From the NCBI GenBank assembly GCA_030066905.1, contig JASJAR010000021.1:1-64000 (forward strand): 64,000 nucleotides of DNA, read 5' to 3'. The number at the start of each line of letters is the position of its first letter. Within the stretch, counting starts at the first letter, position 1. Source of the DNA: Paracoccaceae bacterium. GTDB taxonomy: Bacteria > Pseudomonadota > Alphaproteobacteria > Rhodobacterales > Rhodobacteraceae. Shown in pieces: positions 1 through 64,000 of this stretch. The notes under the pieces were generated by a model, which did not search any database, had not been told where the DNA came from, and saw only the letters and a list, made by a program, of their open reading frames with translations. A program made the translations under genes and the position numbers.

Positions 1-27
1 CCGGCGGTGCAACACCCTGATCTCCAT
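1..27 (-). CDS. Start of a gene that leaves the window (9 codons visible)
   Basis: On the minus strand an AGGAGAAG-like ribosome binding site sits a few bases upstream of an ATG at 27. Nine open codons follow to the window edge and encode MEIRVLHRR. Too little is visible to name the product. The spacing of the binding site makes a real start plausible. Confidence 0.3.
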
Positions 28-53
28 GACTTCTTCTCCTGTTATCATCTGCT

Positions 54-70
54 CCCCCGTCTTTTGGGGG
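54..70. terminator. GC stem-loop upstream of the first small genes
   Basis: Five Cs (54-58) and five Gs (66-70) enclose the loop GTCTTTT. The hairpin is followed by AAAC rather than a T run on the plus strand. It is one of several G4-5/C4-5 hairpins between genes of this element. The remainder of 71-426 holds no open frame that I can support. Confidence 0.3.
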
Positions 71-426
71 AAACGTAACAGGTGGGTCCCTTTCTAACCG
101 ACGACCCGGGTCACTTTTACATCGGCGCTAACAAGCTTCGCTTTGGCGATAGTACGCATCGGGAACGAGCATCGGTGCAGCCCTTAGCGTACAGAACAGG
201 ACAGCAAGCAAACGTCGTTTCAGCCTCTTGACCGATCAATCCCGTAGATTATCTGCGCTGCCGCGATGATACCGCTGCAAGCAAGACAGGCGCTTCATGC
301 GCATCCTCACCAATGCATTCAAAGATCAGCCCGAACCATCGAGGGCCTTCATGGGCCGATGATGGTGGGAACGGGGCCGAAAGGCCCTGAGTGGTTCGGG
401 GCCTCCTTGAAACAAAGGAGGACACG

Positions 427-606
427 ATGAAACTTATCTCGCGTTTTCAGGCGGCATCACTCGGCACCGCCGAGCTTTACGGTTTGCGTAAAGAGGCTTT
501 CATAGCCTTTGTGGCTGCCCCGCGCGGCTCGCAAAAGCAGCGTAATGCGCTGGCAACGATGCGCACTATCGAAGACGAGCTGGCGACCCGTGCGCCAGGT
601 CTCTAA
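427..606 (+). CDS. Small unknown protein, 59 aa
   Basis: The ATG at 427 is preceded by a strong AAAGGAGG site six bases upstream. This is a better start than the in-frame GTG at 391. The product is basic and probably helical, opening MKLISRFQAASLGTAELYGL and ending RTIEDELATRAPGL, with no recognisable motif, signal peptide or membrane segment. It is the first of two small plus-strand genes that probably form an accessory operon of the integrated element. A GGGCC-gaaa-GGCCC hairpin lies just upstream at about 375-388. I do not recognise the family. Confidence 0.6.
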   Translation: MKLISRFQAASLGTAELYGLRKEAFIAFVAAPRGSQKQRNALATMRTIEDELATRAPGL

Positions 607-703
607 ACCTGATGCGGCTGGCCGACTGGCCAGCCGCGAATTTTCTGCCCTGTCAGGACGAGTAAAGCGGCGCGTTCAGGGTGGCGTGCGGGAAGGAAGA
701 TCG

Positions 704-958
704 ATGACCACAAACATGTCCGGCAAATACGAATGGCATGATGAGATACTCGAACAGGAGTTCGAGACAATTATCGAGTGCCTCGGCGAACACGGAGCTG
801 CGGTCATCGATGTCGTGCTGACCGAGAACGGCGTGCGGATGTGCGAACTCTGCGATGGCTACTACGGCACAACGCTTTCAAAGGTTCAACTCGACCGCTT
901 TGTCGCCGAGCTACAGGCTATGTCCGACGCGCTTGGAAAGCGTCCTAGAAAAGCGTGA
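704..958 (+). CDS. Small unknown acidic protein, 84 aa
   Basis: The ATG at 704 has GGAAGGAAG upstream. A longer reading from 509 would overlap the preceding small gene in another frame and is less likely. The product is acidic, with one CxxC-like pair (MCELC, about residues 47-51) and a helical C-terminus ending in a basic RPRKA tail. It follows the 427-606 gene by about 100 bases on the same strand. No family is recognised. Confidence 0.5.
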   Translation: MTTNMSGKYEWHDEILEQEFETIIECLGEHGAAVIDVVLTENGVRMCELCDGYYGTTLSKVQLDRFVAELQAMSDALGKRPRKA

Positions 959-1403
959 GCTGCGTGCCGCTCCAGCCGGTGCGCACTGCCTCGTTATCAA
1001 GCCATGCGGTCGCGAATTCCACCGCACCGCCAGCCGCCGTGCTGTGTAATGCTGTGGCTTTCCATTGCTTTGCCCTCCTTTGAAAGCCGGTTGCGCATGC
1101 AACCGGACTAGGCCCGCGCCAATGAGCGGGGGAGACCGTCACAGACCGCAGCCAGCGGAGGGGGATCACCCGCCCTGCACAAACGAAGTGCGGAAGGGCG
1201 GGGAGACCGCTGGATGCGCCCGAAGCCATAGCTAAGGGCTTGGTCTTGACGGAAGACGGGGCCGCAGGCCCCAAACAGGAAAGAAAAAGCGCAGCCCGTT
1301 AGGGCTGGCATCTGATTACGCGCAAGGGATGGAAGCCGGATGGCCGTGACTACAGGCTCGGTTCACGACAGCCCGGCTCTCCGCAGGAGAGTGCGCCCAT
1401 ACC
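959..1403. other. Gene-poor gap with GC hairpins
   Basis: About 445 bases between a small plus-strand gene and the 3' end of the minus-strand ATPase gene. A perfect 6-bp stem with a 3-base loop (GGGGCC-GCA-GGCCCC) lies at 1258-1272, and a longer GC-rich inverted repeat lies around 1168-1205. A minus-strand reading ending near 945 gives a plausible C-terminus (WLDNEAVRTGWSGTQLTLF) but has no start in frame behind the AGGAGG-like site at about 1072-1080. It may be a decayed small gene. Confidence 0.4.
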
Positions 1404-3164
1404 CTATTGAGAGCTTTGTCTTCGCCAGGATTGGACAGCGCGCTCGGTATCAGAAACTGCCGTATCCTCGTTCCAGCGATCCCAGAATTCAACGGTTGCG
1501 CTGTTTGGCTTATATCGCGGCTCAAAGACGCGAACCCGTGTAGGCAGTAGGCTGGCATCACCAACCACAAGCGCTTCGCCGACATCCAATACGGGAAGCA
1601 GATCGCCGAAGCCGCCGAGGCTATCGGGAAGCAAACGTTTGATGACGGATTGGTCCTCGCCGTTGGTGAGGCGCATTGCGACGACATTATTGCATTGACT
1701 AAGGACCGTCCGGTTTACCTCCGATGGGCGCTGGCTAATGACCACTAGACCGACACCGTATTTACGGCCTTCCTTGGAGATGCGTTCGAAGACTCCAACC
1801 GAGATGTCATCCACAGAATCGCGGTTCACACGCTCGGGAATGTAAAGATGGGCCTCGTCACAGAATAGAGCAATGGGATGACGTTTCTCCAGGTCAGTCC
1901 ATTGCATGACCGTAAAGAGAAGCCGCGCCAACAAGCTGACCATGAGCGGAAGGATATCGGACGGCACCTCTGAGAAATCGACGATCTTGATCCCGCCCGC
2001 ACTGTCATCTTGTGAACCTCGACCACCGATGAGCTGATGGGCCATCGTCACCAGCCAGTCCATATCCATACATTCGCTGTGGGGCTGAAACAGAAAGCCC
2101 AAGCGGCGATCAAGCCGCTTCGAAGCAAAACGCGCGATTAAACGACTAAGCTTACCATTGAAGTCGCCTGCTTTGTCCCTCCCAGCTGATGCCCCTGGTA
2201 CACGCTCTGTATCGAGCCGTTCAAGCTCCGCCACGACGGCGTTGAGGTCGAAAGGAACAGGGCTATCAACTGTGAAGTTTTCAAGTATTTCTTCATGTCC
2301 ACCTGCTTCCAGATAAGATCTCTTGGCATCTGTAATACAGCGCGACATGACCATCGCTTGATTTGGCGCATTCTGATCCGAGCGATCCACGAACAGCGAC
2401 ACCATCGCTTCATAACCGAGCAACCAGTACGGCAGATAAAGAACGCCATCCGAAAGACTGCCTCCGCCGTCCAGGTCACGAGGGCCTGCAACGCGAAAAT
2501 GCCTAAACTCTTCTCCGGCAAGAGTTTTGTATTCCCCATGCACATCAAACAAGATGGCATTGGCTTGTTTGAGCGCCGCGACTTGATCCAACAAGCGCGC
2601 GGTGGTCCATGACTTCCCAGAACCAGTACTTCCAACGACGATAGCGTGTCGCTGGAAAAGTCGATTGCCATTGAGGTAGGCTGTCGCATCTTCATCAAGT
2701 GTGTATTTTCCCAGCTCCAGCTGTGGTCCGTCGCCAACAACGTTGGAGATCACTTGCATGAAGCTGGTCAGACGATCCCCTTCCAACGCAAAGCAATTCG
2801 CATCGATTTCAGGCACGGTTTCGAGGGTACGTCTAAAGACGTTGTGAGAAGTACCCACGCGATCAATGAGGGTTCCTATGAGAGAAACCCGAACAAGGTT
2901 GTTTTCGGGGAGATCAATGTTTCCCGTGTCGTCGTCTTCGTCATCCGCGACCTGATCCGGAGCCTTGCGGGTTATGCGCGAAACGACACCTACGAGATGC
3001 TGTCCTGCCTTGCTGCTCTGAAGTACCACTAGGCGGTTCACTTGAACACGCTTCAATCGCTCCAACTCATCGACACGCACAACGACAATGGCTGTGTCGA
3101 CCGCAATGATGCGCCCGAGTGCGTCGCCGTCTTGATAATCAAAAATCGACATTCCTGCCCTCAC
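1404..3164 (-). CDS. HerA-type ATPase (DUF87), last gene of the defence operon
   Basis: A 586-residue HerA/FtsK-clade ATPase. The N-terminal beta-rich part (about 1-140) resembles the HAS-barrel of HerA. Walker A is GSTGSGKS at about 178-185, and a Walker B reading LFCDEAHLYIPE lies near residue 440, followed by an arginine-rich sensor stretch (ISQRPSEVN). HerA proteins form hexameric rings that pump or clamp DNA. In SIR2-HerA defence pairs (Nezha) the ring scaffolds the SIR2 NADase/nuclease. The GTG at 3164 overlaps the SIR2 stop (GTGA); an ATG at 3152 with AGGGCAGGA just upstream is the alternative start. The family call is firm. The role in defence is inferred from the neighbours. Confidence 0.85.
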   Translation of the reverse strand: MRAGMSIFDYQDGDALGRIIAVDTAIVVVRVDELERLKRVQVNRLVVLQSSKAGQHLVGVVSRITRKAPDQVADDEDDDTGNIDLPENNLVRVSLIGTLIDRVGTSHNVFRRTLETVPEIDANCFALEGDRLTSFMQVISNVVGDGPQLELGKYTLDEDATAYLNGNRLFQRHAIVVGSTGSGKSWTTARLLDQVAALKQANAILFDVHGEYKTLAGEEFRHFRVAGPRDLDGGGSLSDGVLYLPYWLLGYEAMVSLFVDRSDQNAPNQAMVMSRCITDAKRSYLEAGGHEEILENFTVDSPVPFDLNAVVAELERLDTERVPGASAGRDKAGDFNGKLSRLIARFASKRLDRRLGFLFQPHSECMDMDWLVTMAHQLIGGRGSQDDSAGGIKIVDFSEVPSDILPLMVSLLARLLFTVMQWTDLEKRHPIALFCDEAHLYIPERVNRDSVDDISVGVFERISKEGRKYGVGLVVISQRPSEVNRTVLSQCNNVVAMRLTNGEDQSVIKRLLPDSLGGFGDLLPVLDVGEALVVGDASLLPTRVRVFEPRYKPNSATVEFWDRWNEDTAVSDTERAVQSWRRQSSQ

Positions 3165-4195
3165 AAAACCAAGTTAATAAACTCATCGAAGGACCACAGA
3201 TTTCGTCCTGCAATAATTGTCCCGTCCTCGATCTGCGGAGAATAAATACGAGTTCCACTCTCACAGTGTTCAAGGGCAAGGTACGAACTTCCTGCTCCCG
3301 CGGACAGGAACGCCTTGGCCTCATCGGTGAGGGTACGGGCCAGAATAACGATGGGCACGTTTTGCGTCTGGCATCGTTCCTTTAGGCGCGGTTCAATGTG
3401 CGCGTCACGAAAACCATATCCCACACAGAAGAAAGACGAAGCTGAGCCGAGAGCGTTGTCCGCCCCCTGGAGCGCAGATCGGAACGGCTCATCATGAGTT
3501 CGTTCGTACTTGCTTACACCTGGCGTAACGACGAGTGGGAGAAAATTGTCAGGCAGATCGTTTGAAAGCGGGAGCGAAAGCACCTGTCCGTTCCGCGCTT
3601 CAAACCAGTCCAGCGAGCCGTGAACCTTCCAAATCCTGACGCTTCGCGCAGGATAGTTACCACGGCGCACCATGACGGTATCGGAACCTTCGCGCCTACG
3701 AACAAGCCCAGGAACGAAGCCGTCTAGATGGATGACATCTGCAACGTCGCAAGCGTACTCGGCAACGCGGTCATAGTTGGGCGTGACAATTTGAAGGGAA
3801 CTCGCCGTGCTTTGAAAAAGACTGTGTACAAGGCGGGCAAGAGGAAGCTGCTCGGTGCCTGAGGCGACACGTTGAAGAAGTAGTAAGTCATCTGTCGCTA
3901 TCGCCTGCCAAGTAAGCGATACGATCTTCTCAACCAACGAGGCCGGAGCCACGGTCGCCTGCAATGCCTCTTCAAGCCCGTCACCGTTTGCGAGAGCGGT
4001 GCGTATGAGAGTCCAGGATTCTGTTTCTTCATCATTTTCGGGTTCGATGTGCGTTCGCAGATACTCGGAGAGCGGACCGATGCCTCTTATCCCATGCGGA
4101 ACAGATGCGCCGCTACCGAGCACGATTGTCGGCACTCGTTGAATGCAGTCTTGTGCAGTCTTGGCAACGAACTCTAATGGATCATCCGCCATCAT
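3161..4195 (-). CDS. SIR2-domain protein
   Basis: A 344-residue protein that is almost entirely a SIR2-like Rossmann domain. Visible motifs are the nucleotide-binding GSGAS at residues 27-31, TPNYDR (138-143) at the Asn/Asp NAD-contact position, KVHGSLDW (190-197) carrying the presumed catalytic His, and GYGFRDAHI (259-267) near the end. Defence SIR2 proteins cleave NAD+ or nick DNA when triggered by phage. The gene sits between a nuclease gene and a HerA ATPase gene and overlaps both (ATGA at 4192-4195, GTGA at 3161-3164). This predicts translational coupling and a fixed stoichiometry. There is no signal peptide or membrane segment. Confidence 0.85.
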   Translation of the reverse strand: MMADDPLEFVAKTAQDCIQRVPTIVLGSGASVPHGIRGIGPLSEYLRTHIEPENDEETESWTLIRTALANGDGLEEALQATVAPASLVEKIVSLTWQAIATDDLLLLQRVASGTEQLPLARLVHSLFQSTASSLQIVTPNYDRVAEYACDVADVIHLDGFVPGLVRRREGSDTVMVRRGNYPARSVRIWKVHGSLDWFEARNGQVLSLPLSNDLPDNFLPLVVTPGVSKYERTHDEPFRSALQGADNALGSASSFFCVGYGFRDAHIEPRLKERCQTQNVPIVILARTLTDEAKAFLSAGAGSSYLALEHCESGTRIYSPQIEDGTIIAGRNLWSFDEFINLVL

Positions 4196-4986
4196 TCGTC
4201 TCGATAGTCGCGGATTGCCTTCTGATCGAGCTTCTTGGCGGGAACGAGGCGGTAGTGTTTTTCATCGACCACTTTAATCTCGCCGTCCTGAAGCGTCAGC
4301 TCGAAAAGCGCGACGATCTCGTCGTCCATGAACTGTGCGGCGATAGCGCGGCAACGCATATCGGGAAACTTTTCTTCAACAAAACGAATATCTTGCGAAG
4401 TCTGAACGATTCCGATCTGATCCTTGCCGCCTTTCGCCTGGACGGGAATGACGTAGTGGCAACCGCGTCTATCGATGCCGACATATAGCTCGTCGATTTC
4501 GATCTGCCCGATACCTTTCACGGTCGTCCGCAGATGATTCTGGAGGCTGTAGGTCGTCAGGCTCAGGAAGGTGTCTATCAAGCGGTTGTAGCGAACGATG
4601 GCAAGAAGTGCCTGCTCGTCGTCCAGTGCATATGCCCGTATGATCTCCGGCGTGGCATCAGGTATGCTGATCTTTATCAGGTCATCGCGCGGAAGGATGC
4701 GATTGATCTTCACGAGCGAGAAACGGTACTGCGAGCGCCCCGCCAGTTCGATTACCCATTCCATCCCTTCGGGCTGGGTAGAGAGGACGCGCGGCGGCAA
4801 ATCTGTCCTGAAACGGAAGGAATAGATGACATCACCAAGATTGTCGGGAAGGACAATCCCAAGGGTCGTTGCCGCGTCCTTGATTTCTTGTCGCGTAAAA
4901 TCGAGTGAAGTCGCGCCAGCGCTGTAGTGATCGAAGAATATCTTCTCGATTAGTGCCTGGTATCGGTTGCGCGCCTTCTTAGCCAT
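4192..4986 (-). CDS. PD-(D/E)XK-like nuclease, candidate restriction enzyme
   Basis: A 264-residue protein read from the ATG at 4986, which overlaps the end of the methyltransferase gene. Residues 163-185 hold EIDELYVG, a short beta turn and then VIPVQAKGG. This is the spacing of a PD-(D/E)XK site in which Q-x-K replaces E-x-K. An N-terminal helical part (about 1-60) could bind DNA. Its position between a C5-methyltransferase gene and SIR2-HerA genes suggests it is the restriction subunit of the system. I do not recognise a named restriction enzyme, so the nuclease call rests on this motif and on context. Confidence 0.6.
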   Translation of the reverse strand: MAKKARNRYQALIEKIFFDHYSAGATSLDFTRQEIKDAATTLGIVLPDNLGDVIYSFRFRTDLPPRVLSTQPEGMEWVIELAGRSQYRFSLVKINRILPRDDLIKISIPDATPEIIRAYALDDEQALLAIVRYNRLIDTFLSLTTYSLQNHLRTTVKGIGQIEIDELYVGIDRRGCHYVIPVQAKGGKDQIGIVQTSQDIRFVEEKFPDMRCRAIAAQFMDDEIVALFELTLQDGEIKVVDEKHYRLVPAKKLDQKAIRDYRDE

Positions 4987-6310
4987 GCACCACCTGTTCG
5001 GCGAGGCGTTCGCGTTCGATTTCAATCTGCTTGCGTTTTTTCGCGCCGCTCTTCTTGTCGCGGCGGCTGGGTGGCCGATTCACGCCGAAATGCGCTGCCG
5101 CACCTGAGAGATCGAACGCCAGCAGGACTTCGTCGCCAAGTTCCAACGTCACTTCGGGTCGTGTCGGCTCCGCGCCAAGCGCAGTCATGACTTGCGCTGC
5201 AATGGCGCGAGCAAGCGGCGGCGGAACAGCGTTCCCGATCTGCCGCGCACCATGCCACTTGGTAACGTTGAAGCGGAACCAATCTGGAAAACCATGCAGC
5301 CGCGCCATCTCGCGCACCGTGATGCAGCGATCATACTTGTAGTGAATTGGCCTCGGGCTCGTGAACGCGCCCCGCGCACCATCCGTCCCCGCTCGCAAGG
5401 TGTTCGATACACCTCGCATCGGCAACTTGAAGAAGCGGCTGATCGGCTCGACCGTTCCAGGTACGGTTTCTGAGAACCTGCGGCGTGAGATGTCCGTGTG
5501 CTCGGTGCGGGCGCTCGATGTAAGCCGCGCAGGATTCCAGTCGCGAACATATCCAAAGTGCCAAGCATCGTTGGTCATGCAGCGCAGCTCGGCAGCGTAA
5601 TCCGATGGTTCACCGTAATTGGAGGTCTTCACGGAATCGGAGCCGAGCAACGTCCCGAACCGATCCGCGTCGGGAAGATCGCCGAGTGCATCAGTACAAG
5701 TTGGGCCATCGGCAAGCCCGTCAATCCTTTTCGCCTTACCCGCGAGATTCGTTCGCTCGGTTGGATATTTCGGAAGCTGTTCGCCTTTGCGGCAGCCGAG
5801 TAGAATTAAGCGCTCACGGAATTGGGGCGTACCGAAGTTTCCTGCATTCAGAACTTTCCACGGCACACGCACATCGTATCCTGCTGCATCGAATGCACCG
5901 ACAAGTTCTTTCAGGAATGCTTTGTGTTTTCCGACTGTCAGGCCTTTGACGTTCTCGAATACGAATGTCCGAGCTTTGAGTTCTGTGACAATTCGAACAA
6001 AGTCGAGAACAAGCTTGTTACGGGGATCATCGAGCACTCGATGCCCGATCAGAGAAAAACCCTGACACGGCGCGCCGCCGAACACACAATCAACTAGTGC
6101 ATTCCCGATGCCAGCCGCCTTGCGAATAGAAGCACCACTCAGTCCCTCCACTGAGTGCGGAATAATGGCCGTATTGGGAAAGTTGTACTTGTGGGCCGCG
6201 CAATGAACGGGGTCGATTTCCACAGCTGCCGCAACATCGAACCCAGCCTGTTCAAAGCCTAGACTCAAGCCACCTGCTCCAGCGAAAAGATCGATTCCGA
6301 TGGGTCTCAT
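4979..6310 (-). CDS. DNA C5-cytosine methyltransferase
   Basis: A 443-residue Dcm-type enzyme with the family motifs in order: DLFAGAGGLSLGF at the N-terminus (AdoMet binding), GAPCQGFS near residue 80 (catalytic Cys), FENVKGL near 117, QFRERLI near 163, a variable target-recognition part at about 190-340, and GNAVPPPLA near 370. A basic tail of about 50 residues follows. It methylates cytosine in duplex DNA and so protects the host from the partner nuclease. Its stop overlaps the next start (4979-4986). The sequence specificity cannot be read from the protein. A companion Vsr gene lies just upstream. Confidence 0.93.
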   Translation of the reverse strand: MRPIGIDLFAGAGGLSLGFEQAGFDVAAAVEIDPVHCAAHKYNFPNTAIIPHSVEGLSGASIRKAAGIGNALVDCVFGGAPCQGFSLIGHRVLDDPRNKLVLDFVRIVTELKARTFVFENVKGLTVGKHKAFLKELVGAFDAAGYDVRVPWKVLNAGNFGTPQFRERLILLGCRKGEQLPKYPTERTNLAGKAKRIDGLADGPTCTDALGDLPDADRFGTLLGSDSVKTSNYGEPSDYAAELRCMTNDAWHFGYVRDWNPARLTSSARTEHTDISRRRFSETVPGTVEPISRFFKLPMRGVSNTLRAGTDGARGAFTSPRPIHYKYDRCITVREMARLHGFPDWFRFNVTKWHGARQIGNAVPPPLARAIAAQVMTALGAEPTRPEVTLELGDEVLLAFDLSGAAAHFGVNRPPSRRDKKSGAKKRKQIEIERERLAEQVVHG

Positions 6311-6332
6311 CCGTATACTGCCCCTGCTACTC

Positions 6333-6345
6333 GACTCAATGAGTC
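6333..6345. promoter_or_regulatory. 13-bp palindrome upstream of the methyltransferase gene
   Basis: GACTCAATGAGTC is a perfect inverted repeat lying about 23-35 bases upstream of the methyltransferase ATG (6310). A TATAC-like hexamer sits between it and the start. Its GACT...AGTC ends resemble the operator boxes of controller proteins in restriction-modification systems, but no controller gene is visible here. It is probably the operator of the minus-strand defence operon. Confidence 0.4.
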
Positions 6346-6381
6346 ATGTTAGCTTGGCTAGCACAGGATGTCGATCGCTTT

Positions 6382-6789
6382 CTATGGTTTGTCCACAAAG
6401 GCTTGTAGTTTGTGCGCGAGAACGTCGGTATCTTTGGTCTCGCACTGCCAGATCACAAGCACATCCCAGCCAAGCTGTTCCAGCTCGGCGATCTTCGCAC
6501 GATCACGGTTAACATTTGCTTGAAGCTTCGGCAGCCAGTACTCGTGCCGGGACTTTGGTGGTTGCCCCTTTGGACAACCGTGCGCGTGCCAGAAGCATCC
6601 GTGAACAAAGATGGCCTTGCGATGTCTTGGGAGCGCGATGTCAGGACGGCCAGGCAAGTCCTTTCGATGCAGTCGGAAACGGTAGCCGAGTCCATGAAGC
6701 ATACGGCGCACGATCATCTCTGGTTTCGTGTCCTTGCTCTTGACGGCCTGCATGATGCGGCGGCGTTGTTCAGGGCTGCGCGTGTCCAA
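6382..6789 (-). CDS. vsr: Very short patch repair endonuclease (Vsr)
   Basis: A Vsr nickase that cuts 5' of T in T:G mismatches left by deamination of 5-methylcytosine. The protein from the TTG at 6789 has 135 residues, close to the usual size; GAGGGAGG lies seven bases upstream and there is no ATG before the conserved part. Visible family features are RSPEQRRRIMQAVKSKDT at the N-terminus, RPDIALPRHRKAIFVHGC (catalytic Asp and first His), and FWHAHGCP with the conserved Trp/His pair. It lies 71 bases upstream of the methyltransferase start and probably belongs to the same transcription unit. The longer reading to 7002 is rejected because its extra N-terminus matches nothing. Confidence 0.88.
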   Translation of the reverse strand: MDTRSPEQRRRIMQAVKSKDTKPEMIVRRMLHGLGYRFRLHRKDLPGRPDIALPRHRKAIFVHGCFWHAHGCPKGQPPKSRHEYWLPKLQANVNRDRAKIAELEQLGWDVLVIWQCETKDTDVLAHKLQAFVDKP

Positions 6790-7401
6790 GTAGTGCCTCC
6801 CTCGTGCGGGCAAAAGCCGATCGGCGCGAGCCTCGCAAGCATCGTCGGCGAACACAACGTCACTGCCGGTCGAACGCAAATCCAAGGCGGCGGCAGCCTT
6901 GGCCGTGATCCATCTTCGGCAAGATGGCGGCATCCAATCCGCGCTGGGTTGGTCAGGGTTCCAAGGGGCTCGAAGGCCCCATGGTCGATGGGATGGTTCC
7001 AAGGAAGGGCAGCGCGAAAGCTCCCTTCCTTCGGTCTCGATGAAATCGTCTGGATGAAGTCCTCATGGGGGTATCGGGGGAGCAGGAACGCGCCCCTGAT
7101 TGGTGATGCAACGGCCAGACGGTGTGAGTGTGTTTCAAGGGGCGCGATAGCCCCTGATCTTCCTGAAAGGATCGATGGGTGCAGGGAGAGCGAAGTCTCC
7201 CGCGAGTGGTTGATCGGCGATACGATCTACTGGCTATGGATGGGCTCAATGCCGTGACAGAGCCACGGCCTGGGGGATGCAACGGGGGCGCGCAGCGGGC
7301 CCCCTTGCCAAGATGGTTTTGTACTACAAAACACATCTTGCGGAGCTCAAACCTATTGGGCACGGTTGCGAACTGTACTACGTTGTTAAGGCGGGGAAAT
7401 A
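6790..7401. repeat. Gene-free tract with a series of GC hairpins
   Basis: About 600 bases without a supportable gene. At least five stem-loops with GGGGC/GCCCC-type arms follow one another: about 6965-6980, 7000-7026, 7138-7154, 7182-7199 and 7274-7310. Most have a purine-rich loop containing GCGAA or GCGC. They alternate with unrelated spacer. The tract separates the minus-strand defence operon from plus-strand genes. It could be a stack of terminators, decayed small repeats or a structured RNA; nothing in it names a function. Confidence 0.45.
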
Positions 7402-7536
7402 ATGGTTAGCACCACCTACCTGACCGAAACCGCCAAGCTCACCAACGTCGACGCGCAAGCTTGGCACGCGTCGATTTTGGGCAGAACCTTCGAAACCCAG
7501 TTTGCAAGCCTCGACGCACTCGCCACTTGGCGTTAG
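7402..7536 (+). CDS. Very small unknown protein, 44 aa
   Basis: An ATG at 7402 follows AAGGCGGGGAAATA and opens a 44-codon frame ending TAG at 7536. The product starts MVSTTYLTETAKLTNVDAQA and ends LDALATWR. It is neutral and helical, with no Cys, signal or membrane segment. Codon choice looks like that of the neighbours. The length is near the limit of what can be trusted and I do not recognise it. Confidence 0.4.
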   Translation: MVSTTYLTETAKLTNVDAQAWHASILGRTFETQFASLDALATWR

Positions 7537-7830
7537 GCCGTAGCAACAGTGTTTTCGTCTACACCTTTGTCCAAATGAAAGGAGTGAGCGGGCGGACATT
7601 TTGCCAGTAGTGTCGAGTAATCATACTTTCTGGTCCCACCTCGGATTCCAAGTAACGAAAGCGAGCGCTCACTGCACTCATCAAGAATTCCATTGCCTCC
7701 ATTTTTCGAGTAAAGGAGGATATGGGCCATTGGTTTTGGAAGTGCCTGAACTTAGAAACAGGCTTGGCTGCCGAAGGCACAACCTCAGTACTTCCTTCTA
7801 TAGTGTGCACTCAAGGAGTTCTAGATTATC
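7537..7830. other. AT-richer spacer before the lipoyl-like gene
   Basis: About 290 bases. Base composition drops in GC here and stays low to about 9100, suggesting separate ancestry for the module downstream. Short open frames exist on both strands (83 codons on the minus strand ending at 7559) but none has a convincing ribosome site. AAGGAG at 7813-7818 serves the ATG at 7831. Confidence 0.3.
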
Positions 7831-8406
7831 ATGGAAATTCGAAGCCCAGTTGGTTCAACAGTTTCCGAAACTTTTGTCTCGTCGGGTGACGTTGTCTCCT
7901 CCGGAGACGTAATCTGCAAACTTTCGACTGCCGCTGCCGAGAATGAGTTGCTTCGACTTTCAAAAGCTCGGAAGCTGGCAGAAAACACCCTAGAAAATCT
8001 AAGAGGGCCCTCAACAGATCGAAAGCGCAAAATTCTACAACTAGCAATAGAAGTTGCACGAGGGTATTTTGAGTATGTTGAGCACCTTGTTCAATCACAG
8101 AAGGACAAATGGGAGGTTGGTGAAGGGACGGAGCTTCCGATTCGTCAAGCGGAGGCAGAGCTAATCGAAGCTCGCGCGAAACTGGAGAAATCGACTGAAA
8201 TGGCTGTGCTTTTTGAGGAGTCTCTGCAACAGAACATTGCCATTACACTCCTCTCCATCGAGCACAATACTCAAGAGGTGGATTTCGTGAATGACAACAT
8301 ATCGAAGCATACCATCACAAGCCCGATAGATGGAAAAGTTAAGATGTCTATTGGCATTGGTGGATATACAACTGTTGGCGGTTTGATAGCGACTATCGAA
8401 GCATGA
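7831..8406 (+). CDS. Soluble HlyD/lipoyl-like protein with coiled coil
   Basis: A 191-residue protein with the layout of a membrane-fusion adaptor but without its membrane anchor. The N-terminal half of a biotinyl/lipoyl barrel (residues 1-32, SPVGSTVSETFVSSGDVV) is followed by about 110 residues of charged coiled coil and then the second barrel half (ITSPIDGKVKMSIGIGGYTT, about 160-179). There is no signal peptide, no transmembrane segment and no lipoyl-Lys motif. The gene overlaps the next by four bases (ATGA at 8403-8406), implying a common complex. Composition is AT-rich against the surroundings. The fold assignment is reasonable; the function is unknown. Confidence 0.6.
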   Translation: MEIRSPVGSTVSETFVSSGDVVSSGDVICKLSTAAAENELLRLSKARKLAENTLENLRGPSTDRKRKILQLAIEVARGYFEYVEHLVQSQKDKWEVGEGTELPIRQAEAELIEARAKLEKSTEMAVLFEESLQQNIAITLLSIEHNTQEVDFVNDNISKHTITSPIDGKVKMSIGIGGYTTVGGLIATIEA

Positions 8407-9098
8407 TCTCCACGTCCTTACCCTATTACCTAAGAAGCGAATTTGAAGGGCTTCAGCTAGAAGCTTTTGAGTTAATTGAGCAGGCCGATGCGATGGTCGA
8501 AGATATGTGGAGATCTGTTGTATCGAACTCGATGCAGCTAGCCGAGGCGCTATTTAGAAATTCTGTCCGAAATAGAATTTTGACCGACTATGATACCCAT
8601 ATTCGATGGAGCGCAAAAGATGAGTTTCAAATAACGATAATGAGGGCAATTGTTTTTGAGGAGCAAGTCCATGAAAAGCCTCCATTTATCGAATTTGCAT
8701 TGGAGGAAATTGGTTGCGGCGATAGCGTTGGCCCTGCGCAGATAAAAGTTTCGAAGTGGGCTGAGCATTTTAACACGAGTAGAGAAGACCTTCTTAACCC
8801 TGAAAAGCATTTTAAGGTAATGCGCCAACTTCTGGATGAGATAGAGACTCTAGCTTTCGAAAATGGCATGGAGAGAACGCCAGAAAATATTGGTACGCTT
8901 TGGAACAATATGAGGGCAAGGTCTCCTTCCGATTACGGTAAGAGAGTGGGCCGATATTATGAAGAATTTGCAAAAGAGAAGGACTCCGATCAAGCAGGTG
9001 AGGCAATTGTAGGTTTCTACCTGGAATTCCTCAGAAAACAGAATTTGCTCCGGGAGCGGGAACCTCGGGAGATGGAAGAAAAAATGCAGAGCGTGTAA
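8403..9098 (+). CDS. Unknown protein, partner of the lipoyl-like protein
   Basis: A 231-residue, mostly helical acidic protein that starts inside the stop of the upstream gene. I recognise no domain. The C-terminus (LLREREPREMEEK) becomes highly charged and then stops after MQSV at 9096-9098. A run of six A at 9079-9084 lies just before, and the -1 frame is open from 9002 through 9484, reading KNAERVKQQEQREKEKNYG straight on from the charged segment. The full product may therefore be about 360 residues with an acidic tail, reached by slippage or broken by a frameshift mutation. AT-rich composition indicates transfer. Confidence 0.55.
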   Translation: MISTSLPYYLRSEFEGLQLEAFELIEQADAMVEDMWRSVVSNSMQLAEALFRNSVRNRILTDYDTHIRWSAKDEFQITIMRAIVFEEQVHEKPPFIEFALEEIGCGDSVGPAQIKVSKWAEHFNTSREDLLNPEKHFKVMRQLLDEIETLAFENGMERTPENIGTLWNNMRARSPSDYGKRVGRYYEEFAKEKDSDQAGEAIVGFYLEFLRKQNLLREREPREMEEKMQSV

Positions 9099-9199
9099 AG
9101 CAACAAGAGCAGCGGGAAAAAGAGAAGAACTATGGTCCGCCACAGCGTTCGTATCTTCCGAGCAGAGGTGATCGAGCAACTGAGAAACCTAAGTTCAAT

Positions 9200-9484
9200 T
9201 TGAATCGCTTTGAGCCTCCTGGTGGTTGGAATAACGATCGTGACAGCAGCGATATAGCTACCGACGATGAGGAGGCGGAGGACGATCTTCCGGTAGACGA
9301 CGGCGATACTAAACCTGACGATGAGGAGGAGGACGATCTTCCGGAAGAAGATAGCGATACTGAACCTGACGAGGACAAGGATGAAGATCCTTCGTCAGAC
9401 GATGGCGCTACTAAACCCGAAGACGTGGAGACGAAGGACCATCTTCCGGTAGAGAATGGTGGGCCGATTTTGCGATTTTTGTAG
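9200..9484 (+). CDS. Acidic repeat tail, separate ORF or -1 frame extension
   Basis: From the first ATG (9200) the frame encodes 94 residues dominated by Asp and Glu, with three to four imperfect repeats of a DDLPxDDxDTKPDDEE unit. There is no ribosome site before 9200. The same frame is open from 9002 and reads as coding sequence (RSYLPSRGDRATEKPKFNLN) between the A6 run and the ATG. I therefore think this is the C-terminal tail of the 8403 gene in the -1 frame, not an independent gene. Acidic repeats of this kind often mimic DNA or bind basic partners, but no function can be assigned. Confidence 0.45.
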   Translation: MNRFEPPGGWNNDRDSSDIATDDEEAEDDLPVDDGDTKPDDEEEDDLPEEDSDTEPDEDKDEDPSSDDGATKPEDVETKDHLPVENGGPILRFL

Positions 9485-9511
9485 AGCTTTTAATGCGATC
9501 GGGCGGGGACC

Positions 9512-9736
9512 TTACGGGAAGAAGTGAGGAACGTTCGTCTTTGCCACTTCGACTATCCAGTCAGCATTTGCCGCGAGTTGGTGGGTGAGCGGCCTTGGCG
9601 CGCTGGCATCCGTGCCTGCGGACATGGCTTCTATGCCAGGATAGTCCTTGAAGACATCCTCGGCAGTCGGGCTGCGCAGCTTGTTGGCCGTGCAGACGAA
9701 CAAGACTGTTAGGTTATTTGTTCTTTCATCGCTCAT
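9512..9736 (-). CDS. Truncated low-Mr phosphotyrosine-phosphatase-like protein
   Basis: 74 residues. LTVLFVCTANKLRSPTAEDVF matches the P-loop (C-x5-R-S) of a small bacterial family of low-molecular-weight phosphatase homologues of about 105-110 residues. After ANADWIV the match ends and the protein stops at PHFFP, so the C-terminal third, including the general-acid Asp region, is missing. Its ATG overlaps the stop of the upstream gene (9733-9736), implying coupled translation. It may be inactive, a phosphopeptide binder, or a decaying gene. Confidence 0.55.
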   Translation of the reverse strand: MSDERTNNLTVLFVCTANKLRSPTAEDVFKDYPGIEAMSAGTDASAPRPLTHQLAANADWIVEVAKTNVPHFFP

Positions 9737-10611
9737 GGCTCCATTCTTTTCGTTAGTTCGTCCGCCACATCGGGCGGGATTTGTGCATCGTTTGCATTGA
9801 CGATGCCCGTTGCCATGCCCTCGAAAGAACTATCCGTTCGGTATGCGACAAACGGATACGCGGCATGCGGTCCGGCGCCGACAACGCCCATCATCGTTCC
9901 CCGCATCCGGTTAACGGGCGTGCCGTCCCCGGGCACCGGAAAGACTGACCAGGCGGTGTAGAATTTAAGCGCCTGCGTCTCACGGGTCAGGCCGATCAGC
10001 ACGATGTTTCCGCCCAGATACAGAACGCCACCGTCGTCGGTCTCCTTGATGCTGATACTGGTCGCGGCAGGATCAGCAAAATCCTGTTCTTCGGTGTATC
10101 GTGTGAACCCGCCCGTAGTGCTGATCCTGAGCTTAGAGATCAGCACGCGTTCGTGCTCCATGCTTCTGATCGTCCAGGCGGGCCGGAATATCAGGTAGTC
10201 TCCATCAAGATCGGACAGGTCCTTGGCCAGCGGCCTGCGCAGCTGCGCGCCGAACTGCGCTGCGAAATTCACTAACCCATGCGGCCACCCTTCCTCGGGC
10301 CGATAGAGAAGCGTGCGCGGCTGCGCGGTGCGCTCAAAGAACTCATAGATGACAGCTTTTTTGTGCTGCCGAGCGCGCTCTACAGCTTGCACCCCGCCCT
10401 CGTGCCAGCGGGTGAGCGTACCATCATCGACAATCTGCGCATGCTTACCACGGTCATCACCCCATCTAGCGAGGGCTTCACGGGCAAGCTTGTCAGTGTT
10501 GATCGCTGTGGCAAGGCGCTGTGCGGGCACGCCTTGCTCATTCAAAACCTGATCAAGCGCATCCCAAAGCGCTTTTTGTTGGTCCCGTGTTCCTTCCCAG
10601 GGCATAGCCAA
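9733..10611 (-). CDS. Unknown protein, 292 aa, coupled to the phosphatase-like gene
   Basis: The N-terminal 95 residues are helical with alternating charge, perhaps DNA-binding or an oligomerisation domain. They are followed by a beta-rich part from about 105 to 260 (YLIFRPAW, LYLGGNIVLIGLT) that could be a ligand-sensing domain. No signal peptide or membrane segment is seen. ATG at 10611. It is transcribed away from the small genes at 10801 onward, with an imperfect palindrome in the shared upstream gap. A regulator is an appealing guess, but I do not recognise the family. Confidence 0.6.
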   Translation of the reverse strand: MAMPWEGTRDQQKALWDALDQVLNEQGVPAQRLATAINTDKLAREALARWGDDRGKHAQIVDDGTLTRWHEGGVQAVERARQHKKAVIYEFFERTAQPRTLLYRPEEGWPHGLVNFAAQFGAQLRRPLAKDLSDLDGDYLIFRPAWTIRSMEHERVLISKLRISTTGGFTRYTEEQDFADPAATSISIKETDDGGVLYLGGNIVLIGLTRETQALKFYTAWSVFPVPGDGTPVNRMRGTMMGVVGAGPHAAYPFVAYRTDSSFEGMATGIVNANDAQIPPDVADELTKRMEP

Positions 10612-10641
10612 GCCTCTTTTCTATAGCCATGTCAACAACTT

Positions 10642-10673
10642 CGCATTTGCGCATATAAATGCGCGTAAATACG
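10642..10673. promoter_or_regulatory. Imperfect palindrome in the divergent gap
   Basis: GCGCAT (10649-10654) and ATGCGC (10659-10664) flank ATAA, and outer ATTT/AAAT arms extend the symmetry. It lies 31-62 bases upstream of the ATG at 10611 and also upstream of the plus-strand small genes. This position suits an operator controlling both directions. Confidence 0.35.
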
Positions 10674-10800
10674 AACTCCATAGGCGCAAAAGAGTTCTTC
10701 TGCTGCATATCTCTCCTTTCGGTGCTCGGGATAGACAGCGGCCACTCGCAACCAAGGCGGCTGTCACAAGGCAAAGCCGCGCAAGTGAAAGGAACTGAAA

Positions 10801-10932
10801 ATGAGCACGCCTTCTACAAATCGCGCCTACGAGGTCGGCCAAAATGGCGGGACCGTGAATACCAACGGGCTGCCTTGGCAGGATCGGGAGCGGGTCGATG
10901 CTGCCGTCAATGCCGGTCGGCAAGGCAGCTAA
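10801..10932 (+). CDS. Very small unknown protein, 43 aa
   Basis: The ATG at 10801 follows GAAAGGAACTGAAA. The 43-residue product starts MSTPSTNRAYEVGQNGG and ends DAAVNAGRQGS. It is polar and Gly/Asn-rich, with no Cys or membrane segment. It is the first of a run of short plus-strand genes leading to the coupling-protein gene, as is usual in conjugative modules. I do not recognise it. Confidence 0.5.
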   Translation: MSTPSTNRAYEVGQNGGTVNTNGLPWQDRERVDAAVNAGRQGS

Positions 10933-11008
10933 AAGCTAAAAGCCCTAGGCGCGGGGCAGACTGTTCGCCCCGCGCCAACCCCCAACAGTGAAATCAGAGG
11001 ATAACGTT

Positions 11009-11185
11009 ATGCGTACCGCATTAATCGGTGACAAATTTTTTGAGCTGTGCCCGCGCTGCGATGCTCCGCGGCGGCGCCGTGCATCGTGCCGTAATTGGCA
11101 GTGCCTATTCGAGCGTGGGCACTTCCCGGAACGGCGCTACTACCGTTTTCCATCCGAGGGCTTTGACTGTGGCCCGCGCTCCTGA
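11009..11185 (+). CDS. Small Cys-rich, possibly zinc-binding protein, 58 aa
   Basis: The ATG at 11009 follows CAGAGG with eight bases spacing. The protein has CPRC at residues 14-17 and further Cys at about 28, 33 and 53, within a very Arg-rich chain (CDAPRRRRASCRNWQC). This pattern suggests one small zinc-binding fold that might contact nucleic acid. Its 3' end overlaps the GTG start of the TraG gene by 17 bases, implying coupled translation. The function is unknown. Confidence 0.5.
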   Translation: MRTALIGDKFFELCPRCDAPRRRRASCRNWQCLFERGHFPERRYYRFPSEGFDCGPRS

Positions 11186-12857
11186 TCAGCAGCGGCGCAG
11201 AGGATCGCCGACCGGCAGTTTACTGCTCGGCGTGTCCTTCTATGCGCTTGCCTCCTACTGGCCGGAGATTACAGGCACACCGCCCGATGCCGCCGATCAA
11301 CTCTACCTGGGCTTCTTCAAAGTCTTCGGCGCGCTAGCTGTGCTGAACGGAGTGTCCGGCTATTACAAAGCCTGGCAACAAGCGCGGAAGCGCGAAGAAG
11401 CCGCAAAGCCGTCTGGGACATTCGGAGATGCAGCGTTCGGAACGCCAGTAGAATGCCGACAGGCGGGACTCTCAAATCCGCGCGGGCTGTTTCTTGGGTT
11501 GCTGGAAGGCCAGCCACTGTTCTTTGACGGCAAGGCACATCTAATCACCGTTGCTCCGGCCCGTCAGGGCAAAGGGACGAGCGTGGTCATGGGTAATGCG
11601 CTGCATTTCCAGGGGTCGTTATTCGTCACGGACCCCAAAGGAGAAATCGCTGCGGTCGCTGGGCCAGCGCGGGAAGAAGAACTCGAACAAAGGGTGTTTG
11701 TGCTTAATCCATGGGGATTGCACGGTCTTCCGCAGCATCGCTACAACCCGCTGCAGCGGTTGACCGAGATCGCGAACGATCCCGAATTGATCCGCGATAT
11801 TGGCGACGAAGTCGCGCGGCTTGCTCTGATCTTATTGTCTGAGCCCGAGGATGCGCGAAACCGCTACTTCCGTGAAGGATCGCGGGCGATCCTGCGCGCA
11901 GTGATGCTGTTGCTCGCTACACGCGGTCAGCCGGAGCTTTGCGCCTTACCGGAGATGTGGCGGATCATTGCAAGTCCGCGCCGCTTGGCCCGCGCCGTTG
12001 AGGCGATGGAAGAGTCTGAAGCGCTGTTTGGCATGCTTGCGACCCTCGGCGACGATTTGGCTGCGCAAATGGAGGATAGCCCAGAGCAATTTGCCGACTT
12101 TCGGCAAGGCGCGCTCCAGGCCCTCGACGAATTCAATCCAAATGGACGGCTAGCTGACTGCGTCAGCGGCTCAGACTTCAGTTTCAGCGAAATGAAAGAA
12201 GGAGACCTAACGATCTTCCAAGTGCTGCCGAACGAGAAGACCACGACCCACGGCAAATGGCTTGCTTTGAATACAAGCCAGGCCATCACCGATGTCGCCA
12301 GATCAAAGGGCAACGGCGAGGTTCTGTTCATGCTCGATGAGTTTGCCAATATGGGCAAGCTCGAAGGGCTGGCCGAAAGCCTGACTGCGTTGCCCGGGCT
12401 GGGCGTGCGGGTCTGGATGTTTGTGCAGGAGCTTGCGGAAGTCGTTCGCATCTACGGACCGAACACTGCAAAAACAGTGCTTTCACAGGCCGAAGTCAAA
12501 CAGTTCTTTGCTGTGCAGGATGATGGGCTCGCCAAAACGTTATCGGCGGCTCTCGGTCAGCGCACCGTCAAGACGAAGAACCATAATCTCGGGCGCTTCG
12601 ATGATGACGAGATCGGCGAGTCCCTGGGCGAAACCGGCAGGCCGCTCATGGCCCCCGATGAAATCCGGCAGATGGGTCCACGCGAGCAACTCCTGTTCAT
12701 TGGCCGTCTGCCACCGATCAGAGCCGAACGTATTCCGTTCTGGGAGGTGGAGCCGTGGGCGTCATGGGCGCGGGACAATCCTGTCGAAGGCGGGACGCCT
12801 CGGGTCAATCCGACCTTGCGCCTCCGTTACTCGAAAAGAGGAACCGACGATGAGTGA
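11169..12857 (+). CDS. traG: Conjugal transfer coupling protein TraG/VirD4 family
   Basis: A type IV coupling protein that links relaxosome DNA to the mating channel at the inner membrane. The N-terminus has two hydrophobic segments (about 15-35 and 45-65), then Walker A APARQGKGTS near residue 140, the family stretch VTDPKGE, and Walker B VLFMLDEFANMG near 380, ending with a C-terminal motor-domain part. From the GTG at 11169 it has 562 residues, somewhat shorter than Ti VirD4. The longer reading from 11028 adds an Arg-rich segment that overlaps the Cys-rich gene and is rejected. No relaxase gene is in the window. Confidence 0.88.
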   Translation: MARAPDQQRRRGSPTGSLLLGVSFYALASYWPEITGTPPDAADQLYLGFFKVFGALAVLNGVSGYYKAWQQARKREEAAKPSGTFGDAAFGTPVECRQAGLSNPRGLFLGLLEGQPLFFDGKAHLITVAPARQGKGTSVVMGNALHFQGSLFVTDPKGEIAAVAGPAREEELEQRVFVLNPWGLHGLPQHRYNPLQRLTEIANDPELIRDIGDEVARLALILLSEPEDARNRYFREGSRAILRAVMLLLATRGQPELCALPEMWRIIASPRRLARAVEAMEESEALFGMLATLGDDLAAQMEDSPEQFADFRQGALQALDEFNPNGRLADCVSGSDFSFSEMKEGDLTIFQVLPNEKTTTHGKWLALNTSQAITDVARSKGNGEVLFMLDEFANMGKLEGLAESLTALPGLGVRVWMFVQELAEVVRIYGPNTAKTVLSQAEVKQFFAVQDDGLAKTLSAALGQRTVKTKNHNLGRFDDDEIGESLGETGRPLMAPDEIRQMGPREQLLFIGRLPPIRAERIPFWEVEPWASWARDNPVEGGTPRVNPTLRLRYSKRGTDDE

Positions 12858-13200
12858 TTTTGACATTGAAGTGATCGGTGGACCGCCGCCGCGCAGACCG
12901 CCCGGCCCGCTGAAGCGGCTTATGGCGAGGCTCCGGCTTGGACTACACAGGCTCCTGATGCGACCCAGGCGGATGATCGTCATAGGCATGGCGGGATATC
13001 TACTGATCGTAGGCACCCCTCATGTCGGTTGGGATTACGAATGCCGTCATCCGATGCGCGGCCCGGCGACCTGCCAGTCCGTGGCCTGGTGCGCATACTA
13101 CGGGGTGCAAGGGCGGCGGATCGCGGTGCCGCGCGACGGCGTGCAATGCAGTCTCGTGAAGGTCCTGCCGTTGGACTTCGCGCAGCTCTTTGGAGGGTAA
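12850..13200 (+). CDS. Small membrane protein next to traG, 116 aa
   Basis: The ATG at 12850 overlaps the traG stop. A cytoplasmic Pro/Arg-rich part (GGPPPRRPPGPL...LLMRPRR) precedes one transmembrane helix at about 43-60 (IVIGMAGYLLIVGTPHVGW). A C-terminal part with four Cys (CRHP, CQS, CAY, CSL), presumably periplasmic, follows. Topology and position suggest an accessory conjugation protein. I do not recognise a family. Confidence 0.55.
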   Translation: MSDFDIEVIGGPPPRRPPGPLKRLMARLRLGLHRLLMRPRRMIVIGMAGYLLIVGTPHVGWDYECRHPMRGPATCQSVAWCAYYGVQGRRIAVPRDGVQCSLVKVLPLDFAQLFGG

Positions 13201-13204
13201 GAAA

Positions 13205-13468
13205 ATGCCAGAGTATTTTTACACGCTCGACCTGGGCCAGACCTACGGCCCGAAACTTGAACAGCACGCGGCACAGGCCCGTTTCGATGACATCCAGGCG
13301 TTCGCAGAGATGATTTTGTGCCACGCTCTCGACCTGATGGAACGGCTCGATGCGGCGCAAAACATCGACCGCGATGATGATTGGGAAGCTGAAGTCCTGG
13401 CGCGCCCTGTGCCAGAAAACCCAGGCTCAGAGCGGGATACAGACTTCGATGATGGCATCCCGTTCTAG
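13205..13468 (+). CDS. Small unknown acidic protein, 87 aa
   Basis: The ATG at 13205 sits just after GGAGGGTAAGAAA, five bases past the stop of the previous gene, so it is in the traG operon. The chain is acidic and helical (QAFAEMILCHALDLMERLD), with an Asp-rich C-terminus ending DDGIPF. There is no membrane segment. The family is unknown. Confidence 0.55.
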   Translation: MPEYFYTLDLGQTYGPKLEQHAAQARFDDIQAFAEMILCHALDLMERLDAAQNIDRDDDWEAEVLARPVPENPGSERDTDFDDGIPF

Positions 13469-13477
13469 CTGCGAAAT

Positions 13478-13536
13478 TTGAGAGAAATCAACATATAGTG
13501 GTATACTGAAGATAGGCATACTAACGATGCCTATCT
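13478..13536 (+). promoter_or_regulatory. Promoter with downstream operator for the recombinase operon
   Basis: TTGAGA (13478-13483) and TATACT (13502-13507) are separated by 18 bases. A perfect 10-bp inverted repeat, AGATAGGCAT / ATGCCTATCT with a 7-base loop, lies at 13510-13536, over the expected transcription start. It could be an operator or a 5' stem-loop. It serves the gene at 13555 and probably the recombinase gene. Confidence 0.5.
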
Positions 13537-13554
13537 CCTGGAAAGGAGAAGGAG

Positions 13555-13857
13555 ATGGACGGTAATTTTGAGAAGACAGGCCCTAGCGGCCTGAATAAGA
13601 GCTTTTGTGCCTCGGCCGACCGCACGGTGACGGTCGATGTCGATAAGTATCAAGAAATGCTCGACGGGTCCGGGCTTTCGGCGGAACAAAAGAAGCAAGT
13701 GCTGGAAGCCCTGTGGTCGATCATCGTGATGTTTATCGATCTAGGTTTTGAAGTGCATCCTGCGCAGGAAGTCTGTGGACAAGATGAATATGAGCCGTTC
13801 GAGACTGCCTCAGAAGCCTTCGATGCGGTAAGCTCAAAGGATACCGACGACACTTAA
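13555..13857 (+). CDS. Small unknown protein upstream of the recombinase, 100 aa
   Basis: The ATG at 13555 is preceded by GGAAAGGAGAAGGAG. The protein is acidic and helical (LSAEQKKQVLEALWSIIVMF), has a short hydrophobic stretch at about 58-66, and ends in an Asp/Ser/Thr-rich tail. It lies 45 bases upstream of the recombinase start and behind the only clear promoter here, so it may help control excision. The family is unknown. Confidence 0.6.
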   Translation: MDGNFEKTGPSGLNKSFCASADRTVTVDVDKYQEMLDGSGLSAEQKKQVLEALWSIIVMFIDLGFEVHPAQEVCGQDEYEPFETASEAFDAVSSKDTDDT

Positions 13858-13902
13858 TCCAACAGAACGCGGCCCTGCAAAAATGGCCGGTCTGGAGGCA
13901 AT

Positions 13903-16449
13903 ATGAATAAGGAAAACAACAAAACAATGCAGGCGCGGAACGCGGTTATCTATTGCCGCGTTTCCAGCGCCAAGCAGCGCATTGAGGGCAGCGGCCTTGA
14001 AAGCCAAGAGCAGCGCTGCCGAGCCTATGCTGATGACAAAGGCTACAACGTCGAAGCCGTCTTCCCTGATGATGTCAGCGGCGGCGGTGATTTCATGAAC
14101 CGCCCCGGCATGGTGGCGCTCCTGAGCTATCTCGAAGCACAAAAGGGCAAGCCTTACGTGGTCATCTTCGATGATCTCAAGCGCTTTGCTCGTGATACGG
14201 AGTTCCACCTCAAGCTGCGCCGTGAATTCGCGAAGCGCGGCGCGACTATCGAATGCTTAAACTTCAAATTCGAGGACACGCCAGAAGGCAAGTTTATCGA
14301 GACGGTGATCGCCGCGCAGGGCGAGCTGGAGCGCGAACAAAACCGCCGCCAAGTGGTGCAAAAGATGAAGGCGAGAGTCGAAAGTGGCTTCTGGGTCTTT
14401 CGTGCGCCGGTCGGCTATCGCTACGTCAGCGCCGATAGCGGCGGCGGTAAGGTTCTGGTGTTGGATGAGCCTTTGGCGTCTGTAGTCAGAGACGCATTGG
14501 AGGGGTACGCCACGGGTCGTTTTGCCTCGCAAGCCGAGGTGCAGCGTTTCTTGGAGCGCTGCCCGCATTTCCCAAAGGATCGAAAAGACGGATCGCTTCG
14601 TCCCATGACCGTGACACGGCTTCTCAAGAAGGCCGTCTATGCAGGTTATGTCGAAGCGCCGAAGTGGGATGTCAGCCTGCGCAAGGGCAAGCATGAAGGT
14701 TTGATCAGTTTCGAGACCTATCAGCGCATTCAAGACAACCTTGCGGGCCGCAAGCGCGCACCCGCCGCACGCAAAGACTTCAACGAAGACTTTCCGCTAC
14801 GCGGCTTCGTGCTGTGCGATTGCTGCGGCAACGCGATGACGGCTGCCTGGTCAAAAGGTAAGGCCAGGCACTATGCCTACTACCGCTGCGAGACGCGCGG
14901 TTGCGAGGCCAAGAGCAAGTCGGTGCCGCGTGCCAAGATGGAGGACGGCTTTGCGGAAATCCTGAAAAGCCTGCAGCCAGTCCCGGCCCTGTTTAAAATC
15001 GCTAAGGCTATGATCCGCGATGCTTGGGACGTGCGTCTTGGTGAGGCCCACAGCACCAAGAAGGTGCTGGCAGGTCAGCTTCTTGAAGTCGAAAGCCAGA
15101 TCGAGGGCCTTCTAGACCGTATCATAGAGGCCAAAAACGCGTCGGTGGTAAGTGCGTATGAAGCGCGGATCGAACGGTTGGAACGCGAGAAGATCGTGCT
15201 GGCCGAGCGTATCGAGAAAGCTGTGCCGCCAAAGGGACGGCTGGAGGAATGTATTGAACACGCCCTCGGATTTCTATCAAGCCCTTGGGATATATATAAA
15301 AATGGGAATTACCCGATGCGCCAGACAGTGCTTAGACTGGCGTTTTTGGAGCCGCTTAGATGGGGGCAAAATGGAGTGTATGGAACACCCAAATTTTCGT
15401 TCCCTTTCAGGGCTTTAGCGGGAATTTCAGGTGAAAAAAGCGAGATGGTGCCGCAGGGGAGGATTGAACTCCCGACCTCACCCTTACCAAGGGTGCGCTC
15501 TACCACTGAGCTACTGCGGCGCCGGGTCTCAGCGGGGCGCGGGCCCGTTCTGAGCGTGGGCGGGGATACTGGCAATGCCCCCTCCTGGCAAGGGCAATCT
15601 GGACCGGCCCCGGCGTCTCGGCTAGGAAGGCGGCATGACAGGCAAGTCCGGCAAAGCGGGGCAGGGGAAGGCGACGCGGGAAGACCGCCTCAAGGCGGCG
15701 CTCAAGGCCAACCTCCAACGGCGCAAAGCCCAGGCCCGGGCCCGGAAGGACAACTCGAGCAAAGAGGCGGAATAGATGGACAGCATTCTGGTACGCGGAG
15801 GGGCCCCCCTCCATGGCGACATCCCCATTGCCGGGGCGAAGAACGCCTGCCTGGCGCTGATGCCGGCCACGCTTCTGACCGACGGGCCGCTGACGCTGAC
15901 CAACTCCCCGCGGCTCTCCGACATCCGCACGATGACGACGCTTCTGCGGTCGCTCGGCGCCGAGGTTCAGTCGCTTCAGGACGGCAAGGTCCTGGCGATG
16001 TCCTCCCACGACCTGACCTCCGACACCGCGCATTACGACATCGTGCGCAAGATGCGGGCCTCGATCCTCGTTCTGGGCCCGCTTCTGGCGCGCACCGGCC
16101 GGGCGATCGTGTCGCTGCCGGGGGGCTGCGCGATCGGCGCGCGGCCGGTGGACCTGCACCTGAGAGCCCTCGAAGCGCTCGGGGCCGAATTGGAACTGAA
16201 GGACGGTTATGTCCATGCCGCGGCGCCCGCGGGGCTGAAGGGCGGCAAGGTGAGCTTCCCCTTCGTCTCGGTCGGGGCGACGGAGAACGTCCTGATGGCC
16301 GCGACGCTCGCAAAGGGCACCAGCGTCATCGAAAACGCCGCCCGCGAGCCCGAAATCGTCGATCTCGCCCGCTGTCTCAGGGCGATGGGCGCGGAGATCG
16401 AGGGCGAGGGGACCCCGACGATCACCGTCGAGGGCGTCGATGCCCTTAA
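13903..16449 (+). CDS. Large serine recombinase running through the att site
   Basis: An integrase of the large serine recombinase group. The catalytic domain starts [12 protein letters not shown] (nucleophile Ser near 19) with [11 protein letters not shown] and [10 protein letters not shown]. Then come a recombinase domain (about 165-270), the zinc-ribbon part CDCCGNAM...CETRGCEAK (about 305-330) and a coiled coil (about 375-440). GGAGGCAAT precedes the ATG at 13903. The element-derived part ends at tRNA-Thr, where the frame reads [20 protein letters not shown] across the antisense of the tRNA (15446-15520). No stop exists until 16449, so about 310 foreign residues antisense to nothing real are added over murA. 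The native stop was probably exchanged on integration. Confidence 0.8.
15446..15520 (-). tRNA. tRNA-Thr(GGT), attachment site of the left element
   Basis: Read on the minus strand the gene folds as a cloverleaf. The acceptor GCCGCAG pairs with CTGCGGC, the D arm is GCTC...GAGC, the anticodon loop CTTGGTAAG holds GGT, and the T loop is TTCAATC. CCA is encoded at 15448-15446. The element joins at the 3' end, so the host promoter side (right) is untouched and the tRNA stays intact. The recombinase frame crosses this gene in antisense. The matching att copy should lie left of the window. Confidence 0.93.
15635..15775 (+). CDS. Small basic protein upstream of murA, 46 aa
   Basis: ATG at 15635; the frame ends TAG directly before the murA ATG at 15776. 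The product is Lys/Arg/Ala-rich ([20 protein letters not shown]) and looks like a nucleic-acid-binding helix. I recall similar short basic frames in front of murA in related bacteria, but cannot check it here. Contiguity with murA suggests coupling. The function is unknown. Confidence 0.6.
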   Translation: MTGKSGKAGQGKATREDRLKAALKANLQRRKAQARARKDNSSKEAE

Positions 16450-17041
16450 CGGGGCCACCCACCGGGTCGTCACCGACCGGATCGAGCTTGGCACCTACAT
16501 GCTCGCCCCCGCCATCGCCGGCGGCGACGTCACCTGCCTCGGCGGTGAGATGTCCCTCGTTCAGAGCTTCGCCGAACGGCTTCAGGCGACAGGGATCAGC
16601 GTCGAAGAGACCGGCCGCGGCCTCCGCGTGGCCCGGACCGGCAACCGGATCGGCGCCATCGATGTCTCCACCGCGCCCTTCCCGGGCTTCCCGACCGACC
16701 TCCAGGCCCAGATGATGGCGCTTCTGACCCTGGCCGACGGGGTGAGCCACCTCGAAGAGACGATTTTCGAGAACCGCTTCATGCATGCCCCGGAACTGAC
16801 CCGGATGGGCGCGAATATCGAAGTCCATGGCGGCACCGCGACGGTGACGGGCGTTGCCGGCCTCAAGGGCGCGCCGGTGATGGCGACCGATCTGCGCGCC
16901 TCGGTGTCGCTGATCCTCGCAGGCCTCGCCGCCGAGGGCGAGACCACCGTGGCCCGGGTCTACCACCTCGACCGGGGGTACGAACGGGTCGAAGAGAAGC
17001 TCAAGGCCTGCGGTGCGGATATCGAACGGATCGCCGCGTGA
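15776..17041 (+). CDS. murA: UDP-N-acetylglucosamine 1-carboxyvinyltransferase
   Basis: MurA transfers enolpyruvate from PEP to UDP-GlcNAc, the first committed step of peptidoglycan synthesis, in the cytoplasm. The 421-residue protein has the usual length and a two-domain repeat. Diagnostic stretches are [14 protein letters not shown] near residue 18, [16 protein letters not shown] with the catalytic Cys (fosfomycin target) near 118, and [10 protein letters not shown] near 307. The ATG follows the preceding small gene's stop without a gap. The stop overlaps the GTG of the DUF2948 gene. No key residue is missing. The first 670 bases are also open in the recombinase frame. Confidence 0.97.
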
Positions 17042-17499
17042 CCGATGACGCGCGCTTCGCCGATGGCGACGAGGCGCCGCTGCGCCTCAGAGCGCTCGAT
17101 ACGGAGGATCTCGCGGCCCTGTCGGGTCTGGTGCAGGACGCGGTCTTTCCCGCCTCCGAGATGACCTGGGACCGCAGGGCCCGGCGCTTCGGCCTCCTGC
17201 TGAACCGGTTCCGCTGGGAACGGCCCGGCAAATCGGCCGAGCGGGTCCAGTCGGTGCTGGCGGTGGAGGAGGTCACGGGGCTGGCCAGCCAGGGCATCGA
17301 CCCGCGCGACAAGGAGACCGTGCTGTCGCTTTTGTCCCTGTCCTTCGAGGCGGGAGACGACGGGGCGGGGCGGCTCGTGCTGACGCTTGCCGGGGACGGG
17401 GCCATCGGGGTCACCGTCGAGGCCCTCGACGTCGTCCTGCGGGACGTCACCCGGCCCTACCTCGCTCCGTCGGGAAAACGCCCGGCGCATCCTGACTAG
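17038..17499 (+). CDS. DUF2948 family protein
   Basis: A 153-residue alphaproteobacterial protein of unknown function whose usual place is directly after murA. It starts at a GTG overlapping the murA stop (GTGA). Recognisable stretches are [22 protein letters not shown] at the N-terminus, [13 protein letters not shown] near 50 and a C-terminal [16 protein letters not shown]. It is soluble, with no signal peptide. Co-translation with murA suggests a link to envelope synthesis, but no activity is known to me. Confidence 0.85.
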
Positions 17500-17586
17500 G
17501 ACGAACGCCGGGCGCTGGGTCGGCCGCGAGCGGCCGTCGATCCTACTGGTTAACCGGAGCGCACCCCACGCTCCCCCTCCCGTTGG

Positions 17587-17979
17587 TCACTCCTGGATCG
17601 CTTCGAGATAGAGCGCGAGCGACAGCATCCGTCCCCGTGCCTCGATTTCGGCGGCATAGGAGCCGGCCTCCCGTTCGGCGGCCTTGAAGACCGCGCCCCA
17701 TACCGGCATGCCGTCGCCGCCATGGCCGCGCACCCCGGTCCGGCCGTCGATGATCTGGATCACCTTCAGCATCGGGAACGCGCCGTCATTGGCGGCGGCG
17801 AGGCCGGTGAGGCCCGGCGGGGCCACCGAAAGGTAGTCCTTCATCGGCCCCGGCCCGGTTCCGCCGACGCCATGGCAGGAGGCGCAGGCGGAGAGGTATT
17901 CCTCCTCCCCGGTCTCCTCCCCGATTGCCGCCCCCGCCGTCGCGAGCACGGCCAGCGCGGCTGAGATCATTCCCCTCAC
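17587..17979 (-). CDS. Secreted c-type cytochrome
   Basis: A 130-residue periplasmic monohaem cytochrome c. The GTG at 17979 (AGGGA upstream) gives a signal peptide MRGMISAALAVLATAGAAIG, while the ATG at 17970 would leave it without basic residues. The haem site CASCH is at about 34-38, and a Met ligand is likely in GDGMPVW near 95. It ends in helical ALYLEAIQE. It is an electron carrier or an enzyme-associated cytochrome; the partner is not obvious. It is convergent with the murA pair and transcribed away from hisD. The long upstream extension to 19620 is antisense to hisD and rejected. Confidence 0.8.
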   Translation of the reverse strand: MRGMISAALAVLATAGAAIGEETGEEEYLSACASCHGVGGTGPGPMKDYLSVAPPGLTGLAAANDGAFPMLKVIQIIDGRTGVRGHGGDGMPVWGAVFKAAEREAGSYAAEIEARGRMLSLALYLEAIQE

Positions 17980-18285
17980 GGTTCCCTGACGTGTCACTGG
18001 CGCCTCCCTCCTGAAGCCAATCGTTGTCGCGAGGAGTGTTAGCCCGGTTGTGGCCGGCCCCGATTGACGAAACGCAGACGGCCGATCGGGGTGGCTGCCC
18101 CGGCCGACCGGCAACCCGGTGTCCGGCCCGCTATCGCAGGGGGCGGCCTTCGGTGCGGTCTCGGGGGCGCTCCTCAGCCCCCGCGCGCGGCGTTCGGCGG
18201 ATGGAGACCCTGAGCCGGCCGGGCTCTCTGCTTGCCGGGGCGGGGCCTGCGCGTTACATCGCGGTGGCTCCGGAGGTCGCCGCCC

Positions 18286-19587
18286 ATGCCCGTCTTTCTG
18301 TCCACCGCCGATGCCGGTTTCGAAGCCGGTTTCGCAGCCCTTCTGGCCCAGAAACGGGAAGACGCGCCCGATGTCCATGCTGCGGTCGCGGGGATCATTG
18401 CGCGGGTCCGCGCCGACGGCGATGTGGCGCTGATCGCGCTGACCGAGAGGTTCGACCGCCAGAGCCTCACCGCCGGCACATTGGCGATTTCGGGCAGCGA
18501 GATCGAAGCCGCCATCGCCAGGGTACCGGCCGAGGAAAGGGCCGCCCTCGATCTCGCCGCCGACCGGATCCGCGCCTATCACGCCCGCCAGATGCCCGAG
18601 GACAAGCGCTGGACCGAGAAGACCGGCGCGGTGCTCGGCTGGCGCTGGACGCCGGTTGCGGCGGCGGGGCTCTACGTGCCGGGGGGCCTCGCGAGCTACC
18701 CCTCGTCGGTCCTGATGAACGCGCTGCCGGCACGGGTGGCCGGTGTGGACCGGCTGGTGGTCACCGTGCCCACGCCCGACGGTGCGTTGAACCCGGCGGT
18801 GCTCTATGCCTGCCGGCTCGCCGGCGTTGACGAGATTTACCGCGTCGGCGGCGCCCAGGCCATCGCCGCGCTGGCCTATGGCACCGAGACGATCCGGCCC
18901 GTCGACGTCGTCACCGGCCCCGGCAACGCCTATGTCGCCGCCGCCAAGGCCCAGGTCTTCGGCCAGGTGGGGATCGACATGATCGCCGGACCGTCGGAAA
19001 TTCTCGTCATCGCCGACGCGGCGAACGACCCCGACTGGATCGCCATCGACCTGCTCTCCCAGGCCGAGCACGACGCCTCGGCCCAGTCGATCCTGATCAC
19101 CACGGATGCGGATTTCGGCAAGGCGGTGGCGAAGGCCGTCGAGGCCCAGCTCACCGTGCTCGAGCGCGGCGCGATTGCCGGGGCCTCCTGGCGGGATTTC
19201 GGGGCGGTCATCACGGTGGGCGATCTCGGCGAGGCGGCCGCGCTTTGTGACAGAATCGCCCCGGAACATCTTGAACTCGCCGTGGAAAACCCCGAGGCGC
19301 TTCTCGCCAACATCCGCAACGCGGGCGCGGTGTTCCTCGGCGCCTGGACGCCCGAGGCCATCGGCGACTATGTCGGCGGGCCGAACCACGTGCTCCCCAC
19401 CGCCCGATCGGCGCGGTTCTCTTCCGGCTTGAGCGTGATGGACTTCCTCAAACGCACCACGATTGCGCAGATGACCCCCGAGGCGCTGAAGGCGATCGGT
19501 CCCGCCGCAGAGACGCTGGCCGCCAGCGAGGGGCTGGGAGCCCATGGGGCCAGCGTGAGGGCGCGGCTTGATGCGTTGAACTCGTGA
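18286..19587 (+). CDS. hisD: Histidinol dehydrogenase
   Basis: HisD oxidises L-histidinol to L-histidine in two NAD-dependent steps, the last reaction of histidine synthesis. It has 433 residues, the normal length, from the ATG at 18286 (GGAGG about eight bases upstream). Family landmarks are VTGPGNAYVAAAK, MIAGPSEILVIAD, the zinc ligands in LLSQAEHDASAQS, the catalytic Glu-His in IAPEHLELA, and the late Asp/His in GDYVGGPNHVLPT and LGAHGASVRARL. It is not in a his operon here; in the murA-hisD-UPF0262 order typical of this bacterial group it stands alone. Confidence 0.97.
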   Translation: MPVFLSTADAGFEAGFAALLAQKREDAPDVHAAVAGIIARVRADGDVALIALTERFDRQSLTAGTLAISGSEIEAAIARVPAEERAALDLAADRIRAYHARQMPEDKRWTEKTGAVLGWRWTPVAAAGLYVPGGLASYPSSVLMNALPARVAGVDRLVVTVPTPDGALNPAVLYACRLAGVDEIYRVGGAQAIAALAYGTETIRPVDVVTGPGNAYVAAAKAQVFGQVGIDMIAGPSEILVIADAANDPDWIAIDLLSQAEHDASAQSILITTDADFGKAVAKAVEAQLTVLERGAIAGASWRDFGAVITVGDLGEAAALCDRIAPEHLELAVENPEALLANIRNAGAVFLGAWTPEAIGDYVGGPNHVLPTARSARFSSGLSVMDFLKRTTIAQMTPEALKAIGPAAETLAASEGLGAHGASVRARLDALNS

Positions 19588-19656
19588 GGAGCGGGGGCCG
19601 CGCTCCGTCCTGGACTTCACTATCCGGCAAGCGCGTCGCTGGCTGAGACCAGAGGA

Positions 19657-20145
19657 TCAGCTTGACGGCGCGGTGCCGCCGCGCCAGCCGGCAAGCGGCC
19701 GCATCATCAGCAGACAGGGCAGATCGGGACCCCACTCCCCCGGCAAGTCGCGCAAGTCGCAAAACCCGACGCCTGCGTAGAACGCTCGGGTCGCGGCATA
19801 GTTCGGGTCGGGATGGGACGGCGCGAGGGTCTTCACGAACAGCGCCTCGTCCCCGCGCGATTCCGCGAAGGCCGCGGCGGCTGCAACAAGGCCCCGACCG
19901 ATGCCTCGCCGGTGAACGTCCGGCAGAACGCCCATCGAGGCGATCTCCGCTCCCTTCGGTGGGCCTTTGTCGAGCGACAGATAGCCCACCGGGCAGCGTC
20001 CGTCGAAGGTGGCGAACATCGGCAGACCCTCGGCCTGCCGGATATAGGTCTCCCGCGCGCTCTCGATCCCGAACCACCCCGGCAGAAGGGTGAGGACCGA
20101 CCGGACGATACGCCCGCGGCCCTGATCCACGGCGACGATATCCAT
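19657..20145 (-). CDS. GNAT family N-acetyltransferase
   Basis: A 162-residue GNAT enzyme. The acetyl-CoA loop is seen as MGVLPDVHRRGIGRGLVAAA (V-x-x-x-x-R-G-x-G-x), preceded by a beta strand VGYLSLDKG and followed by ATRAFYAGVGFCDLRD, the typical motif B. The start chosen is the ATG at 20145; longer readings add sequence without family resemblance. The substrate is unknown. It lies between hisD and the UPF0262 gene on the opposite strand. Confidence 0.8.
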   Translation of the reverse strand: MDIVAVDQGRGRIVRSVLTLLPGWFGIESARETYIRQAEGLPMFATFDGRCPVGYLSLDKGPPKGAEIASMGVLPDVHRRGIGRGLVAAAAAFAESRGDEALFVKTLAPSHPDPNYAATRAFYAGVGFCDLRDLPGEWGPDLPCLLMMRPLAGWRGGTAPSS

Positions 20146-20227
20146 GCCGGCGAAGGTCGCCCGCCCCGACCGGGCGCGCAAGCCCTGCCACCTTGTTCTC
20201 CCGCCGGCCGCCCCATAAGCCTCTGCC

Positions 20228-20707
20228 ATGACCAAGATCGTCAGAATCGACATCGACGACGCGGGCCTTCCGCCGCCGACGCCCGAGATCGAGCAGGAGC
20301 GCAAGGTCGCGATCTTCGATCTCCTCGAAGACAACAGCTTCGCCATCCTGCCCCGCCCCGGCGAGCCGGCCCCGGACGGCCCCTTCACCCTCAATCTCGC
20401 AATCCGCGAGCGCCGGCTCGTATTCGACATTCGCAGCGAGGACGGCGCGCCGGTGGTCGAGTTCCAGCTCGCCCTGGGGCCGTTTAGGCAGGTGGTGAAG
20501 GATTACTTCCAGATCTGCGAAAGCTATTTCGACGCGGTCAAAACCCTGCCGCCCTCCCAGATCGAGGCCATCGACATGGCCCGGCGCGGCATCCACAACG
20601 AGGGCGCGCGGGTCCTACAGGACCGGCTCGAGGGCAAGGCCGAACTCGACATCGACACCGCCCGCCGGCTCTTCACGCTGATCTGCGTGCTGCATTTCGG
20701 CGGCTGA
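20228..20707 (+). CDS. UPF0262 family protein
   Basis: A 159-residue soluble protein of a conserved alphaproteobacterial family without known activity. Typical stretches are EIEQERKVAIFDLLEDNSF near residue 22 and NLAIRERRLVFDIRSEDG near 62. The C-terminal half runs VKDYFQICESYFDAVKTLPP, then IDMARRGIHNEGARVLQDRL and FTLICVLHFGG. It is followed one base later by the phosphatase GTG, so the two genes are co-transcribed. No catalytic motif is seen. Confidence 0.88.
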   Translation: MTKIVRIDIDDAGLPPPTPEIEQERKVAIFDLLEDNSFAILPRPGEPAPDGPFTLNLAIRERRLVFDIRSEDGAPVVEFQLALGPFRQVVKDYFQICESYFDAVKTLPPSQIEAIDMARRGIHNEGARVLQDRLEGKAELDIDTARRLFTLICVLHFGG

Positions 20708-20708
20708 G

Positions 20709-21164
20709 GTGACCGAACCCTTACCCTCCTCGGTGCTCTTTTGCTGCGACCATAACGCGGTGCGCTCTCCGATGGCCGAGGGGCTGATGAAAAAGTTCTA
20801 TGGCACCGGCGCTTACGTCCAGTCCGCCGGGGTGAAGGGCGATATGGAGATCGACGGGTTCTCCATCGCGGTCTGCGCCGAGCTGGGCATCGAACTGGCC
20901 CGCCACCGGTCGCGCAGCTTCGACCAGATGGAGGAATGGGGCGACGACCTGTCGTCCTTCGATCTCATCGTCGCCCTGTCGCCGGCGGCCCAGCGCAAGG
21001 CTCTGGAACTGACCCGGTTTCACCATCTCGAAGTCGTCTACTGGCCGATCCTCGACCCCACCGGGCTCGGCGAGGGCCGCGAGGACAAGCTGCGCAGCTA
21101 CCGCGAGGCCCGCGACCAGATCATCGCCCGGATGCAGGACCGCTGGGGCCCGGGCGGGGCTTAG
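20709..21164 (+). CDS. Low molecular weight protein-tyrosine phosphatase family
   Basis: A 151-residue protein with the N-terminal P-loop CDHNAVRS (C-x5-R-S) at about 13-20 and a late acidic WPILDPT near 115 that can supply the general acid. It belongs to the low-Mr phosphatase/arsenate reductase fold (LMWPc). The GTG start follows the UPF0262 stop by one base. Its linkage to hisD-UPF0262 and infA is conserved in related genomes as far as I recall. The substrate is unknown; arsenate reductase is a less likely alternative because no ars genes are near. Confidence 0.85.
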
Positions 21165-21225
21165 GGCTTCTGAAAGTTCTTGCTGGCAAGTGAGAGGCGT
21201 CCCTCTCCCTCAGCGGTTAACCAGA

Positions 21226-22596
21226 ATGAATTTTCTCACCGAGACTCCCGCCCGGACCGCCGCGCTCGTGCGCGCCGTCAATCGGTCGAATGCCGTGATC
21301 GCCTTCGAGCCCGACGGCACCATCATCGAGGCCAACGAGGCGTTTCTGGGTGCCATGGGCTACTCGCTGGCCGAGGTCGCCGGCAAACATCACCGCATCT
21401 TCATGGACGCCGCGGAGGCCGCCGGGGCGGAGTATCGCGCGTTCTGGCAACGGCTCGGGGCAGGGGAATACGCGCGCGGCGAATTCCGCCGCCTCCACAA
21501 ATCGGGCCGCGAGATCTGGATCGCGGCGACGTACAATCCGGTGCTCGACGAGGCCGGGCGGGTCACGGCCGTCGTGAAACTCGCCACCGACATCACCGAG
21601 CGCAATATCGCCGTCCGCGAGGTGATGGCGGCGCTCGTGGCGATGTCGAACGGCGATATCGGCACCCGTCTCGGTGCGGAAGTCACCGGCGAGTTCGCCA
21701 GCCTGCGCGAAACCTTCAACGCGACGATGGACGATTTCGAGGACGTGCTCAGGTCGATCATGGCGACGGCGAAGGAAATCAACTGGGTGGTCGATGCCAC
21801 GTCGGAAAACTCCGACCGGCTCACCCGCATGGCCCGTGACGGGGTGGACCAGCTGGCCAGCACCACGTCCACCCTGAGCGAGATTTCCCAGCGGATCACG
21901 GATACCGGGACGGCGGCGGGCGAGGCCGATACCGAGGCGCGGTCGGCCGAAGCCAAGGCCCGGCGGGGCGGCGAGATCGTGGCCGAGATGGTCACGGCCA
22001 TCGGCGGGATCGAGAAGATCACGCGGGAGGTGAGCAAGATCACCAAGGTGATCGAGACCTTCGCGTTCCAGACCAACCTTTTGTCGATCAATGCCGCGGT
22101 CGAGGCCGCCCGGGCGGGCGATGCCGGCAAGGGCTTTGCGGTGGTCGCAAGCGAAGTGCGCAATCTCGCCCAACGGTCGGCCGAGGCGTCGCAGAACATC
22201 GCCGATCTGACCCAGCGGGCCGAGACCGAAGTGGCCGCCGGGTCCGAACGGGCCCGGGCTGCGGGGGACGCCCTTGGCGAGATCGAGAACGCGGTGTCGG
22301 TGGTGGTCGAGGCGATTGCCCGGGTCGCCGGCTCGGCCGAGGAACAGGCCGGCGGGGTGCGCAATGTCGGCGGTGCGCTCGGCGCGCAACAAGACCGGTT
22401 GGGGGAGTTGACCCATATGGCCGACGATGTGGCCGGCCAGTCGAAGAACCTCAGCGAGCAGGCCCGGCGCATGGACACGATCGTGAAGCGGTTTTCCACA
22501 CGCGTCGCCGGGGCCGAGGGTCTGCCCCCCGCGGGCCGCGAGCGGCGCCAATCCGCCCCTCCGGTCCCTGCCGCGCGGGGCCGACAGGCGGGGTAA
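21226..22596 (+). CDS. Soluble PAS-containing methyl-accepting chemotaxis protein
   Basis: 456 residues from the ATG at 21226. Residues about 10-125 form one PAS domain ([30 protein letters not shown]). The helical signalling domain carries the hairpin tip [20 protein letters not shown] near 285, then [19 protein letters not shown]. No transmembrane segment or signal peptide is present, so it is a cytoplasmic receptor sensing an internal cue such as redox or a bound cofactor. The C-terminus is a Pro/Arg-rich disordered tail. No other che genes are in the window. Confidence 0.9.
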
Positions 22597-22646
22597 GAAC
22601 CCCACCGGCGCCACAGCCTGCGCCCGGCGACCCTGACAGTTTCTCC

Positions 22647-22676
22647 TTGAAAATCGGCCCGCGCGCGCGCATCTAA
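22647..22676 (+). promoter_or_regulatory. Possible infA promoter
   Basis: TTGAAA at 22647-22652 and ATCTAA at 22671-22676 are separated by 18 bases, within the only gap upstream of infA. The -35 match is good and the -10 match poor. Confidence 0.35.
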
Positions 22677-22715
22677 GCGGCGCCCGGGTGGTCCGGGTCG
22701 AAATCAGGAGATCAC

Positions 22716-22934
22716 ATGGCCAAGGAAGAACTGCTCGAATTTCCCGGCGTCGTGAAGGAACTCCTGCCGAACGCGACATTCCGGGTCGAGCTGGAGAACG
22801 GTCATGAGATCATCGCGCACACGGCAGGCAAGATGCGCAAGAACCGCATCCGGGTTCTGGCCGGCGACAAGGTTCAGGTCGAGATGACGCCCTACGATCT
22901 GACGAAGGGCCGCATCAACTACCGGTTCAAGTAA
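22716..22934 (+). CDS. infA: Translation initiation factor IF-1
   Basis: A 72-residue OB-fold protein that binds the 30S A site with IF-2 and IF-3. The whole chain matches IF-1: [19 protein letters not shown], then [20 protein letters not shown], and the end [18 protein letters not shown] lies just upstream of the ATG. It is monocistronic here, with its own upstream gap, and is convergent with the next gene. Confidence 0.98.
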
Positions 22935-22952
22935 CCTCGCCGCCGGCGGCGC

Positions 22953-23408
22953 TCAGTTGATGTCGGTCGCCACCATCCAGGCCGGCGCGGTACCGCATTG
23001 CGACGTCGCATTGCCGTCGGGCACCCAGACGTTCCGGCATGTGCCGGGTTTCGACGGGTCGGCGCAATGCCGGACACTCTTCCAGTTCTGGCAGGTCCGG
23101 CAGGCGTAGACCGTATTGAACACCTGCACGCCGGCGGGCTCGGAATAGGTCGTCCGCCTGGCGCGGAGCGCGATATCGCCGGTATCGGGCGGCGGCGGCA
23201 CATCGGCGAGGTCCGGCACGTATTGCAGGGTGATCGTGTCGCTCCGCTCGGCATCGGGGACGATGACGAACTGGCCGCCGAGATCGCCCGTATTGACGAC
23301 GGTATCCGGAGCGGACAGGCCGGGCCCGGCGGCGTCCTGCGCCGGGGCGGGCAGGCCGCCGAAAGTGAGGCTCAATGCGATCGCGGCCAAGCCAATACGG
23401 GTTTTCAT
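22953..23408 (-). CDS. Secreted Cys-containing protein, unknown
   Basis: 151 residues starting with a clear signal peptide (MKTRIGLAAIALSLTFGGLPAPAQD). The mature part is Pro/Asp-rich at first, then holds several Cys (YACRTCQNW, RHCADPSKPGTCRN, SQCGTAP) likely paired in the periplasm. It ends AWMVATDIN. No enzyme motif is seen and I do not recognise the family. It is convergent with infA and divergent from maf. Confidence 0.65.
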   Translation of the reverse strand: MKTRIGLAAIALSLTFGGLPAPAQDAAGPGLSAPDTVVNTGDLGGQFVIVPDAERSDTITLQYVPDLADVPPPPDTGDIALRARRTTYSEPAGVQVFNTVYACRTCQNWKSVRHCADPSKPGTCRNVWVPDGNATSQCGTAPAWMVATDIN

Positions 23409-23642
23409 GACAATCTCCAGTCAATCGTGATTGCCGTTGCAGGGTTCCCTGCGGTCCCGGGCCTTGGGGCGTTTTCAAATCGGCCCCGGCATGAAATATG
23501 AAACATGTCCGTCGAAACGGTTTGAAATCAGAGTTCTCAGGGAATCCGCGCAGACAATGCAGAAGCGCCCCGGTGCGAATGTACCACAAAACGCCGCCGC
23601 CGTCCGCACCCGGCCGGGTCCGGCCGGGGCGGCCGTGCCGCG

Positions 23643-24218
23643 ATGACCCCCAGTCTGGTCCTCGGCTCGGGTTCACCGCGCCGCCACGAGCTTCTGGCCC
23701 AGCTCGGCCTCACCCCCGACCGCATCGTCTCGCCCGACATCGACGAGACGCCGCGCAAGGGAGAGCTTCCGCGCGCCTATGCCACCCGCATGGCCATCGA
23801 AAAGGCCGCCGCCCTCGAGGTCGGCCCGGGGGAGGTGCTGCTCACCGCAGACACCATCGTCGCAATCGGCCGCCGCATCCTCGGCAAGCCCGAGGATGAA
23901 ACCGAGGCGCGGGCGTTCCTCGAAGCGCTATCGGGTCGCCGCCACCGGGTAATTTCGGCCGTTTGCGTGCGCACCAGCGAGCGGGACCGGACCCGCGACA
24001 ATGTCACCAGCGTCAGGATGAAGCGGCTCTCAGACAGCGAGATCGACGGCTACCTCGCCACCGGCGACTGGCAGGGCAAGGCCGGCGGCTACGCCATCCA
24101 GGGGCTGGCGGCGGCCTTCGTGCCCTGGCTCCGGGGAAGCTACTCGGGCGTCATGGGCCTGCCGCTCGCGGAGACGGCAGCACTTCTGAAGTCCGCCGGG
24201 ATCGGAGCCAGCCGATGA
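23643..24218 (+). CDS. maf: Maf-type nucleotide pyrophosphatase
   Basis: 191 residues. The N-terminal signature [17 protein letters not shown] and the later [39 protein letters not shown] and [16 protein letters not shown] are diagnostic of Maf/YhdE proteins. These hydrolyse dTTP, UTP or modified NTPs to monophosphates. Its stop overlaps the ATG of the ribonuclease gene (24215-24218), so the two are coupled with yacG behind. This is the order known from many alphaproteobacteria. Confidence 0.95.
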
Positions 24219-25387
24219 AGGGCCGGGTGATCGTCCTCGACCAGCCCGAAGACCGGGGTTTCGCCGCCGCGCTGGTGGTCGACGGGCGCCTCGAAGACCT
24301 TCTGCTCGACCCCAAGAACGGCGACCGCAGACCGATGGCGGGCGATATCTGCGTCGTCAGAGTGGCCCGCAAGCTCCCGAAATCCGGTGCGTTTTGCGAG
24401 ATGATTAGCGGCGAAGGGTATCTGCGCGACGCGAGAGGGGTCAGGGAGGGCGAGCTCATTCTTGCCCAGGTCCAGAGCCTGCCCGAGCCCGGCAAGGCGG
24501 TGACCCTTACGACCCGGGTCCTCTACAAGGGCCCCCGGGTGATCCTTACCCCGGGGGCACCGGGGGTGAATGTGTCGAAGAAGATCGGCAATGCGTCGGA
24601 GCGGGAGCGGTTGCAGGCCGCCGTCAAGGCACGGTTCGACGGCGAAGCGCTGCCCGCTGGTATCCCAGGTCGCGCGGACGGTATGGGGGCGATTGTTCGA
24701 ACCGAAGCCCGCGGGGCCGCCCCCGAACAGCTCGCCCGCGAAATCGACGTCCTGTTCGGTCGGCAGTCAAACATGCTGGCCCTCCTCAACGTGCGCAGAG
24801 AGCTCTTCAACGGCTTTCCGGGATCGTCGTACAATCTGGCCCTGCGCGATTGGCTCTTGCCGGTTGCCGAGGCGGTCGTCATGCCGCCGGCGCTGGCAAA
24901 GATCGTGACGAAGAGGCATGGGAGGGAAGACCTCGGTCCGTTCGACTTCTACGGGGACGAACGCTTCATCCCCTTGGTTCAACCCGACCCCGCCCCCTTC
25001 GACGCCTTCGGTATCTGGGACGAGATCGAGCGTCTGAAGTCCCCCGAAATCGCCCTCGGCGACGCCTCCATGGTCATCGAACCCACCCGCGCCCTCGTCG
25101 CTGTGGACGTCAACACCGGCGCCGACTTCTCCCCCGCCGCCGGCCTCAAGACAAACCTCGCCGTCGCCCGCGAGCTTCCCCGCCAGCTCCGCCTGAGGGG
25201 TCTCGGCGGCAAGATCGCGGTCGACTTTGCGCCGATGCCCAAACAGAACCGCCGCACCCTCGAAGAGGCCCTTGCCAAGGCGTTCCGCGCCGACCCGGTC
25301 GAAACCGCGCTCGTCGGCTGGACGGCCCTCGGGCTTTTCGAGATGCAGAGGAAACGCGAACGCTGGCCGCTGATGGAGCTGCTCTGA
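24215..25387 (+). CDS. Ribonuclease E/G family protein
   Basis: A 390-residue member of the RNase E/G family. It has an N-terminal S1-like part ([12 protein letters not shown]...GAFCEMI), then the catalytic domain with [21 protein letters not shown] (first metal Asp) and [13 protein letters not shown] (second metal Asp) near 305-345. It is shorter than RNase G and lacks the Cys pair of the zinc link, ending ERWPLMELL. It processes or degrades RNA 5' ends. ATG at 24215 inside the maf stop. I would not choose between rng and a paralogue from sequence alone. Confidence 0.88.
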
Positions 25388-25388
25388 G

Positions 25389-25562
25389 ATGTCCCGCTGC
25401 CCGGTCTGCGATACGGCCACCGCCAGGGACTGGCGGCCCTTTTGCTCGAAACGCTGCGCCGATATCGACCTCGGGCGCTGGATGACCGGGGCCTATGCGG
25501 TGCCGGGCGAGCCCGCCGACGAGGACGACATCGCCCCCGACACCGACATGCCGCGCCGCTGA
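25389..25562 (+). CDS. yacG: DNA gyrase inhibitor YacG
   Basis: A 57-residue zinc protein that binds GyrB and blocks DNA binding in E. coli. It shows CPVC at 4-7 and CSKRC at 19-23, the four zinc ligands, followed by DIDLGRWMTGAYAVPGE, the family hallmark, and an acidic tail. It begins one base after the ribonuclease stop and ends the maf-RNase-yacG operon. Confidence 0.92.
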   Translation: MSRCPVCDTATARDWRPFCSKRCADIDLGRWMTGAYAVPGEPADEDDIAPDTDMPRR

Positions 25563-25573
25563 AGCGGCCGGGC

Positions 25574-25605
25574 TGCCATACGCCTGCCATACGCTTGCCA
25601 TACGC
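25574..25605. repeat. Three tandem 11-bp repeats upstream of tRNA-Phe
   Basis: TGCCATACGC recurs at 25574, 25585 and 25596 with a period of 11 bases, in the gap between yacG and tRNA-Phe. A one-turn-of-helix period suggests a protein-binding site or a small replication-slippage product. The rest of 25563-25700 shows no gene. Confidence 0.6.
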
Positions 25606-25700
25606 TTTGCAGACACCCGATTGAGCCCCTTGAAATCCCCCTAGACACCCCACCACTCCCCGTCTAGAACGCCCCGACCCGACGGACACCCGTCACCCGT

Positions 25701-25775
25701 GCCCGGGTAGCTCAGGGGTAGAGCAGTGGATTGAAAATCCTCGTGTCGGTGGTTCGATTCCGCCCCCGGGCACCA
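25701..25775 (+). tRNA. tRNA-Phe(GAA), attachment site of the satellite-like island
   Basis: A full cloverleaf: acceptor GCCCGGG pairs with CCCGGGC, D arm GCTC...GAGC, anticodon loop TTGAAAA with GAA, T arm GGTGG-TTCGATT-CCGCC, and encoded CCA. The 3' half (25728-25775) recurs at 36004-36050, so this gene is the left attachment site of the island. Confidence 0.96.
25728..25775. repeat. attL: tRNA-Phe 3' half
   Basis: 48 bases from GGATTGAAAATCC to CACCA, repeated at 36004-36050. This copy has five Cs before GGGCACCA, which the acceptor stem requires. Confidence 0.93.
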
Positions 25776-25816
25776 CTTAAACTATTGAAATTAAACGGCT
25801 TCATTTTGTGTGCCTC

Positions 25817-26908
25817 TCAGGGTTTGACACTTTTGGGGAAGGGTTTGACAGTTTTCGACCGCCGTTTGTTCTCTTTTTCCCATTGCTCGATGGAGTGTTT
25901 GTTCCTCGCGGCGAGGTTCGCGTTGCGCGAATAATGGCCCGCCATGGAGGTGGTTTTCTGTCCCAAGAGGTCCGCGATAGCGCGTTCGTCCATTCCGGCT
26001 TCCCGTAGAACGGTCGCAATTGTGTGACGCAGCCCTTTGAGAGTGAGGCCGGGTTCGATCAGTTGCTTTTTCTCTAGGGACTTCTTGAAGCGCTGCCAGC
26101 TTGATTGCAGCCCATCATAGGTCCAAGGCCGACCGTAGGAGTTCGCAAGGATCGTGACGGCATCGTGGGCCGGTGCTGCCTTCATGGCCTCGCGGAGAGA
26201 GCGGCCAATCGGGACCGCATACTCGACGCCCGTTTTGCCACGCATTCCCCAAATCACATCGCCGTCGATCTTGTCTCGGCGAAGTTTGATCGCGTCGGAC
26301 GGGTCAAGGCCCGTGTTCATTATGAGCGCAACCACGGCCCGCAAATGGGCCGGTGCCCGATCTAGCACGGCGGCGCGTTCTGCATCGTTCCACGGGCGGT
26401 TGGCATAGCCCGCGTCCTTTGGGCGCTTCTTCTGGATCACGTCCTTGGCATAGTTCTTGTCGATCAGGCCGTGCGGAATACCGTGCTTGAAAACCTCGCT
26501 CAGAAGCGTGCGCACCATGTTGGCGCGACGCCAGCCGATCTTTGCGGCCGCGCGGTCGTGTATGCCCGCGATCAACGGTGTGTCGATAGACGACACCGGT
26601 GTATCCTCGATTGGTTTCAGGAAGTCGGCGCACTTGCGATAGTCGCGCTTTGTGGCGTCGGCCCTCTGAGCGAAATGGTCGGTCGCAAAGTAGTGCTTCA
26701 GAAGTCCGCCAAGCGTTCCGGGTTTCGGCTCGCGAGCTTTCTTCGCCTCGGCGAGCGCCGCAATGCGTTCGCACTCGGCAAAGAACTCGGCCGATCCAAA
26801 TGGAGCTTTCTCAAGATCGACTTTGTGGCCGGTCGCTCGATGGTAGCAACGGAGCTTGCCGTGCCGGTCAGTGAACACCTTGAAGCCTTTCACTCGAACG
26901 CGTGTCAT
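25817..26908 (-). CDS. int: Tyrosine recombinase (integrase) of the island
   Basis: 363 residues. It has an N-terminal arm-type DNA-binding part, a SAM-like core-binding domain (about 65-160) and a catalytic domain. Visible catalytic elements are the beta-hairpin Lys (WGMRGKTGVEYAVPI), the second Arg in LKGLRHTIATVLREAG and the Tyr in AGHYSRNAN. The usual first Arg in TGLR reads TGLDPSD, and the LGH His is LGQ, as seen in some alphaproteobacterial integrases. It lies 41 bases from tRNA-Phe, reading toward it, as expected for the att-linked integrase. Its ATG overlaps the stop of the excisionase-like gene. Confidence 0.9.
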   Translation of the reverse strand: MTRVRVKGFKVFTDRHGKLRCYHRATGHKVDLEKAPFGSAEFFAECERIAALAEAKKAREPKPGTLGGLLKHYFATDHFAQRADATKRDYRKCADFLKPIEDTPVSSIDTPLIAGIHDRAAAKIGWRRANMVRTLLSEVFKHGIPHGLIDKNYAKDVIQKKRPKDAGYANRPWNDAERAAVLDRAPAHLRAVVALIMNTGLDPSDAIKLRRDKIDGDVIWGMRGKTGVEYAVPIGRSLREAMKAAPAHDAVTILANSYGRPWTYDGLQSSWQRFKKSLEKKQLIEPGLTLKGLRHTIATVLREAGMDERAIADLLGQKTTSMAGHYSRNANLAARNKHSIEQWEKENKRRSKTVKPFPKSVKP

Positions 26909-27144
26909 TTCAGCCTCGCGAGAATTGCATCACGTTCGGTAGGCGCGTCGCCCTCTTTCATGGCGTCGATCCAACGGTCGAGATCGCGCTTGTCCCAGAG
27001 GAGAACACCCGGCCGCATTTCGACAGGTTGAACGGGGCAGGTCGTTTTGAAGTGCTTTGCCGGAAGGCCGGAGTAGCTCGCGGCCTCGGCCTGTTTCAAA
27101 CTCCGCTTTTCGACGACACTCAAATTGAGGGTAGCGTTAGCCAT
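26905..27144 (-). CDS. Small excisionase-like DNA-binding protein
   Basis: 79 residues from the ATG at 27144. It resembles AlpA/Xis-type winged-helix proteins: SLKQAEAASYSGLPAKHFKT as the helix-turn-helix, then a wing (MRPGVLLWDKRDLDRWIDAM) with the common W-x-x-x-D-L-D-x-W pattern. Proteins of this type direct excision and often activate satellite genes. It overlaps the regulator gene upstream by eight bases and the integrase gene downstream by four, so the three are read as one unit. Confidence 0.75.
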   Translation of the reverse strand: MANATLNLSVVEKRSLKQAEAASYSGLPAKHFKTTCPVQPVEMRPGVLLWDKRDLDRWIDAMKEGDAPTERDAILARLK

Positions 27145-27595
27145 CTTCGGCACCCGCAATCAACTCGTAGAGTTCCTTGTTTTCATCCTTAAGGCTGAGA
27201 GCGAGGCCCCACCGATCCACAAGGAATGCGGTCTCCACGCGATGTTTCGTTTCAAGATCGCCCAACCTGTCCAGGAGGCGTTGGCTCTGTCCACTCCCGG
27301 CTCGAACAACACAGGTCCAGCGGGTCACACCCTTCTTGCTGTTTTCTCTCGACATGGCCATGACTGTTGGAGCATCGTCACGCGCGATCTGGAATGCTGT
27401 CTTCTGATCCAAGCCATCAACAAATGAGAGTATCTTTTTGGCTAGGAAGAACGCGACAAGATCGGTTAGCGAGTAGTCCCATCGGTCATTTGTACCGACC
27501 TTTCCGTAGCCGATAAGAATGCGCCGACGGCGCAAGGCCCGGAGCGTTTCTGGCGGCCAGTCGCAAATTTTTGTAACGTGAGATGCGCTAAACAT
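27137..27595 (-). CDS. MerR-like regulator of the island
   Basis: 152 residues from the ATG at 27595, which has CTGGAG about nine bases upstream. The N-terminus FSASHVTKICDWPPETLRAL with RRRRIL and a following DYSLTDLVAFFLAKKI resembles a MerR-type winged helix. The C-terminal part (WTCVVRAG, LVDRWGLALSL) could be a sensor or dimer domain. A perfect 15-bp palindrome overlaps its promoter (27618-27656), pointing to autoregulation. An ATG at 27628 is in frame but falls at the expected transcription start. It probably sets the switch between maintenance and induction. Confidence 0.65.
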   Translation of the reverse strand: MFSASHVTKICDWPPETLRALRRRRILIGYGKVGTNDRWDYSLTDLVAFFLAKKILSFVDGLDQKTAFQIARDDAPTVMAMSRENSKKGVTRWTCVVRAGSGQSQRLLDRLGDLETKHRVETAFLVDRWGLALSLKDENKELYELIAGAEDG

Positions 27596-27617
27596 CAGCG
27601 ATGCTCCAGAACAAATG

Positions 27618-27656
27618 CGGTAACTCATATCCCGTATAGCAGGATATGAGTTACCG
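27618..27656 (-). promoter_or_regulatory. Perfect 15-bp palindrome over the regulator promoter
   Basis: CGGTAACTCATATCC (27618-27632) and GGATATGAGTTACCG (27642-27656) are exact reverse complements around a 9-base centre. On the minus strand TTGCAA (27662-27657), an 18-base spacer and TATACG (27638-27633) form a promoter in the same place. The site is therefore a good operator for the adjacent MerR-like protein. No T run follows, which argues against a terminator. Confidence 0.65.
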
Positions 27657-27665
27657 TTGCAAGTT

Positions 27666-28724
27666 CTATTCCGCCCCCCAATCGACGAGATTGAGTGCCA
27701 TTTCGGGATCGACACCGGCCTCTTTGGCCATGGTGAGCATCTGGACCACCCCGGCCGCCGCACGTGCTCGGCCGCCCGCGTCGAACGCCTGTAGCGGCCG
27801 CATCACGTCGAGTTTGACCTCGGGCGCGAGCTTCTCCGATGCTTCCTCGGCCATGAGCACCGCGAGCGGTTGCAGGGTCCATTGTGCGAGGTGTCGTTGC
27901 GCCTCACGGACGAGCGGACCCGTCGTCGATCCGTTGGCGAGTGACGGGAGCACGCCGAACGCCATGAGTATCGCCTCACGTGACGCTGCGAGGCTCTCGG
28001 CAAGGAGCACCTTGGAGATATCCGGCGTCATGTCCTGAGGGGTGACGGTCGCGGCCTGAGGGTGCGAGTGAGACGGGTCCAGAGCCATGAGGAGCACCTC
28101 GCCGTAGCGATCTCGCATCCCGAAGTCGGCCTTGAGCTTGTTGAATTGCTCGTCACCGATCCCCTCGATTGCAAGCGTCTTGGCACCTATCGCGGCGTTG
28201 CCATAGACGGTCTGCAAGCCGCTCTCGACCTTCTGCAATAGGCCAGCCGTCAGGCGTGCCCGGCGGAGCGGTGATTGGCCGTAGTACGGTGCCCCCGGAT
28301 CGGACGCGACCCGGAAGTGCAGCACCTCAGCCGCGAGCGCAGTCATGGACACGCCCCCGCCGATCTCTGGCACGGTTATCTGGTACGCGGTCGGCCGGGC
28401 GTTCCGGGTCCGCATGGACCAATCGGAAACGGGCACGAGGCCGTCGTCGCGGATCAGGAACACCGCCTCGCCTCGGAGCGCCAGAGAGCGCCCGGCGAGC
28501 GCGAGACACTGACGGGTGAGAAGGTCGGTGCCCTCCACGTCCGCGAGGCCGATCCCGCCCTCCCACAGGCTCACACACGATTGCGCGGTGCCGGTGAGTT
28601 CGGCGATCCCGCTCGCACCCGAGATATACGCTTCGCGGGCGGCGAGCATGGCCGAGGTGTAGCCCGCGCCGACGGCCCGGGTCTCCTCGGATTCACGGCG
28701 GCGGAAAAAGTCGAGCAAGCTCAT
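27666..28724 (-). CDS. Phage portal protein, HK97 type
   Basis: 352 residues from the ATG at 28724 (GGAGG upstream). Portal proteins form the dodecameric ring at the capsid vertex through which DNA enters. Family features are SLLDFFRRRESEE at the start, VLHFRVASDPGAPYYGQSPL near 150, ALDPSHSHPQAATVTPQDMT near 230, and the helical end AILMAFGVLPSLANGSTTGP near 270. It is slightly shorter than typical members. It is the last of the capsid-packaging genes and abuts the regulator's operator. Confidence 0.88.
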   Translation of the reverse strand: MSLLDFFRRRESEETRAVGAGYTSAMLAAREAYISGASGIAELTGTAQSCVSLWEGGIGLADVEGTDLLTRQCLALAGRSLALRGEAVFLIRDDGLVPVSDWSMRTRNARPTAYQITVPEIGGGVSMTALAAEVLHFRVASDPGAPYYGQSPLRRARLTAGLLQKVESGLQTVYGNAAIGAKTLAIEGIGDEQFNKLKADFGMRDRYGEVLLMALDPSHSHPQAATVTPQDMTPDISKVLLAESLAASREAILMAFGVLPSLANGSTTGPLVREAQRHLAQWTLQPLAVLMAEEASEKLAPEVKLDVMRPLQAFDAGGRARAAAGVVQMLTMAKEAGVDPEMALNLVDWGAE

Positions 28725-28801
28725 AGGAGCAATCCTCCTCGTGTTCGTGTGGGCGGCGGCGAGGCCGCTTGCCAATTCCGCTCCTCGATCTGCGCCTCGG
28801 G

Positions 28802-29344
28802 TTACGCCGGGCGCGTCACAGCCGAGATTTCGTAGAGCAAGGCCGACTTGACGGTGCGGATCAGCGCACCGCGTTGCGGCTGGCCGTCCTCGTCGGGTTG
28901 GCCGTCGTTCGGCTCCTCCTCGATCTCCTCGGCGTCCGGTTCGACCCGTGTGGGCGGTATACGGAACCCCGGCGAGAGGCCGAGGATCAGCCCGGCCGAG
29001 AACCCGGCGAGGAAGTCGCGGACATAGCCCACCTCGCGCATTTCGTTGGCGATCAGGATTTCGAGGAGCAAAGCCTCGTTGGTATCCGTGAGTGTTAGAG
29101 TGCCCGCGCCTCGGGAGGCGATAGGCCGGTCGTAGGAGTGACCGACTAGGAAATGGATATCCTCCTCGGGCCGGTCAACTCGATAGGCAAAGGCCCTCGG
29201 GGCGATCACCTCTTTGCGCGGCCGTCCGGTGCGCCCGCCATCGCTAAGCACAGCCCGTTTCCCATATGGGAAGCGGCCACGAAGGCGAGTTGCCTCGCCT
29301 TCGCGCCGGAGTTCGAGGCCGCCGTTATGAGCGCCCCAAAGCAC
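28802..29344 (-). CDS. Prohead maturation protease, HK97 family
   Basis: 180 residues. The fold is indicated by RGRFPYGKRAVLSDGG, then the catalytic-His region IHFLVGHSYDRPIASRGAG, the FLAGFSAGLILGLSPGF segment supplying the Ser, and the closing LYEISAVTRPA. The acidic linker EEIEEEPNDGQPDEDGQP is variable. It cleaves the capsid scaffold during head maturation. It starts two bases downstream of the capsid stop. It is separate from the capsid gene, as usual. Confidence 0.85.
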   Translation of the reverse strand: MLWGAHNGGLELRREGEATRLRGRFPYGKRAVLSDGGRTGRPRKEVIAPRAFAYRVDRPEEDIHFLVGHSYDRPIASRGAGTLTLTDTNEALLLEILIANEMREVGYVRDFLAGFSAGLILGLSPGFRIPPTRVEPDAEEIEEEPNDGQPDEDGQPQRGALIRTVKSALLYEISAVTRPA

Positions 29345-29346
29345 GA

Positions 29347-30633
29347 TCAGTCCTCCTGAACGCCGGTGAGAACCTCAAGCTGCGCCGGGCGGCCGACGGT
29401 AACGTCCGCCGTGACCAGACCCGTGAGCTTGAGAGCGCCGGATGGAGCCGAGGTGTACGGGTCGCGGATCATGTCGATCCCACCCCACATGCCGATGAAC
29501 ATCGGCGGGACACCACCCGGCGCACACGTCAGGAACGCCTTGGACGCCAGAGGCGACCCCGTAGCAGCCGCGAGCGCGTTGGCCGAGGTCACGACGTTTG
29601 CCGCGCCGAGGTTCTTCACGAGGCGATCCCATTCGGTCATGCCCGACCCGGCGTCGAACACGGTCTCGTCGAGTTCCTCCCACACGGAAGGACGGATCAG
29701 GAGACGAACCTGATCGGGCGAGGAGATTGCATTCGCGTCCATGAAACGGCGCACCGCACCACGGAATGCGGCCCACGTCGCGTTGGCCCCGATAGCCGTC
29801 TCGGTCACGCCGTAGGTGGACGCGCCCTCGACGACGCCGAGAGGCTCGCCCGAGCCGCCGGAACCGAGGAACATCGCCTTGTCGAGTTCCTGACCGATGG
29901 TGCCCGTCATGTCCCGGCGCACCGCTTGCTCGACGGCCGAACCACCCTGTTTCAGGGTACGGCGCGTGAGCGTCATGGTGATCCCGAGGGTGCTCACCGG
30001 CACGAGCGGCTTGTCCGTGGTCTCGAACGCCGTCGGCCCGGCAACGTCGCCGGTTTCGGTCGCCTGCCACCCGGCCGTAATCGAGGACGACACGACTGGG
30101 TATTCAACCTCGCCACTGTCGATATTGATCATCGTTGCGCCCATGCGGGTCGCCGCCGACTGAGCGAAGATACGGTCCACAATCGGCATGGTCCGCACGG
30201 GGTCGATCACGCCCGAGGCGATGGTCGTCCGCTTCTCAAGGTCCATGCCCTGAGGCGCGAGCGCGGCGTAGGGCACCGGGATACCCTGATACGATCCTTT
30301 GGACCGCATCTCGCTCACGATCTCGGCCGTGGCCCCGTCAAGAGCGCGACCGTCCTCGGCCAGGGCGAGCGCGACTTGGCGCACCTCGTAGTTCGAGATT
30401 GTCTCCGCCCATTCCTTGCTCTCGCGGGTTTCGAGTTCCTCGCCCGCCTCGCGGCGTTCGGTGTCCTCGGCCACGAGAGCCGCGCGGTAGCGCTTCTCGT
30501 TGGTCTCGTACTCGGTGGAGAGGTCCTCCATGGACCGGACCTCGTCCTCAGACGGTTTGTCCAGTTTGGTGAGTGCCGCGATCTCCTGCCGGATTTCCGA
30601 CTGGCGACGGCTGATTTTCACGCTGTCGAGCAT
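29347..30633 (-). CDS. Major capsid protein, HK97 fold
   Basis: 428 residues from the ATG at 30633 (AAGGAGACAGAGA upstream). The first 110 residues are a charged coiled coil (SEIRQEIAALTKLDKPSEDE), the delta/scaffold domain removed by the protease. The rest is the HK97 shell domain with VSTLGITMTLTRRTLKQG, ELDKAMFLGSGGSGEPLG and a C-terminal GVPPMFIGMWGGIDMI segment. Having its own capsid gene is what sets this island apart from helper-capsid-dependent satellites. Confidence 0.9.
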   Translation of the reverse strand: MLDSVKISRRQSEIRQEIAALTKLDKPSEDEVRSMEDLSTEYETNEKRYRAALVAEDTERREAGEELETRESKEWAETISNYEVRQVALALAEDGRALDGATAEIVSEMRSKGSYQGIPVPYAALAPQGMDLEKRTTIASGVIDPVRTMPIVDRIFAQSAATRMGATMINIDSGEVEYPVVSSSITAGWQATETGDVAGPTAFETTDKPLVPVSTLGITMTLTRRTLKQGGSAVEQAVRRDMTGTIGQELDKAMFLGSGGSGEPLGVVEGASTYGVTETAIGANATWAAFRGAVRRFMDANAISSPDQVRLLIRPSVWEELDETVFDAGSGMTEWDRLVKNLGAANVVTSANALAAATGSPLASKAFLTCAPGGVPPMFIGMWGGIDMIRDPYTSAPSGALKLTGLVTADVTVGRPAQLEVLTGVQED

Positions 30634-30956
30634 TCTCTGTCTCCTTCTGCTTCGACGGTTGGGGTTTCCTGCCTCAGCAGGGCTTGCCAAGCTTCACGCT
30701 TGGGGTCGGGTCGGCCGAGGCCGATCTCGATACGGGTCTTTGCCGCGTGGCAGGAGCGACAGAGAGTTTGCAGGTTGGAGGGGTCGAAGGCCCTCTCGGG
30801 CGCGTCTCGGACCGGCTCGATATGATCGACCTGTAGGTGACGCATGGAACCGCACTTCCGGCATTGGTGGCCGTCGCGGGCGAGCACTGAGCGGCGCAAC
30901 CGCCACCACTTCTCGATCTTGATGATCTTGGCGCTATGGCGGTCGTGGATCGTCAT
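30618..30956 (-). CDS. HNH endonuclease
   Basis: 112 residues starting at the ATG at 30956, inside the terminase stop. It has CRKCG near 32-36, then the HNH core LQVDHIEPVRDAP, FDPSNLQTLCRSCHAAKT near 41-73, the spacing of phage packaging HNH nucleases. In HK97-like phages the HNH protein assists terminase cleavage at cos sites. It overlaps the capsid start by 16 bases. This suggests cos-type packaging of the island. Confidence 0.88.
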   Translation of the reverse strand: MTIHDRHSAKIIKIEKWWRLRRSVLARDGHQCRKCGSMRHLQVDHIEPVRDAPERAFDPSNLQTLCRSCHAAKTRIEIGLGRPDPKREAWQALLRQETPTVEAEGDRECSTA

Positions 30957-32470
30957 GCCCACCCCACTTTCACGCCGCCAGTCGCGCGGCCTGTCCGGCG
31001 GGCACCCTCGGCCACGGCGAGCACCGAGGCGGCCGCCGGGTCGATCCGGCCGAGCGAGCGGGCCTTGGCGAGTTTGAGGTTGTTCGCAGGGTCGCGGAGG
31101 CACACCGCGTCGGCGAAGGCCGAACGTAGCAGGAGCGACGGGAGCGACTGGACCTTGCCGTCGTAGGCCGCCCGGCGGAACCTTTCGCAGTCCTCGCCAC
31201 CGTCGCGGAAGCCTTGACCCCGCCAAATGACGGGAGCGTGGAAACCCACCTTGTCGAGCGCCTCGCCGATCTCGGCTTGCTTGTATCGGTCGGCGCAAAG
31301 AGCGCCTATGACCTGTCCCTCGACCCGCGCAATGACGGCTCGCATCCACGGGGCGACCGGCACCGTCTTGTCGCCAAGGGTGGCAAGCTCGCCGCGCTCC
31401 TCCATCTCGACGTAGCGGTTGCCCACGCTGTCGGCCTGACCGCGATCCGCGAGACCGGGGTTGCCGGGGAAATGGCCGTAGCACTCAAGGCGGCCCGTCT
31501 TGGGCCAGTAGTACGCGGCGGCCGACATGGACGCCGAACCCCCGAGGTCGATCCCGATAATCACCTCACCGTCGCGCGGAGGTGGTTCGGCCGCCTCGCA
31601 GTTGAGCCATTCGTCCACGGTGAGGAGGCTATCGCGGGTCTCGCCCGAGACGCGCTCGTTGCGATTGTAGAGGCGGAACGAGTTGAGCGCCGCACCGCCG
31701 CGAGAGAGCGCCCGGGCGGCCTCGGTCTTGAGCCACTCGACCGAGGAGCCGATACCATGCTCGGCCCCGGGGTTCGCCTCCAAGAGTGTGGCGAGATCGT
31801 CGGCAGGTTGGCCGGGAGACGGCCGGTGCTCTTGGACGTAAGTGCCGGGCGGCGGTTCGTCGATCCACCGGGAGAACGGGTGGGCGTCCGTTGCCGCCGA
31901 AGTCGAGATGATCAGCGCACGGCCGCCCCGCTTGCCGAGACCTGAGAGGAGCGCGTGTTCGAGGTCGTCGCCCTTGTCGGCCTGCCAATGGCCGCGCTCG
32001 TCCATGAGGCAGAGCGTGGGAGCCGAGCCGAGGCTCGACCGGCCGTCGGCCGCGATCACCCGCAGGAAATGGCTCGGCTCTTTGGGGTGGGCCTCGAACT
32101 CGATCTCTAGGCGGGGCGAGCGTCGAACCGTAAAGCACATTTGGTCCCACTCAGATAGGGACCGGATGAAGCCGACCACGAAGTCGAACGCGATCCGCCC
32201 TTGGTCCCGGGTTCGCGCCACGATGATGATCTCCCGGCGGGGCTGATCGTCCCACTTGCCCATGAGCGCCCCGAGCGCGATCCCGGCCGAGAGAGCCGTC
32301 TTGGCGTTGCCCCGTCCGATGGATAGCACGGCGACTTGGGTGTCGTCCGCGAGGGCACCCTTAACGAATTGCTTTTGGAACGGGGCGAGCTTGATCGGCT
32401 CTCCCGCACGTGGCCCCTCGGGGATCGAGAGGCTCTCGAGGAACTGGATTGCAGCGGTCGAGGGCTTCAT
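30953..32470 (-). CDS. Phage terminase large subunit
   Basis: 505 residues from the ATG at 32470 (GGGAGAGG upstream). The N-terminal ATPase has an adenine-motif region APFQKQFVKGAL, Walker A SIGRGNAKT near 52-60, Walker B PTLCLMDERGHW near 148 and the coupling motif ALIISTSAA near 180. The nuclease domain shows IIGIDLGGSASMSAAAYYW near 312, the RNase-H-type metal Asp. It packages DNA into the procapsid. No small subunit gene precedes it; the only frame upstream is the divergent 63-residue one. Confidence 0.9.
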   Translation of the reverse strand: MKPSTAAIQFLESLSIPEGPRAGEPIKLAPFQKQFVKGALADDTQVAVLSIGRGNAKTALSAGIALGALMGKWDDQPRREIIIVARTRDQGRIAFDFVVGFIRSLSEWDQMCFTVRRSPRLEIEFEAHPKEPSHFLRVIAADGRSSLGSAPTLCLMDERGHWQADKGDDLEHALLSGLGKRGGRALIISTSAATDAHPFSRWIDEPPPGTYVQEHRPSPGQPADDLATLLEANPGAEHGIGSSVEWLKTEAARALSRGGAALNSFRLYNRNERVSGETRDSLLTVDEWLNCEAAEPPPRDGEVIIGIDLGGSASMSAAAYYWPKTGRLECYGHFPGNPGLADRGQADSVGNRYVEMEERGELATLGDKTVPVAPWMRAVIARVEGQVIGALCADRYKQAEIGEALDKVGFHAPVIWRGQGFRDGGEDCERFRRAAYDGKVQSLPSLLLRSAFADAVCLRDPANNLKLAKARSLGRIDPAAASVLAVAEGARRTGRATGGVKVGWA

Positions 32471-32508
32471 GCGAGCCTCTCCCGAACAACTGAACAAAAG
32501 ACGGGACC

Positions 32509-32700
32509 ATGCAAATGAAGGAATTGGAGGCCAGAATTGGTGGGCTAGAGATCGTAGTTGGCGAGTTGCTGATTGCCTTGCGAGAAAGTGACAGCGCCGT
32601 CGGGACCGACTTAAAGGCCCGATTGGAGCGGCAACTCAAAGACGACGGCCACAGCGTCTCCCAACACAATGCGATCCTGAATTTCTTGGTCTTGCTCTGA
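32509..32700 (+). CDS. Small coiled-coil protein, only plus-strand gene of the island
   Basis: 63 residues from the ATG at 32509, starting MQMKELEARIGGLEIVVGEL and predicted to be a short coiled coil throughout. GACGGGA is a weak ribosome site. It begins 38 bases from the terminase start on the opposite strand. The even charge pattern looks real. It could be a divergently expressed helper or packaging modifier, but the evidence is thin. Confidence 0.4.
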   Translation: MQMKELEARIGGLEIVVGELLIALRESDSAVGTDLKARLERQLKDDGHSVSQHNAILNFLVLL

Positions 32701-32870
32701 CCGCACAGGGCGAACAAGAGTGCCCGCCCCGCGTATCTGCCCCCTCCCAAAGACCGGCCATTGGGACCAGATTTGAAGCGTGCGACGACGCCGAGAGGAG
32801 GCGTCGTCGCACTCAGCACGGGGAAACGCGAGTCGGAGCACCCATAAACCCATGCTGAAACTTGTGATGC

Positions 32871-33085
32871 TGCGACACGTGCGACAGGAGTTTCTATATT
32901 CCCACGCACCATATGTTCCACGGGGCTACATACAGCCCCGATTAAGGCTTTCAGTCCTACGTTAGTGGCCTTCTGGAATTTCGTGTCGCACGTGTCGCAG
33001 AACCATTTCACCCAATCAAAGCAATGGGTTATCTGCGACAGGACACGTGTCGCAGACGTGTCGCAAACGGTGATCTCCTGTCGCA
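32871..33085. repeat. Iteron-like cluster of TGTCGCA motifs, candidate origin
   Basis: TGTCGCA or its complement TGCGACA occurs eight times in 215 bases: 32871, 32880, 32984, 32993, 33034, 33048, 33059 and 33079. Several copies extend to CACGTGTCGCA. The cluster lies between the terminase and primase genes, directly past the primase stop, with a ninth copy inside the primase gene at 33182. This position suits a replication origin bound by the primase-helicase. The stretch 32701-32870 shows no gene. Confidence 0.55.
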
Positions 33086-33088
33086 GCA

Positions 33089-35269
33089 TCATCGCTCAGC
33101 CTCCTTGAGCGTGTATCGGACCACATCGAGATCGACCTCTACGCCCTCGCGGACACATACGGTCACGGCCCTAGAGCGCCCTGCGACACGAAACTTCACC
33201 CGCTCCTGTCGCGGTGATAGACCAAGACCCCGGAGCACTTCGGCGACGGCTTTCGGCCCTTTCGCCCCGGCCGGGATATGCTCGATAGGCCAAAGGTGCC
33301 CGCGCACCTCGTCAATCGAGACCCACTCGCGTTCGCCGACGCAAGCCGCGATCTCCTCGCCAGCCGGGCCAAGCCCCGCCTCGACGATCCGCTCGAAGGC
33401 GCTCGCCCGAGGTACGCGCATCCGCTCGCGCACAAGCCTGAGCGGGTATTGCAGGAGCCACGCGGCGACTTGCTCAGCACCCCCGTTTTCGAGGTAGTCC
33501 CAGAGAGGCCGGAAGTACCGCTCGGGGTTCGCGGGCAGGAAGTCGCTCTCAACCGGGAAATAGCGGCGGCTGTCGCGGTCGATATGCAAGGCGTCGGCCT
33601 CGTTCACGAAAAACGCGATGTTCACCACGTTGTCGATCTCGGTTACGTCAACGCCCTTGCGCTCGAACGGAATACGGTCGGGTGGCCCCGCGATCAGCGG
33701 CTTGAGCCGCTCGGCCGCGTCCTTTTTGTCGTGCCAACGCCCACCTTGGCGCTCTTGCACAATCGCGAGGAGGCACCGGTCGAGCCATCCGTTGAATTGG
33801 CTCGACACCATTTGCAGGGTGAGGCCCTCCCGGGCGTAGCGGCCGAGGTGTTTCGTAAGAGGGTGAAAGAGCGTGTCCTTGCCGCTCCCTTCGCGGCCGA
33901 TCAGCACCGGTGCCCAATTGACCTTGCGGCCGGGGTTTTGCAGGACGAACGCCATCCACTCGACGAGCCACTCGCGGTCAGCCGCATCGGGCACGATCCG
34001 GGCCATGTGGTCCAACCAAGGGCGCGGCTCCGAGCCGTTCCAAACCGGCGGTACGAGCGGCTCCCACGTGTTGATGTAGATACCTGTCGGATCGTCGATC
34101 TCGGCAGGACGGCCGGGGGCGAACATCTTACCGTCGAACCGGGGAAGATCGCCATTCAGCCACCCAAGGCGGTCGTTCATTCTCCGGCCGATCTTCTTAC
34201 CCTTGAGATCGCGCATGTCCCACTCGAATGTGAGCCTCCACATCTCGGACGGATTGCGTTCGCTGTAGGTGCGGCGGTCCCAATAGTTGCCGCCAACGAG
34301 GCAGAAGCGGCCCGCCTCCGGCTTGACGGGATTGGCGACCGGCTCCTCCTCGGCACGCCACCCGCCTTCTTTGGCAAACTTGATCAGCGTGGCGAGCGTT
34401 GTGCCGCCCGGTTGGCCGCATGGCTCATCCCAAACGCGCCGGTTGAGGTGCGGCTCGTAGTTGCCGTCCCTTGTTGAGGTCCAGTCGTCCAGAATGTCCC
34501 ATGCCGCCTCGCCGAGGCCGCGAGGCTCGAAAGCCTCTTTGACCGCCTTGACGATCCCGACCCACGTCCCGCGCTCGTCGAACCGGTCGTCGTTCTCGAT
34601 GTGGGCGAACATCTCCTCAAGGTCGTTAATCGAGATGTGCGCGAACTCGACCGCTACGTCGTCGGTCGGGGCCTTCCGCACCGTGCGTTTCGCTTTGAGG
34701 CCCTCGTCGCGACGATAGATCAGCGCATCGACCACGAACGCGCCCCGCGACCACTTGAGCCGCTCAGGACGCAGCGTGAGGGCCATGCCCTTGGCTTGCT
34801 CGGCCTTCGCCATGAACCCGACGCCATGGCCCTCCCGGCGGTCGGAGAGCGCCTCGTCGCCTTCCTCTCGCGGCATGATCAGCCGCAAGCCAGTGCCGCT
34901 CGTCGAGGGTTCGATATAGCCGTCGTACCCTTCGAGGATCGAAGCGATCTCTGGATCTGTGATTTCGCCGGTCGAGGAGTTGCGGCAGTCGTCGAGATCG
35001 AAAACGACAAAGGCCGATCCGGCCCGGGGCACGAACCCGACCTCGAAACGCAAGATCGGGCAGAACGGCTTTTTCAGAAACGCGGCGTCGTCCTCAGCGT
35101 TCTTGTTGACCGTGGCAAGGCGGTTCGGGTCGTGATTGTAAGCGTCGCGCAACTGTAGCGCCTCGGCGAGCGTCGAGATCGCCGCCTTGTCGGTGTTCGC
35201 CGCACGCCAAGGCTTCCCGGCCCTCGCGGGGAACTTACCCGGCTTCTTGCCTTCACCATGATCCACCAC
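33089..35269 (-). CDS. Primase-polymerase/helicase replication protein
   Basis: 726 residues as read from the GTG at 35269. The N-terminal part has an archaeo-eukaryotic primase-like core (FVVFDLDDCRNSS with the metal acids; STSGTGLRLIMP). The C-terminal part is a DUF5906-type SF3 helicase with Walker A GREGSGKDT near 455 and ESDFLPANPERYFRPLW near 610. Similar two-domain proteins replicate phages and satellites. The true start is probably upstream: a GTG at 35355 overlaps the previous stop and encodes MNMLSRDQHRKLIKRS in another frame. This suggests a one-base frameshift near 35300. Confidence 0.82.
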   Translation of the reverse strand: MVDHGEGKKPGKFPARAGKPWRAANTDKAAISTLAEALQLRDAYNHDPNRLATVNKNAEDDAAFLKKPFCPILRFEVGFVPRAGSAFVVFDLDDCRNSSTGEITDPEIASILEGYDGYIEPSTSGTGLRLIMPREEGDEALSDRREGHGVGFMAKAEQAKGMALTLRPERLKWSRGAFVVDALIYRRDEGLKAKRTVRKAPTDDVAVEFAHISINDLEEMFAHIENDDRFDERGTWVGIVKAVKEAFEPRGLGEAAWDILDDWTSTRDGNYEPHLNRRVWDEPCGQPGGTTLATLIKFAKEGGWRAEEEPVANPVKPEAGRFCLVGGNYWDRRTYSERNPSEMWRLTFEWDMRDLKGKKIGRRMNDRLGWLNGDLPRFDGKMFAPGRPAEIDDPTGIYINTWEPLVPPVWNGSEPRPWLDHMARIVPDAADREWLVEWMAFVLQNPGRKVNWAPVLIGREGSGKDTLFHPLTKHLGRYAREGLTLQMVSSQFNGWLDRCLLAIVQERQGGRWHDKKDAAERLKPLIAGPPDRIPFERKGVDVTEIDNVVNIAFFVNEADALHIDRDSRRYFPVESDFLPANPERYFRPLWDYLENGGAEQVAAWLLQYPLRLVRERMRVPRASAFERIVEAGLGPAGEEIAACVGEREWVSIDEVRGHLWPIEHIPAGAKGPKAVAEVLRGLGLSPRQERVKFRVAGRSRAVTVCVREGVEVDLDVVRYTLKEAER

Positions 35270-35351
35270 GGCGTAAAGGAAATAGTTGCGCTCTTCGGCT
35301 GCGCGGCCGAACGCTTGATCAACTTCCGATGCTGGTCACGGGAGAGCATGT

Positions 35352-35825
35352 TCACTGGACCGGGCCCTCGACAGGTTCGAGAGCGAAGTGCAAATCAACT
35401 GCCCAATCGAGCGCGTCGTCGTGGCTCTTGAAGACCATGAAGCACTTGCGCGGATCGCCTTCGAGGTCGGCGCATTTCGGATGCGACAGCACGAGGAGCA
35501 TTCGGCCATCGTTCAACGGATAGGCATGGGCCGAGAGCGCGTTGGGGAAGCCGTAGGCCCACTGAGCGCCCACCCAATAGGTGACGCACCGGTCGTCCAC
35601 GCTCGCGTCGCCCTGAAAGAAACTGTGGCACCAATCTTTCGCGACTTCGCGATCACCCGCGAAACCAATGAGATGCCCGCCGTCCACGTCGGGGCCATCA
35701 AGTACGGCAATCGCTCGGCCGCTAAAGAGGGTGATGTCGGCACGCGGACCGCCTTCCTCGTAGCCGATAATCGCGACCGTCCCGGTTGTCTCGACTGGTC
35801 GTGTGCCTGTGCTGATGGTGTCCAT
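35352..35825 (-). CDS. Unknown island protein, 157 aa
   Basis: ATG at 35825, first gene of the minus-strand run. It is acidic and Trp/Gly-containing (WCHSFFQGDASVDDRCV; YWVGAQWAYGFPNAL), probably one globular alpha/beta domain, with no signal or membrane segment. I do not recognise it. Its stop overlaps a GTG (35355) that I take as the original primase start, so the two were translationally coupled. An imperfect palindrome lies just upstream. Confidence 0.6.
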   Translation of the reverse strand: MDTISTGTRPVETTGTVAIIGYEEGGPRADITLFSGRAIAVLDGPDVDGGHLIGFAGDREVAKDWCHSFFQGDASVDDRCVTYWVGAQWAYGFPNALSAHAYPLNDGRMLLVLSHPKCADLEGDPRKCFMVFKSHDDALDWAVDLHFALEPVEGPVQ

Positions 35826-35841
35826 TGCCCGCCTCGATTTC

Positions 35842-35883
35842 CGCTAACTCCGTTAACGCCGATAAGCGTGAACGGAGTTAACG
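35842..35883. promoter_or_regulatory. 18-bp inverted repeat upstream of the island operon
   Basis: CGCTAACTCCGTTAACGC (35842-35859) and GCGTGAACGGAGTTAACG (35866-35883) are inverted repeats with two mismatches and a 6-base spacer. They lie 17-58 bases upstream of the ATG at 35825. The TAACTC/GAGTTA half-sites also occur in the 27618-27656 palindrome, so one regulator may bind both. Confidence 0.5.
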
Positions 35884-36003
35884 GGCAATAGGGTAGAGAG
35901 CACCCGGGCAGGTTTGACAAAGAACCGGTAAGTATTTGATCTGTCGTAGTGGGTTTGACGCGCCTCAAGGGCGGAACCCGTTGATTTCGCGAGGCTTAAT
36001 GCC

Positions 36004-36050
36004 GGATTGAAAATCCTCGTGTCGGTGGTTCGATTCCGCCCCGGGCACCA
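36004..36050. repeat. attR: tRNA-Phe 3' half with one C missing
   Basis: Identical to 25728-25775 except that four instead of five Cs precede GGGCACCA. There is no 5' half here, so it is not a tRNA gene. It marks the right end of the island. The following 36051-36262 holds no gene. Confidence 0.93.
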
Positions 36051-36262
36051 ATCCCATCCCGCACTGTCGGGCTTCGGCCGACTTGAGCGCGAGGTCCGGG
36101 TCCGGGGCTGATCCGCTCACCCCCACCATCTCCTCCACTGGCCGTCCGCGCGCGCCTCCGTTCGGTGCCAGGGCGCGGGTCCGAGGTCGGTGTTCTCGCC
36201 CCCGCCCCGCGCCGTCTTGCCCTTCGTGGCGAGAAATGATCCATCTCGGCCAGGAGTGAGGG

Positions 36263-37921
36263 GTGCGACCCATGCGGGCCGATTACGTGATTGTAGGATC
36301 GGGGTCGGCCGGTGCGGCTCTGGCCTACAGGCTGGCCGAGGCGGGCCGATCGGTGATCGTCATCGAGGCCGGTGGCAGCGATGCGGGGCCCTTCATTCAG
36401 ATGCCCGGCGCGCTCTCCTACCCGATGAACATGGGCCGCTACGATTGGGGGCTCAGGACCGAGCCCGAGCCCCATCTCGGCGGGCGCCGTCTGGCCGTGC
36501 CGCGGGGCCGCGTGGTCGGTGGGTCGTCTTCGATCAACGGCATGGTCTGGGTCAGGGGCCATGCGGGGGATTTCGACCACTGGGCCGCGGCCGGGGCGAC
36601 CGGATGGGCGTTTCGCGACGTGCTACCCTATTACCGACGACTCGAGGACTGGGACGCGAACGGGCAGGGCGGGGACCCCGCCTGGCGCGGGGCGGGCGGT
36701 CCGGTCCGCGTCACCCGGGGGCCGCGTGCGAATCCGCTCTTCGATGTCTTCGTCGCGGCAGCCGAGGCGGTCGGCTACGCCCGCACGCCGGACTACAACG
36801 GTCACCGCCAGGAAGGCGTGGGCCCGGCGGACCAGACCGTCCATCGCGGGCGGCGCTGGTCGGCGGCGCGGGCCTATCTGATCCCGGCCTTGCGTCGTTT
36901 CAACTGCCGCCTGGTGCAAGGCGAGGCGGCGCGCATCCGGTTCGACGGCAAGCGCGCCATCGGGGTCGACCTCACTGGAGGCGCGTTCGTCTCCGCCCGC
37001 CGCGAGGTGATCCTGGCCGCCTCGGCAATCAATTCGCCGAAGCTTCTGATGCAGTCCGGCATCGGGCCGGGTGCGGCACTTCAGGCGCTCGGCATTGCGG
37101 TTGTCGCCGACCGTCCCGGGGTCGGCCAGAACCTCCAGGACCATCTCGAAGTCAGCCTCCAGATCGCCGCCCGCCAGCCGATCACGCTTTATCGCTACTG
37201 GAACACGCTCGGCAAGACTTACGTCGCGCTGCGCTGGCTTCTCACCCGCACCGGCCCCGGCGCGTCGAACCAGATCGAGACCCTGGGCTTCGTCCGCTCC
37301 CGGGCCGGGGTCGACTACCCCGACATCCAGTTCCACTTCTTCCCAATCGCCATGCGCTACGACGGGCAGGCGCCGCCCGAAGGCCACGGGTTTCAGGCCC
37401 ATGTGGGCCCGATGCGGTCCGCCGCGCGGGGCCGGGTGGCGCTCGTCTCGCCAGACCCCGCCGCACCGCCGTCGATCCTCTTTAACTATATGTCGAGCCC
37501 CTCGGACTGGCAGGAGTTCCGCGCCGGCATCCGGCTGCTGCGCGAGATCTTCGCCGCGCCGCCCTTCGCGCCCCATGTCGCCCATGAAATCCAGCCCGGC
37601 GAGGCCGTCTCGTCCGACCAGGCGCTCGACGCCTTCGTCCGCGATCACGCCGAGAGCGCCTACCACCCCTGCGGCACCTGCCGGATGGGCGCGGCAGACG
37701 ACCCGATGGCGGTGGTCGACCCCGAAACCAGGGTGATCGGGGTCGAGGGGCTGAGGGTGGCGGACAGTTCGGTCTTTCCCCGCATCACCAATGGCAACAT
37801 CAACGCCCCGTCGATCCTCGTCGGCGAAAAGGCCGCCGATCACATCATTGGCCGCGCCCCGCTGCCGCCGGACGATCGGCTGCCGTGGGTCCACCGCGAT
37901 TGGCAACGGGCGCAGCGTTAG
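36263..37921 (+). CDS. GMC family FAD oxidoreductase (choline dehydrogenase-like)
   Basis: About 550 residues. It has an N-terminal FAD site [20 protein letters not shown] and IVIEAGGSD, the GMC signature [19 protein letters not shown] near 80, a second signature [16 protein letters not shown] near 255, and the C-terminal active-site region [10 protein letters not shown] and [20 protein letters not shown]. It oxidises alcohols; choline is a guess because bet genes are absent. The GTG at 36263 has AGGAG at ideal spacing; the ATG at 36272 is the alternative. It is cytoplasmic, with no signal peptide. It is the first chromosomal gene right of the island. Confidence 0.9.
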
Positions 37922-38207
37922 GAGGCGGCGCGCGAAAGGGGGCAGCTGAGCGGTGCCCGAAGGACGGGGGCCGAGCCCTGCAAAACCCCGTCCAGGGCCT
38001 GACCCGGGACCTCGACGGGCGTGGCGCCCGGTTGGGTCGGGGCAGAGGGTCGGGTCCGGCGCGTAGGGTTTGGGGCCGGATCGCGCCGATGCCCGCTTCG
38101 GGCCGGGGCCGGCGCCGGGCCCGTCTCCGCCCCGCCGCCGACCTTTGGCTTGCAAACTCCGGCGCGGCTTGGCACCCCGGGAGCCGGACAGGGATGAGGC
38201 CGCCCCG
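37922..38207. repeat. Intergenic gap with CCCGGG-type dispersed repeat
   Basis: GC-rich gap before the permease gene. Around 38000-38060 it contains CTGACCCGGGACCTCGACGG and GGGTCGGGTCCGGCGC, related to palindromic units at 42870-42940, 50520-50670, 57660-57690, 59060-59140 and 63275-63300. No gene is seen. Confidence 0.4.
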
Positions 38208-39860
38208 GTGGACATCGCGCTCAAACGCCGACAGACAAGCACCAGCGAACGCGGCATCGCGGCCCTCGCCGTTCTGATCGCGGCCATCGCGGCCATGCCC
38301 CATCTCGGCGTCGTCGCTGCCGCCATCGCCGGCGATCTCGACACGCTCACCCACCTCGCCGACACCGTGCTCTGGCGCTACACGTCGACCACGCTCGTTC
38401 TCTGCCTGCTCGTTTCCCTCGGCACCTTCGCCCTCGGCACCGGCACGGCCTGGCTCGTGACGATGACCGAGTTTCCCGGCCGCCGCTTGCTCGAGATCGC
38501 CCTCGTGATCCCGCTCGCCTTCCCGGCCTACGTGTTGGCCTACGCCTACACCCATCTTCTCGACCATCCCGGGATCGTCCAGGCGACCTTGCGCGACCTC
38601 ACCGGCTGGGGCCCCCGGGACTACTGGTTCCCCGAGATCCGCTCCCTCGGCGGGGCGGCAGCGATGCTCACACTGGTGCTTTATCCTTATGTCTATCTGC
38701 TCGCTCGGGCGGCCTTCATCGGCCAGTCGGCGACGACATTCCTTGCCGCCCGGACGCTGGGGCGCAGCGCGCCGCAGGCGTTTTTCGCCGTGGCCCTGCC
38801 GCTGGCGCGCCCGGCGGTGGCGGCCGGGGTGCTTCTGGCGGTCATGGAAACCATCGCCGATTTCGGCACGGTCTCCTATTTCGGGGTGCAGACCTTCGCC
38901 ACGGGCATCTACCAAAGCTGGTTCTCGCTGGCCGACCGGGCGGCGGCGGCCCAGCTCTCCCTGGGGCTTCTGAGCTTTGCGCTCCTTCTGGCCGTGCTCG
39001 AACGCACGAGCCGGGGCAAGGCCCGCTACCATATGGGCCGGCGCCACGAGGAAATGGCGCGGATCCCTCTCGGCCGCCGCAGTGCGGCCCTGGCGGCCTT
39101 TGTCTGCGGGCTGCCGGTGCTCTTCGGTGTCTTCGTCCCGGTGATCGCTCTTGCGACCATGGCGCTTGGCTCCGAACAGGACCTTCTGAGCCGCCGCTAT
39201 GTGGGGTTCATCCGAAACTCGCTGACGCTGGCAAGCATCGCCGCATTGGTCACCGTGGCCGCCGCGATGGCGCTCGGCAGCTTCCACCGCATCGCCCCCG
39301 GTCGGACGTCAAACACCGCGCTCTATCTGGCGCGGATCGGCTACGCCGTCCCCGGCGGCGTGATCGCGGTCGGGCTTCTCGTGCCCCTTGCCGCCTTCGA
39401 TAACGCGCTCGACGGCTGGATGCGCGCGAGTTTCGGCATCTCCACCGGGCTCCTGCTGACCGGGTCGATCTGGGTCCTCGTCGCCGCCTACATGATCCGT
39501 TTTCTCGCCGCCGCGATCGGTGCCTACGAGGGCGGGATCTCCGGGGTCAGCCCCAATCTCGACGCCGCCTCGCGTGTCCTCGGACGCGGGGTCTTCGGGA
39601 CCCTGGGGCGGGTGCATATCCCGATCCTGCGACCGAGCCTTCTGACGGCAGGGCTGATCGTCTTCGTCGATGTGATGAAGGAACTGCCCGCCACGCTTAT
39701 CATGCGGCCGTTCAATTACGACACGCTGGCGGTGCAGGCCTTCCGCCTCGCCGCCGACGAGCGCCTCGAAGGGGCCGCCGTCCCGAGCCTGGTGATCGCC
39801 GCCATCGGGCTCGGACCGGTGATCCTCCTCTGTCGCCAGGTGGCCCGGCGAGGGCGGTAG
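38208..39860 (+). CDS. Iron(III)-type ABC transporter permease, two-domain
   Basis: About 550 residues from the GTG at 38208. There are roughly twelve transmembrane helices in two homologous halves. Each half carries an ABC-permease EAA loop: AARTLGRSAPQAFFAVALPL near 185 and AASRVLGRGVFGTLGRVHIP near 455. This fused layout is that of FbpB/SfuB-type ferric iron permeases. No periplasmic binding protein or ATPase gene is adjacent, so the other subunits lie elsewhere or the substrate differs (thiamine-type permeases share the layout). The longer reading from 38070 adds a Pro/Arg-rich tail and is rejected. Confidence 0.88.
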   Translation: MDIALKRRQTSTSERGIAALAVLIAAIAAMPHLGVVAAAIAGDLDTLTHLADTVLWRYTSTTLVLCLLVSLGTFALGTGTAWLVTMTEFPGRRLLEIALVIPLAFPAYVLAYAYTHLLDHPGIVQATLRDLTGWGPRDYWFPEIRSLGGAAAMLTLVLYPYVYLLARAAFIGQSATTFLAARTLGRSAPQAFFAVALPLARPAVAAGVLLAVMETIADFGTVSYFGVQTFATGIYQSWFSLADRAAAAQLSLGLLSFALLLAVLERTSRGKARYHMGRRHEEMARIPLGRRSAALAAFVCGLPVLFGVFVPVIALATMALGSEQDLLSRRYVGFIRNSLTLASIAALVTVAAAMALGSFHRIAPGRTSNTALYLARIGYAVPGGVIAVGLLVPLAAFDNALDGWMRASFGISTGLLLTGSIWVLVAAYMIRFLAAAIGAYEGGISGVSPNLDAASRVLGRGVFGTLGRVHIPILRPSLLTAGLIVFVDVMKELPATLIMRPFNYDTLAVQAFRLAADERLEGAAVPSLVIAAIGLGPVILLCRQVARRGR

Positions 39861-40007
39861 GGCGCTTCGGCCGGCCGATCCGTCACCACCCGGCCTCCGC
39901 GCCGGGTCAGGTCCGGGGCGGCGGCTTGCGTGATGGCCGGTCCGCCCGAAGACCCGGCCTGCCGCACCCGCGCCGATCAAAGCCCAGCCCGTCGCCTCGC
40001 AGCCGCT

Positions 40008-40862
40008 TCAAAGCCCCTCTGGCAGGGGCCCCAGATCGTAACGCCACCAGAGGTCGGCATAGGCGGTGCTGCGGTCCCGCCAGGGCTTGAAATGGCCGCC
40101 GCTCCAATGCAGCACGGAAATCTTCTCGACCGGTCGCTTCAGCAGCCGCGCCACCAGCGGGTGGTTGCCGTAACCGCTGGCGTTCCAGCGCTTGTCGAGA
40201 TGCTGGTAATCCTTGAACGCGAGGTTCATCAGCGGCTCGGTATGGAGCGAAAAGAGCTTGTAACCGTGCCGCCGGTCCCAGTCGAAGATCGAGACAAGCT
40301 CGCGGTCGAGCGCCTCGCCCCAGGCCGAGATATCCGAAAGGTAGACCCCGGCATTGAACGGGCGCGGCATCGACATTCCCGCCCGCCAGCCGACAAGCGG
40401 CTTTCGGAAATAGAGAAGCCCCGTGAAGAGTTGGGGGACGGCGGCCAGCCGGCGCCTCAGCGTTCCCGGCGCGAAGAGCGGGGCGACATCGCCGAGCACG
40501 ACGATATCGGCATCGAGATAAAGAAACGTGCCGAGGTCGGGAAAGAGCCGCGCGACGTCGAACCGGGCGTAGTTCATCGCCTGACCGATGCGCGGGTCGA
40601 GGGGTTTGCCCCGCCGGGCGGCGACGTAGTCGGCGATCCAGGGCGACAGCGCGGCCGGGGCGAAGCGGATCTCGAAGGCGCGGTCGGGAAAGCGCAGATC
40701 GGCCAGCCGCTCGAAGGCCGCCACATCCTCGGCAACGGCCGGCACGGCGACATTGAACCGGAGCGCCTCGGGTTGGCTGGCATTGGCGACGATGGAGTTG
40801 ACGAGCGTCACCATCGGCCGCATCAGGCCACGGTTCAAAGACAGGACGATATCGATGGGCAT
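40008..40862 (-). CDS. Glycosyltransferase family 8
   Basis: 284 residues with the GT8 (LPS galactosyl/glucosyltransferase) pattern. IDIVLSLNRGLMRPMVTLVNS opens the Rossmann fold, FLYLDADIVVLGDV near 115 carries the metal-binding DxD, RPFNAGVYLSD is near 170 and ISVLHWSGGHFKPW near 250 contains the conserved His. It would transfer a sugar from a UDP-sugar to a surface glycan. ATG at 40862. There are no sugar-cluster neighbours. It is divergent from the ABC exporter gene at 41010, with a 147-base gap. Confidence 0.87.
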   Translation of the reverse strand: MPIDIVLSLNRGLMRPMVTLVNSIVANASQPEALRFNVAVPAVAEDVAAFERLADLRFPDRAFEIRFAPAALSPWIADYVAARRGKPLDPRIGQAMNYARFDVARLFPDLGTFLYLDADIVVLGDVAPLFAPGTLRRRLAAVPQLFTGLLYFRKPLVGWRAGMSMPRPFNAGVYLSDISAWGEALDRELVSIFDWDRRHGYKLFSLHTEPLMNLAFKDYQHLDKRWNASGYGNHPLVARLLKRPVEKISVLHWSGGHFKPWRDRSTAYADLWWRYDLGPLPEGL

Positions 40863-41009
40863 GCTCGGCTCGATACCCGTTTGCGGGTGGCGGGCTTACA
40901 CCACAGCCCCCCAGGCGCCGCAACCCCGGGGGACCGGCGCCGCCACCGCGCGATTTGACGGGCAAATCCTCCCACGATAAGCCCGCGGGACCCCGGCCAA
41001 TGTCCGGGG

Positions 41010-42809
41010 GTGGCGGAACGGGTACGAATGGCGATCACGAACGAAGACCGCGATGCGGGCCCGGGGCTGGAGAGCCTGAGGCGCACCGTGCGCCTCGGCT
41101 GGCTCTGGGCCGATCTAAGGGGCCGCCGCCGGGACATCGCGCTGATCGTGCTCGTGACGCTCGTCTCGCCGGCTGTGGGGCTTTTGATCCCGCTTCGGGT
41201 GAGCCGCGAACTCGACAGCCTGATCGCCGGCGGGGCGGTGAGCGATCTGATGGGCGAGCTTGGCGTGATCCTTGCGATCATCATCTCCTCGCTCATACTG
41301 ACCTCGCTCAGGCGGTTCCTGATCGCCCGGCTCTGCCTGTCGGTGGCCACCGATCTCAGGGGGCGGCTCTTCCGCCATATCCTGTCGCTCGCCCCCAGGG
41401 CGCTCCAGCGCACCGAAGGCGGGCAGGTCACCAACGCCTTCACATCCGATCTCGGGCTTCTGCAAAGCTCGCTCAACCAGATGCTCGGCAAGCTCTTTCC
41501 GGGAATCTTTCTTGCCACCGTCTATGGCGCGGCGCTCTTCTGGTTCAACTGGCGGCTCGCCCTGACGCTGATCCTCGTCTTCGTCCCAATGGCGGTGTTG
41601 ACCAACTTTTTCGCCCGTCGCATTCACCGCGCCGCGCGGGCCGCCCAGGCGCGGCAAAGCGAGCTTCTGGGCGAGCTTGCCGAAACGCTCGCGGGCCCAA
41701 AGGAGATCAAGCTGTTCCGGCTCGAAGGTCCGCTCAGCGATCGTTACAGCGAGGTCAACCGGCGCGCCTACGGCACTGCGCTCGGCAGGGATGTGCTGAC
41801 CGAGGTCTCCCCGCTCACGGTGTCGATCATCGTCGCGACTGGGCTTGCCGGTGTGATCCTTCTCAGTGCCGTGTTCCTCGACCGCGGCTGGGCCGATGCC
41901 GGCGGTCTTGCGGGGTTCGTGGCCTGTCTCGGCCTGCTCTACCCGCAGGTCCAGGAGGTCAGCCGCTCCCTCGGCCAGACCTTCCAGATTTTTGCCGCCC
42001 GCGAGCGCATCGACCGGGTGCTCGACATGGAACCCGAGCGCGACACGCTCAAGGGCGGCCGGGTTCCCGCCGACGGCGCGATTTCGCTGAAGGGGGTGTC
42101 GTTCAGCTACGACGGCGCCAGCCCCGCGCTCCACGATCTCGATCTCGACATCGCCGACGGCGAGCGCGTGGCCATCGTCGGGCCTTCCGGGGCGGGCAAA
42201 TCCACCCTTCTCGAACTCCTGCCACGGTTCAACGAACCCGAGGCCGGGGTGATCGAGATCGGTGGGGTGCCCTTGCCGGAGATCACGCTCGCCGACCTAC
42301 GCGACCGGATCGGTCTCGTCCTCCAGGTGCCGTTTCTGTTCCGCGGCACGCTGCGGGAGAACCTCGCCGCCGGCCAGGAGGGGCTGTCGGATGCCCGGAT
42401 CGAGGAGGTCGCCGCCCAGGCCCGGGTCGACGAGTTCGCTGCCCGCCTGCCGCTGGGCTACGACACCGAGATCGAGCCCGGCGGCGGCAATCTTTCGGTC
42501 GGCCAGCGCCAGCGGGTGGCCATCGCCCGGGTCCTGCTGCGAAACCCGCCGATCCTGTTGCTCGACGAGCCGACCTCGGCGCTCGATGTCGGTTCGGAAA
42601 CCCATGTCGCCGAAGCGATCCGGGTCGCGGCCCGGGGCAGAACCACGATCATAGTCGCCCACCGGCTTTCCACGGTGCGCGACGTCGACCGGATCATTGC
42701 GATGGACAACGGCCGGGTCGTCGAGGCGGGAAGCCACGGCGAGCTTGTGGGCCGGGGCGGGCTCTACGCTGAGCTTTATGCGCAGTTTGCAGGGGCAGAC
42801 GGCGGTTGA
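41010..42809 (+). CDS. ABC exporter, fused membrane and ATPase domains
   Basis: 599 residues (GTG 41010; an ATG at 41028 is possible). Six transmembrane helices occupy about 45-310. The nucleotide-binding domain has Walker A IVGPSGAGKST near 389, signature LSVGQRQRV near 495, Walker B ILLLDEPTSALD near 515 and H-loop IVAHRLSTV near 548. The type IV exporter half-transporter would work as a homodimer for lipid, peptide or drug export. No partner half is near, so a homodimer is likely. Substrate unknown. Confidence 0.92.
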   Translation: MAERVRMAITNEDRDAGPGLESLRRTVRLGWLWADLRGRRRDIALIVLVTLVSPAVGLLIPLRVSRELDSLIAGGAVSDLMGELGVILAIIISSLILTSLRRFLIARLCLSVATDLRGRLFRHILSLAPRALQRTEGGQVTNAFTSDLGLLQSSLNQMLGKLFPGIFLATVYGAALFWFNWRLALTLILVFVPMAVLTNFFARRIHRAARAAQARQSELLGELAETLAGPKEIKLFRLEGPLSDRYSEVNRRAYGTALGRDVLTEVSPLTVSIIVATGLAGVILLSAVFLDRGWADAGGLAGFVACLGLLYPQVQEVSRSLGQTFQIFAARERIDRVLDMEPERDTLKGGRVPADGAISLKGVSFSYDGASPALHDLDLDIADGERVAIVGPSGAGKSTLLELLPRFNEPEAGVIEIGGVPLPEITLADLRDRIGLVLQVPFLFRGTLRENLAAGQEGLSDARIEEVAAQARVDEFAARLPLGYDTEIEPGGGNLSVGQRQRVAIARVLLRNPPILLLDEPTSALDVGSETHVAEAIRVAARGRTTIIVAHRLSTVRDVDRIIAMDNGRVVEAGSHGELVGRGGLYAELYAQFAGADGG

Positions 42810-43075
42810 AAGCCGCCGCGCCGGGAGTGTCCACCCACCCGTCCCGGCAGGGCCGCGCGTTCGATCGCTGCTCCGGATCGGGTCCGGAGCGGGGTGCATC
42901 GACGTCCCGGAGTTCTCCCGGGACCCCGATCCATCACGCCTGCCGTCGCAGTTGAGAAAGAGGCGTCATCGCAAACGATCCGACCGGTCGGACGGAAACG
43001 GCATTGCGTCTGTGCAGGGCGTGAAGCCGGAGCGGCGCGCTCAAAGGGCCGCAGGTGGCAGGGCAACGGAGGAAA
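42810..43075. repeat. Intergenic gap with dispersed GATCCGG repeat
   Basis: Contains GCTCCGGATCGGGTCCGGAG and CCCGGAGTTCTCCCGGGACC around 42870-42930, related to other intergenic palindromes of this chromosome. No gene is supported. The tRNA-Ser gene follows. Confidence 0.5.
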
Positions 43076-43165
43076 TGGCGGAGAGACAGGGATTCGAACC
43101 CTGGGTGGGCTTGCACCCACAACGGTTTTCGAGACCGCCCCGTTCGACCACTCCGGCACCTCTCC
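43076..43165 (-). tRNA. tRNA-Ser(CGA)
   Basis: On the minus strand GGAGAGG pairs with the 3' acceptor CCUCUCC-type arm, with encoded GCCA at the end. The anticodon loop CTCGAAA contains CGA. A long variable arm (GTGGGTGCAAGCCCACC) and the T loop TTCGAATC complete a class II tRNA of 90 bases. No integrated element is present here. Confidence 0.94.
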
Positions 43166-43289
43166 GCGGGGGTCTGGAGCGGCGGGGTAACCGATGCCCC
43201 GGTTTCGCGCAACCCCTTTCGGCCCGGCTTGGAGAAGCCGCCGGTGGGGCCTATGTTAGGGGGAACCGACCGATCCACGAGGAGCCGCC

Positions 43290-44117
43290 ATGGCCCGCGC
43301 CGTTCTCCGTCTCGCCCTGCCGTTCCTGGCGCTGATGCTCTCTGTCTCCAGCCTTCGGGCCAGCGATGTCCGCGACCTTTACGAGGCGATGCGCCTTGGC
43401 GATATCCTTCACATCATGCGCGAGGAGGGGCTTGCCTATGGCGAGGACCTGCGCAGCGAGATGTTCCCCGACCAGGCCGCCATGGGCTGGCCGCGCGTCA
43501 TCGACAACATCTATGCGCTGGACCGGATGGAGGCCGAATTCGTGGGCCCCTTCGAGGAGGCGGTGGGCGATACCGACCTTGAGCCCCTGATCGCGTTCTT
43601 CAACTCCGAGCGCGGCCAGGAGATCGTCGAGTTTGAAGTCACCGCCCGGCGCGCCCTGCTCGACGAGGCCGTGGAGGCCACTGCCAAGCAGATCTGGGAG
43701 GACCTCCAGGGTGAGCTCGACCCGCGCCAGGACCTCATCGAGCGGTTTGTCGACGCCAACGATCTTATCGAGGCCAATGTCGCCGGGGCGATGAATTCGA
43801 GCCTTGCGTTCTACGAGGGCCTGGCGACCGCCGACAGCTTCGACGGGGCCTGGACGTTGGACCGCATTCTCTCAACCGTCTGGGAGCAGGAAGCCGAAAT
43901 TCGTGCCGACACGAGAGACTGGATTTACCCCTATCTGACCCTCGCCTTCGAACCGCTCGGGGCCGAGGACATCGAGGCCTACATCGCCCTGTCCGAAAGT
44001 GCGGAGGGCCAGGCGCTCAATGCCGCCCTGTTTTCGGCCTTCGACGTCCTTTTCGTCAACATTTCACGGGACATCGGCGAGGCGGCGGCACTCTACCTTC
44101 AGGGGCAGGATATCTGA
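43290..44117 (+). CDS. DUF2059 domain protein, secreted
   Basis: 275 residues with a signal peptide ([20 protein letters not shown]...RAS). The mature part is helical and acidic, with two related segments: [20 protein letters not shown] near 110 and [20 protein letters not shown] near 230. These are the F/L-x-S-x-x-G-Q/R repeats of DUF2059. It is periplasmic, with no known activity. It stands alone between tRNA-Ser and rplU. Confidence 0.8.
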
Positions 44118-44137
44118 TCTCGGCCCCCGCACGGCGC

Positions 44138-44166
44138 TTGACTTAGGCTGCGTTTTCGACGATATC
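44138..44166 (+). promoter_or_regulatory. Likely rplU-rpmA promoter
   Basis: TTGACT (44138-44143), a 17-base spacer and GATATC (44161-44166) lie about 135 bases upstream of the rplU ATG. The -35 is a near match to consensus. The long leader between promoter and gene could host ribosomal-protein feedback control, but no clear fold was traced. Confidence 0.45.
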
Positions 44167-44301
44167 GCCACCTCCCGGCGCGGCTGAGCCGCCCCGGGGT
44201 CCAACGAACGCCCCTTGCGGGGTGCGCCGTTCGAGGCGGCCGATCGGCCGAAAACGCCCGGGATGCCGGGGGCCACAGGACGCGGGTGAAAGAAGGAAGA
44301 G

Positions 44302-44994
44302 ATGATGTTTGCGGTCCTCAAGACCGGCGGCAAGCAGTACCGGGTCCAGTCCGGCGACATGCTGAAAGTCGAAAAACTCGCGGCTGCGGCCGGCGAAACC
44401 GTGCAATTCAACGACGTTCTGATGGTCGGCTCGACCGTGGGCACGCCCCTTGTCGAGGGTGCCGGCGTCCAGGCCGAGGTGATCGACCAGATCAGGGGCG
44501 ACAAGGTCATCCATTTCGTGCGCCGCCGGCGGAAGCATTCGTCGAAACGCACCAAGGGCCACCGCCAGAGCCTGACGCTTCTGAAGGTCACGACGATCCT
44601 TGAGAAGGGGGCCGAGAAATCGGGCGTCAAGGCGGCTATCGGCGCGGGCTCTGCTCCGAAAACCGAGGCGGCGCCTGCGAAGACGGCGGCCCCGAAGAAG
44701 GCCGCGCCGAAAGCCGAGGCCGCCGCAAAGCCGGAACCGAAGGCCGAGCCGAAACCCGCCGCCAAGGCCGAACCGACGGTTGCCGCTGCGGGCGACGACC
44801 TCAAGCAGCTCTCCGGCGTGGGCCCCGCGCTCGAAAAGAAGCTCCACGCCGCCGGCGTGACCACATTTGCCCAGATCGCCGCTTGGACCGAGGCCGATAT
44901 CGCCGAGTTCGACGAAAAACTGTCGTTCAAAGGCCGGATCGAGCGCGAAGGCTGGGTCGAACAGGCGAAAACGCTCGCCGCCGAGAAGGAGTAA
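44302..44994 (+). CDS. rplU: 50S ribosomal protein L21 with long C-terminal extension
   Basis: Residues 1-105 are L21 ([20 protein letters not shown]; then [20 protein letters not shown]), which binds 23S rRNA. A Lys/Ala/Pro-rich linker (about 115-160) leads to a helix-hairpin-helix domain ([20 protein letters not shown] and [20 protein letters not shown], about 168-220). The total of 230 residues is over twice the E. coli length. Extended L21 is known from Rhodobacteraceae; the extra domain may bind RNA or DNA. GAAGGAAGAG precedes the ATG. rpmA follows after six bases. Confidence 0.95.
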
Positions 44995-45000
44995 GATCCG

Positions 45001-45270
45001 ATGGCACATAAAAAAGCAGGTGGTTCGTCCAGAAACGGCCGCGACTCAGCCGGCCGCCGCCTCGGCGTGAAGAAGTTCGGCGGCGAAGCCGTCGTGCCGG
45101 GCAACATCATCGTGCGCCAGCGCGGCACCAAGTGGTGGCCGGGCGAGGGCGTCGGGATGGGCAAGGACCATACGATTTTCGCGACCACCGACGGCGCCGT
45201 GACGTTCCACAAGGGCCTTAAGGGGCGGACGTTCATTTCGGTCCTGTCGCGCGCGGAGGCCGCAGAGTAA
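45001..45270 (+). CDS. rpmA: 50S ribosomal protein L27
   Basis: 89 residues, normal length. [20 protein letters not shown] at the N-terminus reaches the peptidyl-transferase centre. [20 protein letters not shown] and the later [10 protein letters not shown] complete the family pattern. It is the second gene of the rplU-rpmA operon, followed by a strong hairpin at 45294. Confidence 0.98.
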
Positions 45271-45293
45271 GCCGACCCTTACTAAGTGACATT

Positions 45294-45323
45294 AGGGGGA
45301 TCGGCGGGCCCGCCGGTCCCCCT
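45294..45323 (+). terminator. Strong hairpin after rpmA
   Basis: AGGGGGATCGGCGGG and CCCGCCGGTCCCCCT form an almost gap-free 15-bp stem with one G-U pair and a minimal loop. It is followed by CGACATTT rather than a long T run. Its place between rpmA and the GNAT gene suggests an intrinsic terminator or attenuator. Confidence 0.6.
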
Positions 45324-45420
45324 CGACATTTGAACGGCGCGCCAAACGTTCGGAGGGGGAAGAGCGGGCGGCACCGGCGGGCGTTAACGCCGGCCGGAGC
45401 GCAATTGGAGGACAGGGCCA

Positions 45421-45959
45421 TGAAACTCGATCAGGTGGTCGATCAGCCGACCATTGAGGCGGAGCGGATATTGCTCCGCCCCTTGCAGAAATCCGATGCC
45501 GGCCTTCTGTCGCTTTATGCCGGCGACGAACGGGTCGCGCGCGGAACCCAGTTCATCCCCCATCCCTATCCGCCGGGGGCGGCCGACAGCTATGTCGCCC
45601 GGGCCCGGTCGGCGGAGCGGACCGAGGATGTCTGGGCGATGGATGGCACGGGTGCGGGGCTCTCGGAGCTTCTGGGGCTCGTTTCCCTTGAGCGGATGGA
45701 CCGCGGCCAGTCGGAAATCGCCTATTGGGTGGCGCCGGCCTTCTGGAACACCGGCCTCGCCTCGGAGGCGGTGCGCGCAGTGCTGAGCGCCAACCCGCAG
45801 GATGCGCGGACCTATTTCGCCTCCGTCTTTCAGGACAATCCGGGATCGGCGCGGGTGCTCACGAATGCGGGGTTCGAGTATATCGGCGACGCCGAGGCGT
45901 TCTCGGTGGCCCGCGGTGAGACCGTACCCACCTGGACCTACCTCTACCGCCTTGCGTGA
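45421..45959 (+). CDS. RimJ/RimL-type GNAT acetyltransferase
   Basis: 179 residues from the ATG at 45421 (TTGGAGGACAGGGCC upstream). Typical features are IEAERILLRPLQKSDAGLLS, then EIAYWVAPAFWNTGLASEAV (acetyl-CoA loop) and YFASVFQDNPGSARVLTNAG (motif B). Such enzymes acetylate protein N-termini or amino groups of small molecules. Its place between ribosomal-protein genes and obgE makes a ribosome-related substrate possible. The next gene is a tandem GNAT one base further. Confidence 0.85.
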
Positions 45960-45960
45960 C

Positions 45961-49111
<3,151 letters not shown>

Positions 49112-49176
49112 CGGCGGGGCTTTCGTGGGGCCGCAGGATCGACTAAGGTGATCTGCCCGGTCGGAGCGAGTGGAAG

Positions 49177-50442
49177 ATGAAAGACGCCGTTGAAATACCT
49201 CAGATCATGGCCGAAATCGGCGCGAATGCGAAAGCCGCCGCCGCCGAGCTCGCCTTCGCGCCGGCCGAAACCCGGGCCGCGGCGCTTTATGCTGCGGCCG
49301 ACGCCGTCGAGGCCAGCATCCCGGCGATCCTCGACGCCAATGCCAAGGACATGGACTTTGGCGGTGAGAAAGGGCTTTCTGCGGCGATGCTCGACCGCCT
49401 CCTTCTCGATAAGGACCGGGTGAAATCCATGGCCGAGGGCCTCCGCGCCGTCGCCGAGCAGCCCGACCCGGTAGGCAAGGTGATCGCCGAATGGGACCAG
49501 CCCACGGGCCTCCATATCCGCCGCGTCCGCACGCCCCTCGGCGTGATCGGGGTGATCTATGAAAGCCGCCCGAACGTCACCGCCGATGCCGGGGCGCTGT
49601 GTCTCAAGGCCGGTAACGCGGTGATCCTGCGCGGCGGTTCGGAGAGCTTCCATTCCTCAGGCGCGATCCATGCCTGCCTCGTCGACGGGCTGAAGGTCGC
49701 CGGTCTGCCGGAGACGGCGATCCAGCTTGTCCCCACCCGCGACCGCGCGGCAGTCTCCGAAATGCTGACGATGACCGACATGATCGACGTCATCGTCCCC
49801 CGCGGCGGCAAGGGGCTCGTCGGGCTTGTGCAGCGCGAGGCGCGGGTGCCGGTCTTCGCTCATCTCGAAGGCATCGTGCATATCTATGTCGATGCCGCCG
49901 CCGACCCCGAAAAGGCGCTGAAGGTGGTGCTGAACGCCAAGACCCGCCGCACGGGCATTTGCGGGGCGGCCGAGTGCCTCCTCATCCACCGCGATGTCGC
50001 AGAGACCATCGGTCAGGGTCTCGTCGAGGCGCTCATCGACGCCGGGGTCGAGGTCCGCGCCGACGGGCCCTTTCAGGACATCGACGGCACCGTCGCGGCC
50101 ACGGAGGACGATTGGGGCCGGGAGTTCCTCGACATGATCGTCGCGGTGAAGAGCGTGGCGGACATCGACGACGCCATCGCCCATATCCGCCGCTACGGCT
50201 CCGACCACACCGATTGCATCCTCACCGAGGACGACGCGGCGGCCGAACGTTTCTTCGCCCGGCTCGACAGCGCGATCCTGATGCGGAATGCCTCGACCCA
50301 GTTCGCCGATGGCGGCGAGTTCGGGATGGGCGCCGAGATCGGCATCGCCACCGGCAAGATGCATGCAAGGGGGCCCGTTGGGGCGGCCCAGCTCACGAGC
50401 TTCAAGTACCTCGTCGAGGGCGAAGGCACGGTCCGCGGCTAG
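49177..50442 (+). CDS. proA: Glutamate-5-semialdehyde dehydrogenase
   Basis: 421 residues. It reduces glutamyl 5-phosphate to the semialdehyde with NADPH, after ProB. Visible features are [20 protein letters not shown] near 115, [20 protein letters not shown] near 150, [20 protein letters not shown] near 210, the catalytic Cys in [17 protein letters not shown] near 260, and [20 protein letters not shown] near 385. Length is normal. A GTG/ATG choice is not an issue: the ATG at 49177 has GAGTGGAAG upstream. Confidence 0.97.
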
Positions 50443-50671
50443 GGCGGCACCGCGGCGGCAAGGTGGTCCAATGAGGGCTCCGGGCGAGGGCGGTACGTGA
50501 TTTCCGACTGCCCAGCGCCAATCCGAAGGCCCGCCCGTCCCGGGCGCGACCCGGGACCTCCACGACAGGCGCGCTCCATCGATCGGGGCCTCCGGATCGG
50601 GTCCGGCGCGGGTCGCGCCCAGTCCGGTCGGAGCGCGCCCCGGCAGGGCCGCTCCGGGACACCAACCTCGG
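50443..50671. repeat. Intergenic gap dominated by dispersed palindromic repeats
   Basis: Between convergent proA and chpT. GTCCCGGGCGCGACCCGGGA (about 50538-50557) and TCCGGATCGGGTCCGG (about 50591-50606) are near-palindromes of the same family as those in other gaps. It may act as a bidirectional terminator. No gene is seen. Confidence 0.55.
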
Positions 50672-51268
50672 TCAAAAACTGATCTTGATGTAGGTCTCGC
50701 GGATATCGGTCGTCACCGTCTTGCCGTGGGCCCGCGCGGTCTCGGGCACGAGTGCGAACTGCACCTGGGCGGCGGTGATCTCCACATCCGCGCCGGGGTT
50801 CGCCATCAGTTCCCAGAGGCCGGCATCGATCTTCAGCTTCTGAGCCGTCGCGCCGATGAACCAGCGCCCGGCGTCGGAGCCGACATGGATCTGACCGCCC
50901 CAGGGCATCGCCGTCTCGAGGCAGAGGATCAACAGGAACGCGAGCTTCACATCCACCCGGTTGAGAGTGCCCGCGGCGTCCCATTCGATGCCGATCCGTC
51001 CGCCCTTGGTGAGGTCCTTCAGGATATCGGCGACCTCAGCCCGCCCGAGGCTCGCCTCGCTGCCGGCGGCGCCAAAGGCGACGCGGAAATAGCGTATGCG
51101 GGCATTGGCGTTCTCCACCGATTCCGCGATCAGCGCGATTTCGGGGCTCGACCCCTGTGGTGACATCGACAAAAGCTCGACGCCATTGCCGATCGCACCC
51201 AGAGGGCTGATAAGATCGTGGCAGATACGCGAGCCGAGGAGGGCATGAATGTCGCGGTGGAGGCTCAT
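50672..51268 (-). CDS. chpT: Histidine phosphotransferase ChpT
   Basis: 198 residues from the ATG at 51268. The N-terminal helical hairpin has the phospho-acceptor His in SRICHDLISPLGAIGNGVEL (near 17), and the C-terminal part is a degenerate HATPase-like domain (LILCLETAMPWGGQIHVGSD). In alphaproteobacteria ChpT passes phosphate from CckA to CtrA, controlling motility, competence and gene-transfer-agent genes. A longer reading to 51352 runs into the divergent DUF3553 gene and is rejected. Confidence 0.88.
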   Translation of the reverse strand: MSLHRDIHALLGSRICHDLISPLGAIGNGVELLSMSPQGSSPEIALIAESVENANARIRYFRVAFGAAGSEASLGRAEVADILKDLTKGGRIGIEWDAAGTLNRVDVKLAFLLILCLETAMPWGGQIHVGSDAGRWFIGATAQKLKIDAGLWELMANPGADVEITAAQVQFALVPETARAHGKTVTTDIRETYIKISF

Positions 51269-51478
51269 GGGCGGGATGCTCCCGGTAATGCACTGGTGAA
51301 CGGGCTCGCGTCGATCCTCGAACCGGGGATGTTCGTACGGCACCCCGGCCATGGCGAATGGGGCACGGGGCAGGTGCAGTCGAACATCGGCGGTCGGGTC
51401 ACGGTGAACTTCGAGAACGAAGGAAAAGTGGTCATCGATGTTAATCTCGTAAGCCTGGAACTGGTCTTCGACGTCTAG
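51245..51478 (+). CDS. DUF3553 family protein
   Basis: 77 residues if read from the ATG at 51245; the family core is SILEPGMFVRHPGHGEWGTG and QVQSNIGGRVTVNFENEGKV. This is a small all-beta SH3-like fold akin to the CarD/TRCF RNA-polymerase-interaction type, which hints at a transcription role. The start is uncertain: GTG at 51296 or ATG at 51245 both fit. With the latter, the 5' ends of this gene and chpT overlap head-to-head by 24 bases. Confidence 0.8.
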   Translation: MNVAVEAHGRDAPGNALVNGLASILEPGMFVRHPGHGEWGTGQVQSNIGGRVTVNFENEGKVVIDVNLVSLELVFDV

Positions 51479-51567
51479 ACTTCAACTTCCGGTTATTCCC
51501 AAGAGTTACCCACAACCTTGGGGTGTGTCAAATGCTGCGCCCGTTGCGCCGGACGGGGGGCGACCTT

Positions 51568-52356
51568 ATGAGGGCGCCCAAGGGCAACGGGCAGGCCATG
51601 ACCGGCAGACATCCAGACTTTTCCCTCCGGCTGGCGCGCGACGCCGACGATCTTCGCGCCGCCCAGCGTCTCCGCTACCGGGTCTTCGTCGAGGAACTTG
51701 GCGGGGACGGGGACCTCGTCGATCACGACGCGCGGCTCGAGCGGGACCGGTTCGACCCTTTCTTCGACCACCTCCTCCTTATCGACGAGGCCCGCGACGG
51801 GGCGGTCGTGGGGGTCTACCGGCTCCTGCCGTCCGACCGTCTGGCCGATGCCGGGCAGTTCTATTCCGAGGACGAATACGACCTCACGCCCCTCCGCGAC
51901 ACGGGCCGCAAGCTTCTGGAACTCGGCCGCTCCTGCGTCGATGCCGACTATCGCGGCGGGACGGCCATGCACCGGCTCTGGCAAGGGCTTGCCGATTACG
52001 TCGCGGCGCGCAAGATCGAGGTGCTCTTCGGCGTGGCGAGCTTTCACGGCACCGATGCCGCGGCTCTCGCGGGGCCGCTGTCGCTACTGCACCACAAATA
52101 CCTCGCTCCGCCGGAGTTGCGGGTCCGGGCGCGCGCCTACCAGCCGATGGACCTTCTCGCGCCCGACGAGATCGACCGCGTGGCGGCGATGAAGGCGACG
52201 CCGGCGCTGATCAAGGCCTATCTCAGGCTCGGCGGGTTTGTCGGCGACGGGGCCTTCATCGACCATGCGTTCAACACCACCGATGTCTGTCTGGTGATGG
52301 ACACTGAGCGGATGAGCGCGCGGGCCAGGGCGACCTACGCCCGGGGACGGGCGTGA
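51568..52356 (+). CDS. olsB: Ornithine N-acyltransferase OlsB
   Basis: About 262 residues (ATG 51568 or 51598). GNAT-fold acyltransferase that links a 3-hydroxyacyl-ACP to ornithine, giving lyso-ornithine lipid. Family stretches are FSLRLARDADDLRAAQRLRY, VFVEELGGDGD, VGVYRLLPSDRLADAGQFYS, LLELGRSCVDADYRGGTAMH and FGVASFHGTD. It overlaps olsA by four bases, so the pair makes the complete ornithine lipid, a phosphorus-free membrane lipid used under phosphate limitation. No Pho box was traced upstream. Confidence 0.92.
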   Translation: MRAPKGNGQAMTGRHPDFSLRLARDADDLRAAQRLRYRVFVEELGGDGDLVDHDARLERDRFDPFFDHLLLIDEARDGAVVGVYRLLPSDRLADAGQFYSEDEYDLTPLRDTGRKLLELGRSCVDADYRGGTAMHRLWQGLADYVAARKIEVLFGVASFHGTDAAALAGPLSLLHHKYLAPPELRVRARAYQPMDLLAPDEIDRVAAMKATPALIKAYLRLGGFVGDGAFIDHAFNTTDVCLVMDTERMSARARATYARGRA

Positions 52357-53165
52357 GCCCCACCTGGGAGGGCGCGCCACCGCCGTCCCTCGGGCCTCGG
52401 GGGGTCGGCGGCTGGGTGCGGGTGGCGGCCAAGGGGGCCGTGCTCGGCACGGTGGTGTTCGGCGGGCTTGCCGTGCTCCTTCTCCTTCGCCTTGTCGAGG
52501 CGCCGCTCCACGGCCCCCACCGGCCCTGGACCCCCCAGATCACCAAGGCGGTCTGCCGGATGGCGCTGGCGATCATCGGGCTTCGTACCCGGATCGAAGG
52601 CCGGCCCCATCGCGGCCCCGGCGCGTTTGTCGCCAACCATGCCTCCTGGCTCGACATCTTCGTGCTGAACGCGACCGCGACGCTCTATTTCGTGGCCAAG
52701 GCCGAAGTGGCGGGCTGGCCCGGAATCGGCTGGCTCGCGCGGGCCACGGGGACGGTGTTCATCGACCGAAACCGCCGTGACGCGGCCCGCCACCGCGACC
52801 TTCTGGGAGAGCGGGTCGCGGCCGGCCACCGGCTCTGTTTCTTCCCCGAAGGCACCTCGACCGACGGCCAGCGCGTTCTTCCCTTCAAGCCCACGCTCTT
52901 TGCGGCGGCCCTCCATGACGGCCGGCCGGAAGGCTACCGGATCCAGCCCGTGAGCCTCGTCTATACCGCGCCGGAGGGCGAGGACGCGCGGTTCTACGGC
53001 TGGTGGGGGGAGATGGGCTTTGGCGAACATCTCCTGACGCTGCTCGCCGCCCCGCGCCATGGCAGCGTCCGGGTGGCGTTCCATGCGGCCTTACCCGTCA
53101 GCGACCACCCCGACCGGAAATCTCTCGCCCGGGCGGCGGAAACCGCGGTTCGGAGCGCCCTCTAA
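52353..53165 (+). CDS. olsA: Lyso-ornithine lipid O-acyltransferase (PlsC family)
   Basis: 270 residues from a GTG inside the olsB stop. One N-terminal membrane helix (VLGTVVFGGLAVLLLLRLVE) is followed by the PlsC acyltransferase motifs: NHASWLDIFV (H-x4-D) near 91, GTVFIDRNRRDAARH near 132 and FFPEGTSTDGQ near 165. It adds the second acyl chain to lyso-ornithine lipid. A phosphatidic-acid-forming acyltransferase is the alternative, but coupling to olsB favours OlsA. Confidence 0.9.
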   Translation: MSPTWEGAPPPSLGPRGVGGWVRVAAKGAVLGTVVFGGLAVLLLLRLVEAPLHGPHRPWTPQITKAVCRMALAIIGLRTRIEGRPHRGPGAFVANHASWLDIFVLNATATLYFVAKAEVAGWPGIGWLARATGTVFIDRNRRDAARHRDLLGERVAAGHRLCFFPEGTSTDGQRVLPFKPTLFAAALHDGRPEGYRIQPVSLVYTAPEGEDARFYGWWGEMGFGEHLLTLLAAPRHGSVRVAFHAALPVSDHPDRKSLARAAETAVRSAL

Positions 53166-53188
53166 GGGGATACGCGCGCGGTTTCCGC

Positions 53189-53803
53189 TCACCCCATCGC
53201 CGCGCGCAGCGCCGTCAAAGCAGCGACGGGATCATCCGCCCGCCAGATCTCCTCTCCCAGGGCGACGAAATCGACGAAAGGTCCGTAGGCGGCGAGCCCC
53301 TCTGGCGTGACACCGCCCTCGGCGACGACCGGCACCTCGATGAGCTCAGACCACCACTGGAAGAGCCCGGGCTCCGCGACACCCTCGGCCGCCAGAACCC
53401 CGTCGCCCACCGGCCCGAAGGCCACGTAATCTGCACCCGCCTCGCCGGCGTTCATCCCGTCGTGGCGCGACCGGCCCGCGTAAGCGCCGACCACCCGGTC
53501 GGGCCCGAGCGCCTTCCGGGCCGTCCTCACAGAGCGCGCGCCGTCGAGAAGATGCACCCCGTCGAGACCGAGCCGGTCGGCGAGTGTCCAATGCTGGTCG
53601 ATGACAACAGCGATGTCGCGGGCATGGCCTACCTCCCGAACCATGTCGGAGGCCCGCGACAGCCGGTCCTCGTCCCGGCTCGCCATCGCCAGGCGGAGGC
53701 AGGCCACGGGTCCCGCGTCGAGCACCGCCTCGAGCCGGGGCCGGAAGGTGGAGAGTTCGAAATCGGGCGGGGTGAGGAGGTAGATCTGGGGAGCGTCGGC
53801 CAT
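53189..53803 (-). CDS. thiE: Thiamine-phosphate synthase-like protein
   Basis: 204 residues with a TIM-barrel of the ThiE/TenI type. IYLLTPPDFELSTFRPRLEA, VACLRLAMASRD, IAVVIDQHWTLADRLGLDGV (substrate loop), VGAYAGRSRHDGMNAGEAGA and DYVAFGPVGDG are visible. The GPV-F-x-T-x-T-K phosphate loop of classical ThiE is altered (GPVGDGVLAAEG), so it may be a paralogue. It stands alone, convergent with olsA. Confidence 0.8.
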   Translation of the reverse strand: MADAPQIYLLTPPDFELSTFRPRLEAVLDAGPVACLRLAMASRDEDRLSRASDMVREVGHARDIAVVIDQHWTLADRLGLDGVHLLDGARSVRTARKALGPDRVVGAYAGRSRHDGMNAGEAGADYVAFGPVGDGVLAAEGVAEPGLFQWWSELIEVPVVAEGGVTPEGLAAYGPFVDFVALGEEIWRADDPVAALTALRAAMG

Positions 53804-53858
53804 GTCTCGTCCGGGGTCGTCGAAGTCGGGCCTCTATAGAAGGCGCCGCCCGGCTTGG

Positions 53859-54188
53859 CTACTTCGGCGGCAGCGACCGCGCGTTTTCAAGCGCCAGCGC
53901 CAGGAGTTGGCCCCGGCGGGTGTCATCGGCCAGCGCCTCCTCGGAGACATCGACCATGCCCGCCATGGGCCGGCCTGTGAAGGTCATCGGTCCGGTTCCG
54001 GGGATCGCGCGGGCCGTCGCCTCGCGCGCCTTGCCGACCCGCATCATGCCGCCGCCCTTGTGCACCCCGCCCACCATATGGCCGTGAAGCTGAAAGCAGA
54101 GCCCGCCGAACATCTTCCGCTCGGTGACCCCGTCGAGCCCTGCCAGATCGTCGCGGATCAGCGCTGCGAGCCCCTCGTCATAGGCCAT
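53859..54188 (-). CDS. TfoX N-terminal domain protein
   Basis: 109 residues, a stand-alone TfoX/Sxy N-terminal domain. MAYDEGLAALIRDDLAGLDG, VTERKMFGGLCFQLHGHMVG and the closing AGMVDVSEEAL are typical. In gammaproteobacteria full TfoX controls competence; single-domain members are common and uncharacterised. ATG at 54188. It is divergent from trmJ. Confidence 0.85.
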   Translation of the reverse strand: MAYDEGLAALIRDDLAGLDGVTERKMFGGLCFQLHGHMVGGVHKGGGMMRVGKAREATARAIPGTGPMTFTGRPMAGMVDVSEEALADDTRRGQLLALALENARSLPPK

Positions 54189-54254
54189 CGGCCCCTCCCT
54201 TGCCCCGCTGCGGATGCGGCGATACTACCGCGCCCGGCCCGACGGAGATAGCCC

Positions 54255-54989
54255 ATGACCCAGCCCGCCTTCGTGCTCGTGCGCCCCCAGATGGGCGAGA
54301 ACATCGGTGCTGCGGCCCGGGGAATGTGGAACTTCGGCCTCGACAGAATGCGCCTCGTCGCCCCCCGCGACGGCTGGCCGAACCCGAAGGCCGTGGCCAT
54401 GGCGAGCGGGGCGGGGCGGCTTCTGGACGCGGCCCGTCTCACCGCAACCACCGCCGAGGCCGTGGCCGATGCGCATTTCGTTTTCGCCACCACCGCCCGG
54501 CCCCGGGACCTCACCAAGGACGTCTACACACCGGAGGCCGCCATGGCCGAGGCCCGCGACCGGATCGCTGCCGACGAGCGCGTCGCGGTGCTCTTCGGCC
54601 CCGAACGCGCGGGGCTCGAAAACGACGATATCGCGCTGGCCAACGCCATCGTCTCGGTGCCGGTGAACCCCGACTTCCCCTCCCTCAACCTCGCTCAATG
54701 CGTACTTTTGATGGGCTACGAATGGCGCCGGGCCACGACCGAGACCGAGGCCGTCGCCAATGAGCTCGCGGGCACCGAGCCCGCCACTCAGACCGAGGTC
54801 GAAAAACTCAGCCAGCACTACGAAGAGCGGCTCGAGACGGCCGGTTTCTTCTTCCCCGAAGCGAAGGCCGAGGGCATGAAGCGCACCATGCGCAACCTCT
54901 GGTCTCGGATGCCGCTCACCCGGGCCGACGTCCAGCTTCTCCACGGGGTCCTGCGGCAGATGGTCCGCTGGAAAGAGCGGGGCGACTGA
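54255..54989 (+). CDS. trmJ: tRNA/rRNA 2'-O-methyltransferase, TrmJ-like (SPOUT)
   Basis: 244 residues. The SpoU-type knot is seen in FVLVRPQMGENIGAAARGMW, then VAVLFGPERAGLENDDIALA and the motif 3 SVPVNPDFPSLNLAQCVLLM, with a C-terminal helical extension (LRQMVRWKERGD). TrmJ methylates position 32 of tRNAs. It is cytoplasmic. The separate role of paralogues (rRNA Spo methylases) cannot be excluded. Confidence 0.9.
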   Translation: MTQPAFVLVRPQMGENIGAAARGMWNFGLDRMRLVAPRDGWPNPKAVAMASGAGRLLDAARLTATTAEAVADAHFVFATTARPRDLTKDVYTPEAAMAEARDRIAADERVAVLFGPERAGLENDDIALANAIVSVPVNPDFPSLNLAQCVLLMGYEWRRATTETEAVANELAGTEPATQTEVEKLSQHYEERLETAGFFFPEAKAEGMKRTMRNLWSRMPLTRADVQLLHGVLRQMVRWKERGD

Positions 54990-55045
54990 CTGGACCCCGG
55001 CGGTGGGGCGGCATAGCTAGCTGGCAAGGACGAAGGGGCGAGGAC

Positions 55046-56185
55046 ATGGCCGAAAAGCGATCCATCTTCGAAGAGGTCGGCACCGAGAAGGCCGCCCAGC
55101 CGAAGCCCGCAGGCGGCGTGATCGACCGGGCGCGGTCGGGTGCGCGCGGCGCGGTGCGGGTCTGGCTGATGGCGCTTTTCGCCCTCGTCGTCGTCATGGT
55201 CGCCGTGGGCGGGCTCACCCGCCTCACCGATTCCGGTCTCTCGATCACCGAATGGGCGCCGATCTCGGGCGCCATCCCGCCGATGTCCGCCGAAGACTGG
55301 CAGGCGGAGTTCGACGCCTATCGCCAGATCCCCGAATACGAGCTGCAAAACCGGGGCATGACCCTCGCCGAATTCAAGGTGATCTACTGGTGGGAATGGG
55401 GCCACCGCCAGCTCGGTCGGGTGATCGGCCTTGTCTGGGGTGTCGGCTTTCTCGGATTCCTCGTGGCTCGCAAGATCCCCCCCGGGTGGACGGGCCGGCT
55501 CCTTCTGTTAGGCGCGCTCGGCGGCCTACAGGGTGCGATCGGCTGGTGGATGGTCTCCTCGGGGCTGACCGGTACGATGCTCGATGTGGCCTCCTACCGG
55601 CTCGCGGTCCATCTGGGGCTTGCCTTCGTGATCCTCGGGCTCATCGCCTGGTATGTTTTCAAACTCGGGCGCGCCGAGGCCGATCTCCTGCAAGCCAGGC
55701 GTGCAAGGGAAGCCAAGCTCTTCTCCATGGGCACCGGGCTGATGCATTTCGCCTTTCTGCAAATCCTCCTCGGCGCGCTCGTCGCCGGCATCGATGCGGG
55801 AAGAACCTTCCCCACCTGGCCCGGCATGGGTGGCGGCTTCTTCCCGCCGGCCCCGTTCGAGCTTCAGCCGCTCTGGCGGAACTTCTTCGAGGATGACGGG
55901 CTCGTGCAATTCGTCCACCGGATGTCGGGCTATCTCCTTTTCGCCTTCGGCATCGTCGTCTGGCTGCGCGCCCGCCGCTCGGGCAATGCCGCGACGCGCT
56001 TTGCCTTCAACGCGGTCTTCGCGATGCTGACCCTGCAAATCGTCATCGGTATCGTCACCGTGCTCTATTCCGCCCAGCTTCATATCGCGCTCACCCACCA
56101 GGTCGGCGCGGTGGTGCTCTGGGTGCTGATCCTGCGCGCGCGGTTCCTCGCGCAATACCCCCTGACCCAGAGGATCACCGCATGA
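55046..56185 (+). CDS. ctaA: Haem A synthase (CtaA/COX15 type)
   Basis: 379 residues with an N-terminal cytoplasmic tail and about eight membrane helices. Signature regions are VVMVAVGGLTRLTDSGLSIT, EWAPISGAIPPMS, YWWEWGHRQLGRVIGLVW, LGALVAGIDAGRTFPTWPGM and VQFVHRMSGYLLFAFGIVVW, with the paired haem-ligand His. It oxidises haem O to haem A for cytochrome aa3. It overlaps the following peptidase gene by four bases. Confidence 0.95.
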   Translation: MAEKRSIFEEVGTEKAAQPKPAGGVIDRARSGARGAVRVWLMALFALVVVMVAVGGLTRLTDSGLSITEWAPISGAIPPMSAEDWQAEFDAYRQIPEYELQNRGMTLAEFKVIYWWEWGHRQLGRVIGLVWGVGFLGFLVARKIPPGWTGRLLLLGALGGLQGAIGWWMVSSGLTGTMLDVASYRLAVHLGLAFVILGLIAWYVFKLGRAEADLLQARRAREAKLFSMGTGLMHFAFLQILLGALVAGIDAGRTFPTWPGMGGGFFPPAPFELQPLWRNFFEDDGLVQFVHRMSGYLLFAFGIVVWLRARRSGNAATRFAFNAVFAMLTLQIVIGIVTVLYSAQLHIALTHQVGAVVLWVLILRARFLAQYPLTQRITA

Positions 56186-57654
56186 GCGCGATGGACGATC
56201 TCGCCGCCTTCACCCGCGAGACCATCGCCCTCGGCGAGGTCATGGGCCGGCTCGGCTGGGACCAGGAGACGGTGATGCCGAGGGGGGCGGCGCCGCAGCG
56301 GGCAGAGGAAATGGCCGCCCTCGAAGCCGTGCTCCATGCCAGAAAGACCGACCCGTGCCTCGGCGAGTGGCTTGCCGCGGCAGAGCCCGCCAGCGACGCC
56401 GAAACCGCGATTTTGCGCGAAATCCGCCGCAGCTACGAGCGCGCGACCAAGGTCCCCGCCAAACTCGCCGCCGAGATTGCGCGGGTCACCTCGCGCGCCC
56501 AGGGCCTCTGGGCCGAGGCCCGTGCCGCAGACGATTTCGCCGCCTTCGCCCCGACCCTTGAAGAGGTGATCGGCCTCAAGGTCGAGGAAGCGAGCGCGGT
56601 TGCCGAGGGCCGTCCGCTCTACGACGCGATGCTCGACGATTTCGAGCCCGGGGCCACGGCCGCAAGCCTCGCGGCGATGTTCGACGCCCTCCGTCCCGGC
56701 CTTGTCGCGCTGAAAGACCGCATTCTCGGGGCAGAGGAGGCGCCTCCGCCGCTATCGACCACCTTTCCCGAAGACGTCCAACTGGCGCTCTCCACCGACC
56801 TTGCCTGCGCCTTCGGCTACGACCTCGCCCATGGGCGGATCGATAAGGCCGTCCACCCGTTTTCTTCGGGCTCCGGCCTCGATGTGCGCATCACCACGCG
56901 GACCGACGAAGCCGACCCGTTCAACTGCTTCTACTCGACAATCCACGAGGTCGGCCACGCGGCCTACGAACAGGCCATCGACCCCGCCTATCTCCTGACC
57001 CCCATCGGGCGCGGGGCGTCGATGGGGGTGCATGAAAGCCAAAGCCGGATATATGAAAACCAGCTCGGGCGGTCGCCGGCCTTCACCGGTTGGCTTTTGG
57101 GGCGGATGCGGGGGGCCTTCGGCGATTTCGGGGTGGCCGATGCCGAAACCTTCGCCCGCATCGTCAACCGCGTCGCGCCGGGTTTCATACGCACGGAAGC
57201 CGACGAGATCCATTACAACCTCCACATCATGCTGCGCTTCGATCTCGAACGCGCGCTGGTGTCGGGCGACCTCTCCGTCGCCGACCTCCCCGGTGCCTGG
57301 GACGACCGCTTCGAGGCCGATTTCGGTCTCCGCCCGAGCCGGCCCTCCGAGGGGTGCCTCCAGGACGTCCACTGGTCGGTGGGCCTCTTCGGCTACTTCC
57401 CGACCTACAGCCTCGGCAACGTCTATGCCGGCTGCCTTCACGCCGCCCTCCGCCGGGACGTGTCAGACCTCGACGCCGCCCTGGCGCAAGGCGACACGGC
57501 GCCGGCCACCGCCTGGCTCCGGGAAAAGCTCCAGCGCCATGGCAGCCTGAGGACGCCCGTGGAAACCATCGAAATGGCTACCGGCGCGGCTGTCTCCGAA
57601 GCCCCGCTTCTCAGCTATCTCGACGAGAAGTTTTCGGCGCTCTACAGGCTTTGA
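56182..57654 (+). CDS. M32 family metallocarboxypeptidase
   Basis: 490 residues. The zinc site HEVGH lies in FYSTIHEVGHAAYEQAIDPA near 252-271, with the downstream family marks GRGASMGVHESQSRIYENQL and IVNRVAPGFIRTEADEIHYN, the latter supplying the third ligand Glu. It is the thermostable carboxypeptidase (Taq) type and removes C-terminal residues from peptides in the cytoplasm. Its ATG overlaps the ctaA stop. No signal peptide. Confidence 0.95.
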   Translation: MSAMDDLAAFTRETIALGEVMGRLGWDQETVMPRGAAPQRAEEMAALEAVLHARKTDPCLGEWLAAAEPASDAETAILREIRRSYERATKVPAKLAAEIARVTSRAQGLWAEARAADDFAAFAPTLEEVIGLKVEEASAVAEGRPLYDAMLDDFEPGATAASLAAMFDALRPGLVALKDRILGAEEAPPPLSTTFPEDVQLALSTDLACAFGYDLAHGRIDKAVHPFSSGSGLDVRITTRTDEADPFNCFYSTIHEVGHAAYEQAIDPAYLLTPIGRGASMGVHESQSRIYENQLGRSPAFTGWLLGRMRGAFGDFGVADAETFARIVNRVAPGFIRTEADEIHYNLHIMLRFDLERALVSGDLSVADLPGAWDDRFEADFGLRPSRPSEGCLQDVHWSVGLFGYFPTYSLGNVYAGCLHAALRRDVSDLDAALAQGDTAPATAWLREKLQRHGSLRTPVETIEMATGAAVSEAPLLSYLDEKFSALYRL

Positions 57655-57733
57655 GGAACACACGCCCCGGACCTGATCCGGGGCCCCGATCCAACGGAGC
57701 GATACGCCCGCCGAGGTCGCGCGACGCGCTCAC
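57655..57733. repeat. Dispersed repeat between convergent genes
   Basis: GCCCCGGACCTGATCCGGGG (57664-57683) is a near-perfect palindrome in the gap between the M32 and YitT genes. It is the clearest copy of the dispersed element and may serve as a bidirectional terminator. Confidence 0.6.
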
Positions 57734-58366
57734 CTAGCGCGCAATGTACCGATCCCGCCGGTGGTTGATCGCGATCAGCACGTTGAGCACCACCGCGCCG
57801 AGGAGCGAGTAGAAGACGATCGTGGCGGGAAAGAGCAGGAAGGCCACCGCAAAAAGCGCGATGTCGAAGCCAAGCTGCACCCAGCCGGCGCGAAAGCCGG
57901 TCTTGTCCTGCACGTAGAGAGCGACGACCCCGAGCCCCCCGAGCGACCCGCCGTGGCGGAAGACCGCGAGAAGCCCCACCGCCAGCACCGCCCCGATCAG
58001 CACTGCACCGAAGATGGGGTTCACCGGGCCGAGGCTCATCCAGCCTGGCATGAGTTCCGCCAGCAGGGCAAGAAGCGTGACCGCGCCGAAGGTCTTCAGC
58101 GTGAACTCCGGGCCAAGCCGGAGCCAGGCGAAGACGTAGAACGGCAGGTTCACCGCGAAGAAGACCGGCCCGAAGGACCAGCCGGTCGCGTAGGCGATTA
58201 CCAGTGCGAGCCCCGCCGTCTGTCCGGTGATGAAGCCCAGATGGGTCAGCAAGACCGTGCCGAGCGCGCAGAGCAGCACCCCGATGCCAAGCCCCTGGGC
58301 GTCTTCGAGCGGGGTATGGCTCAGCGCGTCTTCGGGAACTTCGAGGGTCTGAAGCGGAGAGGCCAT
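57734..58366 (-). CDS. YitT family membrane protein
   Basis: 210 residues with five or six membrane helices. VLLCALGTVLLTHLGFITGQ, TAGLALVIAYATGWSFGPVF, FFAVNLPFYVFAWLRLG and VFRHGGSLGGLGVVALYVQD match the YitT_membrane pattern. Function unknown; a transport role is assumed in the family. ATG at 58366. It is convergent with the M32 peptidase gene. Confidence 0.87.
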   Translation of the reverse strand: MASPLQTLEVPEDALSHTPLEDAQGLGIGVLLCALGTVLLTHLGFITGQTAGLALVIAYATGWSFGPVFFAVNLPFYVFAWLRLGPEFTLKTFGAVTLLALLAELMPGWMSLGPVNPIFGAVLIGAVLAVGLLAVFRHGGSLGGLGVVALYVQDKTGFRAGWVQLGFDIALFAVAFLLFPATIVFYSLLGAVVLNVLIAINHRRDRYIAR

Positions 58367-58407
58367 GGACCGATTTTAGGACAGAATTGCTGCCCTTTCC
58401 AGCCCCA

Positions 58408-58944
58408 TTAGCTGCCGTAAGGCGCGATGAAGGCCCAACGCTGGCGCGCTGCGGCGTCAGCGGTGCAGGCGTCGACAAAAAGCGGCCGCCAGGCATGGGA
58501 GGGGCTGAAGGTCGGTCCCGACACCGGCCCCGCGGTGAGGCATAACTCGCCGGCAACCCGCAGCGTGCCGTCCTGCCCGAGCTCGAATTGCTGAAGCGCC
58601 AGGGACGGCCCGAACGCGCCGCGCGCGTCGCAGGAGGCGAGGATCAGCGCCGCGCCTGGAAGGATTGTCCGGTTGACCCCCATCGCTGTGACGCAGGCGT
58701 TGAAAGCGGGCATGTAGAGCGTCCCGTCGGCCCGGAGGATGACCCGCCCGTCGGGCGCATTGCCCGGTTTGCAATTGTGGACGTTGACGGGCAGATCGGG
58801 GCGGAAATTGCCGCCGGCCCCGAGGACGTCGAGGCAATAGCCGTCGCGCGGCCGGTCCAGCCGGTCCTGAAGCTGGAGATAGGAGACGTCCTCGGCAGCG
58901 GCGGGCGCGGCGAGAAGGAAAAGAGCGGCGAGGGCGCGTATCAT
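58408..58944 (-). CDS. Secreted ricin-B/lectin-like protein
   Basis: 178 residues from the ATG at 58944 with a signal peptide (MIRALAALFLLAAPAAAEDV). The mature part shows beta-trefoil-like features: GYCLDVLGAGGNFRPDLPVN, then HNCKPGN, FNACVTAMG, LILASCDARG, GELCLTAGPVSG and ending ARQRWAFIAPYG, with Cys pairs and a terminal Q-x-W-like element. It is periplasmic or exported, probably binding glycans. The longer reading to 59103 is rejected because it hides the signal. Confidence 0.75.
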   Translation of the reverse strand: MIRALAALFLLAAPAAAEDVSYLQLQDRLDRPRDGYCLDVLGAGGNFRPDLPVNVHNCKPGNAPDGRVILRADGTLYMPAFNACVTAMGVNRTILPGAALILASCDARGAFGPSLALQQFELGQDGTLRVAGELCLTAGPVSGPTFSPSHAWRPLFVDACTADAAARQRWAFIAPYGS

Positions 58945-59271
58945 CGGCTGGGCTCCTGACAGGTTCGTCAGGAGGATAGGGCGGGCGAGAGCCGCGTCGA
59001 CCGCAGTGGCCGAATCTGGCCATTTGCGGACGTCCGGTTGTCCGCCCCGATCGCAATCCCCCCGCGTCCCGGGCTTGACCCGGGACCTCGACAGGCTTGG
59101 CACTCCGGTGGATCGAGGCCCCGGATCAAGTCCGGGGCGTGTTTCGCCAAGGGCTGCCGGAGCAAGACCCCAACGCCCGCTTCAGGCCAAAAGCGGCCCT
59201 TTCGGCCTCGGCCCGGCCGCCGAAACGGGAGCCGCGCGGATCCCGCTCCGGAAACCGTGCGCGGTTTTCGG
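58945..59271. repeat. Intergenic gap with two palindromic repeat units
   Basis: A 327-base gap without a gene. GTCCCGGGCTTGACCCGGGA starts near 59066 and CCCCGGATCAAGTCCGGGG near 59119. The pair, with GGCTTGGCACTCCGGTGGAT between them, resembles a two-arm mobile palindrome family also seen at 50520-50670 and 63275-63300. Confidence 0.6.
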
Positions 59272-60483
59272 CTACCCCAGCGCCTTGCCGAGGGTCTCGT
59301 CGATCTTGTCGAGAAACCCGGTCGTGGTGAGCCATCTCTGGTCCGGCCCCACGAGGAGCGCGAGGTCCTTCGTCATGTCGCCGGCCTCCACCGTCTCCAC
59401 CACCACCTTCTCCAGCGTCTCCGCAAACCCTTTCAGCGCAGCGTTCCCGTCGAGCTTCGCGCGGTGTTTCAGCCCCCCTGTCCAGGCGTAGACCGAGGCG
59501 ATGGAATTGGTCGAGGTCGCCTCGCCCTTCTGGTGCTGCCGGTAATGCCGCGTCACCGTCCCGTGGGCCGCCTCCGCCTCGACGATCCCGCCATCGGGTG
59601 TGGTCAGGATCGACGTCATCAACCCGAGGCTGCCGAACCCTTGGGCGACCGTGTCCGACTGCACGTCGCCGTCGTAGTTCTTGCAGGCCCAGACATAGCC
59701 GCCGGACCATTTCAGGCTCGAGGCCACCATGTCGTCGATGAGCCGGTGCTCGTACCATATCCCTTTGTCCTCGAAGGCCGCCCTGAACTCCGCCTCGAAC
59801 ACCTCCTCGAAGATGTCCTTGAACCGCCCGTCATAGGCCTTGAGGATCGTGTTCTTCGTCGAGAGATAGACCGGCCAGCCGAGGGTCAGGCCGTAATTGA
59901 GCGACGCGCGTGCGAAGTCGTAGATCGAGGCGTCGAGGTTATACATCCCCATCGCGACCCCGGCCGCCGGGGCATCGAACACCTCATGCTCGATCACCGC
60001 GCCGTCCGCGCCCTCGAACCTGAGCGTCAGTTTCCCCGCCCCGGGAAAGCGGAAGTCCGTCGCCCGATACTGGTCGCCGAAGGCATGGCGGCCGACGACG
60101 ATCGGCTGGGTCCAGCCCGGCACCAGGCGCGGGACGTTCTTGCAGATGATCGGCTGACGGAAGATCACACCGCCGAGGATGTTGCGGATCGTCCCGTTCG
60201 GGCTCCGCCACATCTTCTTCAGCCCGAACTCCTCGACCCGCGCCTCGTCGGGCGTGATCGTGGCGCATTTCACCGCGACGCCGACCTCCTTGGTCTTCTC
60301 TGCGGCATCGATGGTGACCTGGTCCTCGGTCCGGTCGCGCTCCTCGATACCGAGATCATAATAGAGCAGGTCGATGTCGAGATAGGGCAGGATCAGCTTC
60401 TTCTTGATGACGTCCCAGATGATCCGGGTCATCTCGTCGCCGTCCATCTCGACGATGGGGTTCTCGACTTTGATCTTGTCCAT
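59272..60483 (-). CDS. icd: NADP-dependent isocitrate dehydrogenase, dimeric type
   Basis: 403 residues from the ATG at 60483. Eukaryote-like (type II) homodimeric enzyme of the TCA cycle. [20 protein letters not shown] at the N-terminus, [20 protein letters not shown] near 95, [20 protein letters not shown] (metal Asp) near 250, [19 protein letters not shown] near 285 and [20 protein letters not shown] near 310 are visible. It converts isocitrate to 2-oxoglutarate. It lies head-to-head with a second, monomeric IDH gene. Confidence 0.97.
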
Positions 60484-60578
60484 TCTGGAAGCTCGCTTTC
60501 GGGCTGGAGGCGGCCTGCTGCGGCGCCAGGTCGCGGGGGTCATCGGGGAAACCGGATTGCTGTATACTTTCGTATGCA

Positions 60579-60607
60579 TTGACGGGATTCAACCGCTTCG
60601 CTATCGC
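60579..60607 (+). promoter_or_regulatory. Possible promoter of the monomeric IDH gene
   Basis: TTGACG (60579-60584), a 17-base spacer and TATCGC (60602-60607) lie in the 226-base gap between the two divergent IDH genes. GTATAC and GTATGC repeats at about 60562-60577 lie just before it and may bind a shared regulator. Confidence 0.35.
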
Positions 60608-60709
60608 ATGTGGCGATATAACGCCGTTCCGGGCGGGCTCTGCCCCGCAGGCCCGGAACCGCCACCGGGCGCAGCGCGATGCGCCCCCGACGCGCAGGAG
60701 ACGACAAAG

Positions 60710-62914
<2,205 letters not shown>

Positions 62915-63455
62915 CCTCGTCGGCGAAGGGGGGCGCGTACAGGCCGGCCGGACGCGGGGCTGTTGCCGAACGGTCGAGACGGCGGGCCGGTATCGGGCTC
63001 GATGAGCGTTGGTCCTTCGCGCTGGCGAGGAACACCGCCGAGAGTCCGCGTCGTCATCGGTTGCTCGAACGGGTGGCGCAACCAATGACAACCGTCGACG
63101 CGCCGCCGCACCGGTCCGACGATTTGGCCGATCTTGGCGCCTGGCTCAGAGCGTCTTACTGCTTTGCTGCCATAAATCGCGCCCTCCAGAGGTCGGATCG
63201 CCGCCCCGCGGCCCTTAGCCGACGCGGCTTATCGCGCCGCTCTCGACGTCCGCTCTAGGCCCTCGGCGAAACCCGCCCCGGACCTGATCCGGGGCCGCGA
63301 GGTACCGAAGCGCAACTCTCGTCGAGATCACGCGGGTCGGGTCGGATGCAGGCCGGGTCACGCCCGGGACGGGTCTCTTTCGGCGCGCGGCGGGCAAACC
63401 GACGTCGGCTTGCGTCCAAGGCATTTCACCGCTCGCAATCGGAACGCTTCACGCC
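62915..63455. other. Gap without a supported gene, one dispersed repeat
   Basis: 541 bases between the monomeric IDH gene and the hydrolase 3' end. GCCCCGGACCTGATCCGGGG (about 63275-63294) is identical in its core to the copy at 57664. A 57-codon frame from 63085 (MTTVDAPPHRSDDLADLGAW) has no ribosome site and ends in Arg-rich sequence; I do not count it as a gene. Confidence 0.45.
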
Positions 63456-64000
63456 CTACCGCGTCGTCTCTGTCATCCGCCGCTGCACATAGGTCGTCAC
63501 CTCGCCGATCATCTCTTCCATGTAGGGGTCTTCGAAGAAATGCCCGGCACCTTCGACCTCGGTATGGGTGATCGTGATGCCCTTTTGCTCATGGAGCTTG
63601 TCGACGAGGGCATGGGTGTCCTTCGGCGGCGCCACCCGGTCGGCCGTGCCGTTGATGATGAGACCCGAGGACGGGCAGGGGGCGAGGAAGGAGAAGTCGT
63701 ACATATTCGCCGGCGGCGAGACCGAGATGAACCCGGTGATCTCGGGCCGGCGCATCAGAAGCTGCATCCCGATCCAGGCCCCGAACGAGAACCCCGCGAC
63801 CCAGCAATGCTTGGCGTTCTGGTTCATCGACTGAAGGTAGTCGAGCGCCGAGGCGGCATCGGACAGCTCGCCGATGCCCTGATCGTATTCGCCCTGGCTG
63901 CGACCTACGCCCCGGAAATTGAACCTGAGCACGGTAAAGCCCATCTCGTGGAAGGCGTAATGGAGGTTGTAGACCACCCGGTTGTTCATCGTCCCACCGA
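63456..64000 (-). CDS. Alpha/beta hydrolase, 5' end outside the window
   Basis: The visible 181 residues are the C-terminal bulk of a serine hydrolase. FTVLRFNFRGVGRSQGEYDQ, then the nucleophile elbow AGFSFGAWIGMQLL (G-x-S-x-G) near 70, GTADRVAPPKDTHALVDKL with the acid, and EVEGAGHFFEDPYM with the catalytic His. The frame is open through the ATG at 63989 (GGTMNNRVVYNL). In the family this motif is internal, about 40 residues into the protein, so the true start is beyond 64000. The substrate is unknown. Confidence 0.85.
   Translation of the reverse strand, partial: GGTMNNRVVYNLHYAFHEMGFTVLRFNFRGVGRSQGEYDQGIGELSDAASALDYLQSMNQNAKHCWVAGFSFGAWIGMQLLMRRPEITGFISVSPPANMYDFSFLAPCPSSGLIINGTADRVAPPKDTHALVDKLHEQKGITITHTEVEGAGHFFEDPYMEEMIGEVTTYVQRRMTETTR

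Follow-up and report, generated by a model that had tools for sequence, protein, structure and literature searches.

The 10,276-bp unit in the tRNA-Phe gene of Paracoccaceae bacterium contig JASJAR010000021.1 is, with a probability that we put at roughly three in four, an integrated capsid-forming phage satellite, which has its own capsid and packaging genes and would borrow its tails and receive its head-tail adaptor in trans. In the window, the 64,000-nucleotide stretch of this contig that was analyzed, the tRNA-Phe (gaa) gene used as integration site was located by ARAGORN at 25701-25775 on the plus strand. The length of the unit is the distance between two att repeats, a 42-nt direct repeat within the tRNA gene (25728-25769) and a distal 42-nt copy (36004-36045) that is 98% identical to it. 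The minus strand carries all island genes, and the open frame was intact in every recognized one. These were the tyrosine integrase (25817-26908; PF00589, 4.1e-16; phrog_1, 3.7e-37), the portal protein (27666-28724; PF04860, 1e-15; portal fold in PDB comparison), the prohead protease S78 (28802-29344; PF04586, 1.4e-10), the HK97 major capsid protein (29347-30633, with the start placed at the MLDS of the family; PF05065, 8.7e-16), the HNH endonuclease (30618-30956; PF01844, 3.8e-11), the large terminase TerL (30953-32497; phrog_9, 7e-57; PF20441/PF03354), and the primase-helicase (33089-35269; DUF5906, 4.4e-16; PriCT_2; phrog_1156). ARAGORN, the 42-nt repeats, and these family matches confirmed the initial annotation, which had described an island in tRNA-Phe with this gene order. 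It had also called an excisionase-like protein and a MerR-like regulator. Both ORFs fit the gene order that it gave, but the 84-aa AlpA/excisionase-like protein (26905-27159, minus strand) had no Pfam match and a single, marginal PHROG match (phrog_10396, E 0.0014), and the MerR-like protein (27137-27595, minus strand, start picked by eye) had no significant match in the Pfam and PHROG searches. Proteins related to the former adjoin similar integrases in 13 other loci; the latter showed weak similarity to two relatives, and a MerR_1 match was obtained only for a protein near the integrase in relative L013. As had been claimed, no tail, connector, small terminase, or lysis gene was recognized in the island, nor was an adaptor gene, absence here meaning that there was no profile match; for the small terminase, the island proteins were scanned with Pfam and PHROG. 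The initial annotation did not mention a 157-aa orphan ORF (35352-35825, minus strand) of no known family, which had no Pfam or PHROG match and for which neither 194 other genomes nor viral contigs contained a relative.

The same cassette, which the initial annotation had proposed to look for in related genomes, was found there: the order TerL-HNH-capsid-protease-portal recurred in 143 other complete loci. In the Rhodobacteraceae sample the family was present in 37 of 394 genomes, the window's own genome counted, and one relative was found in the gammaproteobacterium Salinisphaera. Strains of Phaeobacter marinintestinus, Wenxinia marina, and Donghicola tyrosinivorans are among the carriers of intact relatives. 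Family islands occupy 21 kinds of tRNA gene, and integrase, replication, and adaptor genes have been exchanged among members while the cassette was kept across many genera. Among loci with at most 10 kb of flank, a count to which islands far above 20 kb are thus invisible, 69 of the 70 distinct att-bounded islands measured 9.3-11.7 kb (mean 10.37 kb); one of the seven att-bounded islands in the second sample was 13.7 kb long. Three contigs (L146, L126, and L137) were circular, had no integrase match, and measured 9.9-10.7 kb, with terminal repeats that were exact in L146 and offset in L126 and L137; in the second sample, none of 80 contigs showed an exact terminal repeat. That the size stays near 10.3 kb whatever the integrase and replication genes, and also in these circular contigs, points to a head-capacity limit. 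Since the gene order recurs in so many loci and the sizes are near-constant, the island is no isolated remnant. In addition, 95 non-core proteins from 36 islands matched 23 Pfam families, none of which was a tail, lysis, or TerS family. The capsid-forming satellite that had been suggested is supported by the uniform sizes, by the cassette that the islands share, by a site conserved ahead of terL, and by the lack of tail and lysis Pfam families.

The site before terL, TGGTCCCAATGGCC in the island (32756-32769, minus strand), was likewise new to our analysis. TGGTCCCAATG precedes terL in nearly all family islands, in one copy and one orientation, and occurs once in the whole draft genome of the island's host. 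It was found in 74 copies in 750 kb of island sequence versus 4 in 626 kb of flank. The exact 9-mer of the site was missing from 4 of 73 att-bounded islands, and 25 of the 80 viral loci having the 14-mer contained it without a family terL. We regard the site as a candidate cos, and the family thus provides a predicted packaging site; it could instead be a promoter or operator. Nine TGCGACA/TGTCGCA iterons (32871-33188), also beyond the initial annotation, form a candidate replication origin, and the last of them falls within the primase gene, at its 3' end.

The head-tail adaptor sets the island apart. The initial annotation had taken the gene order and the missing adaptors together as a distinct layout; however, the order is the norm of the family, in which 143 of the 144 complete loci carry an adaptor, and the island is the only exception. 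The two adaptor types of the family, c6 and gp6, were mutually exclusive in the 144 complete loci and again in 73 complete loci. A six-frame search of the island gave no match to c6, gp6, c10, or HTJ. Portal clip and adaptor were of matching type in every one of the 123 distinct portals of the two adaptor types. The family thereby offers a natural experiment on the fitting of borrowed tails to heads, and makes it directly testable how a satellite chooses its helper tails. The clip of the island (ORF residues 185-255; 28011-28223, minus strand) is of a third kind that matches the clip of neither adaptor type. Since the portal model is of low confidence in this segment (pLDDT about 40-60), the clip limits were based on covariation and on the position between predicted stem helices. 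A frameshift behind the odd clip was ruled out, as the native frame fitted the family best (60 versus 26 and 31); third-position GC was unchanged in the clip, and first- and second-position GC was below that of the rest. We also compared profiles to find an adaptor hidden in the 157-aa ORF, the MerR-like protein, the HNH endonuclease, the protease, or the portal (primase, TerL, and a 63-aa plus-strand ORF were left out), and obtained no similarity; the 182-aa protein of a second element in the host genome, considered as an adaptor in trans, also showed none. Known phages gave no match to the island clip or portal, and because tblastn of c6 and gp6 against them was empty as well, no helper group was found through the adaptors.

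With no adaptor of its own and a third clip type, the island most likely attaches to one provided in trans, and probably uses a foreign neck protein. Under the satellite reading, an active helper phage would cause the island to excise and to replicate from the iterons; HNH and TerL would then cut at the TGGTCCCAATG site, and one genome of about 10.3 kb would be loaded into a small head made of the island's own capsid protein, with tail and lysis provided by the helper. In the relatives, one satellite-encoded adaptor, of either of two exchangeable types matching the portal clip, would join head to tail, whereas in the island an adaptor supplied in trans, probably from the helper, would meet the third-type clip. 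More tentatively, portal clip and adaptor may form an exchangeable plug that selects the helper neck, so that the island, having dropped its adaptor and evolved a third clip, would dock directly on a foreign neck (of a helper phage or conceivably of the host GTA) and its heads would serve as cargo capsules.

Alternatively, the island may be inactive, because it alone among the 144 complete loci has no adaptor. It would then be a family member already dead or on the way to it, whose adaptor gene was lost, whose heads can no longer take tails, and whose clip drifted later. Protease and portal lie 84 nt apart in the island, whereas of the 52 other loci lacking c6, 51 have no more than 57 nt there; this gap may be the scar of such a loss, and no tailed prophage that could act as helper was found in the host draft genome with the families tried (the PF06074 control was silent). 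However, all recognized genes are open, the candidate cos and the iterons have been retained, and the rest of the portal shows the same degree of conservation as that of other members (best identity 0.68). The divergence is confined to the clip, with a best identity of 0.31 against 0.68 in the next lowest member. We therefore consider decay unlikely.

Tails might also come from the gene transfer agent of the host instead of a phage. The host genome has an RcGTA-like cluster, recognized from gene order and sizes, next to the lack of a recognized tailed prophage, and the RcGTA adaptor is one of those that the c6 model resembles. Such agents share with the satellites an HK97-type head and similar portal and adaptor folds, but possess a full tail cluster. 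The host's own GTA portal reached only 14.7 bits on the satellite portal profile, and the island clip was unlike the clip of that portal (z -1.0), so a GTA-like clip was rejected. RcGTA-like clusters are not known outside a class that excludes Salinisphaera, where a family member was found. This source of tails is very improbable.

That the island is the deletion remnant of an ordinary prophage is hardly credible. It has the gene types of HK97-like phages, but the family formed one group in the TerL tree, separate from the phages compared, and the capsid matches in a phage collection lay at 24-28% identity in the 15 that were listed out of 18; the same cassette and a near-constant size in many genera, together with swapping of genes for integrase, replication, and adaptor, also argue against it. 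A cassette running on into tail and lysis genes would have spoken for a remnant. Judged by the size of att-bounded islands rather than by a gene-by-gene reading of the longest viral contigs, no such case emerged, as 69 of 70 distinct islands closed within 9.3-11.7 kb. A single-sequence capsid scan of the viral contigs gave no matches, whereas TerL alignments did find the family there. A very small autonomous phage with unrecognized tail and lysis genes can practically be dismissed: many of the small ORFs in these islands belong to no known family, but outside the core, integrase, and replication genes the ORFs are short and varying, and no common cluster is fit to be a tail module.

As a satellite the island was compared with known systems. 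It resembles cf-PICIs in having an integrase, att sites, and a primase-type replication initiator, as well as its own capsid, protease, portal, HNH, and large terminase and no recognized tail genes. The likeness of the 84-aa protein to AlpA is marginal. The island differs in that no small terminase was matched and no head-tail connector gene was found, although the other complete family loci have one. It fits its own family in gene order, size, and the TGGTCCCAATG site before terL, but departs from the rule of exactly one adaptor (c6 or gp6), having neither. The E. coli EDL933 element at NZ_CP008957 1680329-1694465, which by its gene content we take to be EcCIEDL933, likewise has an integrase, a small regulator, a primase-type replication protein, capsid, protease, portal, HNH, and TerL, and no tail genes. 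Family profiles matched its protease (63 bits), head closure (35), HNH (21), connector (15), and portal (13). However, it is about 14 kb long as against 10.3 kb, possesses genes for TerS, a connector, and head closure, and is arranged capsid-protease-portal-closure-connector-HNH-TerS-TerL. Its TerL scored 44 bits on the family profile, versus 138-206 for three TerLs from phages or plasmids, and was separated from the family in the TerL tree; its capsid had no family profile match, and its stretch contained no near match to TGGTCCCAATG beyond chance. Thus protease and head closure match while TerL and capsid speak against kinship, and the best reading of these sequences is a lineage probably set apart by TerL and capsid from the one cf-PICI element compared.

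Capsid-forming satellites are described mainly in enteric bacteria and Firmicutes, with an average of about 14 kb (PMC10803314); the present family is a large one in Alphaproteobacteria. We found no alphaproteobacterial one in the literature searched, although an earlier mention, for instance among VEIMEs or tycheposons, may exist; the word "satellite" does not occur in three papers on alphaproteobacterial phages and prophages (PMC8224337, PMC9437464, and PMC10783043). The Streptomyces satellites MulchRoom and MiniFlayer have, like the island, their own capsid and packaging genes, but by their description they differ in host, depend on helpers that are virulent, and have terminal repeats as well as TerS (PMC10690885). 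The Vibrio cf-PISP satellite-plasmids are described as circular, integrase-less, and capsid-forming and so resemble L146, L126, and L137; they differ in their size of about 15.8 kb, carry parA and repA besides genes for head-tail adaptor and closure proteins, and group with gammaproteobacterial cf-PICIs (PMC13230959).

The island was bounded by a 42-nt att repeat at 25728-25769, within tRNA-Phe (25701-25775), and by a distal copy at 36004-36045 that was 98% identical to it, which gave an att-to-att unit of 10,276 bp. On the minus strand, an orphan 157-aa ORF and a primase-helicase were followed, after a 0.6-kb gap, by genes for TerL, HNH, HK97 capsid, S78 protease, portal, a MerR-like protein, an AlpA/excisionase-like protein, and a tyrosine integrase. 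Nine TGCGACA/TGTCGCA iterons were located at 32871-33188, the last one within the primase gene; the entire 64-kb window contained 13 copies, versus 8.4 expected.

First, relatives of the island were collected. The window capsid had matches of 55-59% identity in 5 other genomes of the 101 searched, and weak matches in 2 more. A TerL alignment searched against 394 genomes of the host's bacterial family, taken as Rhodobacteraceae, matched 37 at E ≤ 1e-120, own genome counted. A one-genome-per-species collection held 163 TerL relatives, and the best 80 of these were taken, which by record title were mostly from Rhodobacterales but also from Rhizobium and its kin, Reyranella, Ponticaulis, Altericroceibacterium, and one Salinisphaera. 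In viral sequences at least 494 relatives were found, among the 600 stretches listed, and 80 were taken. The first sample of 164 loci comprised the window, five genome stretches, and the loci taken from the two collections less 2 duplicates (158 of 160); the loci are partly non-independent, since some isolates were present in both collections. A six-frame profile search detected all five core genes (TerL, HNH, capsid, protease, and portal) in 144 of the 164 loci, and many of the remaining 20 were short or cut contigs. The cassette, which the initial annotation had proposed to look for in tRNA-Phe of related genomes, recurs in relatives, and the reading of the island as an isolated remnant was rejected in view of this family with the same core genes.

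An att site was called as a repeat flanking the core and either touching a tRNA gene or lying near the integrase. This was achieved for 73 loci, and removal of identical terminases left 70 islands, including that of the window. Sixty-nine of the 70 measured 9,317-11,731 bp (mean 10,366, SD 492, median 10,317) in a survey that covered up to 10 kb of flank on either side, so that islands far above 20 kb would escape it. The outlier, a 4.3-kb att-bounded element in tRNA-Trp (L087:8396-12711), has gp6, terL, and integrase genes without HNH, capsid, protease, or portal, and is probably a deletion derivative. In the second sample (80 further viral contigs), six of seven att-bounded islands were 10.2-10.8 kb long and one was 13.7 kb. 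tRNA genes of 21 kinds were touched by 62 of the 70 islands. Three self-closing contigs had the cassette but no match to an integrase: L146 (9,923 bp, closing through a 99-nt terminal repeat), L126 (10,640 bp), and L137 (10,699 bp). They encode large replication-like proteins, with RepB_primase in L126, and are possibly plasmid-like family members. The equal size of integrated islands and integrase-less circles is as would be expected from a head-capacity limit.

In three contigs (L115, L123, and L149) the att repeat lay equidistant from both ends (72/72, 46/46, and 111/111 nt), which might be an assembler trace of coexisting occupied and empty sites. In a Salipiger island at tRNA-Phe (L028, L119), a second AlpA and integrase pair was seen just beyond one att site, as if elements had been inserted in tandem.

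When profile-matched genes were masked, GGTCCCAAT was present in 65 of 69 distinct islands, while the commonest 9-mer outside this conserved site reached only 27 of 69. At 213 places across the two samples its consensus, TGGTCCCAATGCC, lay a median of 75 nt upstream of the TerL match. A single copy in forward orientation and none in reverse was present in 65 of the 73 att-bounded islands, while 4 had more and 4 had none; island DNA held 74 copies in 750 kb and flanking DNA 4 in 626 kb. The 14-mer TGGTCCCAATGCCC was traced in viral DNA in a scan that ended at 120 stretches; in the 80 loci listed, a family terL followed within 1.2 kb on the same strand in 53, was elsewhere in 2, and was absent in 25. 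The window copy, TGGTCCCAATGGCC, is at 32756-32769 in the primase-TerL gap, 271 nt upstream of the TerL match, and TGGTCCCAATGNCC occurred only there in the 3.69-Mb draft genome. We regard the site as a candidate cos; it may instead be a promoter or operator.

The head-tail adaptors of the family were also investigated. The gp6 protein, encoded upstream of terL, matched PF05135 and the head-tail adaptor family phrog_442. The c6 protein, encoded between protease and portal, was without a named family. Both profiles matched phage 16-3 p008 (c6, E 2.6e-5; gp6, E 7.5e-14), and the comparison of one with the other was weak (probability 30%). The first six PDB matches of an AlphaFold2 model of c6 (pLDDT 84) were neck proteins of phages 7-7-1 and Milano and the RcGTA adaptor, at E 0.003-0.017 (none at E ≤ 0.001) and probability 0.92-1.0 with TM only 0.3-0.4. 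Two further profiles, c10 and HTJ, matched head closure Hc1. Among the 144 complete loci, c6 was found in 91, gp6 in 52, both in none, and neither in only one, the window. The second sample gave 37, 35, 0, and 1 among 73 complete loci; the exception, L286, has abutting protease and portal genes as in gp6 loci, and its contig starts about 100 nt upstream of terL, so that a gp6 gene would fall beyond the contig end. Adaptor type required at least 5 changes on the TerL tree and at least 18 on the capsid tree, which indicates that the adaptor module moves.

We compared 124 distinct portals (76 c6, 47 gp6, and the window). The two types differed most at window-ORF residues 191-265, and less in the first 35. 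At residues 185-255, the clip, the nearest neighbor shared the adaptor type in 76/76 c6 and 47/47 gp6 portals; outside it, this was so in 96%. In the portal model the clip, itself poorly determined, is flanked by predicted helices at residues 160-175 and 242-255. In RcGTA, according to PMC7296036, the C-terminal hook of the adaptor touches a clip helix. The window portal deviated from the others at residues 181-255, where z, taken in 25-residue steps, ranged from -5.6 to -10.4; elsewhere z never fell below -2.8. The best identity of its clip was 0.31, that of the next lowest member was 0.68, and the window portal outside the clip also reached 0.68. In a comparison with the 188 portals of the two samples, the window clip reached at most 21% of its self score with any other portal; for up to 40 sampled members the median was 91% and the lowest value 69%. 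Plain loss of c6 should leave a c6-type clip, and the third type suggests another partner, with drift following adaptor loss as the main rival explanation.

From 36 islands, 95 non-core proteins were compared with Pfam; the 23 families matched included no tail, lysis, or small-terminase family, and the structural one was a head completion protein. The 95 proteins were drawn from the first 150 listed of 269 candidates with a length of 75 aa or more (pool, 505 non-core genes of 71 islands), and those omitted were mostly opposite-strand ORFs judged spurious. In the same set, PHROG gave no tail family among the 25 of 79 families listed. One of the 95 (alignment A4) matched Arr-ms, a rifampin ADP-ribosyltransferase, at E 3.7e-5, possibly as cargo or by chance. 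The helper prophage sought following the initial annotation was not identified in the own genome with PF04860, PF05136, PF06074, or PF03237, since the only PF04860 portals besides that of the island belonged to a second element (contig C5) and a gene cluster (contig C14), and PF03237 matched the C14 terminase only. PF05136 had no match, nor had PF06074, for which the control was likewise silent. The C14 cluster (L211) was recognised from gene order and sizes as an RcGTA-like gene transfer agent.

Read from its genes, the island would work like a cf-PICI. The cf-PICI signature genes used here were taken from PMC10448857 and PMC10690885, and mean size and hosts from PMC10803314; three cf-PICI clades are given in PMC11389934. 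We did not file the island as a cf-PICI, because the small terminase and connectors of cf-PICIs were not found in it and kinship was compared with one element only. That element, of E. coli EDL933, spans about 14 kb from integrase to TerL and has TerS, connector, and closure genes. The family TerL profile scored 44 bits against it, versus 206 for a Pusillimonas plasmid, 145 for phage 16-3, and 138 for PAJU2. Its capsid did not match the family profile, whereas its protease (63 bits), head closure (35), and, weakly, portal (13) did. In the TerL tree, 45 family members formed one group (SH-aLRT 100), separate from seven phage or plasmid terminases and the EDL933 element; outgroup branches were long.

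The second capsid-bearing element (L017:246-9319, about 9.1 kb, at tRNA-Ala with an 18-nt repeat) is different. No terminase or HNH was recognised in it, and its capsid had no close relative in viral contigs. It encodes an integrase, an HTH_17/AlpA-like protein, capsid, protease, portal, and a 182-aa protein, with a 721-aa gene on the opposite strand.
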